NCBI RefSeq assembly: GCF_024713945.1
Contig: NC_134684.1
Coordinates: forward strand, 288,001-352,000
Source: Dermatophagoides farinae
Lineage: Eukaryota; Arthropoda; Arachnida; Sarcoptiformes; Pyroglyphidae
DNA length: 64,000 nt
Direction: 5' to 3'
Within the stretch, counting starts at the first letter, position 1. Every line of letters begins with the position of its first letter. This document shows, piece by piece, positions 1 to 64,000 of this stretch. Made by a program: the position numbers and the translations under genes. The notes beneath the pieces are model-generated. The model saw nothing but the letters and a program-made list of their open reading frames with translations. It was not told the DNA's origin and did no database searches.

Positions 1-2237
1 ATTGTAATTAGAATGTTTGTGGGGATGCCATCATCAAATCCGTTCTCGATTTTTTTGTTTTTTTCAGCAATAAAATTTTTTTTTTCACTACAACAATGAT
101 TGTTACTATATGAGTCATTCACACATTACAAAAAAGCAAAGTTTGTTTATTGATTTCATAACATTCATTGGTTTTGTTTGTTGTTTGGTTCGATATGATG
201 ATGATAATACATGAATATCGAAAATCAAATAAAGTTATGATTATGATGATGGATAGAAACAAAAATAAAAGAAAAAAAAACTTTATCAATCAAACAAAAT
301 AGAATAGTTTTGTATTTCAATTTTGATTCTGAGTTTGATTGATATTGATGGATGAGTCAGTGTTGATGTGTGAATACAAAACAAAAAAAAAAACACTTGA
401 AAATATTCCCATTAGAATATTCTCTCCCACTGCAAACTTTGTTGATAACAAATTATTCTTATATGTGCACAAAGAAGGTATTTGTTTATTCAACAACCAG
501 AATCGATATTAAAAATGGTATATACACGTGAACATATTTAAAATTCAAACATGAATAATTGATATAATTACGTCTTGCATTTACTCCTTTTGGTACGAAA
601 TTGAAAAGTTGACAAAATTTATTCATTCATTGAAATTCTATGGATGAATTCATTGATTTCAAATATATTTCCGTTGCTTATTTTGTATGCATAAATGATG
701 TTATATTGCGAAAAAAAGTAAAAACAAAAAAAAGAAAGATTTTTTTTTATAGTTCACATGCACACTTTTAAGTCAATCTTTTTCTTTTTTTTTTCTTTGA
801 CTGACTCAAATGTAAAATGTGAAAGAAGAAACAAAAACGATTAAGTTTGTTGTATCATCAATGTATTTGCATTCGTTCAATGTTGAAATCTTTCGTTGTT
901 GTTGGCAGGAAATGTCATCTTCACTGTAATGCATTTTTTTTTTGGTTGTGTTTTCGTTTCACTTTCATCGTCGTTAATGAATCTTATATATATTGCACAC
1001 CATCATTGTTCTTTTAATTCAATCCATTTAGGCGAAAAAAAATATAAAATAAAAAAAAAATTGTCACCCATTAATTGGCTGACAATTTTTTTTCCACACT
1101 ACTGTTGTCGTCATCTTAGTCTTTGTAGCAAAAATATTAGAGCATCAATTGAAAAAAAAATTCCAAACATATTCAGAATGAAAAAAAAAACAATATTCTG
1201 AAAGAAAAGAAAAGAAAATTCACACGCAAAAGAACATCAACGCATCACATGCGGTAGTAGGTCACAAAAGCAAAACGTTTTGTTCTCTGTTGAATGTTGA
1301 TAAAATTTTATAATTCTTTACCAAAAAAAAACTCTCCCATATGAATAACAATGAAAACAAAAATAAATTTGCAATCAAATTCTTTGCCCGAAAAACGAAA
1401 AGAATTGTTTTTATTTTCGAGTTTATTTTTAAAACACATTTTGTCATTCAAACAAATCAGTGTGTGTGTGTGCGTGCGTTTTATTCGGCTCTAGTCAGTA
1501 GTAGTTAAATTCCCTTGACACAAGAATAGAATTCTTTGCTGCTGTTGTTATTTGTCTATAGGGCAACACAACAACTACAATTTTAAATGGATGAATGGAT
1601 TCAGGTTCGGATTCGGATTCAAATTCAAATTCAAATTCAGTTGTTTTTTTTTGAAATTTATGCAATGCAGGCCATCACTATCAACACATGATGATGATCA
1701 TTCAAAAATAAATCATTTACATTTTTTTCATAAAAAAACAATTTATTTTCATGCTTGTTTTCGTTTTGTTTTTGAAACGACAGAAAAAAAATAATCGGAC
1801 TTTAGTTTGACGCACATTACTATTAATAATAAAAATAACTCAATGCAATTAATTTGAAAAAATCATTTCATGGGTCAAAAAAACAATGTATTGAGATTGA
1901 CATTTAAATTAAATCAATATTCAATCAACCAAGATGAGAAAAACAAAAAACAAAACCCATGACGCTTGATGTTCATCAAAAATCAGAAAGACGTCCTGTT
2001 GTTATGTTGAAATCACCAAAAGACATGAGAAAAATTCAAGCATGAAAAAAAATTGAAGAAAATGTTCGTGTTTGTCTTATGTTTAGAAGATTGGATTTTT
2101 CCATCTCACATGACAGAATTTAATTTCCATATTTGAAATGTAAAAATGAAATGGATTTTGTTTTTTTCCACCCAGATGTAATTGTTTTCTTTTGAAATTG
2201 ATTCTATTTTAACAACATCTATCTATTTTCAAATCAG
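1..2237. other. non-coding stretch upstream of the cadherin exons
   Basis: No open frame here looks like protein: the frames that are open are AT-rich and low-complexity, with long A and T runs. Because the first cadherin exon starts at an acceptor site (CAG before 2238) in mid-codon, at least the right-hand part must be intron of that gene, and the earlier exons lie left of the window or were too small for me to see. A CA-type repeat is near 1459-1470. Confidence 0.6.
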
Positions 2238-5200
2238 GTGATCAACAATCTTCATCTATTAACAACAACAATGGAAATAATAATAATAACAAGTCACCAT
2301 CGATATCGCCAATTAGACCAATCTATGTGTTGGCAATCGAAGAAGAAGAAGATGAAAGACAGATGCCTAAATCATTATTAAATCTATCAATCAGTGCTGA
2401 TCATAATCATTATCACAATAAATCAACACACGAACATCAAACCAATCCATTGAATGGTATACAAGTGGATTATATACTTGATACAACGAAAATTGATGAT
2501 TATGCTCAAATTTTAAAATATTTTGCCTTGAATCGTACAACTGGTGAACTTTTTCTCATCAATCCATTGGATCGTGATCCACCAAATGGTGAGAAAAATT
2601 AATGTTTTTATTTTACATAACTAATGAGTTGTTTTTATTTTTATTGCTGGTTATTGAAGGTCGATCACGATGGCGATTCTCTATACAAGCACGTAATCGT
2701 CAAACACAAATGATTCTAGCAATGGCCGATGTAGCAATCACTGTACGAGATATTAATGATAATAAACCATTATTTGAACAAAAATTATATCGTACAACAT
2801 TGATGGAAAATGGACCAGCTGGACAGATTCTTTCAAAATTGCACGCCATCGATTTCGATGAAGCTGATTTAGCTGATAATGGGAAAATTCTTTATTCATT
2901 AATTAAATCACCTGTAAGCGATTCAAAATGGACAACCGACCTATTCCATATTGATCCACATAATGGTGTATTGACCGTTTTGGGTTGTTGTTTTGATCGC
3001 GAACGAAGATCCGAATATCGGTTAATTGCACGTGCTACAGATGCAGGTGGCCTATGGGATGAGACGAAAATTGTTGTCACAATTGGTGACCTGAATGATA
3101 ATCCGCCAAAATTTCTGAATCCATCACGAGCTTTACGATTAAATGATGAAATGAATTTGCATAATCATAATCAACATGAATCATCATCATTCGAATATGA
3201 AGATGAAAATATATTCACATTTTACATATCGGATGAAGATCTACCTGAAAGTAATCATCATCATTATGAGATTATCAATTCAACCGAATGTCCATTATTT
3301 AAACGTTTCTATATTGGTAAGCAAACACGATCAACCGATTTTCATAAATTTTCAATAATTTTTGCATATTTATTACTTTTACTTACTTACCACATACACA
3401 TAGATTCATTCATTTCCTTGTTCCACAATGAGAGAAAAAATCAATAATTGTCAATGTTTATAATTCCACTCTGAATTTGAGAACAAAAATAATATATTCT
3501 TATCGCTTGCTACCACAATCAATCAAGGCTTGATATTATGGCAGCAGTAGCAGAAATAGCGAAACGAAACGACCACAAATCCCACTAACCAACAAACCAT
3601 TATTATATGACATTGGTGGCAAAAATGATGATGATGAGGAAAAAAAGAAAATTTAATTTTAAAAAAATTCTGATCTACTCTTTTTCTCCTTTTAGTTATT
3701 TAGTAACTGCTGAATGTGGGTGTTATCATCATCAGTTTCTTGTTTCTCAGAAAATCGGGTATCACCCCCGATTTCAACATTCACTTTCAGCTGTTTTAGT
3801 TTTTTCTTCTTTATAATGTCATTATGATGATGATGATTTAACTCAACTATATCACCAGACTCATAGTGTTTCGATTTTTAGAATAATGATTATGACACAC
3901 ACACACACACACGCACTATGCCAATAGATCCAGTTGTATCCCAGCTTTTCATTCATTCATCCGACCGATCCATTCGTAAATTGATTTTTTTTCATCATCA
4001 GGAAAATAAAAATTAACCAGTATTCAAGGATAAAAAATGAAATGAATAAAAAAGAAAATTGGAAAAAAATTGATGAACCATTCCAGTAATCCAAGAGAGA
4101 AAAAACGGCCACTTTATCCATGATTATTGTTGAATAACACAATAAATACAGAATTTCTGTTTTCAAATAGTGCAAACTTTTGAGAGAAAAAAAATTTAAT
4201 TTTAAATTCAAATTTGTTCAAATCTCTTTGGAATTGAATAATCACATCTTTTTCCATTTTTATTTTCTTTTTTGCAGTTGTCAATGTAGACGGAAGTGGA
4301 ACATTGTATGGAACTCGTCGTAATGAATCTGAACTTCGACAATATATTCGCATGTCATCGGATGATCATCAATCGATGAATAAATCTAATGTCAATGGAG
4401 CTAATCAAACATTGGCCATGACTAATCAATTGGTCACAACAGAGACTATTTGCTATTTGGATGTAGTTGTACGTGATTCTGTTCGTGATGATCAGGTTAC
4501 ATCATCATCATCATCATCCGGATTGATATATGAAGATCGAACAACATTAACGTTAGTCTATCAATTCAATTGGGATATTGGTGGCAAAAAGAAAATGTCT
4601 AATAAAAATAATGGAACGAATTCCGGAATGAACAGTAATGTTAATAGTAGTAATGCTAATGCAGTCATTGCACTCGATCATTTTGCTGCTGCTGGACCAA
4701 AGGCTTCCGATCTTTCAACAACAATCAATAATCGTAAATCTATTCAATCATCTAATGATGTCAACAGCGGTGCTGCTGGTGGTGGTCATCATAGTTCTTG
4801 TTCATTGGTAAATGGTGCCTTATGTTCAAATCCATCATCATCATCATCATCATTTGATGATGAACTAGCAAATGAGCCTCATCATTCATTTTCATCAAAT
4901 GTTTCAACAAATAATAACGGCATACTATTCATCACTGCAACTGGCTCATTTACTGCCTTTAAACAATGGCTAAAATGGGCCACAAACAGTAAACAGTTTC
5001 TAATCTATGCTTCAATCATAATTTTCTCCAATCTTATAAGTAAGTGTATACTATTCAATTTGTGGATTTGTGATTTTTCTCATTTTTTATTCATTCAATT
5101 TTTAGTCTTACTCATTATTACGACATTTTGGCTTATAAGATTGAACGCTCGCAGGGCTGACAATAACGAAAGTCAATTAACCATCAATTTGGCTGATGAT

Positions 5201-5596
5201 TATTTATCAGCAACAACAACAATAGCAACAACAACAACGACAACCATACCGACAGCCATAACAACCAATAATGCAACCTATTATCAAATCCCGATGATTG
5301 AACAGCAATCACAACAACAACCATTTCCTCTTTTCGATCCATCACATTCGACAAATTTTTCGACAAAACCACCAGAACAAAATCTTATGAACATAATGAA
5401 TTCAAATACAAACATTCTATTCATAAATGAAGAAGAAGAAGAAGAAGACAAAAATGGTCTATCCTATTTGAACATTTTGAAACCTTCCTCTTCCATTCCG
5501 ACGACAACGACAACGACATCAACAACAACACAGCATCATGCACAAATCATTGACAGTCAACAATTATCATCATTACCAAGCTATATCAATTGTTGA
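2238..5596 (+). CDS. cadherin, C-terminal part (last cadherin repeats, TM segment, cytoplasmic tail); 5' exons outside view
   Basis: Calcium-dependent adhesion protein. Exons by hand: 2238-2588, 2660-3316, 4278-5039 and 5106-5596, all joined by phase-1 GT-AG introns. Cadherin signatures are clear: DINDNKP and DLNDNPP inter-repeat calcium motifs, DFDEADLADNG, the FDRE motif, and TGELFLINPLDRD. After the last repeat comes a Ser/Asn-rich segment with DVVVRDS, then one hydrophobic transmembrane segment that becomes contiguous only if the 66-nt in-frame intron 5040-5105 is removed. The cytoplasmic tail is Thr/Gln/Glu-rich low complexity ending near LPSYINC; I see no catenin-binding motif I can name. 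About 753 codons are visible and the amino end is missing. The 961-nt intron 3317-4277 holds CA and ATG repeats only. I cannot assign a specific cadherin subfamily. Convergent with DPP3. Confidence 0.85.
5040..5105 (+). other. probable 66-nt in-frame intron in the cadherin TM segment
   Basis: Begins GTAAGTG and ends TTTTTAG. Its length is a multiple of three without a stop, so the unspliced frame also stays open and a simple ORF scan reads through it. Splicing joins NLI to LLIITTFWLIR and gives a single membrane helix followed by a basic stop-transfer residue pair. Confidence 0.7.
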
Positions 5597-5966
5597 TGAC
5601 CATTAATCAACAACAATGTTATTGTTTTTTTTTTTAATTATACAAAGCAACACTATCTGTATTGATTTATTTGAGAGATTTGATGAATTTTTTGTTCTTT
5701 TTTGTATTTTAAATCATTCATCTGATATTGTGATTTGTTGAATGAATATTTGAACAACAATAAAAATTTGAGCATATAATATATGAACTATTTCGGTTAC
5801 CGATGGTATGTCGTTTGAAATTTACAACAAATGAAAATGTCAAAAAAGGTGATTGCTATAAACGTATAACGTATATGTAAGATAGAATCATTACACAATT
5901 TAATTAAATTGACAGATGCTTTATTTTATTCATCATTTATTTGTTTTAAAGAATCAGTTACAAAAA
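5597..5966. other. shared 3' intergenic region between convergent cadherin and DPP3 genes
   Basis: Contains the 3' UTRs of both genes: AATAAA on the + strand at 5759-5764 (cadherin) and TTTATT at 5920-5925, which is AATAAA on the - strand (DPP3). No coding sequence seen. Confidence 0.6.
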
Positions 5967-8228
5967 TCAATTAAAATAGATTCGATCTTTTTCCCAAAGA
6001 TCAATCAAAATCTTTTCAATGTCAACTTGATCGTTGGCAAAATGTTCTTGGAATGAATTGATCATTCCTTCATGGCTGGATTCGAATGATTTCAAAGCAA
6101 CATTATCCGAATCAATTTGTGTGGATGATGCGACCAATAAACGTCGAGGCTTCTTCCTATCGATAGCAATGTCACGGAATCGTAAATAAGGATATTCTAA
6201 CTGATTGTTAACGGCTGAATAATAATCAAACATTTTTTGCGCACTCTCATTATCGCCAGTGGATCTATAAATCTGAAGTTTTAAAAGAAAATCACCAATA
6301 GCTTTACGGCCTTTTGTTTCAATCAATTGATGATCATTTGTAAACTTGATTAATAAATCGGGCTTTCCATCGATAGGTGATTGTTCGATTTGATCGATGG
6401 ACACAATGTCTTTGGCCGATTCCAACAATACACGTGTAATCACGTAACGTGCTTGTGAATGTGCTTGAAGCCATTTTTTTACAGTCGGATTGTACATTTT
6501 AAGACTTTCGATACCTTTCTGTACCATTTCAAGCCATGCAGCGTAAACGACTTTACGTGCCTCTTGTTGATCAACAAAGCCAAATATTGAAAGTACGTCA
6601 ACATTTAATGATAGATAAAGGCCAACACATTCAGCACGACATTCTTCATAAGCCGAACTAAATGAACCAAATTTGCCATCATACGATTCACCAGCTTGAT
6701 ACCATTTATCCACCGGTTTTCCAGTCAATGGATTGATGGCTTTGTTTGGATCGAAATTCAATTTACCATCTTTGTCAGCTTGCAACAATTTTCCACTACC
6801 ATGTCCCAGTAATTCATGAAGTCCGACAATCACTTCGAATGACGGTATTCGATATTTCTCCAATAATTCGGCATCATTTTCGCTTAAAAAGTTTGGTTTA
6901 CTCGCTTTTAATGAAGCAGTAATCACATTACCCAATGATACATTTTTAAAGCCTTCATTTTGTTTGATTTCACTGTAATTAGGAATGTTAATGCCTGCTG
7001 GTACTCCAGAACCGGCAAACGTTAGTATATCAAGCGATGTGAAATCCGGTTGAAGAAATTTATCCATTTCAAATTCTTTAGGCCATGGTAACAATGGTAA
7101 AAATTTAGAAGCATTATCCACTAATGAAGTGAATTTTTTTGACATCTCTTTGTTAACCATAGCCACAAAACCTTCAAATTCGGCGCGTTGACCAGCTGGA
7201 TCACGATATGTTTCAATGAAACCAATATATGTTTCGACGATAGGTTTTTTATCTTTTATCCAATATCGTGAACCTTGTTTATGTGAATCTAAACAACCGG
7301 AACGAAAATGTCGTATATATTCTTCAATCATCATACGTTCAGTTTGATTTTGTGCAGAATCACAAGCTTTTTGAAGATTTTTGTTCATCAACGATAAAAT
7401 GGTTGAATAATCACCACGTTCAAGTCGAAAACTATGTCCGTCCATTTCCAACGATTTGATTTTATCAATATAATCACGCTCTTCAGGATCAGAAGTGGAT
7501 CGTATCGATGCAAATCGTATAACATATTCACCAGTTTTAGGATCTTTAAAAGCTCTTGTATTATAAGCTTCGATATCGTTCATTGTTAAGAATTTTTTAA
7601 CAATTTTTTCATCATTTTCTGTCATATTTTTTGACCAATAAGTTGTTGTACCATTTGGTTCAAATCCTAATGTCAATTCATTGTGATTCAATGAGAATAT
7701 AGCGTCACCCAAATTGTTCCAAATATTATCAATAAATTTCGAATCTTTTTGATAAGCTTGAGAAGATTTGATCAAACGTTCAAACTTGTTTTTTGATAAA
7801 TTCGGTACGAATTTCGAATCACCAAAGCTACGATAATTGCCCATATTTGAATAAAAGGCAGCAACATATACTAAAAATGATCGCCATTCTTCTTCATTAA
7901 ATTCACATTTATCCATAGCAACCGATTTTAGTTGATCAATAGGTTCCGTAGCGAAAATCCGTTGAAACAAAGCAAAAATCAATGGCGATTCAGGTGATGT
8001 TTGAAACAAAACAGCCAATGATCCGAACCACGATGCTTTGGAAAGATAATGAGCATATTTTTTCTCAGAAGCTGTCAAAGCTTCGAATGCACTAGTAGCC
8101 TCCAGCAATACAACTTTGAAAAATGGAAACAAAAATAAATGAATATTTTCATTTAATTATCGTAGACTAGATTTACCTGGTGTATCATTGGTATAAATGT
8201 ATTCCGATGATTTAGATGTCGAAGACAT
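5967..8228 (-). CDS. DPP3: dipeptidyl peptidase 3 (DPP III, M49 zinc metallopeptidase)
   Basis: Cytosolic exopeptidase that removes dipeptides from the N-terminus of short peptides. Two exons: 8177-8228 and 5967-8113, with a 63-nt intron (donor GTAAAT, acceptor AAAG). The product is 732 aa, close to the 737 aa of the human enzyme. The M49 motif HELLGH falls at residues 450-455 and EECRAE puts the third zinc ligand at E508, exactly the human numbering; E451 is the catalytic base. Other conserved blocks: YSNMGNYRSFGD, GSRYWIKDKKPIVETYIGFI, FAGSGVPAGINIPNY, FKNVSLGN. The ATG at 8228 was chosen because it reproduces that numbering and aligns with the mammalian start. The same frame stays open upstream to an ATG at 8456, giving a possible 76-residue N-terminal extension. 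Nothing points to inactivation. Confidence 0.97.
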
Positions 8229-8892
8229 TGTCAATGATGATGAATGCAATAATCGTTGAATTACAATTTGACAGAACAAATTTTCGGGCCTTTTATAGTG
8301 AAATTTATGGTTATTGTTGACAGAGGTAAATGACAAAAATTGCAACGGAAACGGACGATTTTTATTCGGTTCAAATAATCCCAAAGTTTGTTTACCGGAA
8401 AATTTCCCAACAATTTTATAACGATTAACGAATGTCTCAGTGACTTTATGAATCAATAACGAGGATTTCGAAAACTAATGTAAAAAAATGAATAAAAATG
8501 CAAATATAAATTAATTGATTGATTGATTGCATAAAACGACATAAAAGGCTAAAAAACAATATATAGATTAGATTTGTTTTTTGGGTGTGAACTTTTTTCA
8601 GATAATTGTATGCCAATACTGGCTTGTTGATAAACAATGATAATCATAAATGTTATTTAACATTAATATTGATTAGACTTTGGCCATAGTAGCCATAAAA
8701 TGTTTTGAGCAATTTACATGGATCAACCGATCATAAATTTTTACCGAGTTATTAAAAACTATTTTACCTTTATTTAGGCTTTTATGGTTAGTCTTTTTTG
8801 AACAATTTACAAACCATTTATGAAGATAATAAACTTTCGAATGATGATAAATTGAAGATGAAAAAAAACCAAATAAAATGACAATAAAAAAT

Positions 8893-8902
8893 AACACGTG
8901 TT
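8893..8902. promoter_or_regulatory. palindromic E-box AACACGTGTT
   Basis: A perfect 10-bp palindrome around the CACGTG E-box, about 0.67 kb upstream of the DPP3 start codon on the minus strand. Binding of a bHLH factor is inference. Confidence 0.3.
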
Positions 8903-8922
8903 CGTGTTACAAACATCGATAC

Positions 8923-8930
8923 TATCGATA
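8923..8930. promoter_or_regulatory. TATCGATA (DRE-like) element
   Basis: Exact match to the 8-bp palindrome known in Drosophila as the DREF-binding DRE, preceded by ATCGAT at 8915-8920. It lies between DPP3 and the calpain 3' end, so DPP3 is the only gene it could serve nearby. Function in this species is unproven. Confidence 0.3.
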
Positions 8931-9020
8931 TTTGCATTTAAATTTAAATTCATTATAATAAAATTGTTTTAAATTCTTTAGATTTATTTATTTATTATAA
9001 AAATTGAACTCATATTTTGA

Positions 9021-11218
9021 CTATAGCGATGATTTTGTTGTGATGATAGGTCGGGCGCTATGTAGTCCATATGTTAGACCTATGTCTGGTTCGTGCCAGA
9101 TTGCCACGTAATCGGCAAATTTACTACCATCAAAACAAAGTGAACGAAACTTAAAATTCATTGCTATCGCAATGTGTTTATCATCGTTGTGAATTATTGG
9201 TCGACAATCTACAATCATGTTTATCAATTGACAATGACCAGGAGGAATCAAATCATCTGTTTGTAATGATCCACGGCTTGTTGTCCACATTATTGAGTCT
9301 GGATGTCTGGACATTTGTAAAGATTGAATTTGATCTGATGACCTGCAATCGTTAACAAATTTTGGCATACTTGATATGGGACGACCTTCGAGTACATGAT
9401 GATGATCATCATTTATAAAACTTTCATCCTGATCAATCTTCGATGATGATTTGTGTTTCCATTTTGCTTTCATCGAAACTTGTATCCAATGTCGTTTATG
9501 TCTATTCTCGACCAATGATATTAAACCAGGAAATTTTCTATTCAAATGATATGTAATAATCGATCCTTTCTGTTTATTTTTGAATAAAAAATGGCTGAAT
9601 ATTACGATTCAATTTCATTCAATTTTCCAATTTCAAACCTCATATTGTTGACCACAAGCTAAAACATAATGAATGATCAGATCACCTCGAAGGGCCGAAT
9701 TTGGTTCAAACTTTTTGAATCGTAGTGGACGTGATGAATAAATACGTAATACATTCGAATCGATTGTTAAATTTTCATTAAATGCAAATGCAGCTAATAA
9801 ATAGCGACGACCTTGTTGTAGTTCAGCTTCACATGTGATTGATGAATGCATGGTTCCAACGGAAGAGGAAATAAATTTACCAAGCACATGGCTAGTTTGA
9901 TTAGCTCGCAATTCATATATGAGAATGAGTATGGTTGGTGAATCATTTGATTCCGATTTTGCATCATGATAAAATGTGCACATCACTTGTGAATGGGTAA
10001 AGATTTGATCGGTTTCCAAACTAATCTCGAATACATGACCAATATGATCTTCGAACGATAAGGCGAAATCACAATCAAATGAATATTGATACCAATGAGG
10101 TAGTATTTTACAAACGACTAAATCTTGAAAATATCGACATAGATCAATGAACGATATCCAAAATATACCATCCTCTGAACAACCTTTTGTTTTCAATCTA
10201 ATTGACAATTTTTTCGTCCATAAAGTGCTTTGTTCGCACCAATCACCTTTCCATACAATGGTTCCCCATGGATTTCGTAATCTAATTGCAAATTTTAAAA
10301 AATCATTCTTATGATGCAGGTTTAATGATCCCACTAACTTGACTAAACGTAGATTTCCTATGGATACAGTATCGAGAATTGAATAGGCATGATTCAGCAG
10401 TAAACCTAATTGTTTATATTGTTCTTGTTGCTGCTCATTTCGATTACGGCCACATGAAACTGTCATCAAGAATCCTGCCGAATTAAAACTGAGTATTTTG
10501 ATCCAAAATTCCGTAATCGACAATGAATCTGCTTCGTTCAACGCTGGATAATCAATAATTGATGGTAATGAGAATATTTTACAAGGATAACCGGTCAATG
10601 ATGTTAAACCTAGACTAGTATGGCCACCAATTAGCCGATGATATCCACCCAATAGTTTAGCCATTGCTTTTTCAATTAACGGAACAAATAATTGATTTCG
10701 TTTTGATTCCGAAAAAACTAAATGACCATTATGATCACAAGGTAGCCAATCATCAACAATCACTGTATGCCATCGACCATTTCGAAATAATCGTATATGA
10801 CAACGAGAATTTTGATCAAATTCCATTGAACTTGTACGGATTACATTTGAAAGTAAATTTTCATGTTGAACAACTAAAGCCAATGCTGAGAGAAGCCAAC
10901 AATTACCCAAAAGACCTTGAATAATGTCCGTAGGTTTAGGATCGGATTGAATCAAAATCCATTTACTGTTTCCAGCATCATTATTGAGACGACGCCATTT
11001 GCCGATATGCTTGGACAGCAATTCTTTATCCACGATTGATAAGATTTTTGAATCATCATTTTGAGAATTATCTACAGATGTTCTACGAATGTAAAATAGA
11101 TTACTAAAAATTATTTTTCAAAAATAAAATTTTCAAACCTTTTTATCACATTCGATAATCGCTTTGCATCAACGTTTCGATTATTGTTCAAATGATGATC
11201 CAAGCCGCTTGCGGCCAT
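9021..11218 (-). CDS. calpain of the SOL / calpain-15 type, short form without N-terminal zinc fingers
   Basis: Calcium-dependent-type cysteine protease of the small-optic-lobes/CAPN15 group. Exons: 11139-11218, 9639-11082, 9021-9569; introns 56 and 69 nt; product 690 aa. The catalytic triad is intact: C88 in GLLGNCWLLSAL, H258 in NHAYSILD, N297 in RNPWG. The C-terminal exon carries the hallmark of calpain-15 (TSRGSLQTDDLIPPGHCQL and PGLISLVENRH), which separates it from classical EF-hand calpains. Known SOL proteins carry RanBP2-type zinc fingers and a long N-terminal region; here the protein starts only about 87 residues before the active cysteine and no zinc-finger exon fits in the 430 bp upstream. 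The ATG at 11218 follows directly on a phase-matched first exon, but a missed distant exon is possible. Confidence 0.85.
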
Positions 11219-11649
11219 CGAAACAATTCAACAGATTAATTCTTTCGAATGTCGAAATTCTTGGATTTATTTTTAGTAGCCTGATATATAGTGATGATGA
11301 CAACCAAACACATACACACACATTAATCGATTGTTGATATAATCACTACGACTAGTAAACCGATAAATATTTGTCGTCGTTAGCAAAAGCATAGCTTTTT
11401 AAAAAATTTTTTTTTTGGAGTATTTGAATTACAATTTAGGTTATTACAACATCAAACAATCTCCAGACAATGACATTTTTTTCTGTTGCTTTTTGTCGTT
11501 ATGACGATCATTGATTTTATCATTCATGATGATGATCTTATCAAAAGAAAACGGAAAAAATTCTTCCTGATTTTTGTTATAAAATTACTGCATTTCGATG
11601 ACTTGCATTTGTTTTTCTTTTTATTTCTTTGATGGAATGGTTCATTCAT
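11219..11649. other. spacer between calpain start and DC-STAMP gene end
   Basis: No coding frame. Contains CA repeats near 11312-11322 and, at 11620-11625, TTTATT, i.e. a minus-strand AATAAA about 25 nt past the stop of the upstream minus-strand gene. Calpain promoter presumably lies here. Confidence 0.5.
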
Positions 11650-13753
11650 TCAATCAAACAAACAAACGTATGGTGGTCCATTGACGCCACAATTCAGACA
11701 GGTGAGAAGAAAATCGCTGAAACATGGTTCACAATAGATTAAACGACAATTTATAGATGAACAAAAATAATATGGTGGTTTGATCAAAACATGACAAGTG
11801 AAACATTGTTTACGTTGTGAAAGAATTTTTCGTTTGATAAATTCGTAAAATCGACGAATTAATGGAGATTTTTTTGAAATTTTCTTCTTTTCAATTTCAT
11901 ATTGATGAATAGGATCCAATTCTTTAGCAAACATCCGATTCGCTTGAACCATAGTATCGATATGTCGTCGTCGAAACCGAAGGAATCGTTTTCGATTTAT
12001 TAATTTTTGATTATAAAGATAGAGATTTCTTTGTTTACCATAACGATAATAGAAAAAATCACAAATCAAATGTCTACAACGAACAAAATGTATGGCCAAT
12101 GAATGTAAAAGTATTAGCAATATACAATCAGCGAAAATATCCTGATATTGGGGCCATCCTAATTGTTTGGGATTCGATTGTCGACATGTATGCCAATCAT
12201 GACGAAATAATTCCGTATAATTAAAATGAAAATGTCCAACAAAATTATTGATTATTATGGCGAAAATACCACCAGTAGCTTTAGGATGATATCGATGTAC
12301 GAGTAAATCAAAATGATCACTAGTTGATAATTTGGCTGCCATCAGGTTGACACATTCGGAGAATATGTAATCAATATAAAGAACAATTGCCAATGTTAAA
12401 AGTGTGACAGTAATGATTTTCTTTTGTAATTTATAATAAACAGCTTTTTCGTAGATACTTCGTTTTAGACTGAATGTCGGTATAAGTTGCCATCGATCAT
12501 TACCACGTAATGGTAACAAATGAATCTTGTTCATTACTTTACGTTTATTATCGATATGGTAAAAATATCGATCAATATAATGATTATCAAAATTAGAGAA
12601 TCTAAGATAACGATTATGATAGAAAATGGCTCGAATCATTCCAGATATCAGTGATCCAAGAAATACTAGACGAATTAGCACACCAAACAATCCAATCCAT
12701 TCGAATTCGGCACGAAATTCTTCTTCAATATCCATTCGATAACCAACTAATGATTGCCACATTTCTAATGCTTCATTCATCTGTTTGAAATTATCACCAG
12801 ATTTCACCAATTCTAATGAATCAAGTAGATCATAATTGGACATATGATTGCTGAAATTTTCCAATTTTTCAAATGGTTCATTCAATTTTGAACAAAAATT
12901 CGAATTAAATTCATCCATTGCTTTGTAGCAAACATTGTAAACCTGATTATAAATTTGTTTGGTCAAAATGTTACTATCATTGTATAATTTTTCCATTGAG
13001 CTACTACAATGATCATCATTTTTTAATGGTTCTATAAGCGAATCACAATAACCATTTAGCTTTTCAACATCAACTTGGAACGATTTGAATGCTTGAGTTA
13101 GATTTTCTTTGACAATATGCAAATCATTTAAATCTGTTAACGATATTGATAAATTCGATGAATGAGTAAACCATTCAATGATTGGACGTGCAGCCAATCG
13201 TGACATAGCTTTCTCTCGTGATTGACCTACAATTCGAAAAAAAACAAATTAAGCATTGATAAACAAACGAGAAAAAAAACTTACGAAAATTAATAAGACA
13301 AGAAATCATACTCCATAATGCGCGAATATTACCAATTACAGATGGTAACAATACATGTTGTGTGCGTTGTACGAGGCGTAAATAGAAAAATATTCCATTC
13401 GATGTAATAATCAATGATGGTAATAGTAGACAGATTACCGTGCGAATTTGTACGGAAAACACAAAGCCAATAATCATGATAACTAGACCCCATTTATGTA
13501 TGAATATGCTATCTTTATCTTCTGGCGTTTGTGGCAATTCCACACACAAAATCAACAAGAGTTTACATACTAAATAACCACCAAACATGCAGAATAATCT
13601 TCGCAATACAATATATTCATCCGGTGGACAACGATATATTATTCGATGAACGATTGGTAATTCATTTTTGATGCGCATTTCTACATAGTCCAATATACGA
13701 ATCAGAAATATATCAAAACTAACTGGTTTTGGTTTCGCACGAATCCAAGGCAT
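11650..13753 (-). CDS. DC-STAMP domain-containing membrane protein (DCST1/2, sneaky-like)
   Basis: Multi-pass membrane protein of the DC-STAMP-like family; Drosophila sneaky and mammalian DCST1/DCST2 act in sperm for gamete fusion or sperm plasma-membrane breakdown. Exons 13285-13753 and 11650-13226 (58-nt intron, phase 1), 681 aa. Visible: three or so hydrophobic segments in the first 130 residues, a central loop region, two further membrane segments, then the DC-STAMP region with conserved Cys and aromatic residues (WHTC, GWPQYQDIFADCILL), and a C-terminal cysteine-rich degenerate RING: CFTC, YYFC, CRLIYCEPC, CLNC. The start is the first in-frame ATG (13753), giving MPWIRAKPKP. I cannot decide between DCST1 and DCST2 orthology by eye. 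Same strand as the calpain and Beat genes. Confidence 0.75.
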
Positions 13754-14544
13754 GGCCAATGATTGCCAAAAATGGAAATCTCTCCAAATTCAAATTAAAT
13801 GTAAAACAAAACAAAACAAACCACCAATTCAATTAGAATTTTTTTTATCATCATGCAAATTCGATTAACAAAACCAGTCACAATCTGTGGCGACATCTAT
13901 CGTTTGAGAATCTAAAATTTTTATTTATTTTTTTCCAAATTTTTGAAATTATTTTTCTCACAATTCCACAATCACTATAATGATAATTATTATGATGATG
14001 ATGATTATAGATTTTTAATATCAGGAAATTTAGCAACAAAAAAAAACTTTCATTAATACACACACACAAACAGCCGCTCCAGATGGTACAAAAGTCATCT
14101 AGATAGATTTCAATCTCTCTCTCTCTCTTTCTCTCAAAATAAAATCCTTGAGGCCAAAAATAAAAATCGAAAGAATAATCATAGAAAATCGATACAATTC
14201 TTATTATTTCAAGAGAAAAAAAAAACGAAAAAATCGATACTACGTTCATCGCAAATTATTGTCCAACAAAAAAAAATCGACAAAAACAGTGTGTGTGTGT
14301 GTGTGTTTGAAAGAACCAACAAACGAAAAAAAATCAAGCCCAATTTCTCAAACCAAACCCGAAGAAAAAGAGTATGAAAAGATGCTTTTTGAAAGATTGT
14401 TTGATCTTCATCATCTTCATTTCGATCCATGTGAATCTATGAATCGAAAACGAGGAAGAAGAAAAGAGGCAGGACAAAACTAGCCGGCCGTGTATGTGGA
14501 TAAATTAATTGCTTTAGATTTGGAAATGTTTAGATGTATGACTT

Positions 14545-14586
<42 letters not shown>

Positions 14587-16453
14587 AACAAGAAGAAGAA
14601 TATTCCAAGAAAAACAAATCGAAAATGAGAAAAGAAGGCCAAGTGATAACTCAATAATAATTCATTGCATACAATGATCATTTTGCCACACATTGAAATG
14701 TCAAATGTGGGCGCGTCATTTTCGTTTTGGTCAATGTTTTTACATTGGTCATCGTCGAATAAGAAGAGCAAAAAGTTGAAGAAAACAAATGATGATCTTT
14801 TTTCCCGTTTAATTGGGTTCTTTTCTCTTAATTTTCTTTGTTTTTTTTGTTTTATTATCATTTCTTGTGTTTGTTTTTTTTTTGTTGGATTCTCCACCCT
14901 CGCATTAAAATTGGCTCGATCCATTCTCGCGAAAAGAAAAAATCTATTCAAATTCGTATGTTATACATCATATATCGATGGAACTGAAATATTTCTGCAA
15001 AGAAGCAAAAAAAAGGGATGCAAAAAAACACATTGAACAGAGAGATAGAAAAAAAAACACAAACCACAAACACATACTTACACGCACACACAAAAACGAT
15101 ATCTCCGAAAAAAAATTTGTACGTGACTTGAAGTGATAATTTTGAAAGTGAGTGACAACAATAACAACAATCGACCAATAACAACAACAACAATTGACAA
15201 TCGAATGTGAAGTAGTGATGTAAATAATACAATGTCATTGGTGGTGGTCAAGTGATGTCTCTCTGTGTTTATCTCATTTCATTGATGATCCGGTTTATCC
15301 ATGGTACGATTTGATTGCTGCTACGGATATAAGCACAAAACAACGATGATGAAGATGAATGGCAATTGATGATTGTGGTTTGGATTTCATTATCAATGTT
15401 GCTGTTTAGTTAATAAAAACCAAATGACGCCGACCGACCGACCAAATGAATTTGGAATGGCAATACGTGTGTGCACATTTTCTTTTCATTATATAATTGG
15501 CAGCAATAGCCACAAATAGAGAGAGAAAGAGAGAGAGAGCCAAAGGCAATATGTGTGTGTGTGTGTGAAGAAACTTTGTTTTAGTTCATTTTCTGGAAAA
15601 AAAATAACCAACCGACAAACATTTGATCAATATGATGATGATCATCATCATCTTATACCAATGATGAATATAAAGAGAGAAAAGTCCAATAAAACTTGAT
15701 GACAATTTTGTTTTGTTTTACATTTGGATGAATGTTTTCGGGTGAATAGAAACCATCGATTCTGTACATTCTTATATTGTGTTTGTATCATTGTGATTCT
15801 CTTTATTACACATACATGGTATGGGGTTTGGGGTTGTCACATATAGATTCATTAATAACATTTTTGGTTGTCCAAAAACAAGCGAGAATATAGAAAATTT
15901 TCTTCTTTCTTGTATATCTCTTTTCCAAATCATTTACTCAACTTTTACTATGACACAAGTTGTATTGTAAACGGTATCGTGTGTTTGGTATTACGCCAAT
16001 ATCAACAACAACAACAACGAACGACGACGACAAAAAGTGCCAAAGTGAATTATTAATTTAATTAAAAATAGCCAACCGACCAACAAGAATAATGGGCGAG
16101 AAAAACTAAATAGTCTAGGATTTTTGGGTTTTGGCTATTCTATCCAAGGTGTCACTGAAATCAAAAAAAAATGACCAATTACACACATTATTTGTGTAAC
16201 AATAAAATATTATCAGCAATTTTTAATAATAACTTGAATTTAAATGAAAAAACCTTTTTCAAATTCGTTGTCGTTATCATTGATTACAAATCTTGATAAA
16301 TTGTGAAAACACTTTGAATTAAAATTCTTGATTTCTTTCTTCGTCAAAAAAAAAAAAATAAATAAAAACGAATAATACAGAATCGGTGTTTGTGTGTGTG
16401 TGTTTGCCATTCGATGTGATTTATATTTACAAAAAAATGATGACGATGATTGA
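13754..16453. other. non-coding region between DC-STAMP gene and Beat gene
   Basis: No protein-like frame on either strand. Rich in simple repeats: CT tract 14545-14585, GT tracts near 14289-14308 and 15551-15568, GA-rich stretch near 15519-15539. It presumably holds the DC-STAMP promoter and the Beat 3' UTR. Confidence 0.5.
14545..14585 (+). repeat. (CT)n microsatellite
   Basis: About 40 nt of almost pure CT dinucleotide. The apparent arginine/glutamate-rich peptide on the opposite strand is only a translation of this repeat. Confidence 0.9.
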
Positions 16454-19400
16454 CTACAGGTGCCACGTGTCGACAATGATGTCTTCATGCCAATGATGAC
16501 GCCATGAAATTAGGACAAGAAACCATAACAGTATGATTAACATGATCATCGATCGATTAGTAGCGTTGCTGGCATTACTATTATTGCCTAAAGAAGATGT
16601 ATAAAAATTCCAAAAATCTTTTTTTATGAAATATAAAAAACAAACGAAAAAAAATTGTGATGTGATCTCTCGATTGATTGATTGGTTGATTGAAAAATGA
16701 ATAGATGGAAAAAAATGACATCAAACTTACCCATAACAATCATTGATTTTTCAGCGGCAACCGTTTGAAATGTACCTTCAACGGATATTTCGCATTTATA
16801 ATTGCCGGTAGTTTTTTTGTTCGTTTCTGTAATCACAACACGACCGCCTTCAGATTTATTTACCTGAAAAAATAAACAAATTACATGCAAAACAACAGAC
16901 AAACAAACAAAAAAATCCAATAATATTTACATTAACATTAACACCATCCAACGGGAAGAATTGTTTATATGGTTTAATTGTAGGAGTGTAACGAAAAAAT
17001 TCTTGTTCATCCAAATCAGTATCATTTGCACGATAGAACCATTTAAGTGAATACAATGATGCATTACCACCGCCTAAATCATAAAGACATGATAATTCAA
17101 CTTCGGATCCTTTTCGTACTTGACTTGGTACATTTAACGCAACCACTCGTACATCCGATAAACCTATGTGTGTAGAAGAAAAAATTAGAGAAAACAAAAA
17201 TGATGATGATCATCATCATAATGACCAAACACACATTGTGTTTCTGTACGTGTCGCGTTGGCTTTTGTTTTTGTTCATTAATCATAAAAAACACATACAC
17301 ACACCATAAGGAAAATCAAGGAATTGAACCTTTTTACTTTGACCCGTTTCTTTTCTATTTTTTTCAGTCGAAAGAATCGATCCAAAAAATAAAATGGCTA
17401 AGTGATTAATTGAAATAAAATCAAGCCAACAACTTTTTTTCATAATGATGAAACTGCCAGAAGTGATTCAATCGAACGATATGATTCATTTTTGGATCCT
17501 TTACTTTTACTTTCGATTAAAGTTTTTTCTCTTTCTTGTATATATTCTAGACGAGTGTCGATGAATACAACTTGTGTTGTTGTTTGTTGATAAAAATATC
17601 AAAGTAAAAGAACGTAACTTTTTTTCCATTTCTTATTCTGTTGGTTGATATGTGTTTTATTATTGTTTTTTTTTTCTCTGGCTGGTGGCATCATCATCAG
17701 TAGCTTTTTTTGCACCATTATCATCATCATCATCAACAACAACAACAGAAGCGAAATTGATTTCTGATTGTCTATGAATTGTAAAAGTTTTCGTTTTTTG
17801 TGTTCTGTGCAGGGCTTTTGGAGAGATGAGAGGAGAGAGAGAGAAAGAATAAAATATCATCATCATCAGAAGAAGAAAAAGAAGACGAAAAAAACCCAGT
17901 AAGTAGTCAATTTAGAATCTCTCGCTATTGTATATCATGGAATCAAAACACAGAAGTAAGTGTCCATCATCGACACACAAAAAAAAATGTTTGAAACAAT
18001 CAATTGTTTACATGGAATAAGCTCTCTTCATATCTCTTGAAAAGTCAATTTGGTCGACCAAAATCTTTTTCTATTCATCATCATCATCATTTTGATGACT
18101 TCAATTGTGTGTGTGTGTGTGTGTTTATAATGCTAGTCAAACATTGTATGTTTTTTTCAATGTAAAGTTTGTCCACAAATACACAGACACACACACACTT
18201 CTTATATACAGATGGATTCAATTGTGGATCATTGAAGCAGCAAACAATCCAAAAATCCAAAGTGATCCATATCATCATCAACAACGACAACAACAACAAC
18301 TATTTGATGATGTTCATGAATAAATGTTTACTTTACACACACACACACAACAAGATCATCATCATCGTTTTTGTTGTTGTCATAAGCTAATTGATCCATT
18401 TTTTATGGGAATTTAAGATGTGAAAAAAATAATAAATCTAATATAACAACGACAACAAAAATGTCTTTTTTTTCTCTTCTAAATGGATTTTTTAACATTG
18501 TTTGCATTTGTTTTTTTTTCTCTACAAAAAGCTTGAAAAGCCAAGTAGTCTCTCTGTTTGTGTGTGTGACATTCAGAAATGTGGATTTTAGATTTTTCAA
18601 ATCATCAGCAAAATTATCAACAACAACAACAAAATGAAGATATCAAGAACAATGATTTGCACGTATACGTAGTACGCATACGTAAATTATTTTGTCATTA
18701 TTTTGCAGCAAAATTCTACTTAAAAACCAGAAAAAAATCCAAAACTAACCGATAACAATCATCATAAATATACTTCTTTTTAAGCACCACCACTTTTAAA
18801 CCATAAATAAAAAGTGATGAAGAGCACCACCAATATAATGGGAAAAACGAATGAACGAGAAAGAAATTGAGTCAATTTATATACAATCACCATCATCATC
18901 ATCATTATAATACACACACACACAGATAATATTATCATCATCATCATATCAATGATGATCATAATAATAAAAACAAAAAAAAATTCCTGCGACAAAAACC
19001 TCATCCATTTAAATCAGTTTTCACTTTCCAATTTCCATCAACAACACCTTTGGAGATAACCCACAAGTTTTTTGCGCTGATCACAACTCACACACTACAA
19101 AACAAAGAAAAAGGAAGAAATATTCAAAAAGCATATCGAGCTTTTTTTGTGATAACGAAAAAAAAGCAAGAAAGATAAAACCCGAAATGGAAAATGGTTT
19201 TTAGCAAAAAAAAAAAAAAAAAAAAAAAAAAACAATAACAATTTCAAACAACAACAACAGCAACAGCAGCAGCTGAAGAAAAAGCCATTTCTTCAATTTA
19301 AAATTAAAATCGTTTTTCTCTGTTTCATTCTTTCATATATTGTCAATATATGATGATTTGGTTACACATGTATGCATCTATCTCAATAGGAGGATTCTAT

Positions 19401-20394
19401 AGACTGAAAATGTGAAACGAAATAATCTTTATTTATTTATTTCACAACAAAAACACACACACACAATACACGAACCACCATTCAAAATCCAGAATGGCCA
19501 GGATCTAATGTTTTAGAATAAATGTGCCAAAAGTGTATGTTACATGTTAATGGCCAGTTGTAGCCGTGGATCACTACCACCAGCAGCAATCTTTGTTTCA
19601 CTCTCACAAACAATTGTCAAATTTTCGAATTTTTTTTCCCAAATTCGGATTCAAATTTTCAATTCCTGAAAAGAAAAGAAAAACTCATATGACGTTTTTT
19701 CAATATTCTAATGACACGCATTTAATTCGACGGGAAAGCACATAAGTCATTAAAAGAACGGAATAGAATAGAATATTCTTTTTAATGTTGTCACACTAGC
19801 AACAACAACATTATTCTTGATTCGTTGCACACATGTATGTGTGTAAAAGTGTATGAAAAGAATTCTATTTTTTTCAATTTTAATTTAAAAGATAAAAAAA
19901 AATTTTCAAACTAAACTAAAATCATTGAAAAAGGTTTGAATCATTCGTTTGCTTTTTCTGCTTGTTTTTTTCACCCTAAATCAAATGAGCGATAAAACAA
20001 ATGAAAATTGATGGGCCAATGCCGAAGAGAAACGAAAAATGAAAACGAAAAAAACCGTTTTCATTATAAATGGAAAAAATGGCATCTTTTTTCTGAATAT
20101 TATTATATTATACGAATACGAGATTATTCATGATTGAAGTTTACAAAAATGAAATTACAATTTGGCCCTTTATGAAATAATGTGAATAAATATTGAATTA
20201 AATCCAATATAAAATGAATATAACTTACCTTGAACAGAATGAATTAGATTCATCGAGAATATAATCAAATGAATAGTGGATATCATCGCCATCATATGAC
20301 GAATTTGTTGTTGTTGTTGACATTTTTTCCATATCATTATCGTTTTCCTGGCCATCATCATCATTATTATCAAGAATAAATCACATTTGATCAT
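16454..20394 (-). CDS. Beaten-path (Beat)-like cell-surface protein with one Ig domain and C-terminal hydrophobic segment
   Basis: Beat proteins are Ig-superfamily receptors or ligands used in axon guidance and synaptic recognition, partners of Side proteins. Exons on the minus strand: 20229-20394 (signal peptide, ending SVQG), 16931-17163, 16731-16863, 16454-16587; every junction matches in phase (1, 0, 1). The first Ig carries Beat hallmarks: VRKGSEVELSC, LYSLKWFY, EFFRYTP, a FPLDGV strand, and TGNYKCEISVEG with the second Ig cysteine. The last exon gives an Asn-rich linker, a hydrophobic segment (MIMLIILLWFLVLIS) and a short tail ending WHL. Length is 202-221 aa depending on the start (ATGs at 20394, 20337 or later precede one signal peptide). 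Most Drosophila Beats have a second Ig domain; none is seen here. Confidence 0.82.
17164..20228 (-). other. large first intron of the Beat-like gene
   Basis: About 3.1 kb between the signal-peptide exon and the Ig exon, with donor GTAAGT and acceptor ATAG. It holds CA/GT, CAT and GA repeats, a 27-nt A run and ACGTATACGT-type palindromes near 18661, but no coding exon I can recognise. Confidence 0.65.
19206..19232 (+). repeat. 27-nt poly(A) run
   Basis: Uninterrupted A run followed by AACAAC/CAGCAG-type repeats. No flanking target-site duplication or retroelement body was seen, so I treat it as a homopolymer, not a retrotransposon tail. Confidence 0.85.
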
Positions 20395-23300
20395 AGTGTG
20401 TGAGTGTGTGTGTGCGAGTGTTGATTTAAAAAAAAATGGTAATAATGATTGTGACAAATGCACAAACACAACGAGAATAAATAGAGGCAGAAACAACAAA
20501 ATCGATGAGAATAATCGGATTTTTTTTTCTCTCTCTCTCTCTCTATTTCATCACTAGAATAATTGGAGTAGAAAATAAATAAATAAATCGTACTACAAAT
20601 GATGATGACTAGCAATTGAATAATTGTCCGGAAGGAGAAAAATTTTAATTCAATTCCAGTGATTATGAATCTATGAAATTGGAATTTGTTTTGTGTAAAC
20701 AATCAGAGTTTGCGTACTGAGTGAATTGTGAATTTCTTAATCAGAAAAAAAAATGTTCATTATCAGTATTCATTCATTCAATCATTGTTGTTGTTGTCAT
20801 TGTCAATGTCGTTGTTGAGAAAAAGTTCCAATGAAAAAATCAAAAAAAAAAAAATTTGCATTGCAAAAAAAACAACAACAAAAAACGAGATGATTTTTTT
20901 TTCCATTTCAATGTCGATAGTTTTGGTCGGTCGGTCGGTTGGACAATCTTTGACTGATGAAAATTTTTGAAAATGAATAAATGAATGAAAAAGTTGGTTA
21001 TTATTCGGTTCGATGCAGCGTTATACACACACACACAGACTGGAACTGAAAATGATGATGAAAATTGAGACACATCAAAAGCATCAGCATTAATGGTAGT
21101 CAGAATTTTTTATTTTCCTCTATATTCTGGATCGTTTGATACTTTTAGTTGTTGTTGTTGTTGTTAGATCCATTGCAGTTTTTTTTCTTTCGTTTCGTTT
21201 CGTTTTGATTAAATCGAGTGAAAATGAAAATGAATGTGAAATGGCTCCATTCATTTCACATTCATAGTTGTGATATTGCCCGAAAAAAAAACAGTCGTCA
21301 TTTGTGCAATGTGTTGTGTGTGTGTCTGAATGCATGATGATGTGATTAGATGACGATAATGAAAAACAATTGATAAACGAAACTGAAAAATTCAGATTCC
21401 ACACACATGTCAATGTCATTGATTAGCGAAAATGATGTTTGAAATTTTCTACAAACAAACGAAAAACATTTCCAAATGTTAATGTTAATTAATCAATGCG
21501 ATATAATAAATAATACATTGTGTGGGTGTGTCTGGTCAACAATAAAATGGGTGGAGAAACCTTTGATCATCATTGATGACCAATGATCCAATTGGAAAAA
21601 AACCGACCAAAACAACATATGTGAATGAAAAGAAGAACAAATTATAATCGGTAAAAACAAGCAAAATGTATGTAGCTGGTTTGAATAGAATGGTGTACAA
21701 TATGGTTGGAAATTTCACACATGGATCGATTTTAACAAAACAAAAGAAAAAAAAATTACATGTCCAATCCATAATGCTCATGATGAGGATAGGGTCAACC
21801 TCTCATCTTCATCAGCGGTTGGTCATTGTTCTATTGTTCCACCAGACAACAAAGACAAAACAAAAATTTTTTTTTTTTTTTTTGAAAATGACTTCTCTAT
21901 TGTCATATACACACAGACAAACAAACAAATAAAAATGCAGAAAATAATCAATTTTGAAGATTAGACAAAACAAGTTGTGGATGCTGTTGCTTTTGTTTTT
22001 TTGCTCAGAATGTTGTTGCACATGTCGAGTGGTGTGTGTGTGTGTATATGTGTGTGAACCGATCGGATTCTAGATCCAAACTGAAATGTGTTTTATTCTG
22101 TTGTTTCAATTCAACCATGATCCAATATTATGGAACAATTTGGTTGCATTTTAAAAATTGGGTAGTAGCAAACAAAAATGGAACACTGCCGCACGCACAC
22201 ACACACACAATGGAATATTCGTACAAGAATAACCAACGAGAGACAAAGAGAAAAAAAATAAGAATGCATTCGAAGCATCTTTCGAAATCGACCAGTACCA
22301 AGTCAAGTTGAACGACGAAGAAGAAGAAGAAGAAAAAAAAGAAAATAATTCCGTGCACACAATGCAATGGTCAGCAAAATAATTCTTTCGCTTATTCGAT
22401 ATGTTTTCGTTTTCATTATAATATTACGATGACGATGATGATTATTATATGGAGAGACTATATGACAATAATATACGACGACAACGGTATCAAACAATGG
22501 AAAGCAGACTTTTTTTATAGTTATAGTCATGATTGTTTCATGAAACGTAAAGATTCAATATACATAGGGACATATACAAATGTTCAATTCAAATTGGAAT
22601 TACAACCAATAAAAAAAATGCGAGAATAACAAACACGTGTTTTTTTTTTGGTTCACTGAAAACCTGAATAAAAATGGCCAAAATATAAATTTATTATTTG
22701 AGTGATTTGTCCGACCAAATCTTCATAATAAGAAATGGAAATTTTGTCTTGTTTACTGACTAGTAGGTGTGTGTGTGTGTGTGTCATTGAATTCATCTTG
22801 TACACATCCATTCATGCGATGTCATATATTTGTGTGTGAGACACATAAACATAATTGAATCCTGTATACACAAACATTAGGCCAATAGTCACGTTCCGGT
22901 AATTTTACCCAATTTTACTCAATGTGTGAGTAACAAACAAGAAAATGAAAAATAAAAAAAAAATGAGGTGATTAGTTTTTTTTTTTGGCTCGAAACCATC
23001 ATCATCATCAAGCAAGCTGAAAAAAATGAATGTGAATGTGAACTTCAGCATGGATCTCAAGTTATAAAGCCCAAATAATCAAATTCAAACAAATAACAAA
23101 TTCTATTACAGAATGTTTCATTGAAAAAAAAATGAGAATCATTTGACAAATCTGTCCAATGTAATGCTGCCATTCGTTTTTTCTTTGATTTTATTAGATC
23201 ATTATCATCATTAGATTTGATTGATATAAATATTTTTTTTGTCGGCTAAATTTGGACACGTTTATTCATCAAAAATAATAATCTAGTTTCTAAAAAAAAA

Positions 23301-26300
23301 ATTGAAGCCAAAGCAAAAGAATTGTTTCAAGATTGATAATAATAATAATAATAACTCTGTCTAAGGAACGAAAAATACAGAAACGCACACTATTTGTCAT
23401 TATTATCTACCAGCACAGCCATCACCGTTAAGTGCTCGCCATCACCACCGCCAAGCTTACATACACAAACAAATTTTCTTTTATTTTTCATTGTGAATCA
23501 CCAAAAAAAATATAAAATGAGAACGAGAGAGATGATTATGCATAAATGGATTCTTCAACTGAATAAATGAATGGTGAGTGAATGAAGATGATGATGATGA
23601 TGTGTTTTTTCTCTTTTTCTTCAAAAAAATTGCTCGCATCATTCAATTGAGCGGTGGTGGTTCCAATGCAATTTCCACCTACTACACCCATACGCATTAA
23701 TCAGGGCGTCAGAAATGTATTTGTGTGTGTGTGTGTATGTAGTAAATGGCACTTTTACAATGGAGTACTTTACCAGAAAAAAAAACGAAAATCTTTTGGA
23801 AATTTTGAGTGAGAAAAATGCAAAATCACACACACACGCAGATACACAATTACTGTCTCTAGAGGTAATAGAGTTTAAAGAAAAATGGGAGGACCACGAA
23901 GAAAAAAGAAAATTAAAATTAAATTAAATTAATTTTTTTGTCGAAAAACGTAACGTGATGTGATGATGATGACGATGACGAAATTTGAGGGATTTAGTGA
24001 GTGGTCTGACACCGTCATCATAATCATCATCATCAAAAATTACTTTTCATGATGAAAATGTCCAATTCAAAATCATCAAATTCAAAAAAAAACAAAAATC
24101 TTTTGTTGTTCACAAATGACATGATACTGATGTTGTCTGCTGTTTCTAGTAAAACACAGCACAATTGATTCATTCGAAAAAAACAAAACAAACGAAAACT
24201 GGAAAAATTAAAAAACCAAAATTCAAAAAAAACCGACAAAATCTCCTGAATTTCCAAGTTATTTCTTTTGTTTTGTATTTTTTTCGTGTTTCCTCAATTC
24301 TCAATTGGAGAGGATAACCAAACTAGAAAATATTGTAAAGTCAAACGAGAAAAAAAAAGAAACGAAATCAATTTCCTGTAGTTTCTGGTGATTTTTCGCA
24401 TGAGAATTGATTCGATTCTTGTTGTTGTTTTTGTTGTTGTTGTTTGATTCATTTGATTTTTGGAAAAAAAAAGAAAAAGCATTTTCGATTTTCTTGGATT
24501 CAAGTTTCAACAACAACAACAACAACAAGAACAACATTTGGACAAACAAACAAAATAAAAACGCGACAAGGAATTGTCATTTCCTAATAATCATAGATAG
24601 ACATTACATTACAATACATGACAATGAATGAATCTTTCCTGTGTGTTTGTATGTGTGCGTATTAAGCTGCCAAAATTTCAAAAGAATTGTTTTCCTTCTC
24701 TCTCTCTCCCTCATCCATCCTTACACAAAACTTATTTTCTGGATGGTTAAAATAAAATTGAAAAATATACTTTGGGTTATAAGAAAAACAACAACAACAA
24801 CCAAAAATCCAATACAAGTTCCGATGTTTTGAAAATAAAAACATAATATATGTACACATAGGAGACGACAGACAATTGAATGAATCGGTGGCGATGGTGG
24901 TGGTGCTGGACGAATAAACGAAATAAAAAATCATCATTGAGAATCAATGAAAAAAGAAGAAAAAAAAATTGACCAGGAAATTGGATATTGTCCGGCGGTC
25001 GATATATTTGAAAAAAAACTTGTTGTTGTTGTCGTCGAATCGAGTTTTTTTTTTGACTAAAGCCAAAAAGCTTGTATTCAAGATCAAATTACACAAAATA
25101 AAAAAAGGAGATTCACCAATATCAACGAAAGGAGGCCGAAAATCAGATTAATTTTGGTTTTTCTTGCTTTGTTTCGTCTGCACACACACACACACTCAAA
25201 GGTCTACTACTGATGATGATGGCCACTTTTCGTTAATTGCCATTCTGTGTGTGTGTGAGAGAAGCAAAAAAGTTTTTCTGGATCGAAAATTCCTATTTTT
25301 TTCGAAATAGGTCCGAAAAAAATAGCAATCAAAATGGATCATAGAAAAACAAAGTCGTTGGCATCACACACATACACACACAGACACAAGTATCGTTATA
25401 GTTTTTTTTCTCTTTCTTTCGAGCATTTCTCTGGATAAAATTGGAAATTAAGTGCGGTCAAATGACCAGGCAAAAAAAAGTGTGAAAATAAATAACAAAA
25501 AAAACTTTTTTTTTGTTGGTTCACCACCATTAAAACCATGAAAATCACCACCACACGAGAACTTACTTTTTTTCATATTATTGATCTATTTATACACACA
25601 AAAACCACTTACGATACCCGCACTCACACACACACACATGCTATATGTTGACCAAATAATCATCAATTGGTCAATTAATGAATTTCTCGCCACGTAACAA
25701 TATTCTAAATTGTCAATTATGGCCACAGCATACAACTAATTAGATGACCAATTGATAATTGATGGAGAGAGATATCCACTACTACTAAATTAGATAGTCA
25801 TCATGTGTAAGTGTGTGTGTGTAATCTAATCATCGTTATTATCAATCAATCAAAAAATTGATTGAGAAAAAAAAAAGAATACAATCGATAAACGCACACA
25901 CACCACAAACACATCATCATCATCAAATTCAGAAATTACAAAAATAAAAATTAGGAATATGGTCCAGGTGTCAAATGATTGTTGTTGTTTTTTTCTTTCT
26001 CTTTCGCTTGTTACATTTTATTTATTTATTTATTTATTTGGTTTTGGATCAAGCAAAAAACCAAGGGTCGTAAAGCATTACGATGATGATGATGATGATG
26101 ATCACCATTATTATCACCATCATCATCATCATTATCATCACGACGAAACATTAAATGTGCTGAAGCAATATAATGAACGTGTGTGTGTGTGTGTTGATGG
26201 ATCTGATACCCCAACTGCCAAAAAAAAAAAATAATAATAACGATTGTTGTTGATTCAGGCAAGTGACCAAAAAAGAAAAAATAAAAAAAAACAAAAACAA

Positions 26301-28984
26301 TTTACTTTGTGGATACGACCATTTGGTTGGCTAGTTGATGGAGGTGGTCAAGCTGGTATGGTGAGCTAAAGCAATGGGCTAGTTAACTGCTTTGAAAAAA
26401 GGTAACAAAAAAAAGAGTGTTATATTGACTTACACACACACACACCATAATCATTACGTGTTGTTGTTGATTATGATGATGATGGATCATTTAACATATA
26501 GCAGCAGTCAGCCATATATAAAGTTAATTCAATTCAAATTCATTGATAACGATGATGATAATCTAAGAACAGAAGTGAATATTCTTTATATTGTCAAAAT
26601 ATATGTGTGTATGACGCCAGCTGTCATGAATATTACACACACAAACATAGTTCAACAGTGTGTATTTTTTTTTTGTTTTGTTTTTGTTTTCCAAAGAATC
26701 AGACCAGTTTTCCAAAAAAAAAATAAAAACGGAAAACCCAAACGAATTCAATGGATCATGTACGAAAATTTTCTATTTGCATTGTTCTTTTCTTTTCATT
26801 GGAAATTGGAATGGATGGATCTCCATATTCAAATGAATCGTCGTCATTACATTCACTGACAGAATTGATGTAGTAGTAGTGGAAGTAGTAGAATCAACAT
26901 CAGAGAACAGCCGGGTTATTCTTTTTTTTTGTAGAATCTAATCATACGAGAAAAAAGATGATGTTATGGGGGAGAGGATATAGCGTGAATATTATCATAT
27001 ATGTGGATTAACACACACACACACACAAAGAACAATAAGAAAAAAAAATCTTGCTTTTTCTTTTCCGCTAATAGTGATAGATAGACCACCATAGACAAAT
27101 AGGTATTGTATATTAACGGCCTGATGCATCATCATCATCATCATCAATCATCAAATTCAAGTCACTTATAAATATGGAACCATTAAAATATCCTTTTTCA
27201 GGACAAAGAATTTTTGCATTGTCATGTGAATGTAACTCAATACATTCGATACATTCATTCATAAAAGATATATATCGTTTGTGTGAGAATATAGAATTCT
27301 AATCTTGTTGTTGTTGTTGTATCTTTCGTGTGAAATGATCATCATCATGATCATCATATTCTCGAATGTCAGCATCAAAAAAAAAAATCGGTTATAAATC
27401 CCTATATATGAAGACAAAAGAAAGATGAAAAAAAATTGTACAAGTCATATTCATTTTTTGCAGTAAAAAAAAATATCAAGTTTCATCATAAAATCAATAT
27501 AATCAATGTCATTTTCAATATTGATTGCCATCATCAACAATAAAAAAAAACAACAACAACAACAAAATTCTAAACACCCTTCTTCCTTTTCTTCTTCTTC
27601 AGAATCCAGAACAGAATAAAATGGCAACATGTGTTCGACATCACAACATTATGATTCAGATATAGTAATAATAGGATAAACAATATGTCATTAGCACACT
27701 CATTCATTCATTCACACACAAACACAAACACAGCCATAAGTAAAGTATAACATAGCATCATCATCATTTCAAAAAAAAAAAAAAAAATGGAAAAAAAACT
27801 TTTTCTAAAATAAAAAAAAAAATTTTGCCCTTATGAATTATAATGATCATCATCATGTGATTATTATTACCATGAAAAATGAATGAAAATGAAGCTTTAG
27901 GGCAACAATTTAGATTCCAGTAGTAGCAACAAAATACCCGGTGGTCTACACCACATCTACCCACCACGAACAATTCTCTATCACCCATTTCTCAATCGGA
28001 ACCGATTGGAACAAAAACTTTTATCACCAAAACAGCTAAACAAGAATAAATTTGAAATATAGAAAAAAAAGTTTCAGATTTCTACTTGTAACACTAAAAC
28101 ACATCAGCATACAATGAAAGTCAAAAATATTACTTGCTGTCATTTTTGAAAAAAAAAATTTCGGTTTAATCATTTTGTTTTCGTAAGCGCAAAGAGTTTG
28201 CTTAGTTCCTATTTTTTTCTTTCAAAGAAATTTAATTAATTTCAGCCCCCTTTTTTATATCATGAGCCAGAGATTCCTGATTTTCCAACAGTGTGGAACA
28301 AAAGAATGAAAATCAACAAAAGTGAATTCCTTGTAAAAAAGGAATCAAAAAAAAAGATAAGTCAAAGAACTGGGACCATTCACATACAAGATGGCATAAC
28401 AATGATCATATCGTTGCTTAGCATATTTGATGTACCATGTACAATTTTATCAGATATTTTCGACAAAAAAAAATTGAAAAAAATGAAAATGAAAATGAAA
28501 AAAAATTATAATCTTGTAGCTAATTTAATTTAATTTCATTCATATATGGAACATTGAGAACAATATGATGATGATGATCAATCACCACCACCACCACCTC
28601 TACCACCACCATCATGGAAAACTAAAAATAGATAATACCACATAATGTGAATAAATATGTGGAAACAAGACAAGACATTTTTTTTCTCTTTGGCCCCTAA
28701 AGCCTAAAAAGGTCGTATTAATAATGGTAATGATAACAGAATCCTGCTGATGCTGGTGGTGGTGTTGGTTTTTTTTCTGTTTCCTGAATATTTCTTCTGA
28801 CTGTTACATTAATATCTTGGTTAATCAAAATCGATATATTCTATGATGATGATAATGATGATGTTACCTAACCAACTACAACCACCGCCACCACCAGCAG
28901 CAGCAGCAGCAAAAATATAATGAATTTTTATTACGGTCATCAAGAATTTCATTTTTTTTTCTCCCGAAATAAAAAAAATCAGAA

Positions 28985-29056
28985 TTTTTCATCGAAAAAA
29001 AAGAAAAAGAAAATTTTGATTAATTTTTTTCAATTCTTTTTTTCGATGAAAAAAAA
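28985..29056. repeat. inverted repeat (about 20-bp arms)
   Basis: Left arm TTTTTCATCG followed by eight A and GAA; right arm TTC, seven T and CGATGAAAAA. The arms pair over about 20 bp with one unpaired base and a loop of about 28 nt. It is AT-rich but contains the matching non-trivial core CATCG/CGATG. Confidence 0.6.
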
Positions 29057-32000
29057 ATGTTTGCTTTCTGTTCCAGTTATATGCCAGTAATCAATATGAC
29101 TTTCGGGGTTCACGTATCATCAACATCATCATGATGATCAGCAAACATTTTCGACAGGAAAAAAAACAAAAACTTCACTCATAATGACGTTTATGAGTAT
29201 GATGATGATGATGAAATGTGAACAAAAACAATAACAAGAGAGAAAAAAAGTTAAAAATATCTATACTTTTTTTGTTTCGATTTTTTTGTTCGTTTGAAAA
29301 ACAGTGAAATCAACCCAAAATACTAGAGTTGATGATAATAAGCTTACACACAAACAAACAGCACTGCAGAGAGGGTTTTTAAAGGATACCAAGTTTGCTA
29401 CTGCTTGGCTTGTTGGTTCATCGTTTTTTTTTTGTTTCAAAAAGCTTAAAAAAATTTAGGGACTAAACAATCATCATCATCATATTCAGGCTTCAATCTT
29501 TGAGAAAGTCTTATCATTTTGAACACACACGACCGCCCGACAGATCCATTGCAAAGTTTCAGCACACGCACACACACAAACAGAATTCAAAGAGAAAAAT
29601 CTGTAACTAACTACTGACTTTCATTGAGAAATTATCAAAAAAAAAAAAAAAAAATTCTGTTGATAAATGCCCCCGTCGTTGAATTTTACTTTTTTTTCGA
29701 TTCTCAATTTCATTGTTTTTTTTTCATTTGGTGAACATCTTTTTTTCCACAAAAGTGGATAATGAATCAAAACAAACACAGAAATAGTGGAAGAAAACTT
29801 GAAATTTCTTCTGGAAAGAAAGAGAAAAATTCATCTTTTTTTCCACAACAAACAAACAAACAAGTGAAACAAATCGGTTTTGAAATTTTTTCACATTGAA
29901 TTGAATTAAAAATCGAACAATGTGTGCGTGTGTGAGTTTCAAAAAATGAAATGTTTTCATTCGAAAGACAGAAAACTTTTTAATATCATTTTGTGAACTT
30001 TTTTTCCAATGCTCAACATTCGCCAATTCAGTTTTAGTTTTAGTTTACCCTTTTTGTTTCATTTGTCTCCCCGTAGACATATTTATAAACGGCTACTTGA
30101 ATAAATGAATATGGATATCGACATCACAAGCAAGGATAACAGAATCATCATCCAGAATCACTGGCCATTTTCACATTCATTAAAAGTTTTTTTCCGGTTT
30201 CTGTGTGTATGATAATTTTGGATTCTTTTACAATTTATTCATATTGTGCACGAATACATGAATTTATAATGAAATAAATCTTTCCATTAATTTTTTTTTT
30301 TTGGTCATTTAATTTAAAATGATAAAATTATCATCGTGATTATTAAACTTTGTTTCACATGAATAGGAGACAGATTTTCCATTGGCTGATGATATGATAT
30401 TCGAGTTTGAATCAGAATCATTTTTTTGGATGATTCTATCAGCCAAAAATAAGAATTAAAGAAAAGCATATGTGAAGAGCTTTGAGAATCGCTGAATGTT
30501 GAATTTTTTTTTTTGATACCAACGAGTCAAAGAGAGAAAGAAAAAGAAAAAAAATTGCCAATTTTTCATCACATCATCATCTCGATCATCAACACAATGA
30601 TGATGATGAAGATCAGAAATAATTTGCAATGTTTAGTTTTGTTGTTGTTGTCACACATATTTTTGTGGCTTACGTCAACAAAAATAAAAATGAAAACCAA
30701 ACGAAACGAAACAAAAACACAGACAGAATGAATTGCACATTCTTTTTTCTTTCTTTTTTTTGACATGATATTCCAGAGGTTTGGATCTTTCAAAAAAAAG
30801 AGACTTTTTTGGCGTTTATGAAATAATAATAAAAATATCAAAAAGACATGTTGTCTAATGGTGGTAGTAACAATTATGTCAAATCATCATCAAGCCATCT
30901 ACCACCAGCCCCTGCGCGCCGTATTTTTGCTGTCAAAAGAAAACAAAAATGAAGAAAATGAAAAGGGATGCTGTTGTTATATAACACTCGTGAGAGCAAT
31001 CAATTCCTGTATGGTGGCAAATCATCATTATCATTATCATCATCATCGCCACAATGATAATGATGAAAAAACAGGCTATAAAACACAATTGTCTGATGAA
31101 TTGATGTTCGTTGATTCGATGGATAAATGAATGAATTTTCCGAACAAAAAAAACATGAAGAAAAATTAAATTTTAGTATTCCAGCAGCGGCATTCATTGT
31201 TCGCTGAATGGTTGACTTTTTGGTTAGTTTGTGAACCACTCACATTCATTGGATAGAGATGTATTAATTATTGATAGCTAAGAGTATTGGATGTGAATGA
31301 CAAAGCACGACAAAGCAGTAGACCGTTTGGTTATGGCCGATTCAAACCATACACCATCATCATCATCATAATATTTAGCAATGATCTGTAAAGGTTTTTT
31401 TCAATTTTCATTCTTTTTTCATCAACAGGAAAAAAACCCGTGCGGTATATCGTCGTTCTATTGTACATGTGAATTTAGCCGTTCAAAGAAGAATGAAAAA
31501 AAATGTTTTTTTTCCTATTCCAATAGGATTCGTATTCCGAAACCGAATGCGAAATACAGAAAAATTTTCATTAATAATATTTACACTTGACTTGAATCAA
31601 ACAGCATTGCATTGTGTGTGTAGAATTTTTTTTTTCATTTTCATTTCTGGACAACAACAACAACAACAATCCGACCATGACAACAAATAACAAAGAAAAA
31701 TGGCCAAAAGAAACCACACACACACACACAGACAGAGATCACCATCGTTTTATTCAATATTGATTGTCATATGTCATATTTTGGTATTTTGGGTTGGCAA
31801 ATATTTCTTATTTTTTACTGACTAGTCAAGGAAAAATAGTTAGTCAATGAGCGAGTGCATGGAGAGATAAAATATGGTGATTTTCAGTGACACCACTTAT
31901 CATCATCACTTTATGGCCAATGGCCAAAAACGATACACACACACACACATATATATCGAGTTGGCGAACGTGTCGCCGAATAATAACCGTATCGAGATGA

Positions 32001-34743
32001 AGAATTCAGAAGATTCACGGTTTCATTCTCTCTTACTCTCTCTCGGGGTTTTCTCGAATCTCAAAATCGTCAAAAAAATCTCAATTTCATTGACCATGGA
32101 ACCATTTTTTTCTGTTTGATTTGATTTGTTTTTTTTATTGATTAAATTAAATTTTCATCGTTGATTTGTTCAAAGATAGAAAGCGAGAAAATGAAAAAAC
32201 AAACAAATCTATCATCTCGAAATCGGGCATAAATGGATGCATATGTTTGCTTTTGGAATGTAAAATATCATCCAAAATATTTGGATCGATAATGAAACTA
32301 ACTAAGAATTGTAAAAACAAAAAAAATGAAACGAAATGGAACGAGTTAAAACGACGACGAACAAGAATGCAAGTAGTTTGGCAACATTAACATCCTCATC
32401 AACAACAACAACAACAGCAACATCGACCAGCAGCAGCCATGTTGTGCAACAAAAAAAAAATCGAAAAATTGAACAATCCAACCGGATACAGAAAAATTCG
32501 TAGATTCCAAACCATCGAGAATATTCATTATCGAATCGCCTTCATTGTGGCCAAAACAAAACAAAAAAAAACAGATAAATAAATCACAGAATCGAAAAAA
32601 AATTTGCCAAATCGCCATATTATTAGCTTATGGACGAAAACGGTAACAAAATAAAATAAAAAAAAAACAAAACAAGACAAGTCGACCATAATCGGACCAA
32701 AAGATGGAAAAAAACTCAAACCATTCGAATGTATGGCCAGAAAAAAAACAAATGAAATCCAACAACAAAACAAACGACCGACCGATGTGAACAACAAAAG
32801 AAAACAATTCCAGAAAAAAAAGAACATTTTTCGTATCAAAAATGTAGAATCTTACAGCACACAACCACCGTCGACAACAACAACAACAACAACGACAACG
32901 ACAAAAAATCGAAATAAAAGAAATCAAAAAACAATTTAGCTGTCGGTTTTTTTTCCTGGTCGTTACAATTGGCTGGCTAGCTATAGCCTAGATGCCTAGA
33001 ACGAATTTTTCTCATTTTTTTCAAAGTCATCGTCGAAAATATTGTGAAAAAAAGAAATAGAAATTTTTTATTTTCCAGAAAAGTAAAAAATAAAATTTTT
33101 AACGTGCAAGTAACTTTATATCTAAAATCATTAAATCAGTGATGATGATGACCAGTGGCTACCACACCACAACCACACATATAATGGCTAAAATCATTTT
33201 TTTGTTCATTCACATAATTTTAATGATAGATAGATAGATAGATGGACAATGTCCAGCTATATAAATGTAAGGTATTTTGTTATCATTCACAGACACACAG
33301 ACACACACACCGTATCAGATGAATCAATCTTGTAAAACTATTAAGAAGAAAAACAAAATAGTGATCATCATCAATGTGTTCAGTGTGCGTGTGTGTAAAG
33401 GCGTTAATAATAATCGAGAATGATCATGATCATGATGAAGGCGGCGTTGGTTGGTTGGTGATGACATTTTGATTTTTTTTTTGTTTTGTTTCATCACCAT
33501 CACCATCAGCAATGACAAAAAGTCACATTTCACAGTGACTCACAAACAAACAAACAATTTAATTAAATCAATCGGAATCATCTAAAAATGCCGGGCGTTC
33601 GATTCTAGCTATTGCTAGCTAGTAAGCCGATCGAAATCAAAGAGAAAAAGAAAATCATCATCATCATCAGCATCGGTTTTGGCATATACAAACAAATTCA
33701 ACAAAAACGAATAGATCACATAAATATCGATAGACAGATCGAAGAAAACAAAACAAAACAAAAAACGATTATAATTAAAAGTGATGGTGTATGAGCAGCA
33801 AAAACAGCAGCAGGCCATACACACATTCCAATACGATTCATTTGTGAATGACTTTTCAAAATGTTTTCATTTTCGCTTTTTCGGTTTGTTTGAATCATCA
33901 TCACATTATGGTATTTTTTTGGATGACAATTCACTACGATTGTCAACGGATCAACAATCATCATCATCATGTATAATATGAGAGTTGACAAACGCGAAAA
34001 AAAAGAGTCGAAGAAAATGTTGTTGATGGCAGGCAAATATGTAAATTGTTTTGTTTTTGCCCAAAAATCATCATCTATTAAATTCAAATGGAATGAATGG
34101 AATCGAAAGAAATAAAATGATGGTGACCCACGAAACATTCCAGACATTTGAATATATTCTGTTTTGGTTGTGGCCATTTATGTGGAATATAATTAATTGT
34201 CAATTGTCACATAATCGATTGGGGTCGATACTAAATCCAAAAAAGAGAAATTGATTGCTATTTTGTTGTGTGTTACCACATTGTGTGTGGCTTGCATAGT
34301 TAGTTCCTGATTAATTACATATTTATGATAATTTTATTTGAACAAAATTCAATTGAGAAATTGAAATTGAAAATCTCATCTAATCACAAAGTCAGCCACC
34401 ATTTTATTCTTGAATGAATAGATATTGGAATTAAACAAACCAAACCAGAAAAAAAATTATCAAAACACAACCACAACTACCGTCATCATCATCATCATCA
34501 TTATTCTTAATTCGAGATTCGAGTCCAACAAACAAACGAACAAACAAAAGAAAGAATAAAGAAATCAAGCAAAATATATAAATTATCGGTTGACGCAAAA
34601 AAATGAGCTCAAATGAATGAACGAATGGAAAGAAAAGAAAAGAAACAAAATGGCAAATAAGATCAGTGAGTAAAGAAAAATCATAAAAGGAGTGAATTGA
34701 ATCGAATGCGGTTAGATCGGTGGTTGGTGGTGTTGAACATTTT

Positions 34744-34764
34744 CTCTCTCTCTCTCTCTCTCTA
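34744..34764 (+). repeat. (TC)n microsatellite
   Basis: Pure TC dinucleotide run in non-coding DNA. Confidence 0.85.
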
Positions 34765-35111
34765 GATAAATGGCCATTATATTCAACGAAAAGAAAAAAA
34801 AAATAGAAAAACGGACCGAGATAGAAATGAAAATGAGAATATAGGAAAATTCCATTATTATTACATAATAATCGACCATTTGACCAATAATAACGAAAAT
34901 GATTCCACCACATTTCGGTGATTCGGTTCGATTGACTTGGTTGCCCGATTTTTTTTCTATTTTTTTTCTTTTTGCTTAAACTCAACACTTTTCCTATAGC
35001 ATTGTTTGTGAATAGGTTCCCGGGAATAACCAGAAGAAAAAAAATATGTTACTAAACGACAATTTCCAAGTTCATCATCATCATCATCTATAAAACCGGC
35101 AATGGCGGATA

Positions 35112-35133
35112 TCACACACACACACACACACAC
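35112..35133 (+). repeat. (CA)n microsatellite
   Basis: Pure CA dinucleotide run in non-coding DNA; typical of the many such tracts in this window. Confidence 0.85.
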
Positions 35134-37667
35134 ATACACAAGGGCCGAAATGTTCACTAAATAATGGAAGCGTGATAAAAGTTCCGGGAATTTCAATTCT
35201 TTTTTTTTTGTTTTTATATTCTATATGAGCAACACAGCAGCAGCATCAGCAGCGAAGATAAGACAAATGTCGTTTGATGATGTGGAAATCTGAATCTGAT
35301 GAATTCATTCATTCATTCATTCATTTATTTATTTAGCTTTTCACAATTCATTGGGATTAATTTGTGGCCACACACACCCAAAACGTACAATTTGGTGTAT
35401 GTGACATTTGTTTTGGAACAAATATAAAAGTTTTTGGTAGCAACGAAATGGGCAACAAAGAAAAAAAAATTCATATGGTTCATCGATACTTTGACATCAA
35501 ACAAACACATCAGATAAACATACACACACACACACATAGAGAGAGAGAGAGAGAGAAAAAAAATGCAAGCAAACACAAGGCCAAAAACAACAAATGGATA
35601 GAAAAATGACGCCTTTGGATATTTTTTTTTCGGAAAAACAAAACAAAAAAAAAGTTTTTTTTTCTGTTATGCCCTTTCATCAGAATCAGCAGCAGCAACA
35701 GCAGTAGAGTTTTCATTTCGTTTTGTTTTAACATGCATTTAGTATGTTGTTTGCGTTAATCTTCTTACGACTTATTACGCTACAAGATGGATGTATGGAT
35801 GGATGTTTGGATGGAATGAACACAATGAATGACTTAGGCAAGACAAATTGTTTTAAAATAAAATTTCATTTCATCATCATCAAAATCGTTTCGAGAAAAA
35901 AATTTTCAAATTTCAAGAATTTCGTAGGACGATTTTAATTCTTTATATATCTGGCAACAACAACAACAACAACAGCAACAAAACTCACGCGCGCGTTTTT
36001 TTTCGTTGTTGTTGTTTTGTTTTTAATGTTCGCTTGTTGCCATCATTGTTGTTATTAATCGGATTGGCCATCATCGAGTTGAATTTTTTTTTGTTCTTTT
36101 CGTTACAAAGAAACAGAAATAGGATGGAGAAAAAAACAATGTTTTTGTTTTTCTTGTTTTGTTTAGAGAGAACCAAAGTTGTATAATTCCCAAATGTAAA
36201 GTTAAAACTTGTAGAAAAACACAAAAACAAACAAACACACGCACACACATAAAGCATGACATTAAATAAAATAAAATGAAAAATTATGTAGAACTTTGGG
36301 ATTTTATTATTATCACCAATCATCATCATCATCATAAATCGGGTAAAGTTTTTTTTTCTTCAGAATTTTTAGGTGATTGAATAAATGGATCAAAAACAGA
36401 GACCATCATCATCATCGTCATCAACAACATCCTAATCGATGATGATTGATAAATTTCTTTCATGAACAAAAAAAGAAAACTTTGGTTTATCGTGGATGGC
36501 CAAGTTTTTCATATTTGCCATTACATTTTTTTTTTGTAATTTTAAAAATTGAATTCTCAATTCAGATGCAGATGAAGATGATTGAATTTGAAAAAAAACA
36601 ACCATCAAAGTAAAAGACACGTATTCTATGGCCAATAATAATAATCATCATTATCGTGAATGGATAAAAAGAACATAAATATTTCAAAAACAACAACAAA
36701 CTTAATGGTTATATATGCGAAAAAAAATTTGCATCTTTTTTTTGAATATTCATAATCATTTTTTTTCATTCATAAATCCAATAATTTTGTAATCTACCGA
36801 ATGGCGAAAAAAAAATCAATTTTCTCGAATGAAAAAAAAAATTCAAATCAATTGGAAAGACGACCGAATCTCGGAAAAAAAATCATAACGTACGAAAAAA
36901 AAATTTTTTTTCGTTTTGTCGCCAATCTCATCATCAATATCGTTTGTTTTATTAAAATAAACGATATAAATCAATTAGAGACGACGACATTATTTTGCCG
37001 AAAGACTAATGAAATAATGAAGTATTTCAATAAAAGAAAAAAATGAGAAAAAAACGAATCACACACATGCAGCCAAGATTATTATTACTATTCCATTGAA
37101 TCCAAATCGGATCACATATATACACATACACACACACACACATATTAGTGTTGTTGTTGAATCAACGAAAAAAAAAGAATTTAGGAATCGGAAGATTGTT
37201 TTGGAGAATAATGAGTAAATGAAATACTACATTAGAAACAATGAAAACGATGGAGAATATGGTAAAATGCCTAATCGATACACACAGTGATTCCCTAGTG
37301 AATTTAGATTCTATTGGCTCTATAAATTTTCTGTTACGTATTACGATCGTTTCCGAATTCAAATTGAAATCTATAGATTTTTCTGGCTTTTCTTTGTTTC
37401 TTCTAATTTCTTCTTGTGATATCGTTTTTTTCTTTTTTTTGAATAAAATGCCGAGATTCATTCATTTGCGTTCAAAGTTTTAAATCAAGAAAGCCACAAG
37501 GAATGTGAATGGTAAAATGGGGAAGTGATTAAATGAGAAATGAGATAGATAGAATTTATTTGCATCGTCATTTGAATATTATTCAAATTAGTTAGCTTGA
37601 TTAAAACTCCGAGAAACCGGGGTGGGGAAAAAACAAACTGGAAAGAAACTGGGAAATAAAGACATTG

Positions 37668-37699
37668 AAACAGTACACTACATTTGTTGTGTACTGTTT
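37668..37699. repeat. perfect 11-bp inverted repeat, 10-nt loop
   Basis: AAACAGTACAC at 37668-37678 pairs exactly with GTGTACTGTTT at 37689-37699. The arms are of mixed sequence, so this is not a by-product of a simple repeat. Confidence 0.7.
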
Positions 37700-40600
37700 T
37701 TTATGATAGTACAACGATTAGGTTAATGATGGCAACATAAGCTTAACTTCCGCCCACCAAAAAAATACGAGGTTAATCAGAAGAAAGAAAAGAAAGAGAA
37801 AACCCGACGGTCATTAACACAGCAGCAGTCCGAAATAATTGTACGGGAATTAGAATTGTACTCGACGATTGACAGTATATTGAGAGGACGAAAAAAAAAC
37901 AAACAAACAAACAATACGCAGATTTGCAGTCACACAATATGCCCTTTTTATTATAAATACTCAATCAATTTGTATGTTTTTTTGACGAAATTTTTTCTCC
38001 ATTTCAAGCTAAATGGGCGTCATATACACACATTTATTCTTTTTTTTTGTTGCTAAATACTGACATGAATATATTATTTTATTCTTGACTAAGGCTATGG
38101 AAAAAAAGTGGTTTAGCCCGAATAATTGCTTTGTATGGTGGTGGTACTTGGCGTATTCACATTCATTACACACATACAGGATTGAACAGAGAGAATGAAA
38201 TAAAGACATTTGCCTATATATGAATGAAATGAATGATGGAGATGATGATGATGATGATAGCTAATTGCCAAGTATTACATAGAGTAGTAGTTTCACTCTT
38301 GTCATCATTATCCACAAGCGTCATTCATTGAAATAGACGACCGAATGGACCACACCACTATTTTTCATATAAAAAAAAAACTTTACGAATAACCATTATC
38401 CGTGTATCATTGAAGCAAACATAAATACCAAAGTAAACTAAACCAGATCCAGTAGAAAAAAAACATCCAAAATACCTAAGGAATCGAAGAAACAACAACA
38501 ACATTGGCAACAGAGGGTAAAATGTAAATGAATGAAAAAAAAGAAACGGGTAGAATTTTTTTCGCTAATAAATAATTCAAAATCTAAATGGTTTAGAAAG
38601 CAAAAAAAAGGAAAAACGTAGTAGCAAATAAAATTGAAAGAAAAATTGAATGGCCATGAATTAGATTCAGATATTTAAATGTGGGAAAACAAAGTCAAAA
38701 TACTGATGCTGATATAGCCATGAACCAACGAATGAAAATTAAATGAATAAATAAAATCACAGACATTCAGACTTGAATAATTGAGAGAGAAAGGGGTATC
38801 AAAGAAAAAAAAGAATCTCTGTGATTCGTAGTTGTGTTTGAGCACACAAGAATCCTACGATAGAATTGCTTGTTTTATTCATCATCATCATCATGGGTAT
38901 AAAATGGCGTCCGTGTGTCTATGTCATCATTATTATAAACTAGAAAAACGAAAACGGAGCAAACATTTCGGGCAAATTGGTTTTTCTTATTATTTCGATC
39001 GTCGTAGTTGTAGTCGTAGTCATAGTCATCATTGCAAATGTAGTACAAAACAAGAGAAAAAAATTCTAATTAGAACTAGAAATTGTCGTAAAGAAATCTA
39101 GAATAAAATTGGTGCCACAAACAAGAATTTTTTTCCGGAAAAAAAAACAAGAAACCAAAAAATGAAAACACATAATGCACAAGTTTCAACGATGATGATG
39201 AAAAATTTTCAACTAAAAACCCAATAGGGGCAAAAATATCGGCCGAATCCGACTTTTTTTTGCCATTGAAAAAAAAACATGGAAATACACAGTGAACAGG
39301 TACAAAATAACTTTCGAAAAAAAATTTCACCAATTTTTAATAACCAAAAAAAAAATAAAAGAAATTGGGCAATCACGATCGTCGTTTTATACTCATATAC
39401 ACACACTATTATCTATGGATAATAAAGTGATTGTGAAAGAATAAATCAGAGACATTAAATGAAGAAATTCATAACCCATATATTCGATCGATAGAACAAT
39501 AATAATAAAGTATCGATTATTTTGGTCTTATAACAACATGTCTTCTGTCACCCCCTCGGGTTTTAGTTTCAATATAATAAAAATTTACATTGAAAATAGA
39601 AATCGGGCAACAGTCGATAGAATTTTAAATGTAGAAAAAAAAATAAACGAAACACACACACACATACAAAGACAAGGCCTAATTGAGAGTGAAATTGAAA
39701 GAGAATCGAACCGAGAATCGGAAATTTTTTTTTCGAATATGATCGGGTATACCACCACCATAGTACACCGTATGTTAAGTTTCAAGAAAAAAAAAGATCC
39801 ACACTCATTATATTCATTGAGATTGGGGTTCTTTTACTTTTCACAACAGCAACAACAACAACAAGTCAATCAATCGGTCGGTCGTTTTTTTTTCTGTTTC
39901 ACTGGAACATACACACACACACAGACAGTATCTGCATCAGTAGCGATCCAGGAACAAAAAAAAATAGAGAAAGCAAATTAATAAAGTCAAAAGACAAGAA
40001 AAATCAATAACATGGCCAAGAACAACAACAGGCCAAATAGGAAACGAGAGAGAAAAAAAAACATAACATGAAAACAGGAAAAAAACAATTCGACGGAGAA
40101 GACTATGAAAAAAAACGAAACGAAACGAAACGAAACGAGAAAAAGAAAATTCGCGCCAAAGTCACAAGTTTTTTTTACAATGAAAAAGATAGATAGATTT
40201 CAACTAACAGTAGTACACAACGATGATAAGAACAACCAGCCGAAAACAACAATAATAATGTACTTCCAAAAAAGAAAAAAAGAAAAGATCAATATGGAAA
40301 CAAAGAAAAGGTCATTAAAAATTCTCATAAGAAAGAAATAAAAAAAAATCTGGTTTCTTTTCTCTCTTAAAAAATAAAATAAAATGAATGAATCGAGTAA
40401 TATGAATTTTTTTTCACTCTTTCAAAATGATGATGGCCAATTGAAGTTGTTTAGGATTCTTTTTTTTTGGCTGGAAAGAATGGGGAAAATGAAAATAAAA
40501 TTTTCCTCCATTCATTCTCTTCACAGATCTAAATTGATGTATGAGAGAGAGAGAAAGATGAATATATCTATCATGATCATCATCGTCATCATCATCATAT

Positions 40601-41621
40601 TATAAATTCTAGTTTTTTTTCAATTCAATTCAATTTTATCCACACACACTCACACATCACAGAATATATGGATGGTAATCGGGTAATAATGACATGGCAC
40701 AGCGAATGAATGAATGTGAATATAGATGGAGATGTTTGGTTACTTCATCATCATCATCATCATCATGATCATCACTAACCGATGACAATGGAGCATTAAT
40801 ATAAACACAACATATACACAAACACAAAAAAACATTTTCACTATAAAAAGTCTGAAAAAAATCTAGATGGATGGATGGATAGATGGATGGATCATCATCA
40901 TACCATTAGCTAATATTCGTTTATGCATATGGTGAATAAATATAAAAGAAAAAAATTACCGAGAAAGAATCCAAGTGACAGCCAAAAATTGAAGCGAAAA
41001 AAAAACCACAAACACAAATACACGGCGATGATCTTGAAAGAGCCATTATTAATCACAATTTAATACACACACAAATAGACAAATAAAGATAGACCATGAT
41101 GATATTATAAAACCATTTATAAACGGTGATGATCGTATGAGAATGAGAGAGAAAGAGAGAATGGAATAAAATCCAGATGATGTAGATGGATTCATAGATA
41201 GATTCTATTAGCGAGAATAGTCTCGTAAAGAATTGTATTTTTTTTTGGCCAAATAAATATTGTACCCATCATCATCAGCCAGAAGAATATTCTATATTAT
41301 TAATATATTTTTATTATTATCGTAAATATTTTATTCAGTCAACAACAACAACAAAAAATAACAATTTTCGATTGTTGTGTTGTTGTTATGCAAATGATTA
41401 TAATCATCATCATTAACATGAATATACATTGTACATTGGGGCAAAATGATGAAAAATACTGAAAAAAACCACAAAGCAACTAATAACAAACCAGATCATC
41501 AAACATCATCAATGGCTGAATTCGATGATATTTTTGTTCGAATGAAAAATGGACAAAACACAATTAATCACAATTTGGACAAGAGACAAAAAAGAAAAAA
41601 ATTGACATCCAAAATCAATAT

Positions 41622-41633
41622 CGCCATCTATTG
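41622..41633 (-). promoter_or_regulatory. CTCF-like core (CCAATAGATGGC on the minus strand)
   Basis: Differs at one position from the general CTCF core CCASYAGRKGGC. It lies about 30 nt past the stop codon of the LRR gene. A weak, single-site motif match only. Confidence 0.2.
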
Positions 41634-41663
41634 GGTGCAAGTTGAGCACGGAAAATTAAAATT

Positions 41664-43880
41664 TTAATCATATATCGTTGTATTTGCTGTTCTGATTTGA
41701 TTATGATTATGTAATTCAAATGGATTATAATAGGAAGGTGTAAAATAGCCCATTGTAAATTGTTTCAATATTTGTACATCATCATCAGACAGGGTAACAT
41801 CATCACCGTATATTGAATAGAAAAGATGTTTTTTATCGATTGAATTCATTTTCGAATGTTGTGAAAACCATTTTTGATAATCAGTTTGCAATCGACGATG
41901 TCCATATTCAGAATTAGTAGCTGAAACTGCACTACGTATTGTAACAAAATCAATAACATTGGCTTCATTTTTTATTGATCCACCAAATAAACATTCATCA
42001 ATCAATAATAATGGTAAACATGGTTTACAATTACTATCCATACCGATACCAATCATATGTTCACTAGTGAAATCCTCAAACATTCGTACATGATAGGAAA
42101 TAAATTCCATTTCATCACGAATTTGTCGAAGAAATTCTTCATCATATGGACAACCATCAAGTTTTTCAGGGTCTAGATTCTGTTTTGAATTCGATAACTG
42201 TCGATAAAAAGCATTATCAACAATTTCAATACCGATTAATGCTGGATGATTACCAATTTCATCGAGTAATGGTTTAATTATTGATAGCTTGAAATTTTCA
42301 GCATGTAACAAATCAGATGGCATTGCAAAATTGATAGAATTTTCATATGGCCAAAGTGTCAACATTACGTATTGACCTTTCGTATAGACTAGATCTAAAA
42401 GTTCGCAAACAATATCAATCCATAATATCACCTCATCTACAGTTAGTTTATCCTGTCCATTCATCCATATGTTCCACATGTCCATATTCATTAATGGTAA
42501 TTTTATAGCATGTTTTATCGTGCGAACAATCTGCATCGGTGGTATGGCATTTTCAAGCAGAAAACGAGTTTTAAAAAACGAATCTTTGTGACGAATCAAA
42601 ACAGGAGATATTTCCAGGCCAATCAAATAGATTGGATCATTCATTTGAACGGAATTGTCATTGACATCGCAATGATTAATGATCAATTGACCATGATCAC
42701 CAATATTGTCAATAATCAGACGATCTGGTATGTATGAACGAAAAAGTAATGATCCTAAATTTTTCAATAAATAATCCATTTTGACTAAACCTTCTTCTTC
42801 CGTACAATAATGATAATGATTGAGAAAAGAATCCATTGTAAATGATGAATGAATTTGTTTGGATATCGAGGGAAATTCACTAATCCATTGCATTCGATCA
42901 TTTACATATAAAACATTAGTGTCTGTGTTGGATAAACGAAATTCTTGAATTTTGAACCATGGTTGTAACGTATTCAATTCGAACCATTTAAAATTGTTTC
43001 CATGAACATATAAAACATTTAGATTAGGCAATTTATCAATCAGTTCAATGGGTAATATTCTCAGACGATTGTGACTCAAGTCTAATTGCCAAAGCGATTC
43101 AAATGGTTCCGGTACCGAAGTTATCCATTTTAAATTGGTTAATTGATTTTCAGCCACAATAATTCGACGTAATTGCCGAGCTTTTGTATGAAAAGCTTGT
43201 CGATGAATATATTCAAGTTTCGATCGTGTTATAAACACTGTATGTAATTTATGTAATGCACAACTATTAAAATCTTCATCCATAATTTCCAATGAACAGC
43301 GTTCAAATCTTAGCACTTGTAATTCAGAGAAATGTTTCATTTTAGCAAAATCAAAAGCAATTGAATCATAAGTGATAACATTATGATTACATTCAATGAA
43401 TGATAATGATTTTATTGCGGTAGTATCAAGCCAATCAAATATTGTTGGTTTTTGATTTCCAATATTTGAAAATTGGCCATTAAATCCTTGTAATGTTAAA
43501 TGACGAACTGCAATATTTGTTGTCGGATTATTCACTGGTTGGAAATCTTCATTTTTGGCTCTGATTATCAACGAATTCAATATAAAATATTGTTCAGGTT
43601 TGGGAAATCGTTCATCCTGTAATGAGTCGATTCGTTCACAGATTAAACTAAGCGTTTGATTCGGAACACCATCATCTAGAAAAATAAATGATAAATGAAT
43701 ATATAAATGAAAATTACAAAATTTGAAATCATCGAATCACTTACCAAGTGGAGCCGTAAAACATTGACAATAATCAGGACATGGAATCGGTGAATGCGAT
43801 GATGGTGGTGGTGGCTCGAAACAAACAAACGTAAAAAGACAATATGTTTGAATCAATGATTGTAAATCAGATGTTGACAT
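41664..43880 (-). CDS. secreted leucine-rich-repeat protein with degenerate GH5 mannanase-like C-terminal region
   Basis: Two exons, 43745-43880 and 41664-43675 (69-nt phase-1 intron), 715 aa. The start ATG at 43880 gives a hydrophobic N-terminus (IQTYCLFTFVCF) that could be a signal peptide, followed by a cysteine cluster (CPDYCQC) like an LRR N-terminal cap. Residues from about 90 to 280 contain leucine-rich repeats, for example LWQLDLSHNRLRILPIELIDKL and LNVLYVHGNN. The second half has features of a TIM-barrel glycosidase of the GH5 mannanase kind: a segment YVMLTLWPYENS and the strand NHPALIGIEIVDN, where active GH5 enzymes have WE..NE. The acid/base Glu and preceding Asn are replaced (D-N), so it is probably not catalytic. 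LRR assignment is firm; the GH5 resemblance is my inference from motif spacing. Confidence 0.7.
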
Positions 43881-45689
43881 TATTGAAGATTGGTAATGAT
43901 TTGATTAGTAGAAAAATAACAAAATTACAAGTATTTCCATCATTATCATCATCATCAGCGTTTGTTAGCATATTTTTTTTTCTTTGGGATTAGTTTTTAC
44001 AACCAAAATATTTTCATAATCAATTTAAACAACATCTTGTTTTATTGTTCTGTTCTGTTATGATAACACAGCATACACTTGTCATCACCAATGTCATGTT
44101 TTGTGTCAAGTGGATCTGATAATAGAATACGATTGCAGCAGCATTTATTTTTTTAATGCAAATATGCAATAACAAATCCATTGACCATCATCAATAGGAT
44201 ATATTAGGATGATTTGTATCGTTAATCTTTTCATTATCAATCGATAACAAATGAGACAACAAAAAAAAAATTCCATTACTAATTATACTAAAAAATAGAT
44301 AGATTCAAATATCGACTACTAGATGGAGATATAATTTTTTTTTAACAAAAAAAAAATTCGAATTTTTCCGAAAGAAAAAACAAAACAAGACAAAAAAAAT
44401 TTTCCAAATAAATTCGTTTAGTCCATCGCGCATATTGACATAGACATATGATGATAGATAATTGTGTGAGACAACAAAAATCACCTTGAACTTAATCCAT
44501 CTCAAAACACAATCCATAATCATTATCATCATCGTCATCACACACACACACACACACAGTGGTGAGCCAATCATCATCATCATTTTTGTTAACTAGCTTA
44601 ACAACGACAACAACAACAACAACTTGAAAGTCATTGAGAGATATTGTCAAATCAAAACGATTATTATCATTATCATTATTATTGAATCGCACAAATACCG
44701 CACACACACAAATTGCACAATTTGCATGTGAAAAAAATTTTTTTTTTAAATTTTTCAAATCAAATAAGCCAAACCGAATCATCATCATCATCATCATCAT
44801 CATTCCATTATCAGTTTTTTCCTCTTCAATTTTTTTTTCAAACAAAGAAATTTGATAATAAAAAAAAACTTGGCCAAATTTCACACACACACGCACACAA
44901 TATCGAATTTTTTTAAAAAAAACGATCAATATGGATATCTTCAAAGAAAAAAAAGTGAAAACGGAAAATTTTTTCACTTTTTTTTCCATCACGACCAAGA
45001 AAAAAAGCTATGTGCGTTTTATTATATTCCCAGATTAGGTGATAATTAGTTAGGACAACAACAACGAAAAAAAAAAAAAAAATATCTCACCAAACAGCCA
45101 AATTAGGTGCAAAATAGAGAACAAAAAAAAAAAATAATTCCCACAAATAAAAAAAAATTTTGACAAAAACAAAAAAAAAATTTTTTCCAATAATTTTATG
45201 AATGACTTGTTCGAATCAACGATTACGATCAAGGCCGATATTCGATCGATATTCAAGGCCGTGTCATCAAAAAATTTTTTCATTTCATTTTTCTCGCTAC
45301 TGTGTGTACTTTATTAAAAATTTGATTTTGGATTTTTAAAATTGATGATTGCCAATTGATCATCATAAATTCTCATTGAGGTCATAGTGTTCCAAAAGAA
45401 AAAAAAGTTTCATTTTGTGGGGAAACCGATTGAAATAAATCAAATTTCAATTCAATTCATTATTGCCATATTGACGATGACGATGAGGACAACATACAAC
45501 AACACATTGGTGTCATACCCAAGTGACAAAAAAAAAAATTTCTGGATCCATTAAATAATTAAAGTAATTATGTTGACACACTGACGCACACACACAGGAA
45601 AAAAAATTCAAAAAGATATCATCGCCGTAATCATGATCAGGATGATTACAATGATGATGATGAAAGAGAAAGTTGAATTTTTTTTTTTC

Positions 45690-45699
45690 GTTACGTAAC
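45690..45699. promoter_or_regulatory. GTTACGTAAC palindrome, PAR-bZIP type site
   Basis: Perfect 10-bp palindrome fitting the consensus RTTAYGTAAY known for PAR-domain/E4BP4-type bZIP factors. It is the only non-repeat palindrome I noted in this intergenic region. Function is unproven. Confidence 0.25.
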
Positions 45700-45718
45700 G
45701 TAAAAGAGATAGAGACAC

Positions 45719-45740
45719 ACAGAGAGAGAGAGAGAGAGAG
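45719..45740 (+). repeat. (AG)n microsatellite
   Basis: AG dinucleotide run following the bZIP-type palindrome. Confidence 0.8.
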
Positions 45741-45794
45741 ATTTTAATTATTATCATAGCTCGGGAAACAAACAAATTATCCTTCTATGGCCAA

Positions 45795-45815
45795 TGCTGC
45801 TGCTGCTGCTGCTGT
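45795..45815 (+). repeat. (TGC)n trinucleotide repeat
   Basis: Six or so TGC units in non-coding DNA. Confidence 0.8.
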
Positions 45816-48212
45816 TTAGAAACGGGATTTGCCGTGTGTGTGTGAAATCTTTCTTTCCGAATTTTTTTTTTGTTCGGACTGTAAAAAAATTTTTGCTAAT
45901 CAAAAAGAGCCAAAAAAAAACTTTTAAACACAACTTTATTGTGCGTGAATATGTGTGTGTGTGTGGCTGCTAAGAGAAATCTTGAGCTTAAAAAAATCTT
46001 AAAAAAATAAAAAATTAGTGCCCACTTTTTTCATCATCATCATCATCAGTGATTGCCAGCCAGCCAACGAAAAAAAAATGCCGAATATCGGTCGAATGGC
46101 GCGTCCAAAAAGTCTCAGAAGTCTAGTCAAGCGAACAACAACAAAAAAGAAAGAAAGAAAAAAAATGCTAAACCAAGTTGAACGCTTGCCAACATTACAA
46201 CGATTGCTGCTGTTTTGTTGTTGTTGTCGTTGTTTGACATTTTATAATTTTCATAGAAATTTTGGATAGTAAAAAAAAAAAAAATTGAAAAGAAAAGTGA
46301 AATCAAAGATCAACGTGCTTCTCATCAATCTCATCAATATCAATATGATATACTATTGTGGGTTAAAATGAGAAGAAAAAAAAAGATGATGATTATGATT
46401 ATGATTATGACTGTGATGAATTGATGATGATGATTGAAAGATTTGAGATTCAATTTTTTTTTCTCCATCATCAACATCATCAATGGATGAATGCGAAAGA
46501 AAAAACTAAAAGAGTAAACTTGACTTGATCATCAAAAGGATAGTGTAGTAGATAGGATAAACTTATTCGGCCCACTGGACCAAATAGAGATGGAGAGAAA
46601 TTTTTTTTTTTTGGATTATTTTAACCCGGTCGTTGTGAATCCACCACGTACACACACACACACCACATATTGTTGTTGTTGTGGTGGTGGTGGTGGTGAT
46701 GGTGGTTTTTTCAGAGATGGAGATGGAAAAGTATTAAAGTCTATCTCATCGTCATCATCATCGAAAATTAACGGGGAAAATAAAATTGAAAGTCGTTTGG
46801 CAAGCAAAAACGAATGAATGAACAAAAAAAAAAAAAATGAAAATTCAAACTCGAATGATCCAAAAAAGAAAAAAAATGCTCAACAAACACACAAACATTC
46901 AAGTTATAGCTAGTTAGATCTTGTGTGTTATCACAAACATTTTTTTTTTCGTATGAAAAAGCCGCTTCTTTTCGATGTTTATGTCTATCGTGTGCAAGTG
47001 TGTGTCCAGAACGATGCCGATGGCGTCTATGATGATGATGATGATGATGATGGTAACAACGAACCACCACCATCATCATCACTATATTGTCAGGTCTCAA
47101 CGTTTCACATCTCACATCTCACATCATCATCATCATCAGCATCATTTGAAATTGGCATGACACGCTATTCCCACATTCAATATCATCATCATCGTATTTC
47201 AATAAAAAAAAGCCCAGAAAAATTTCTTCTTCTTCACCATCAAATATTATCCATTTATCCATCCAACGATCCATGGTGAAGAAAAGAATGAGAGCCACAA
47301 CAACAACAACAACAACAAAAAAATACGGGATAAAAAAACAAAAAAAAATGAGAGACATAGGATATAGACACGGTATATTTCAAAGAGTCAAACACACACA
47401 CTCACATTACATTTGACCACCACCAAGTGTATGCCTGTGTGTGTGTGTGTGCGTGTGTGTACACGATCCAAAGACGATCCAACAAAACAAAACAAAAAAA
47501 ATGACGACGAAAACAAAGATAACAGCAACATCAGCAACAACAACAGCAACAACAACAACAACAACAACGACAACAATAGTGAATAATGAATTATCCAATA
47601 TCCAACAAGCAATCATCATGTGTTGTTGGTGCATCAAAACAAAACAAAACAAAATGAAACCAAAAATATTTTGAAATCAAATTGATTGGCCAATTGTGAA
47701 TTGTGTTGTTTTAATGAAATTTTCAAATTCAAAATTTTTTTTTCACATACCTTGTGAACGAGGAAAACGAAAAAAAACAACAACACAACCATCTTCATTG
47801 ACAAAACTATGAAATTTTAACAAAAAAATTTTTTCAAAAAAAAAACAAAACGATTATAATGATGAAATCATCATCAATGGCTATGATAAAGGCCATAAAG
47901 GTTAACATAGTGGCCAATATTAATAATCATATAATAAACGGCAAAAAAATTCTAATCATCATCATGATGGACACAACACAAACATTCAACAACAACAAAT
48001 TGTTACCTATCACCTTGAATATATAATGAATGAATGAGAAAATGACCACAACAAACATGGTCATCATAGGAAATGATTAGTGATTATTTTTGACAAATTT
48101 TTTCATCTTGTTTCTATTTTGTTTGTTTGTTTGTTTGTTGCATCACATGATTCATCATCATCAACAATTTTATAGTCAACATTTAATCTTGCCTATTATT
48201 TGTGTCTATCTG

Positions 48213-48263
48213 TCTGTGTGTGTGTGTGTGTGGTTATATTTTACACACACACACACACACACA
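48213..48263. repeat. (TG)n-loop-(CA)n inverted pair
   Basis: A TG run of about 20 nt (48213-48232) is followed after about 10 nt by a CA run of about 20 nt (48243-48263). The two runs are reverse complements and could form a long hairpin. Confidence 0.7.
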
Positions 48264-48833
48264 AGAGACGACAACCTTGGTTCTGGGGGAAAAACATTTT
48301 GATTTCAATTTTGAGAAAACAATTCGGCAATGGATTATTATTGTTATTATTTGATCCATTCATATCTGTTGTTTATTTATTTATTTGTTTGTGTATTCAT
48401 CATCACATAAACAAAACAAACAAAAAAGAAACAGAAACAGAAAAAAATTGCCTGTCCATGGTCATTGAGATTAATGACTACAACAGGACGCGTTTCATCG
48501 GGTTCCATCCATCCATCCATCCATCAATCATTTGTGTACAATTATACATCATATATATCTACGGAGATCGACAACATTTATTTTCGTTTTCCTGTTACTG
48601 AATAACAACAAACTTGGCAAGCAAACAAAACATTCACTTGCCACAAAAGAACAACAACCACCAAGATCATCGATCCGCGAATCCTGTATGTGTGTTATTA
48701 GAACGAATATTGTTAATGTCGTCGTCATTTTTTTTCTGGTAGGGTTAAAAAGATTGAAATAAAATCAATCCAATGAATCAAACCTAGTTTTTATCATAAT
48801 TTTAAAGGCTCAAAATTAAAAAAAACAATCATC

Positions 48834-51800
48834 ATGCCTACATCATTACCATTACATTTTGCTGCAAACGGTACGTTTGTAGCTACTAGACCATCAGCTA
48901 CTGTTTATGATGTTGATGACCATAACCATCATCATCATCATCATCATCATAGACATCGACATCATCGTCATCATCATTGTGGCGATGGTGAAACAACCAA
49001 TGAAACAATCATGATAATCGCAACAAAAACTTTATCCTCATCATCAACTTCATCGTCATCATCATCATCATCGTCATCATCCTCATCAGTAGCATCATCT
49101 TCATCCTCATCATCAACATCATCATCATCGACGACGGCGACCTTTTCGGTCGCATCATCAAAAACGTTGACATCATCACCATCATCGACAACAAATTCAT
49201 CATCATGTTCACTATCATCAACATCAGCATCGACAACGACGACAATAAATGATGCCATCATTACTAGGGGCGAAGTGAAACAACAACAACAACAACAACA
49301 ACGACCAATTATTATTACAGGCCAAGTGAATAGTGAAATATCGTTAGCATGGAGAAATTTACGATATGAAGTATCACCACATTGGCCATGGTGGCCAACA
49401 CAACAGCAACAAAGAACTAAAGTGATATTACGACGTTTAAATGGCCATGTCCGCTATCAGACCATGACCGGTTTCATGGGACCAAGCGGTGCAGGTAAAA
49501 CTACATTGCTCAATTGTCTTAATGGTAATATTCAACGACTGTGTTCGGGTTCAGAAATTTATGTGAATCGCGTGGAACGAAAAATACCCGTATGTGGTTT
49601 TATTGAACAACATGTTCATGAAACAATAATCGGTAGACTAACTGTACGTGAAATTTTACGTTTTGCATTTCGATTCAAAAATTCCAATTGTTCCAATCAC
49701 CGTACCATGGATGAACATATCGATATGACAATAGCTGAATTAATGCTTGATTATCGTTGTCTTGAACGTCGTTTTGAACAATGTTCGGGTGGTGAACAAA
49801 AACGTATCGCTGTCGCACAAGAACTGATGTCTATTGATCGTAAACCACAATTTTTATTCATCGATGAACCAACTACCGGTTTGGATAGTCAAGCAGCATT
49901 AGAAGTGATGCGTTGTTTACGACAATTGACCGCTGTACATCGTATAACGGTTCTAGTATCAATACATTTGCCAAATGATGAAATATTGCGAATGTTTGAT
50001 CAGCTTTATATATTGGCAAAAGGTGGTGTAGCCATCTATGCTGGTGCACCGGAAAATCTTGGTGCAAATTTACGATTACAGTTAGGCATCGAAGTGGAAG
50101 GCAGTCGACCACCAGTAGAAGAGTATTTGAAACTAGCCTGTCATGGTATCGATGATTCGCGTGTAAGTCGACTGGCTGACCAAACATTGATTGAAGAACA
50201 TCAATATTTGACCACAAATCAACAGCAGCTTCGATTTCTAACGAATGGATCAGGAATGCCACGACGATTGAAATCATTTACGATTCGTGATTTTTTCCTA
50301 CAATTATATCGTATATTTTACATTGTATTTATTGTCGATTTTCGTATACTAGCCTATCAACTTTTGGTATATGCATGTTTCCTATTAACAATTGCAACGG
50401 TATTCGATCATCGTATGATACGGCCATCAATGTGTTATCCATTAGATGATCAGGATCGTGATCAGGATAATTCAACAACGGAAACAACAAGCACCGGTGT
50501 TGGTGGTACATGTCAACAACAATTGGATGATGAAGCATTCACCGATAGCTATATAGCATATCAAGCCTTTTGTAATATGTTTTTCGGTGTTATAATGCTG
50601 GGAGTTGGTGCTATACTTTTCACGCCAATGTTGAAAATGTTTCGTCATGAACATCGTAATCGTAAGTGTTTGCAAGAATCCTCATAATCTGTGATGCTCA
50701 AAACATTTGTTTTTTTTCCAAAGGCTGGTATTCAATGTCATCATTTTATTGGCCATTTATATTGGTTCGACTAGTCGAAGTGACAATGTTTTCATTAATC
50801 ATTACAATATTAATCTATTTCCCCACGGAACATCATCAGATCGATGGTTATCGTATCAATTGGTATCGATTTTGGCATTTTGCTTTTTTCATTTGGCTTT
50901 CTTGTGTCTATATGCAAACATTTGGACAGCTATTAAGTCTTATATTTTTGGATCAATTGGAAATATCTATCGTTATGGCTCAATTATGGTTCATACAATT
51001 GAGTCTAGTCAATGGTTATCTAATTAACTTAGCACATATGGACATACCGATATTGATGATTGTATCCAACATACTGGCTACGAAACCTATATCGAATGGA
51101 TTAATGTTTTCATTTTATGGTATTGACCGGTGTGATTCGGAAACCGAAATGTCAATTATGATGATGAAATTCAATATTGATGAACGACGTGTTTATACAC
51201 AGCTTACACAAGTATTCATCAATATGATCATTATACGTTCATTAACGTTCGTATTGATGTGTTTTCGATTTAGTTTCGGCAATAAAAGATGGCCAATTAT
51301 TGATTCCACGCGATCAATAAATTATTCGACGACAAATAATAATAACAATAACAATAATAAATTGCCAATGAACAGTGGACTGAGTCAAAACGAACCGATA
51401 CCAATTGATTATGGACAAAATCGTAATAAATTCAATATCAGTGATCAGAAAACAATTAAACTGTCTGAAATAAGTCGCATTAAACATGGCAAAGAAAGAC
51501 AATTTGAACAATTTTCACGAAACAAAATCATTGTTGGATGGCGATCACTTAATCTGTTTGCTTCTAGTTCGATCAAAGAAATACGTTCAGTACGACAAGA
51601 ATCACGGCTGATTCTACGCAATTTACATGGACAATTTCGTTTCGGTACCATGAACGCATTGATGGGCACATCAGGCGCCGGTAAAACATCATTACTACGT
51701 GTTCTAAATGGCTGTTGCAAGACAAAATTATCGGAAGAAAGTCGTATATATTTGAGCAGATTCACACCGATAAGGATATGTTTCATAACACAAGATGTAT

Positions 51801-53549
51801 CTGGACATCTATTGCCTGGATTGACGGCCAAACAAAGTTTGGTGTATGCATCACGATTAAAAAACAGCGACGAAGAACGTGAAGGCCAGATTGTGGAACA
51901 TGAAAAAATAGCCAAAACATTGTTGGATGAATTGGACATAAGCGATACGGAAGACACATTGGTACAGGATTGTTCAGGTGGTGAACGAAAACGACTGGCA
52001 TTAGCACTGGAATTAACTGCATTGCGTATGCCTAATCTAATCTGTATTGATGAACCAACCAGTGGTTTGGATTCAAATTCAGCATACATTGTCGTGGCTT
52101 GTTTACGTCGCCTGGTACATCGTCACAATCTAACCATTGTTGCTAGCATACATCAACCTAATACCGAAATATTAATGATGTTTGATCAATGTTATGTTCT
52201 AGCACGTGGTGGTGTATCCATTTATTCTGGACCACCGGATCAAATTAGTCAACAATTAAAAAAAGTACCCGAAATCAATATCGATGTGGATAAATCAAAA
52301 TTTCCAATCGAACAATTAATCAAATATTCATCATATGACCATAATGATTCTATTGTACAGAAATTAGTTAAATTAAATGAACAACAAATGATATCAAGTA
52401 TTGATAATTGTGATCTGGCAGAACAAACCCAATTGGTCATTGATGGTATTCAATTGAATCGGCCACAATTTTCATTAAGATCAGTATCGATCTTATGTCA
52501 ACGTTATATGGTCTACGTGAAAGGATATCTGTGGTTGTCGTTAATGATTTATATTGGTATCTATTTATTCTATGGATTGATACTTCGTGTATTTTTTAGC
52601 AATAAAATTGCCTACACAAGTGGCTGCATCGATATGGAAGACGATTTCAATTCAACTTGTAATCGTAACCAAGAACGGATTGAACGTGAAATGGATCTGG
52701 CTAGCAATTATCGTTATAATTTCTATTTAAATTCAATATTTCTATTTATTGTCGTGCTACAAACATCGTTGAATTTTTCAAAAGAATCCATATATTTTTT
52801 CAATGAACATCGTAATGGTAAGTGAATAAAAAAGAATTATAAATCAATTAATTAATCATCTCAATCATTTTATACAACAACAAACCAATACAGGTTGGTA
52901 TAGTACCGGAGCCTATTATGTCATGAAGTCTTTATACGATATAACGCCGATGATACCTGTGGTATTCATCTACATATGGATTGTAAACATTTATGAACCA
53001 ATACGACCAGGTATCTATTGGTGGCTAGTGTTATTGGTATTGATCTCAATCATTGCCATTCAAGGTATGGGCCATCTGTTTGCATTATTGACCAATGGCC
53101 AATTCACCATATTGACCATAACGAATATTGGAGTTTTCCTCTTTCTGGTAATATTATCAAATTTTTTCAATCCAATTGGCCGTATGCACTATGTATATCA
53201 ATTGATATCGAATCTATCAATTTGTCGATTTCTAAATGAAGCGACAATATTGCTACAATATGGTTTTGGTCGTTGTGGCCCAAAAGAGATACAAGCTACA
53301 TTGTATGTAATGATGCTACAACATGATGATCATTTCTATCATTGTCTGCAAATGTTATTATTCAATCTGTTATTCTATCGTGTATTGTCGTTAGCCGTGT
53401 TGATTGTTAAATCGAATCCAATGGAAAATCGACGGCAACGTGCCGAAAAGATTCGAAAATATCAGGAACATATGAGACCACTGAATTCAATCATACCCGG
53501 TCTGACGATATCGGATCAACAATTTTGTATTAAAAAAATTCAAATTTAA
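48834..53549 (+). CDS. full-size ABCG transporter (NBD-TMD-NBD-TMD), two White-type halves fused
   Basis: ATP-driven membrane transporter; substrate unknown (ABCG members move lipids, sterols, pigments precursors or xenobiotics). Exons 48834-50661, 50724-52817 and 52894-53549, phase-1 introns of 62 and 76 nt, 1525 aa. NBD1: Walker A GPSGAGKTT (216-224), signature CSGGEQKR (317), Walker B FLFIDEP (340-346), H-loop H378. NBD2: Walker A GTSGAGKTS (924-932), signature CSGGERKR (1026), Walker B LICIDEP (1048-1054), H1086. Each NBD is followed by a White-like TMD, each with the conserved EHRN.WYS turn. The two halves are joined by a hydrophilic Asn-rich linker around residue 800-840, inside the uninterrupted exon 2. 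The first 150 residues are low complexity (His, Ser, Gln tracts). Start is the first ATG; a later one is possible. Both ATPase sites look competent. Confidence 0.93.
48925..49290 (+). repeat. coding trinucleotide tracts (His, Ser, Gln) at ABCG N-terminus
   Basis: CAT-type repeats encode a His-rich stretch and, read in another frame, TCA/TCG repeats encode long Ser runs; a CAA run gives a Gln stretch. The tracts sit upstream of the first NBD and do not touch conserved transporter motifs. Confidence 0.85.
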
Positions 53550-53847
53550 TTCATCAACAACAACAACAAGTTGATCATTTTCAAGATAAATTTTTTTTTC
53601 TGTGTTTGTGAATTCTTTTTTTTTGTTTTACTTTTTTTCTTCTTCTTGTATTATAATGAAATAAATTTGCATTTTTTCACTCTAATCAAGTCGGATTTTT
53701 TTAAAAAAAAGAATCCTTCGAACGTTGTATATGAATAGCATCATCAGTCAGTTGTTTTTATTTTTCTAATCAACAAAATATAAACATTCTCATCATCAAT
53801 ATATTGATAATTTCGTTGGAATCGATTTAGGTTTCAATCAATTAATT
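53550..53847. other. short spacer ABCG to NTAN1
   Basis: Just under 300 bp. It holds the ABCG poly(A) signal AATAAA at 53660-53665 and the presumed NTAN1 promoter; no coding sequence. Confidence 0.5.
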
Positions 53848-55237
53848 ATGTTACTAGTCGATTTTAATTTCATCGAAAATTTCAATGAAATTAAAACCAC
53901 TGATCAGCTATATGAACGTTATCCAAATTTATCTGTAAGTGGATTCTTTCATCAGACCAGAAAAAGTTATGATTTCAAATTGTTTTTTTTTTGGTTTCAT
54001 TTTCAGATATTACCTAGCTCATTTGTATCATCATTACAAAATGTAGAGATATATAATGCACGAAAAAGTCGTCTATTGTATGTAATGCAACATGAATATG
54101 CTATTGTCAACGCGGAAAGTGGTAAATAACATATATCACAAGGTTAATATTTTTTTATAATTAGCAACACATTTGATCCTTCCACACCTCCATAGCAAAC
54201 ATCGATACAATTTTAACCGATGATATGACAACATGTGTTGCTGGAGTACTACGTTCACATCAAACATCTGCCATATGTCTTTGTCATTTTGATCATATCA
54301 AACAAGATGTTGATTTGAAAAAATTTCAAAAAATTTGTCATCAAATGTCCATCGTAAAAACGAGATTAAATGATGACCACCATAATCAAGATAATGGTTT
54401 TGATTTATTCATTATTGGTGGCTATAAAGATGAACAAAACATATCTGATCGATTAGTTTTAAATGTACTGAATATGTTCAATCAAATAAATCCATATCTA
54501 TTTCATATTCGCTGGATTTATTGTGGTGCAACAAATACATCGTGGCAATCATCGAGATATGCTAAACCTAAATTGTACGGTGTAGCAATCAATGTTAATG
54601 ATTGTCAAATTCAAAATGCATTATTAGCTCGACCATTACCGATCGATGTACCAATGTATGATATTCGTAGTTTGTATATATCGCTAAATGGTTCATCAGA
54701 ATACATGTCCATCTACGATTCACAAGACGAACTACTGCAAATACCGGTATTGCATATAAAACGTTGTTATTTTAGTCATGCGGCAAAACTTTATTTTGAA
54801 AAAATATTAAAATTTAGTGATCAAGAAATTTTAAATGTGAGTATCTCTAATAATAATTTATTTGATCTGTTTAATTGTCCAGAATATTCTTTTCTATCTA
54901 TATTGAATCTTTATACTAGAATTTTTCCACATCACCAATGGTTGAACCAGAACATTTTGTACCAGAAAAACGTCAATTATTTCAAATCCTATATGACCAT
55001 ATTCGCAATTTTGGTTATGATTCCAGTGATCAATTTGTAAAGCGATATTTTCCACAACTACAACCACGAATGTTTCGACTTGAATCGAACGTGAATGAAA
55101 AAGAATACAACAACCCAAACGACGAAAATGATACGACGACAATACATTTGAAATCTCGTTACCATGGTGATTTGTCACCATCATCATCAGCAATTAAAAA
55201 TCAATATATTTGGAGAGAAATTTTCCATGATAATTAA
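53848..55237 (+). CDS. NTAN1: protein N-terminal asparagine amidohydrolase
   Basis: Converts N-terminal Asn of proteins into Asp, the first step of one branch of the Arg/N-degron pathway. Four exons: 53848-53934, 54007-54121, 54196-54836, 54920-55237; phases 0, 1, 0; 386 aa versus about 310 in mammals. The candidate nucleophile is C81 in DDMTTCVAGVLRSH, matching the TTC motif of NTAN1. Other family blocks: LLYVMQHEYAIVNAESG, ICLCHFD, LFIIGGYKD, YGVAINV, MSIYDSQDELLQI and FSTSPMVEPEHFV, the last rebuilt by the exon 3-4 join. The extra length is mostly a C-terminal Asn/Asp-rich extension. Tightly placed between the ABCG gene and the acyl-CoA synthetases; no sign of decay. Confidence 0.9.
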
Positions 55238-55712
55238 TATATTCATTGATGATGATGAATAAATAACGAACCTTTCGATCAATTTGCATGATCAAAGATT
55301 GATCAAATATTGGCAAAAATAAGAGTCAAACAAAAAAAGTACGATTGGAGAGGATATAGTTTGGACAAAAAGCAGGTTTTTTCCAAACGATCATTTCTCT
55401 TCCGCGTTCTCATTATTATATTATTATTATGTAATGTAATTTATTAATGTATGTTTTTTGTTTCTGTGTAAAATAAATATAAATTTTGAATATATAAATC
55501 TCTTCTTCCTCATTCACAACTTACATACATAGACATGTGACATGAAATCGATATGCTAATTTTATTTTTTGCAAATAAACAGCAACATATGATATAAAGG
55601 GCTAGTTTATCCAACATTGACATATTTGTTCAATTTTTCTTGTGACGTTTTATTTTGTTGTTGTCGCTGTTGTTTATGTCTTGAACTACTACTTGAGAAT
55701 CAAGAATAAACA
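55238..55712. other. spacer NTAN1 to first acyl-CoA synthetase
   Basis: Poly(A) signals AATAAA at 55258-55263 and 55472-55477 for NTAN1, and a TATA-like element at 55593-55598. No coding sequence. Confidence 0.5.
55593..55598 (+). promoter_or_regulatory. TATA-like box upstream of acyl-CoA synthetase 1
   Basis: TATAAA within GATATAAAGG, about 115 nt before the start codon at 55713. Plausible core promoter, but such strings are common in AT-rich DNA. Confidence 0.3.
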
Positions 55713-57377
55713 ATGTTGGAAGAAGAAAAATTTCTCGTCAAATCACCAAATGAATCTACCCGATTACCTATGATTAGTGTTGGTCAATTTATAACGGAAC
55801 AATTATTGAAGCAACAGCAACAACAAACAATAGCCGTAATCGATGCGACAGACATTCATGGAAATGGCATTCAAATCACATGTGGAGAACTAGATCGAAA
55901 AATTCGACAACAAGCTGCGCGATTCTTGGCCATTGGTCTCGAGAAAAATGATCTTGTCGTTATGTTTGCCGACAATTCTCTCGATTATCTTATTTCAATG
56001 TTTGCATTAATGTATTTGGGCATAACATTTTCACCACTTACACCAGCTAGTGGTTGTTTTGAATTTATTGGCCAAATTGAAGATTCACAAGCAACAACAT
56101 TATGGATTGATGGAAAACGTTTACCGATTGTCGAGAAAGCTATTCGTGAACGCACGTCGATTAGAGAATTGTTGAGATTCTTATTCATTTGTGATGATGT
56201 AGATGAATCGATTCTATCCGAAATGAAACAATATCCAATACAAATTATTGCAAATATGAGAGAACTAGACAATGAAATTTTAGAACGAGTTCCATATTTC
56301 GATACATCGCCCAATGACTATCTAATGATAATCTATACATCTGGCAGTACTGGTTTACCAAAAGGTGCTATTCACACACAGACAAGTGTTTTGGCATCGA
56401 CATTCATATTTCGACCACAACAAATGGGAATTCGTTATCTAATGTGGTATCCATTTGGACATGTATCTGGTATTTTCGCTACATTGAAAACCCTGTGTTG
56501 GGGACAAACATTAATATTGGAACAATGTTGTCAATTACCGCGAATGTTACTAGATGTTGAACGATATCAAGCAACACAGATGCCAATTGCCCCGAGCCAA
56601 GCAATAGATTTGCTAAATCATGATCATCATCGGCAATTCAATCTTCAATCATTGAAAGTTATTTCGTTTGCAGGAGCAAAAATTCCAGCCGATACACTTG
56701 AACAAATTAAAAGTAAATATCAAGTGAAAATATCCGAATTATATGGTTCAACCGAAATGATGGGAAGTGTTGTGCAACCTGCGCATCAGGTGATTTCACC
56801 TGGATCGGTAGGTGTTCCACAATCGAATAATGAAATGAAAATCATAGATATCGAAACGAAGGAAAATTTGCCAGCATTTCAACAAGGTGAGATTTGTTTT
56901 CGTGGACCAGCTAGATTTCTTGGTTATCTACGAAATCTTAGGGCAACTGATGAAGTGATCGATTCAAATGGATGGTATCATACTGGTGATATTGGTTACT
57001 ATGATGATAATGGCCATTTGTACGTCGTGGATCGAATCAAAGCATTGATTAAATTTCGTTATTGGTCAATATCACCGGCTGAAATTGAATTGTTTCTTCA
57101 ACAACATCCAGCTATCGATAACGTATGCGTTGTCGGTGTGAAACATCTGACAGAAGGACACATTATACGAGCCTATGTACAAATGAAAAAAGGAAATCAA
57201 ATTTCCGAACAAGAATTGTTACAATACACCAGAGAGAATTTGGGCTTTCAAAAACAACTTCGCGGTGGTGTACGATTTGTCGATCAAATTCGTCGTACTG
57301 CTATTGGAAAAGTTGATAGGCAATATTATAATCGTTTGAATGAAGGACAAATATTAGCTGATCCAGTTATCGATTGA
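55713..57377 (+). CDS. acyl-CoA synthetase, luciferase / 4-coumarate-CoA ligase-like (intronless)
   Basis: AMP-forming ligase that activates a carboxylic acid via acyl-adenylate and transfers it to CoA. Single 554-aa frame. ANL motifs: YTSGSTGLPKGA (A3, ATP binding), YGSTE (A5), GWYHTGDIG (A7), DRIKALIKFRYWSISPAEIE (hinge, A8) and GKVDRQ with the catalytic Lys (A10). The substrate cannot be inferred. The protein ends in PVID, so there is no SKL-type peroxisomal signal, in contrast to insect luciferase-like members. No intron is present, whereas the neighbour downstream has three; the two share ENLG..QLRGG and GKVDRQYY.RL blocks and are clearly paralogues. Poly(A) signal at 57549-57554. Confidence 0.9.
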   Translation: MLEEEKFLVKSPNESTRLPMISVGQFITEQLLKQQQQQTIAVIDATDIHGNGIQITCGELDRKIRQQAARFLAIGLEKNDLVVMFADNSLDYLISMFALMYLGITFSPLTPASGCFEFIGQIEDSQATTLWIDGKRLPIVEKAIRERTSIRELLRFLFICDDVDESILSEMKQYPIQIIANMRELDNEILERVPYFDTSPNDYLMIIYTSGSTGLPKGAIHTQTSVLASTFIFRPQQMGIRYLMWYPFGHVSGIFATLKTLCWGQTLILEQCCQLPRMLLDVERYQATQMPIAPSQAIDLLNHDHHRQFNLQSLKVISFAGAKIPADTLEQIKSKYQVKISELYGSTEMMGSVVQPAHQVISPGSVGVPQSNNEMKIIDIETKENLPAFQQGEICFRGPARFLGYLRNLRATDEVIDSNGWYHTGDIGYYDDNGHLYVVDRIKALIKFRYWSISPAEIELFLQQHPAIDNVCVVGVKHLTEGHIIRAYVQMKKGNQISEQELLQYTRENLGFQKQLRGGVRFVDQIRRTAIGKVDRQYYNRLNEGQILADPVID

Positions 57378-57771
57378 ATGACGAAAACATGCGATTCTAT
57401 TGATATTGACCTGGATAAGACAACGAACATCATTATTATATTGATTGATTGGCACTGAACTAATTCGGTCATCTATATATTACAAAAATAACTAATCAGC
57501 AAAAACTCAGTATTTATAATAAACAAACATTGATTGATTGATTGATTGAATAAATTACAATATTTTGATGATATGACCTTCATTTATTTATTTGTGATTG
57601 ATTGATATAATCAATGTAAATCACACACACACACATAAGGAACCATAAAAGAGATGATTAGATGATAAGATTACCGTTTTTTTATATAAGATCTATCATT
57701 TCAATGTTATTCAAATTAATCAACCAAGAGTTTAGAAAAGAGCAATAAGTTTCGGAAAATTAAACTAAATA
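57378..57771. other. spacer between the two acyl-CoA synthetase genes
   Basis: Contains the 3' end signal of the first gene (AATAAA 57549-57554), a CA repeat near 57623-57634 and a TATA-like element at 57683-57690. No coding frame. Confidence 0.5.
57683..57690 (+). promoter_or_regulatory. TATA-like box upstream of acyl-CoA synthetase 2
   Basis: TATATAAG about 85 nt before the start at 57772, at a position comparable to the element before the first paralogue. Confidence 0.3.
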
Positions 57772-59634
57772 ATGGCACCACCATTTCCAGAACAAGATGA
57801 TGAAACTATTGTACCATTGGGTCAATATTTATTTGGTGATCAAATCGATGATAGTTTTCGTGATAAAATCTTTCTGGTACGTAGTCTCGTTCAATTCAAT
57901 TATTCAATTATTCAGGTTGATGATTTTGATTTTTTTTTTCACACAGACAGAAGGTAAAACTGGAAAACAAATAACCTATGGTCAATTGGAACAACAGGCA
58001 CAGTCATTAGCGAAATCAATGTTATCACTGTTGGGTATTGAACCAGATGATATATGTGCAATAATGGGTGATAGTTCTATCCAATATGTGACCATTATTA
58101 GTGCTTGTTTGCTATTGAATGTTCCATATACATCGATTGCAGCTGTATTTTCATCATTCTATCTTGGTCAACAATTGGATCGGACACAGGCTAAATGTTT
58201 GTTCATAGCACGTTATCATTATCCAAAACTTGAACGTTTATTGCAACAAAAGCAATATTCTCATTATAAAAACCGATTAAAAGTGGTGATATTCGAAAAT
58301 GATCAATCTGATAATCCGATCGGTGGATATAGTACAATCGAAAAATTAATTACAGCTTTTCAGGATTCTGGTGAAAACAACAATCGAATCAAAACCACAG
58401 TACCATATTTTTCTAAATCGCTAGATTCAACCGTAACAATAGTTTTTACATCTGGATCAACAGGCATTCCAAAAGGTGCTTGCCATACACATCGAACGAT
58501 TCTGAACAATATGATTCATTTGAAACGATTCGAAGCAATGAAACCATATCATCGTTTACCAACATTATTATCATATCCAGTCGGGCATCTAAGTGGAAAT
58601 AGTTTATTATTTTTTTTGATGGCCACACAAACACCGATAATACTGTTGGATTATTCACAAATTGATCGATTGTTTGAAACAATAGAAAAATATCATGTTG
58701 GTCAAGTATATGGTGCATCCAGTGTTATGAATTTATTGGCCAAAAATCACCGAGGACATGATATTTCAAATATTCGTTTAGTAATGGCTGGTGGATCAAA
58801 ATTATCGAGCGGTACGGCTGATATTTTGTTCCATCAGCTTGGTATAAAAATTTTGGATGGTAATTATTGATGGATTATCTAAAAAAATAGATAAATTATT
58901 ATTAATAACCAATAATCAAAAAATATAGCATATGGATCAACTGAATGCATATTCATTTCAGCGAATGATCGTTTAGATCGAGTGCCGGATAATGTGGGCC
59001 AAGTACTTGGTTGTTATCAAATGAAACTGATGGATCTAGTGACTAAAGAAACCATCACATCACCGGGTAAATCCGGTGAAATTTGCTTGTGTGGTTCAAG
59101 CATGTTTCGTGAATATTATAATAATCCAGAAGAAATGAAACGTGCTTTCGATGATGATGGTTGGTTTCATACTGGTGATATTGGCCAATTAGATTTGCAA
59201 GGAAACTTGAGAATTGTTGATCGAATCAAAGAATTAATCAAATACAATGGCTATTCAGTGTTTCCAGCCGATATTGAATGCTGCCTGATGAATCATCCAG
59301 CTGTTACAGCAATAGTGGTAGTACCGGTTAAACATCGTAAATATAATCAGGTTCCAAGAGCATATGTCATAATAAATGAGGATCAGATCACGATCAAAGA
59401 ATTGGAAACATATGCCAATGGTAAGACACATTATTGTTACACATTTATATCTGAAAATTCTTATCAATTTGATTGTTCTCTCGATAAGAAAACCTTGGCT
59501 ATCATCAACGATTACGTGGTGGTATAATTCAAATCCATGATAAACAACTTGAATCTACATCAATGGGCAAAGTGGACAGACAATACTATAAACGTTTTTG
59601 TGCTGATGAATGTCTGGATTTTATCGACGATTAA
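57772..59634 (+). CDS. acyl-CoA synthetase, luciferase / 4CL-like (second copy, with introns)
   Basis: Paralogue of the gene just upstream, same reaction class. Exons 57772-57876, 57947-58859, 58929-59420, 59489-59634; phases 0, 1, 1; 551 aa. Motifs: FTSGSTGIPKGA, YGSTE (restored only by joining exons 2 and 3), GWFHTGDIG, DRIKELIKYNGYSVFPADIE and SMGKVDRQ with the catalytic Lys. The last exon, in a different frame from the long run-on, gives NLGYHQRLRGG and ends DFIDD; no peroxisomal targeting tripeptide. Poly(A) signal AATAAA at 59736-59741. The more canonical hinge (KELIKYNG) than in the first copy may mean different substrate handling, but that is inference. Confidence 0.9.
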
Positions 59635-60396
59635 AGTCAAATATCAAATCGAATCGAAATCAATGAAAAAGGGTCAATTTTTTCCTCAGCCTAATTTGAA
59701 TGAAAGTGATATATAAAAATTAAATCTTCAGTTTGAATAAAATAAAAGGAGAAAAGCAAATACTTGTTGTTGTCATTCACCTTACACATGAGAAACTCAA
59801 AGCCAATAGTTAAGAATTTGTAAAAGTTAGGTTCAATTTGACATGACTAGACATATATTATAAGCGATATATAAAAAAAAAGAACGGCACCTACCTCCTC
59901 TTGAGGTTTCAATTTCACAAAAAAAAAAATTTCCGATAAACACAAGTCTTATTGGATTGTTTCGATTTAATTTGCCTATGTTTGTAATGAATGGATGAAT
60001 AAATGTTTAGAAAAAAACGATATTCAAAACAAACCTGCAATTATGGGTATGAAATGAAATGAAACATCAATTTCAAAATTGTCAAGTTCATCAAAAATCA
60101 TCAAAGAAAAGAAAAGAAAAGAAAAGTGAATGTCATCTATGAAGGGTTGGCTATTGTGTGCTCGGTATTTCCTGCATGTTTTTTTTTCTTTTGTTTGTTC
60201 AAGCTACAGCGCACTCATCAGATACATGTATTGAAAGGTACAGTCATTGTTACATTTGTTTTTTTTGTTCTTTCGCAAAAAAAAATCATCATTCGGATTT
60301 TTTGTTCTCAATTGATCAACACCACCACTTTTAAACGAAAATTTATTCTTTTTTACATCGAATTTTTTTTCGTTTTTTTCACATACAATCATCATC
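59635..60396. other. spacer upstream of the NHL gene
   Basis: Holds the 3' end of the second acyl-CoA synthetase and the presumed promoter and 5' UTR of the NHL gene. An open frame at 60126-60419 is hydrophobic low complexity with no motif and overlaps the NHL start, so it is not called. Confidence 0.45.
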
Positions 60397-62227
60397 ATGG
60401 ACGATACGCTAAGAATTGATGGTTCCAATCATTCTCATGAAAATAATGATCAAACATTTTCGATGCAAGATATGTTTGCTTCGTTACAGATATCCGATGT
60501 GACCAGTACAAGTAGTGGTGATGCCAATGTATCATCATTACACGGACAACGACAACAACATTCCCGTTCTGGAGATTTTTTTACTGGATCATCATTTAAT
60601 TGTTGCAATTTCAACGATCATGCTCAATTTGAATCATCTGTACCAATGTTGACGGCAACGCCATGCAATGATCAGGATTATCCATTTTTGCATAAAATAT
60701 TTCATACCTTATGTGCTAATCAAGATTTCATCAATTTTGGTTTTTTCAATGGCAATACATCTCCGGAACATGACTCACATTTATCACAACAAATGTCAAA
60801 ATCAAAATCCGTTCTCTATCACTTGATTATCAAACAATTGGCTCAGGATGGCTATGGACAAATAGCACATGAATTGTCGAACAAAATGACTGATTTGAAT
60901 GATACGTCGATTTTTCCACAACGCACTTTGCACGAATTGTTCAACATTTTGTTTTACATTGAAATTCGTAGCAAGTCGGATGAAAGATTTTTCAATTTTT
61001 TAAATTGGTTTTTCGCAAACAGCGTAGACGGTGGCTTTTTTTCTTCACAATCCTCTTTGGTGAACAACACATCCAACACTTGGTCTGGATCAATGTCATC
61101 GATTCAACCATTTAGACGAATCGGTGCTGCTGCTGGTGGTGGTGGTAGTGGAGCCAATTTATCGAATCCACCTATCTATCGTCCATTGGATTCATCATCA
61201 GTCATCTATGAAACAGAATCGGATGGAACAATGTCATTGCCATTGAATAATGCTAGTGTTGGAGAAGCAAAACAACTACAAGTGGCTTATAAATTTGGTC
61301 AAATTGGTACTGAACCCGGTTGTTTAGATACACCACATGGATTTTGTCTTGGCGTTAACGATGATATTGTTATTGCCGATACAAACAATCATCGAATTTG
61401 TGTGTTTGCCTTTAATGGGAAATTCAAATTTAGTTTCGGCGAATATGGCATTGAACATGGAAAACTTCATCAACCAAGAAAGGTAAGATTTTAAATGAAT
61501 TAGCGATAATCTTGACTTTTTTCTATAAAAATAGATTGCAATGTTACCACCAGCCATTTTACGTCCCGAAGATTCTAATCCTGTATTTATAGTTTGTGAT
61601 CGTGGCACAAAACGTTCTCGAATGCAAATGTTCTCTTTGGATGGTCATTACATTCGTTTAATCGATATGCCACCGATGGATATTGTAAGCGGCTTGACTA
61701 CCACACAAGATCGCCGTATTATTGTTGTCGACTCGGTTCGTTCTGGTTTGATTGTTATGGATGAATTTGGTGGCCTTTTGAATTGGTTTACTTGTTCACC
61801 ATATATGATGGAACCGTCGGATATTACATTCCATAACAAACATTTCTACATATGTGATTTTAAAGGTCATAATATTTGTGTCTTCAATGCACATGGTGTT
61901 TTGGTTCGCCGTCTTTCAGCAAAAATGCTTCGATTTCCTAATGGCATTGATATATCGGACTGTGGTGATATTATCTGCGGTGATTCACATGGCAATCGAT
62001 TTCATATTTCAGTATTCAATGAACAAGGTCAACTACTTGGCGATCATGATTGTCCATATGTAAAAGTATCACGATGTTGTGGACTTCGATTATCGGCCGA
62101 TGGTTTTATCGTTACATTGGCTAAAAATAATAATCATGCTGTTGTTTTGAATTCTATCAGCGTTAGAACAACAACAACAGCAATTGATGTTTCTAACAGT
62201 GTTAGCAACACTTCACATCAATCATGA
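60397..62227 (+). CDS. NHL-repeat protein (Brat/TRIM-NHL type propeller) with CstF-50-like dimerisation segment
   Basis: Exons 60397-61482 and 61535-62227 (52-nt phase-0 intron), 592 aa. From residue about 295 to the end are NHL repeats forming a propeller like that of Brat, an RNA-binding translational regulator: YKFGQIG, IVIADTNNHRICVF, FSFGEYG.EHGKL, PNGIDISDCGDI. No RING, B-box or coiled-coil region is present, so it is not a full TRIM protein. Residues 139-164 (VLYHLIIKQLAQDGYGQIAHEL) match the N-terminal dimerisation helix pair of CstF-50 (LY.LII.QL..DGY..IA..L), a LisH-like module. Both parts lie in one uninterrupted exon. The N-terminus and the stretch 225-290 are Ser/Gly/Asn-rich. 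Likely cytoplasmic or nuclear RNA-associated factor; specific role unknown. Confidence 0.8.
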
Positions 62228-62523
62228 TACAAAATCCATGATGATGATCATGTTTGATCCAACTCAATTCTTTATATCTCCATTTTTTTATAGTTATTAT
62301 AATTATCATCATTATCTTTATTTATTATTATTATTCATTATTCATTCAGGGTTTAATTTTTTTTTCCACACACACACACACAATTCAATTTTTAATCATG
62401 ATGTCGAAAATTTTCCAAACCAATTTTGGTAAAAATTTATTTTCAATTTCTTTTTAATGTCAACATTCCCTTTTAAAAAAATAAAAATTTTTGATAATTT
62501 TAAAAACAAAAAAAAATAAACTT
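62228..62523. other. shared 3' region of convergent NHL and SCCPDH genes
   Basis: Only 296 bp separate the two stop codons. A + strand AATAAA near 62480-62485 and a minus-strand AATAAA (TTTATT at 62436-62441) cross over, so the two 3' UTRs probably overlap. Confidence 0.45.
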
Positions 62524-63911
62524 TCAATTTCCAATTGATTGAACGACATCAATTTTAAAATCTCTTTCACGGAGACGTTCTAATAGCTGGGTATTACGAA
62601 ATGCTGATGCCGGTGTCAATACCCCTTTCGGAATTTTATCCGATTCCATCAGTATGGTGAGACCCGCTTGAACCAAACAAGTTGATGTTGCCATATAACC
62701 GGGGTCTTTACCAGAAACTTGTACCATAATTGTTTCATCAGGTTCCTCGTCTGGTTCAACATCAATATCATCTTTATTTTGTTGTTGTTCCAATACTCGT
62801 TTCGACCATCCACGACCAATAATCGTAGTACGAAAACGAGTCGATTCAATTTGTGTACGTGATGGGCCTTTTTTACTAAAAGCACCGGCTGTGAAAAATT
62901 CTGGATATTCGGATAATAATCGTGCACCAAACGATGTAGCTGTCATCAGGGCAAACATAGCTGCAAAAACAATTAAGCCAATCAAATGAGTAAATGATCC
63001 AACCGTGAAATAGGTTTGTATCTGCAATGGTGGTTCATTGAAATGTTCATAATTATAGTATTGGGTACGTTGAACCACTGAACGATCACTTCCAGGAAAT
63101 TCAACATTCCATCCGGATATTTCAGAACGGGTGAATGGAGCAATTCTAAATGAAAACAAAAAAAAAATTTTTTTAAACACTATTCAGTAATCAGAAAATG
63201 AATGAATTACTTTCGTTTAAGAACTGTACGACTTTTTGGAATTTTTTTCGTCAATACTTCAGCATAAAGTCTTCGACGAATAGCTCGCAATTGATTCATG
63301 GTTCGATATCCATTAATCGCTGAATTCAATGTACCGGTATTGATTTTATATCCTTCTGAGCCTGGAATCGTAGTAACAAACGTTTCAACCGAATGTAAAC
63401 GTCCAAGAAATTGTTGTTTAGTGAAATGAACACCAAGGTCACAAGGAATAGAATCCCATCCACATGTTGATAAAATAATTATTCCTTTCTCTTTGGCTTG
63501 ATGATGATAATCAATAGCCATTGCTTCGATATAATTTGGTTCACCAGAAATATCAATATGATGTGTACCTGCATCGACACAAGCTTGTACTACAGGACGT
63601 CCATAATGACAATATGGTCCAACACAATTGATAATCAAACGTGAACGTCGAGCCATTTCCAGTAATGAATTTGAATTCGAAACATCAGCCACAATTTTTG
63701 TCACATCTGTAAGATTTTTATTCAATTCATTACCAACTTCATTTAATTTTATTGACATTTTTTGTTCATTACGACCAGCGATTGCCCATTTTAAATTTTG
63801 ATATTCATGGTTACGTTGTTCCAACGAAAGCAACAATTCACGAAGTACATAGAATCCAGTGAAACCAGTAGCACCAAAAATGATTACATCAAATTCTTTG
63901 GTCGATGTCAT
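62524..63911 (-). CDS. SCCPDH: saccharopine dehydrogenase-like oxidoreductase (SCCPDH)
   Basis: Putative NAD(P)-dependent oxidoreductase related to saccharopine reductases and associated with lipid droplets or membranes in animals; physiological substrate not established. Exons 63211-63911 and 62524-63145 (65-nt phase-2 intron), 440 aa, close to the 429 aa of human SCCPDH. The N-terminal Rossmann motif is IIFGATGFTG; further blocks are WAIAGRN, LIINCVGPY, GRPVVQACVDAGTHHIDISGEP, STCGWDSIPCDLG and, after the join, FTVGSFTHLIGLIVFAAMFALM (membrane-associated hydrophobic segment), FSKKGPSRTQI and DPGYMATSTCLVQA. A Glu/Asp-rich insert (DDIDVEPDEEPDE) is extra relative to the family. Start is the ATG at 63911. 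Confidence 0.93.
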
Positions 63912-64000
63912 GATGAAATAAGACTATAATCCGCCGAGTTTAAGGCACTTTATTAAAATAGTAGTCGACGACAATCAATTTGATTATTAATCACGATATA
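63912..64000. other. SCCPDH upstream sequence
   Basis: Only 89 nt remain. Presumed promoter or 5' UTR of the minus-strand SCCPDH gene; no feature identified. Confidence 0.3.

Follow-up and report, generated by a model that had tools for sequence, protein, structure and literature searches.

The gene at positions 48834-53549 of the window (the 64,000-nucleotide stretch of Dermatophagoides farinae DNA analyzed here, C8:288001-352000) appears to encode a true full-size (NBD-TMD)2 ABCG transporter that derives from a duplicated and fused ABCG1-type half gene and has about 30 paralogs in this house dust mite, a reading to which we assign a probability of roughly 85%. The gene lies on the plus strand and consists of three exons that together encode 1525 aa in the order NBD-TMD-NBD-TMD with zero internal stops. 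Its features are listed below.

48834..50661, plus strand: exon 1, with the ATG, a Ser/His-rich low-complexity leader (~160 aa), NBD1 and the start of TMD1
49335..50123 (right edge approximate), plus strand: NBD1 (PF00005, E=3e-16)
49479-49505, plus strand: NBD1 Walker A
49599-49613, plus strand: NBD1 Q-loop
49782-49805, plus strand: NBD1 signature, CSGGE
49851-49871, plus strand: NBD1 Walker B
49959-49976, plus strand: NBD1 H-loop
50280..51286 (edges approximate), plus strand: TMD1, split by intron 1, from Pfam and a hydropathy scan
50662..50723, plus strand: intron 1, 62 nt, GT-AG, phase 1, at EHRN^xWYS of TMD1
50724..52817, plus strand: exon 2, a single open frame with the remainder of TMD1, the linker, NBD2 and the start of TMD2
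51308..51523 (left edge approximate), plus strand: inter-half linker, 72 codons, containing an ID[YF] element
51524..52315 (right edge approximate), plus strand: NBD2 (PF00005, E=9.2e-16)
51665-51691, plus strand: NBD2 Walker A
51782-51796, plus strand: NBD2 Q-loop
51971-51994, plus strand: NBD2 signature, CSGGE
52037-52057, plus strand: NBD2 Walker B
52145-52162, plus strand: NBD2 H-loop
52505..53426 (edges approximate), plus strand: TMD2, split by intron 2, from Pfam and a hydropathy scan
52818..52893, plus strand: intron 2, 76 nt, GT-AG, phase 1, at EHRN^GWYS of TMD2
52894..53549, plus strand: exon 3, with the remainder of TMD2 and the stop codon

Pfam searches identified ABC_tran in both exon 1 and exon 2. 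The ABC2_membrane family scored 28.5 bits for TMD2 in exon 3, above its curated cut-off, and 22.6 bits for TMD1 at the start of exon 2, below the curated value of 26.9, while the hydropathy scan revealed, after each NBD, hydrophobic segments that read as six. ABC_tran precedes ABC2_membrane, which is the ABCG domain order, and the gene departs from the half-size rule of metazoan ABCG proteins. A preliminary description of this DNA had proposed a continuous gene model of 1525 aa, the coordinates, exons and length of which were reproduced here; its claim of two motif sets, each followed by a TMD, agreed with both Pfam and hydropathy, the Pfam score of TMD1 being sub-threshold.

The same description had argued from the open junction in exon 2 that the two halves are not neighboring genes run together. 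Exon 2 is indeed open over 2094 nt (698 codons); when this region was simulated 2000 times under a first-order Markov model, no open run exceeded 188 codons. However, the 72-codon junction by itself was open by chance in 1.2-2% of the simulations, so the argument was suggestive only and the junction in the window gene needed further evidence. Across the family, the tail of TMD1 and NBD2 were found in one open frame at 30/30 loci; at 12 of these the stretch was recovered as a single match, and at the other 18 as a pair of matches assigned to a frame of equal length. At locus L035, one exon of 1179 codons extends from the ATG through NBD1, TMD1 and NBD2 into TMD2, and because NBD1-TMD1-NBD2 lie there in a single exon, a guessed intron is excluded as the source of the fusion. 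Together, the open junction at all 30 loci and the intron-free stretch of L035 decide that this is a single gene. Amongst the 12 single matches, one begins at query residue 48 and that at C3:813473 at residue 155. A further locus with a 1163-codon frame, L051, was considered as an intronless gene and discarded, the frame actually including a 60-nt intron that lacks a stop.

Family members were sought in a 62.4 Mb assembly of 22 contigs with exon 2 and exon 1 as queries, only the best candidates being scored, and C-half matches were assigned to the family at an identity of 41% or more. At least 30 such C-half matches were obtained, each paired with an N-half match on the same strand (30/30), and these loci are spread over six contigs and have short introns in common. 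A run of six copies occupies C3:5.613-5.644 Mb, and a group of four, including one inverted copy, is found at C9:2.009-2.039 Mb. The N-halves are as low as 41% identical to that of the window gene, and 33% for C3:815847. The fused ABCG is a large family of about 30 genes and not a lone odd gene, and its members (at least 30) outnumber the half-ABCGs found in the same genome. Another locus of this assembly, with the mite-allergen domain Blo-t-5, encodes a protein that matches Der f 21 of the PDB without a single difference over residues 20-131 (112 residues), only the few preceding residues being different; this identifies the animal as D. farinae or a very close relative, the seven matches including no chain of Der p 21 from the sister species.

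Gene models were built with a spliced aligner, which reproduced both window-gene introns exactly. Eight of the 30 loci were not fetched whole, and detailed counts refer to 21 models plus L033b, a 22nd model made separately that has neither stop nor frameshift but degenerate NBD motifs. Nineteen of the 21 are without a stop or frameshift; L037, which is also truncated, and L041 have one frameshift each. The kept model of L034 escapes a frameshift only via a weak extra intron, the first model having needed one. A pseudogene reading was rejected on the basis of the 19/21 open models and dN/dS values below 1.

The dN/dS ratios were computed with a Nei-Gojobori script for nine paralog pairs. In eight of these, the values were 0.18-0.37 for the N-half, 0-0.54 for the linker and 0.16-0.30 for the C-half; the ninth pair, L039/L041, gave 0.26, 0.41 and 0.68, respectively. 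The C-half value of 0.68 falls after the L041 frameshift. The linker comprises 46-76 residues and carries ID[YF] in 16 of the 21 models.

All 21 models retain Walker A and Walker B in each half. In L033, the C-half signature is CSDG and the N-half has lost the glutamine of the Q-loop; all remaining signatures read CSGG, and the glutamine is present in all other halves. The H-loop histidine is conserved in every half where it is readable, L037 being truncated at that point. The glutamine of HQP is missing from the N-half in 20/20 readable members and kept in the C-half in 21/21. The conservation of the Walker, signature and H-loop motifs in both NBDs suggests two working ATP sites, and both sites of the fused proteins should hydrolyse ATP. 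The Walker B/D-loop sequences of the window gene are DEPTTGLDS and DEPTSGLDS. A DEPTVGVDP-type motif, which we take to be the label of ABCH, was seen in L004 and L005; it does not occur in the window gene, for which an ABCH identity was dismissed.

Both introns of the window gene are in phase 1 and occupy homologous sites, EHRN^xWYS. The TMD1 intron was found at this common site in 18/21 models (it is absent from L033, L035 and L037) and in L033b, and the TMD2 intron in 21/21 models and L033b. Ten half-ABCG models from the same genome were compared (L001, L002, L003, L006, L007, L008, L009, L013, L019 and L025), and only L025 was found to have this phase-1 TMD intron; in L008, an intron in phase 0 lies four codons upstream of the common site.

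Maximum-likelihood trees placed the two halves in separate clades. In the NBD tree (56 rows), supports were 100/100 for the C-halves, 99.9/100 for the N-halves and 99.9/100 for the split that sets the family and L025 apart from everything else, with L025 weakly placed with the N-halves (77/94). In the TMD tree (52 rows, supports taken from the unrooted newick), the C-halves received 99.8/100, the N-halves 99.9/100, N+C 92.7/98 and N+C+L025 96.3/95, L025 falling outside N+C. The family halves and L025 stood apart from the ordinary half-ABCGs, human ABCG1, the plant half-ABCG and both Pdr5 halves; the sole plant sequence was the half-size AtABCG25, with no full-size plant PDR included. L037 (truncated) was left out of the TMD tree, the duplicate loci L011 and L023 were dropped, and L004, L005, L010, L014, L015, L018, L020, L022, L026 and L030 (ABCH-like, partial or poor) were left out of both trees; L012, L016 and L024 were without models, and L033b was modelled after the trees. 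The common intron, combined with the joint clade of N- and C-halves, indicates a single half gene as the source of both halves, and a fusion of unrelated half genes was rejected on the same two grounds. The two trees place L025 differently, and it may therefore represent a sister gene that never fused or, alternatively, one whose C-half was lost.

Topology tests, in which the alternative trees came from fast constrained searches, rejected orthology with the Pdr5 halves (AU p=0.002, SH p=0.030). A joint clade with Pdr5 was rejected by the AU test (p=0.017) and not by the SH test (p=0.131). Grouping the C-halves or the N-halves with other half genes was likewise rejected by AU (0.0046 and 0.0033), while N+C without L025 (0.445) and the family within the ABCG1-type group (0.246) were allowed. 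The comparison of NBD phylogeny with PDR proteins that the preliminary description had proposed as a check thus counted against PDR orthology and fungal contamination. Its characterization of both halves as "White/ABCG1-like" was refined to kinship with the ABCG1 type and not with White, and its reading of an independent tandem fusion is favored by the trees, the AU tests and the presence of the family on six contigs with common introns.

Fungal Cdr1 ranked top for both mite halves in whole-sequence phmmer scores because its two domains add up; in single-domain scores, human ABCG1 exceeded Cdr1 for NBD1 (109 vs 95 bits) and for NBD2 (105 vs 81 bits). Against solved structures, the NBDs matched Cdr1/Pdr5, ABCG1, plant ABCGs and ABCG2/5/8 better than ABCA, ABCB, ABCE or bacterial chains. 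An AlphaFold2 model of L035, built from 15 rows, reached only a mean pLDDT of 53.9 and a pTM of 0.41, and a Foldseek search with this poor model returned full-size Pdr5 first at TM 0.21, then Cdr1 and then ABCG1, the Pdr5 and Cdr1 alignments covering 1016-1170 columns at TM 0.19-0.25.

The fused genes share with ABCG1/ABCG4-type half-transporters, such as human ABCG1 and the mite half gene L006 (341 bits against human ABCG1), the position of the NBD before the TMD, the sequence kinship of both domains and a YG-x-x-R element after TM5; those transporters differ in having one half per gene, which must dimerise, and L006 is without the phase-1 intron at EHRN^GWYS. The fungal PDR proteins Pdr5 and Cdr1 have the same (NBD-TMD)2 arrangement in one chain of similar length (Pdr5 chain 1511 aa). 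In Pdr5, however, NBD1 carries RPGSGC as Walker A and CWDN as Walker B and NBD2 carries LNVEQ as signature, whereas both mite NBDs are canonical, and the AU test speaks against a joint clade of fungal PDR and the mite family. PDR_CDR and PDR_assoc had no match in the window gene or the genome, and neither family matched any control genome either. Plant full-size ABCGs (PDR) share the (NBD-TMD)2 order within a single chain, and both of their ATP sites are canonical. L025 (C5:5256445-5259828) has the phase-1 TMD intron and groups with N+C in the TMD tree, but is a single half with degenerate ATP-site motifs and no second half within ~3 kb upstream.

Several other explanations were weighed against these observations. 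Two adjacent half-transporter genes may have been wrongly merged in the gene model, as the chance openness of the linker by itself (1.2-2%) and an in-frame methionine within it would permit; no stop codon terminates the first half, though, and the junction is open at 30/30 loci, NBD1-TMD1-NBD2 of L035 is encoded without an intron, and the linker shows dN/dS of 0-0.54 in the nine pairs along with its recurring element. Given the 30 open junctions and the single exon of L035, this explanation was rejected and we regard it as extremely improbable. A fungal or plant-like PDR gene acquired by contamination or horizontal transfer would account for the domain order, for the first rank of Cdr1 with both halves in whole-sequence phmmer and for the Pdr5 clade left standing by the SH test. 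Against it are the AU results for orthology and for the joint clade, the intron and clade common to N- and C-halves, the lack of a degenerate ATP site of the Pdr5 kind and the unmatched PDR_CDR and PDR_assoc, although these were unmatched in control genomes too. The trees, in which AtABCG25 was the sole plant sequence, and the AU tests led us to discard a PDR origin, which we consider very improbable.

It is also conceivable that the full-size ABCG represents an old trait of animals or chelicerates that other lineages have lost, and not a fusion within the mite lineage. The large divergence within the family, with N-halves down to 41% identity (33% for C3:815847), is in line with such an age. 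On the other side, the portions available of surveys of Daphnia (PMC2680897), Tigriopus (PMC4247197) and Anopheles sinensis (PMC6471920) describe half-size ABCGs, the available part of the T. urticae paper (PMC3724490, 2013) states that only half-size metazoan ABCGs were on record, and L025 is half-size yet has the diagnostic intron; we consider the old trait rather unlikely. Within a fused chain, pairing could moreover be mainly with other half-ABCGs, or one ATP site could be regulatory. The N-half H-loops, which lack the glutamine of HQP in 20/20 readable members while the C-halves keep HQP in 21/21, and the degenerate NBD motifs of L033b and L025 point in this direction. Nevertheless, both NBDs retain Walker A, Walker B and the histidine of the H-loop wherever these are readable, and only a single C-half departs from the CSGG signature, which makes such an arrangement unlikely.

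The published record, as far as the accessible parts of these sources go, is one of half-transporters. The spider mite T. urticae has 23 ABCGs, with reverse domain order (PMC3724490), and an arthropod-wide survey (PMC8290562) gives small arachnid ABCG counts, with a median of 3.5 genes. Among the matches listed in the open-licence literature, no report of a full-size ABCG in an animal was found in the portions available, save for one sentence in PMC4247197 that attributes ABCG full transporters to an oyster and a shrimp. The works cited there deal, by their titles, with PDR transporters of fungi, ABC multidrug transporters of oysters and an ABC transporter of a shrimp; judged by these titles, which do not obviously support the sentence, we take it to be a slip. 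Full-size ABCGs were not mentioned in the available portions of PMC7738191, PMC5467014, PMC13389597, PMC6902594, PMC12364353 and PMC9415403, and none of the ABC terms looked for were present in PMC12105342.

The reading that we prefer, a duplicated and fused ABCG1-type half gene, would involve three steps. An ABCG1-type half gene in which the phase-1 TMD intron was already present would have duplicated in tandem; the two copies would then have fused in frame via a linker (46-76 residues in the 21 models), and the fused gene would have multiplied, partly in tandem. In the resulting protein, the chain is predicted to fold back and build the ABCG dimer from its own halves, with two molecules of ATP sandwiched between NBD1 and NBD2 and a single translocation path formed by TMD1 together with TMD2. 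Because the two halves share ~35% identity and each shows its own pattern of conservation, the fused chain would act as an obligate heterodimer within itself. Transport would presumably be in the export direction, and kinship with other ABCGs suggests a lipid or a xenobiotic as the substrate.

Animal ABCGs are described as a subfamily of half-transporters whose partners meet after translation. The full-size ABCG family in this animal most likely arose by independent fusion, and we think it reasonably probable that the full-size plan of plants and fungi was re-invented here in an animal lineage, with one ABCG1-type fusion, a heterodimer fixed in the chain and a radiation of about 30 genes, as a mite counterpart of PDR. 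If true, the PDR plan would have originated a second time, and the fused family would offer an independent natural experiment in which both partners are locked into a single chain. Surveys that assume half-size ABCGs could miscount the fused mite genes, which are candidate exporters of lipids or xenobiotics in a mite of medical importance.

Further observations on the full-size ABCG family and a half-size relative concern the following loci:

C3:812300-816999, minus strand, full-size family member at the L033 locus
C3:3472500-3478400, minus strand, full-size paralog L035
C3:5613000-5644000, a tandem run of six full-size copies, all on the same strand
C5:5256445-5263000, minus strand, half-size relative L025/L052

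The listed L033-locus member retains both phase-1 TMD introns, and its ATP-site motifs are degenerate in the N-half and the C-half within the sequence fetched; the NBD1 Walker A region falls outside the locus. Judged by these motifs, it may be a catalytically dead paralog; an intact family member adjoins it. In L035, NBD1-TMD1-NBD2 is held within one exon because the TMD1 intron is missing. The six tandem copies are similar to each other in sequence.

In the window gene, a long (~160 aa) Ser/His-rich low-complexity N-terminal leader (window 48834-49330) precedes NBD1. Neighbouring reading frames were:

window 54177-55037, plus strand, match to N-terminal asparagine amidohydrolase (PF14736)
window 55713-57374, plus strand, match to AMP-binding enzyme (PF00501)

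The half-size gene carries the diagnostic intron of the family, and its Walker A, signature and H-loop are all degenerate; it would represent either an unfused sister of the family or a gene whose C-half was lost.
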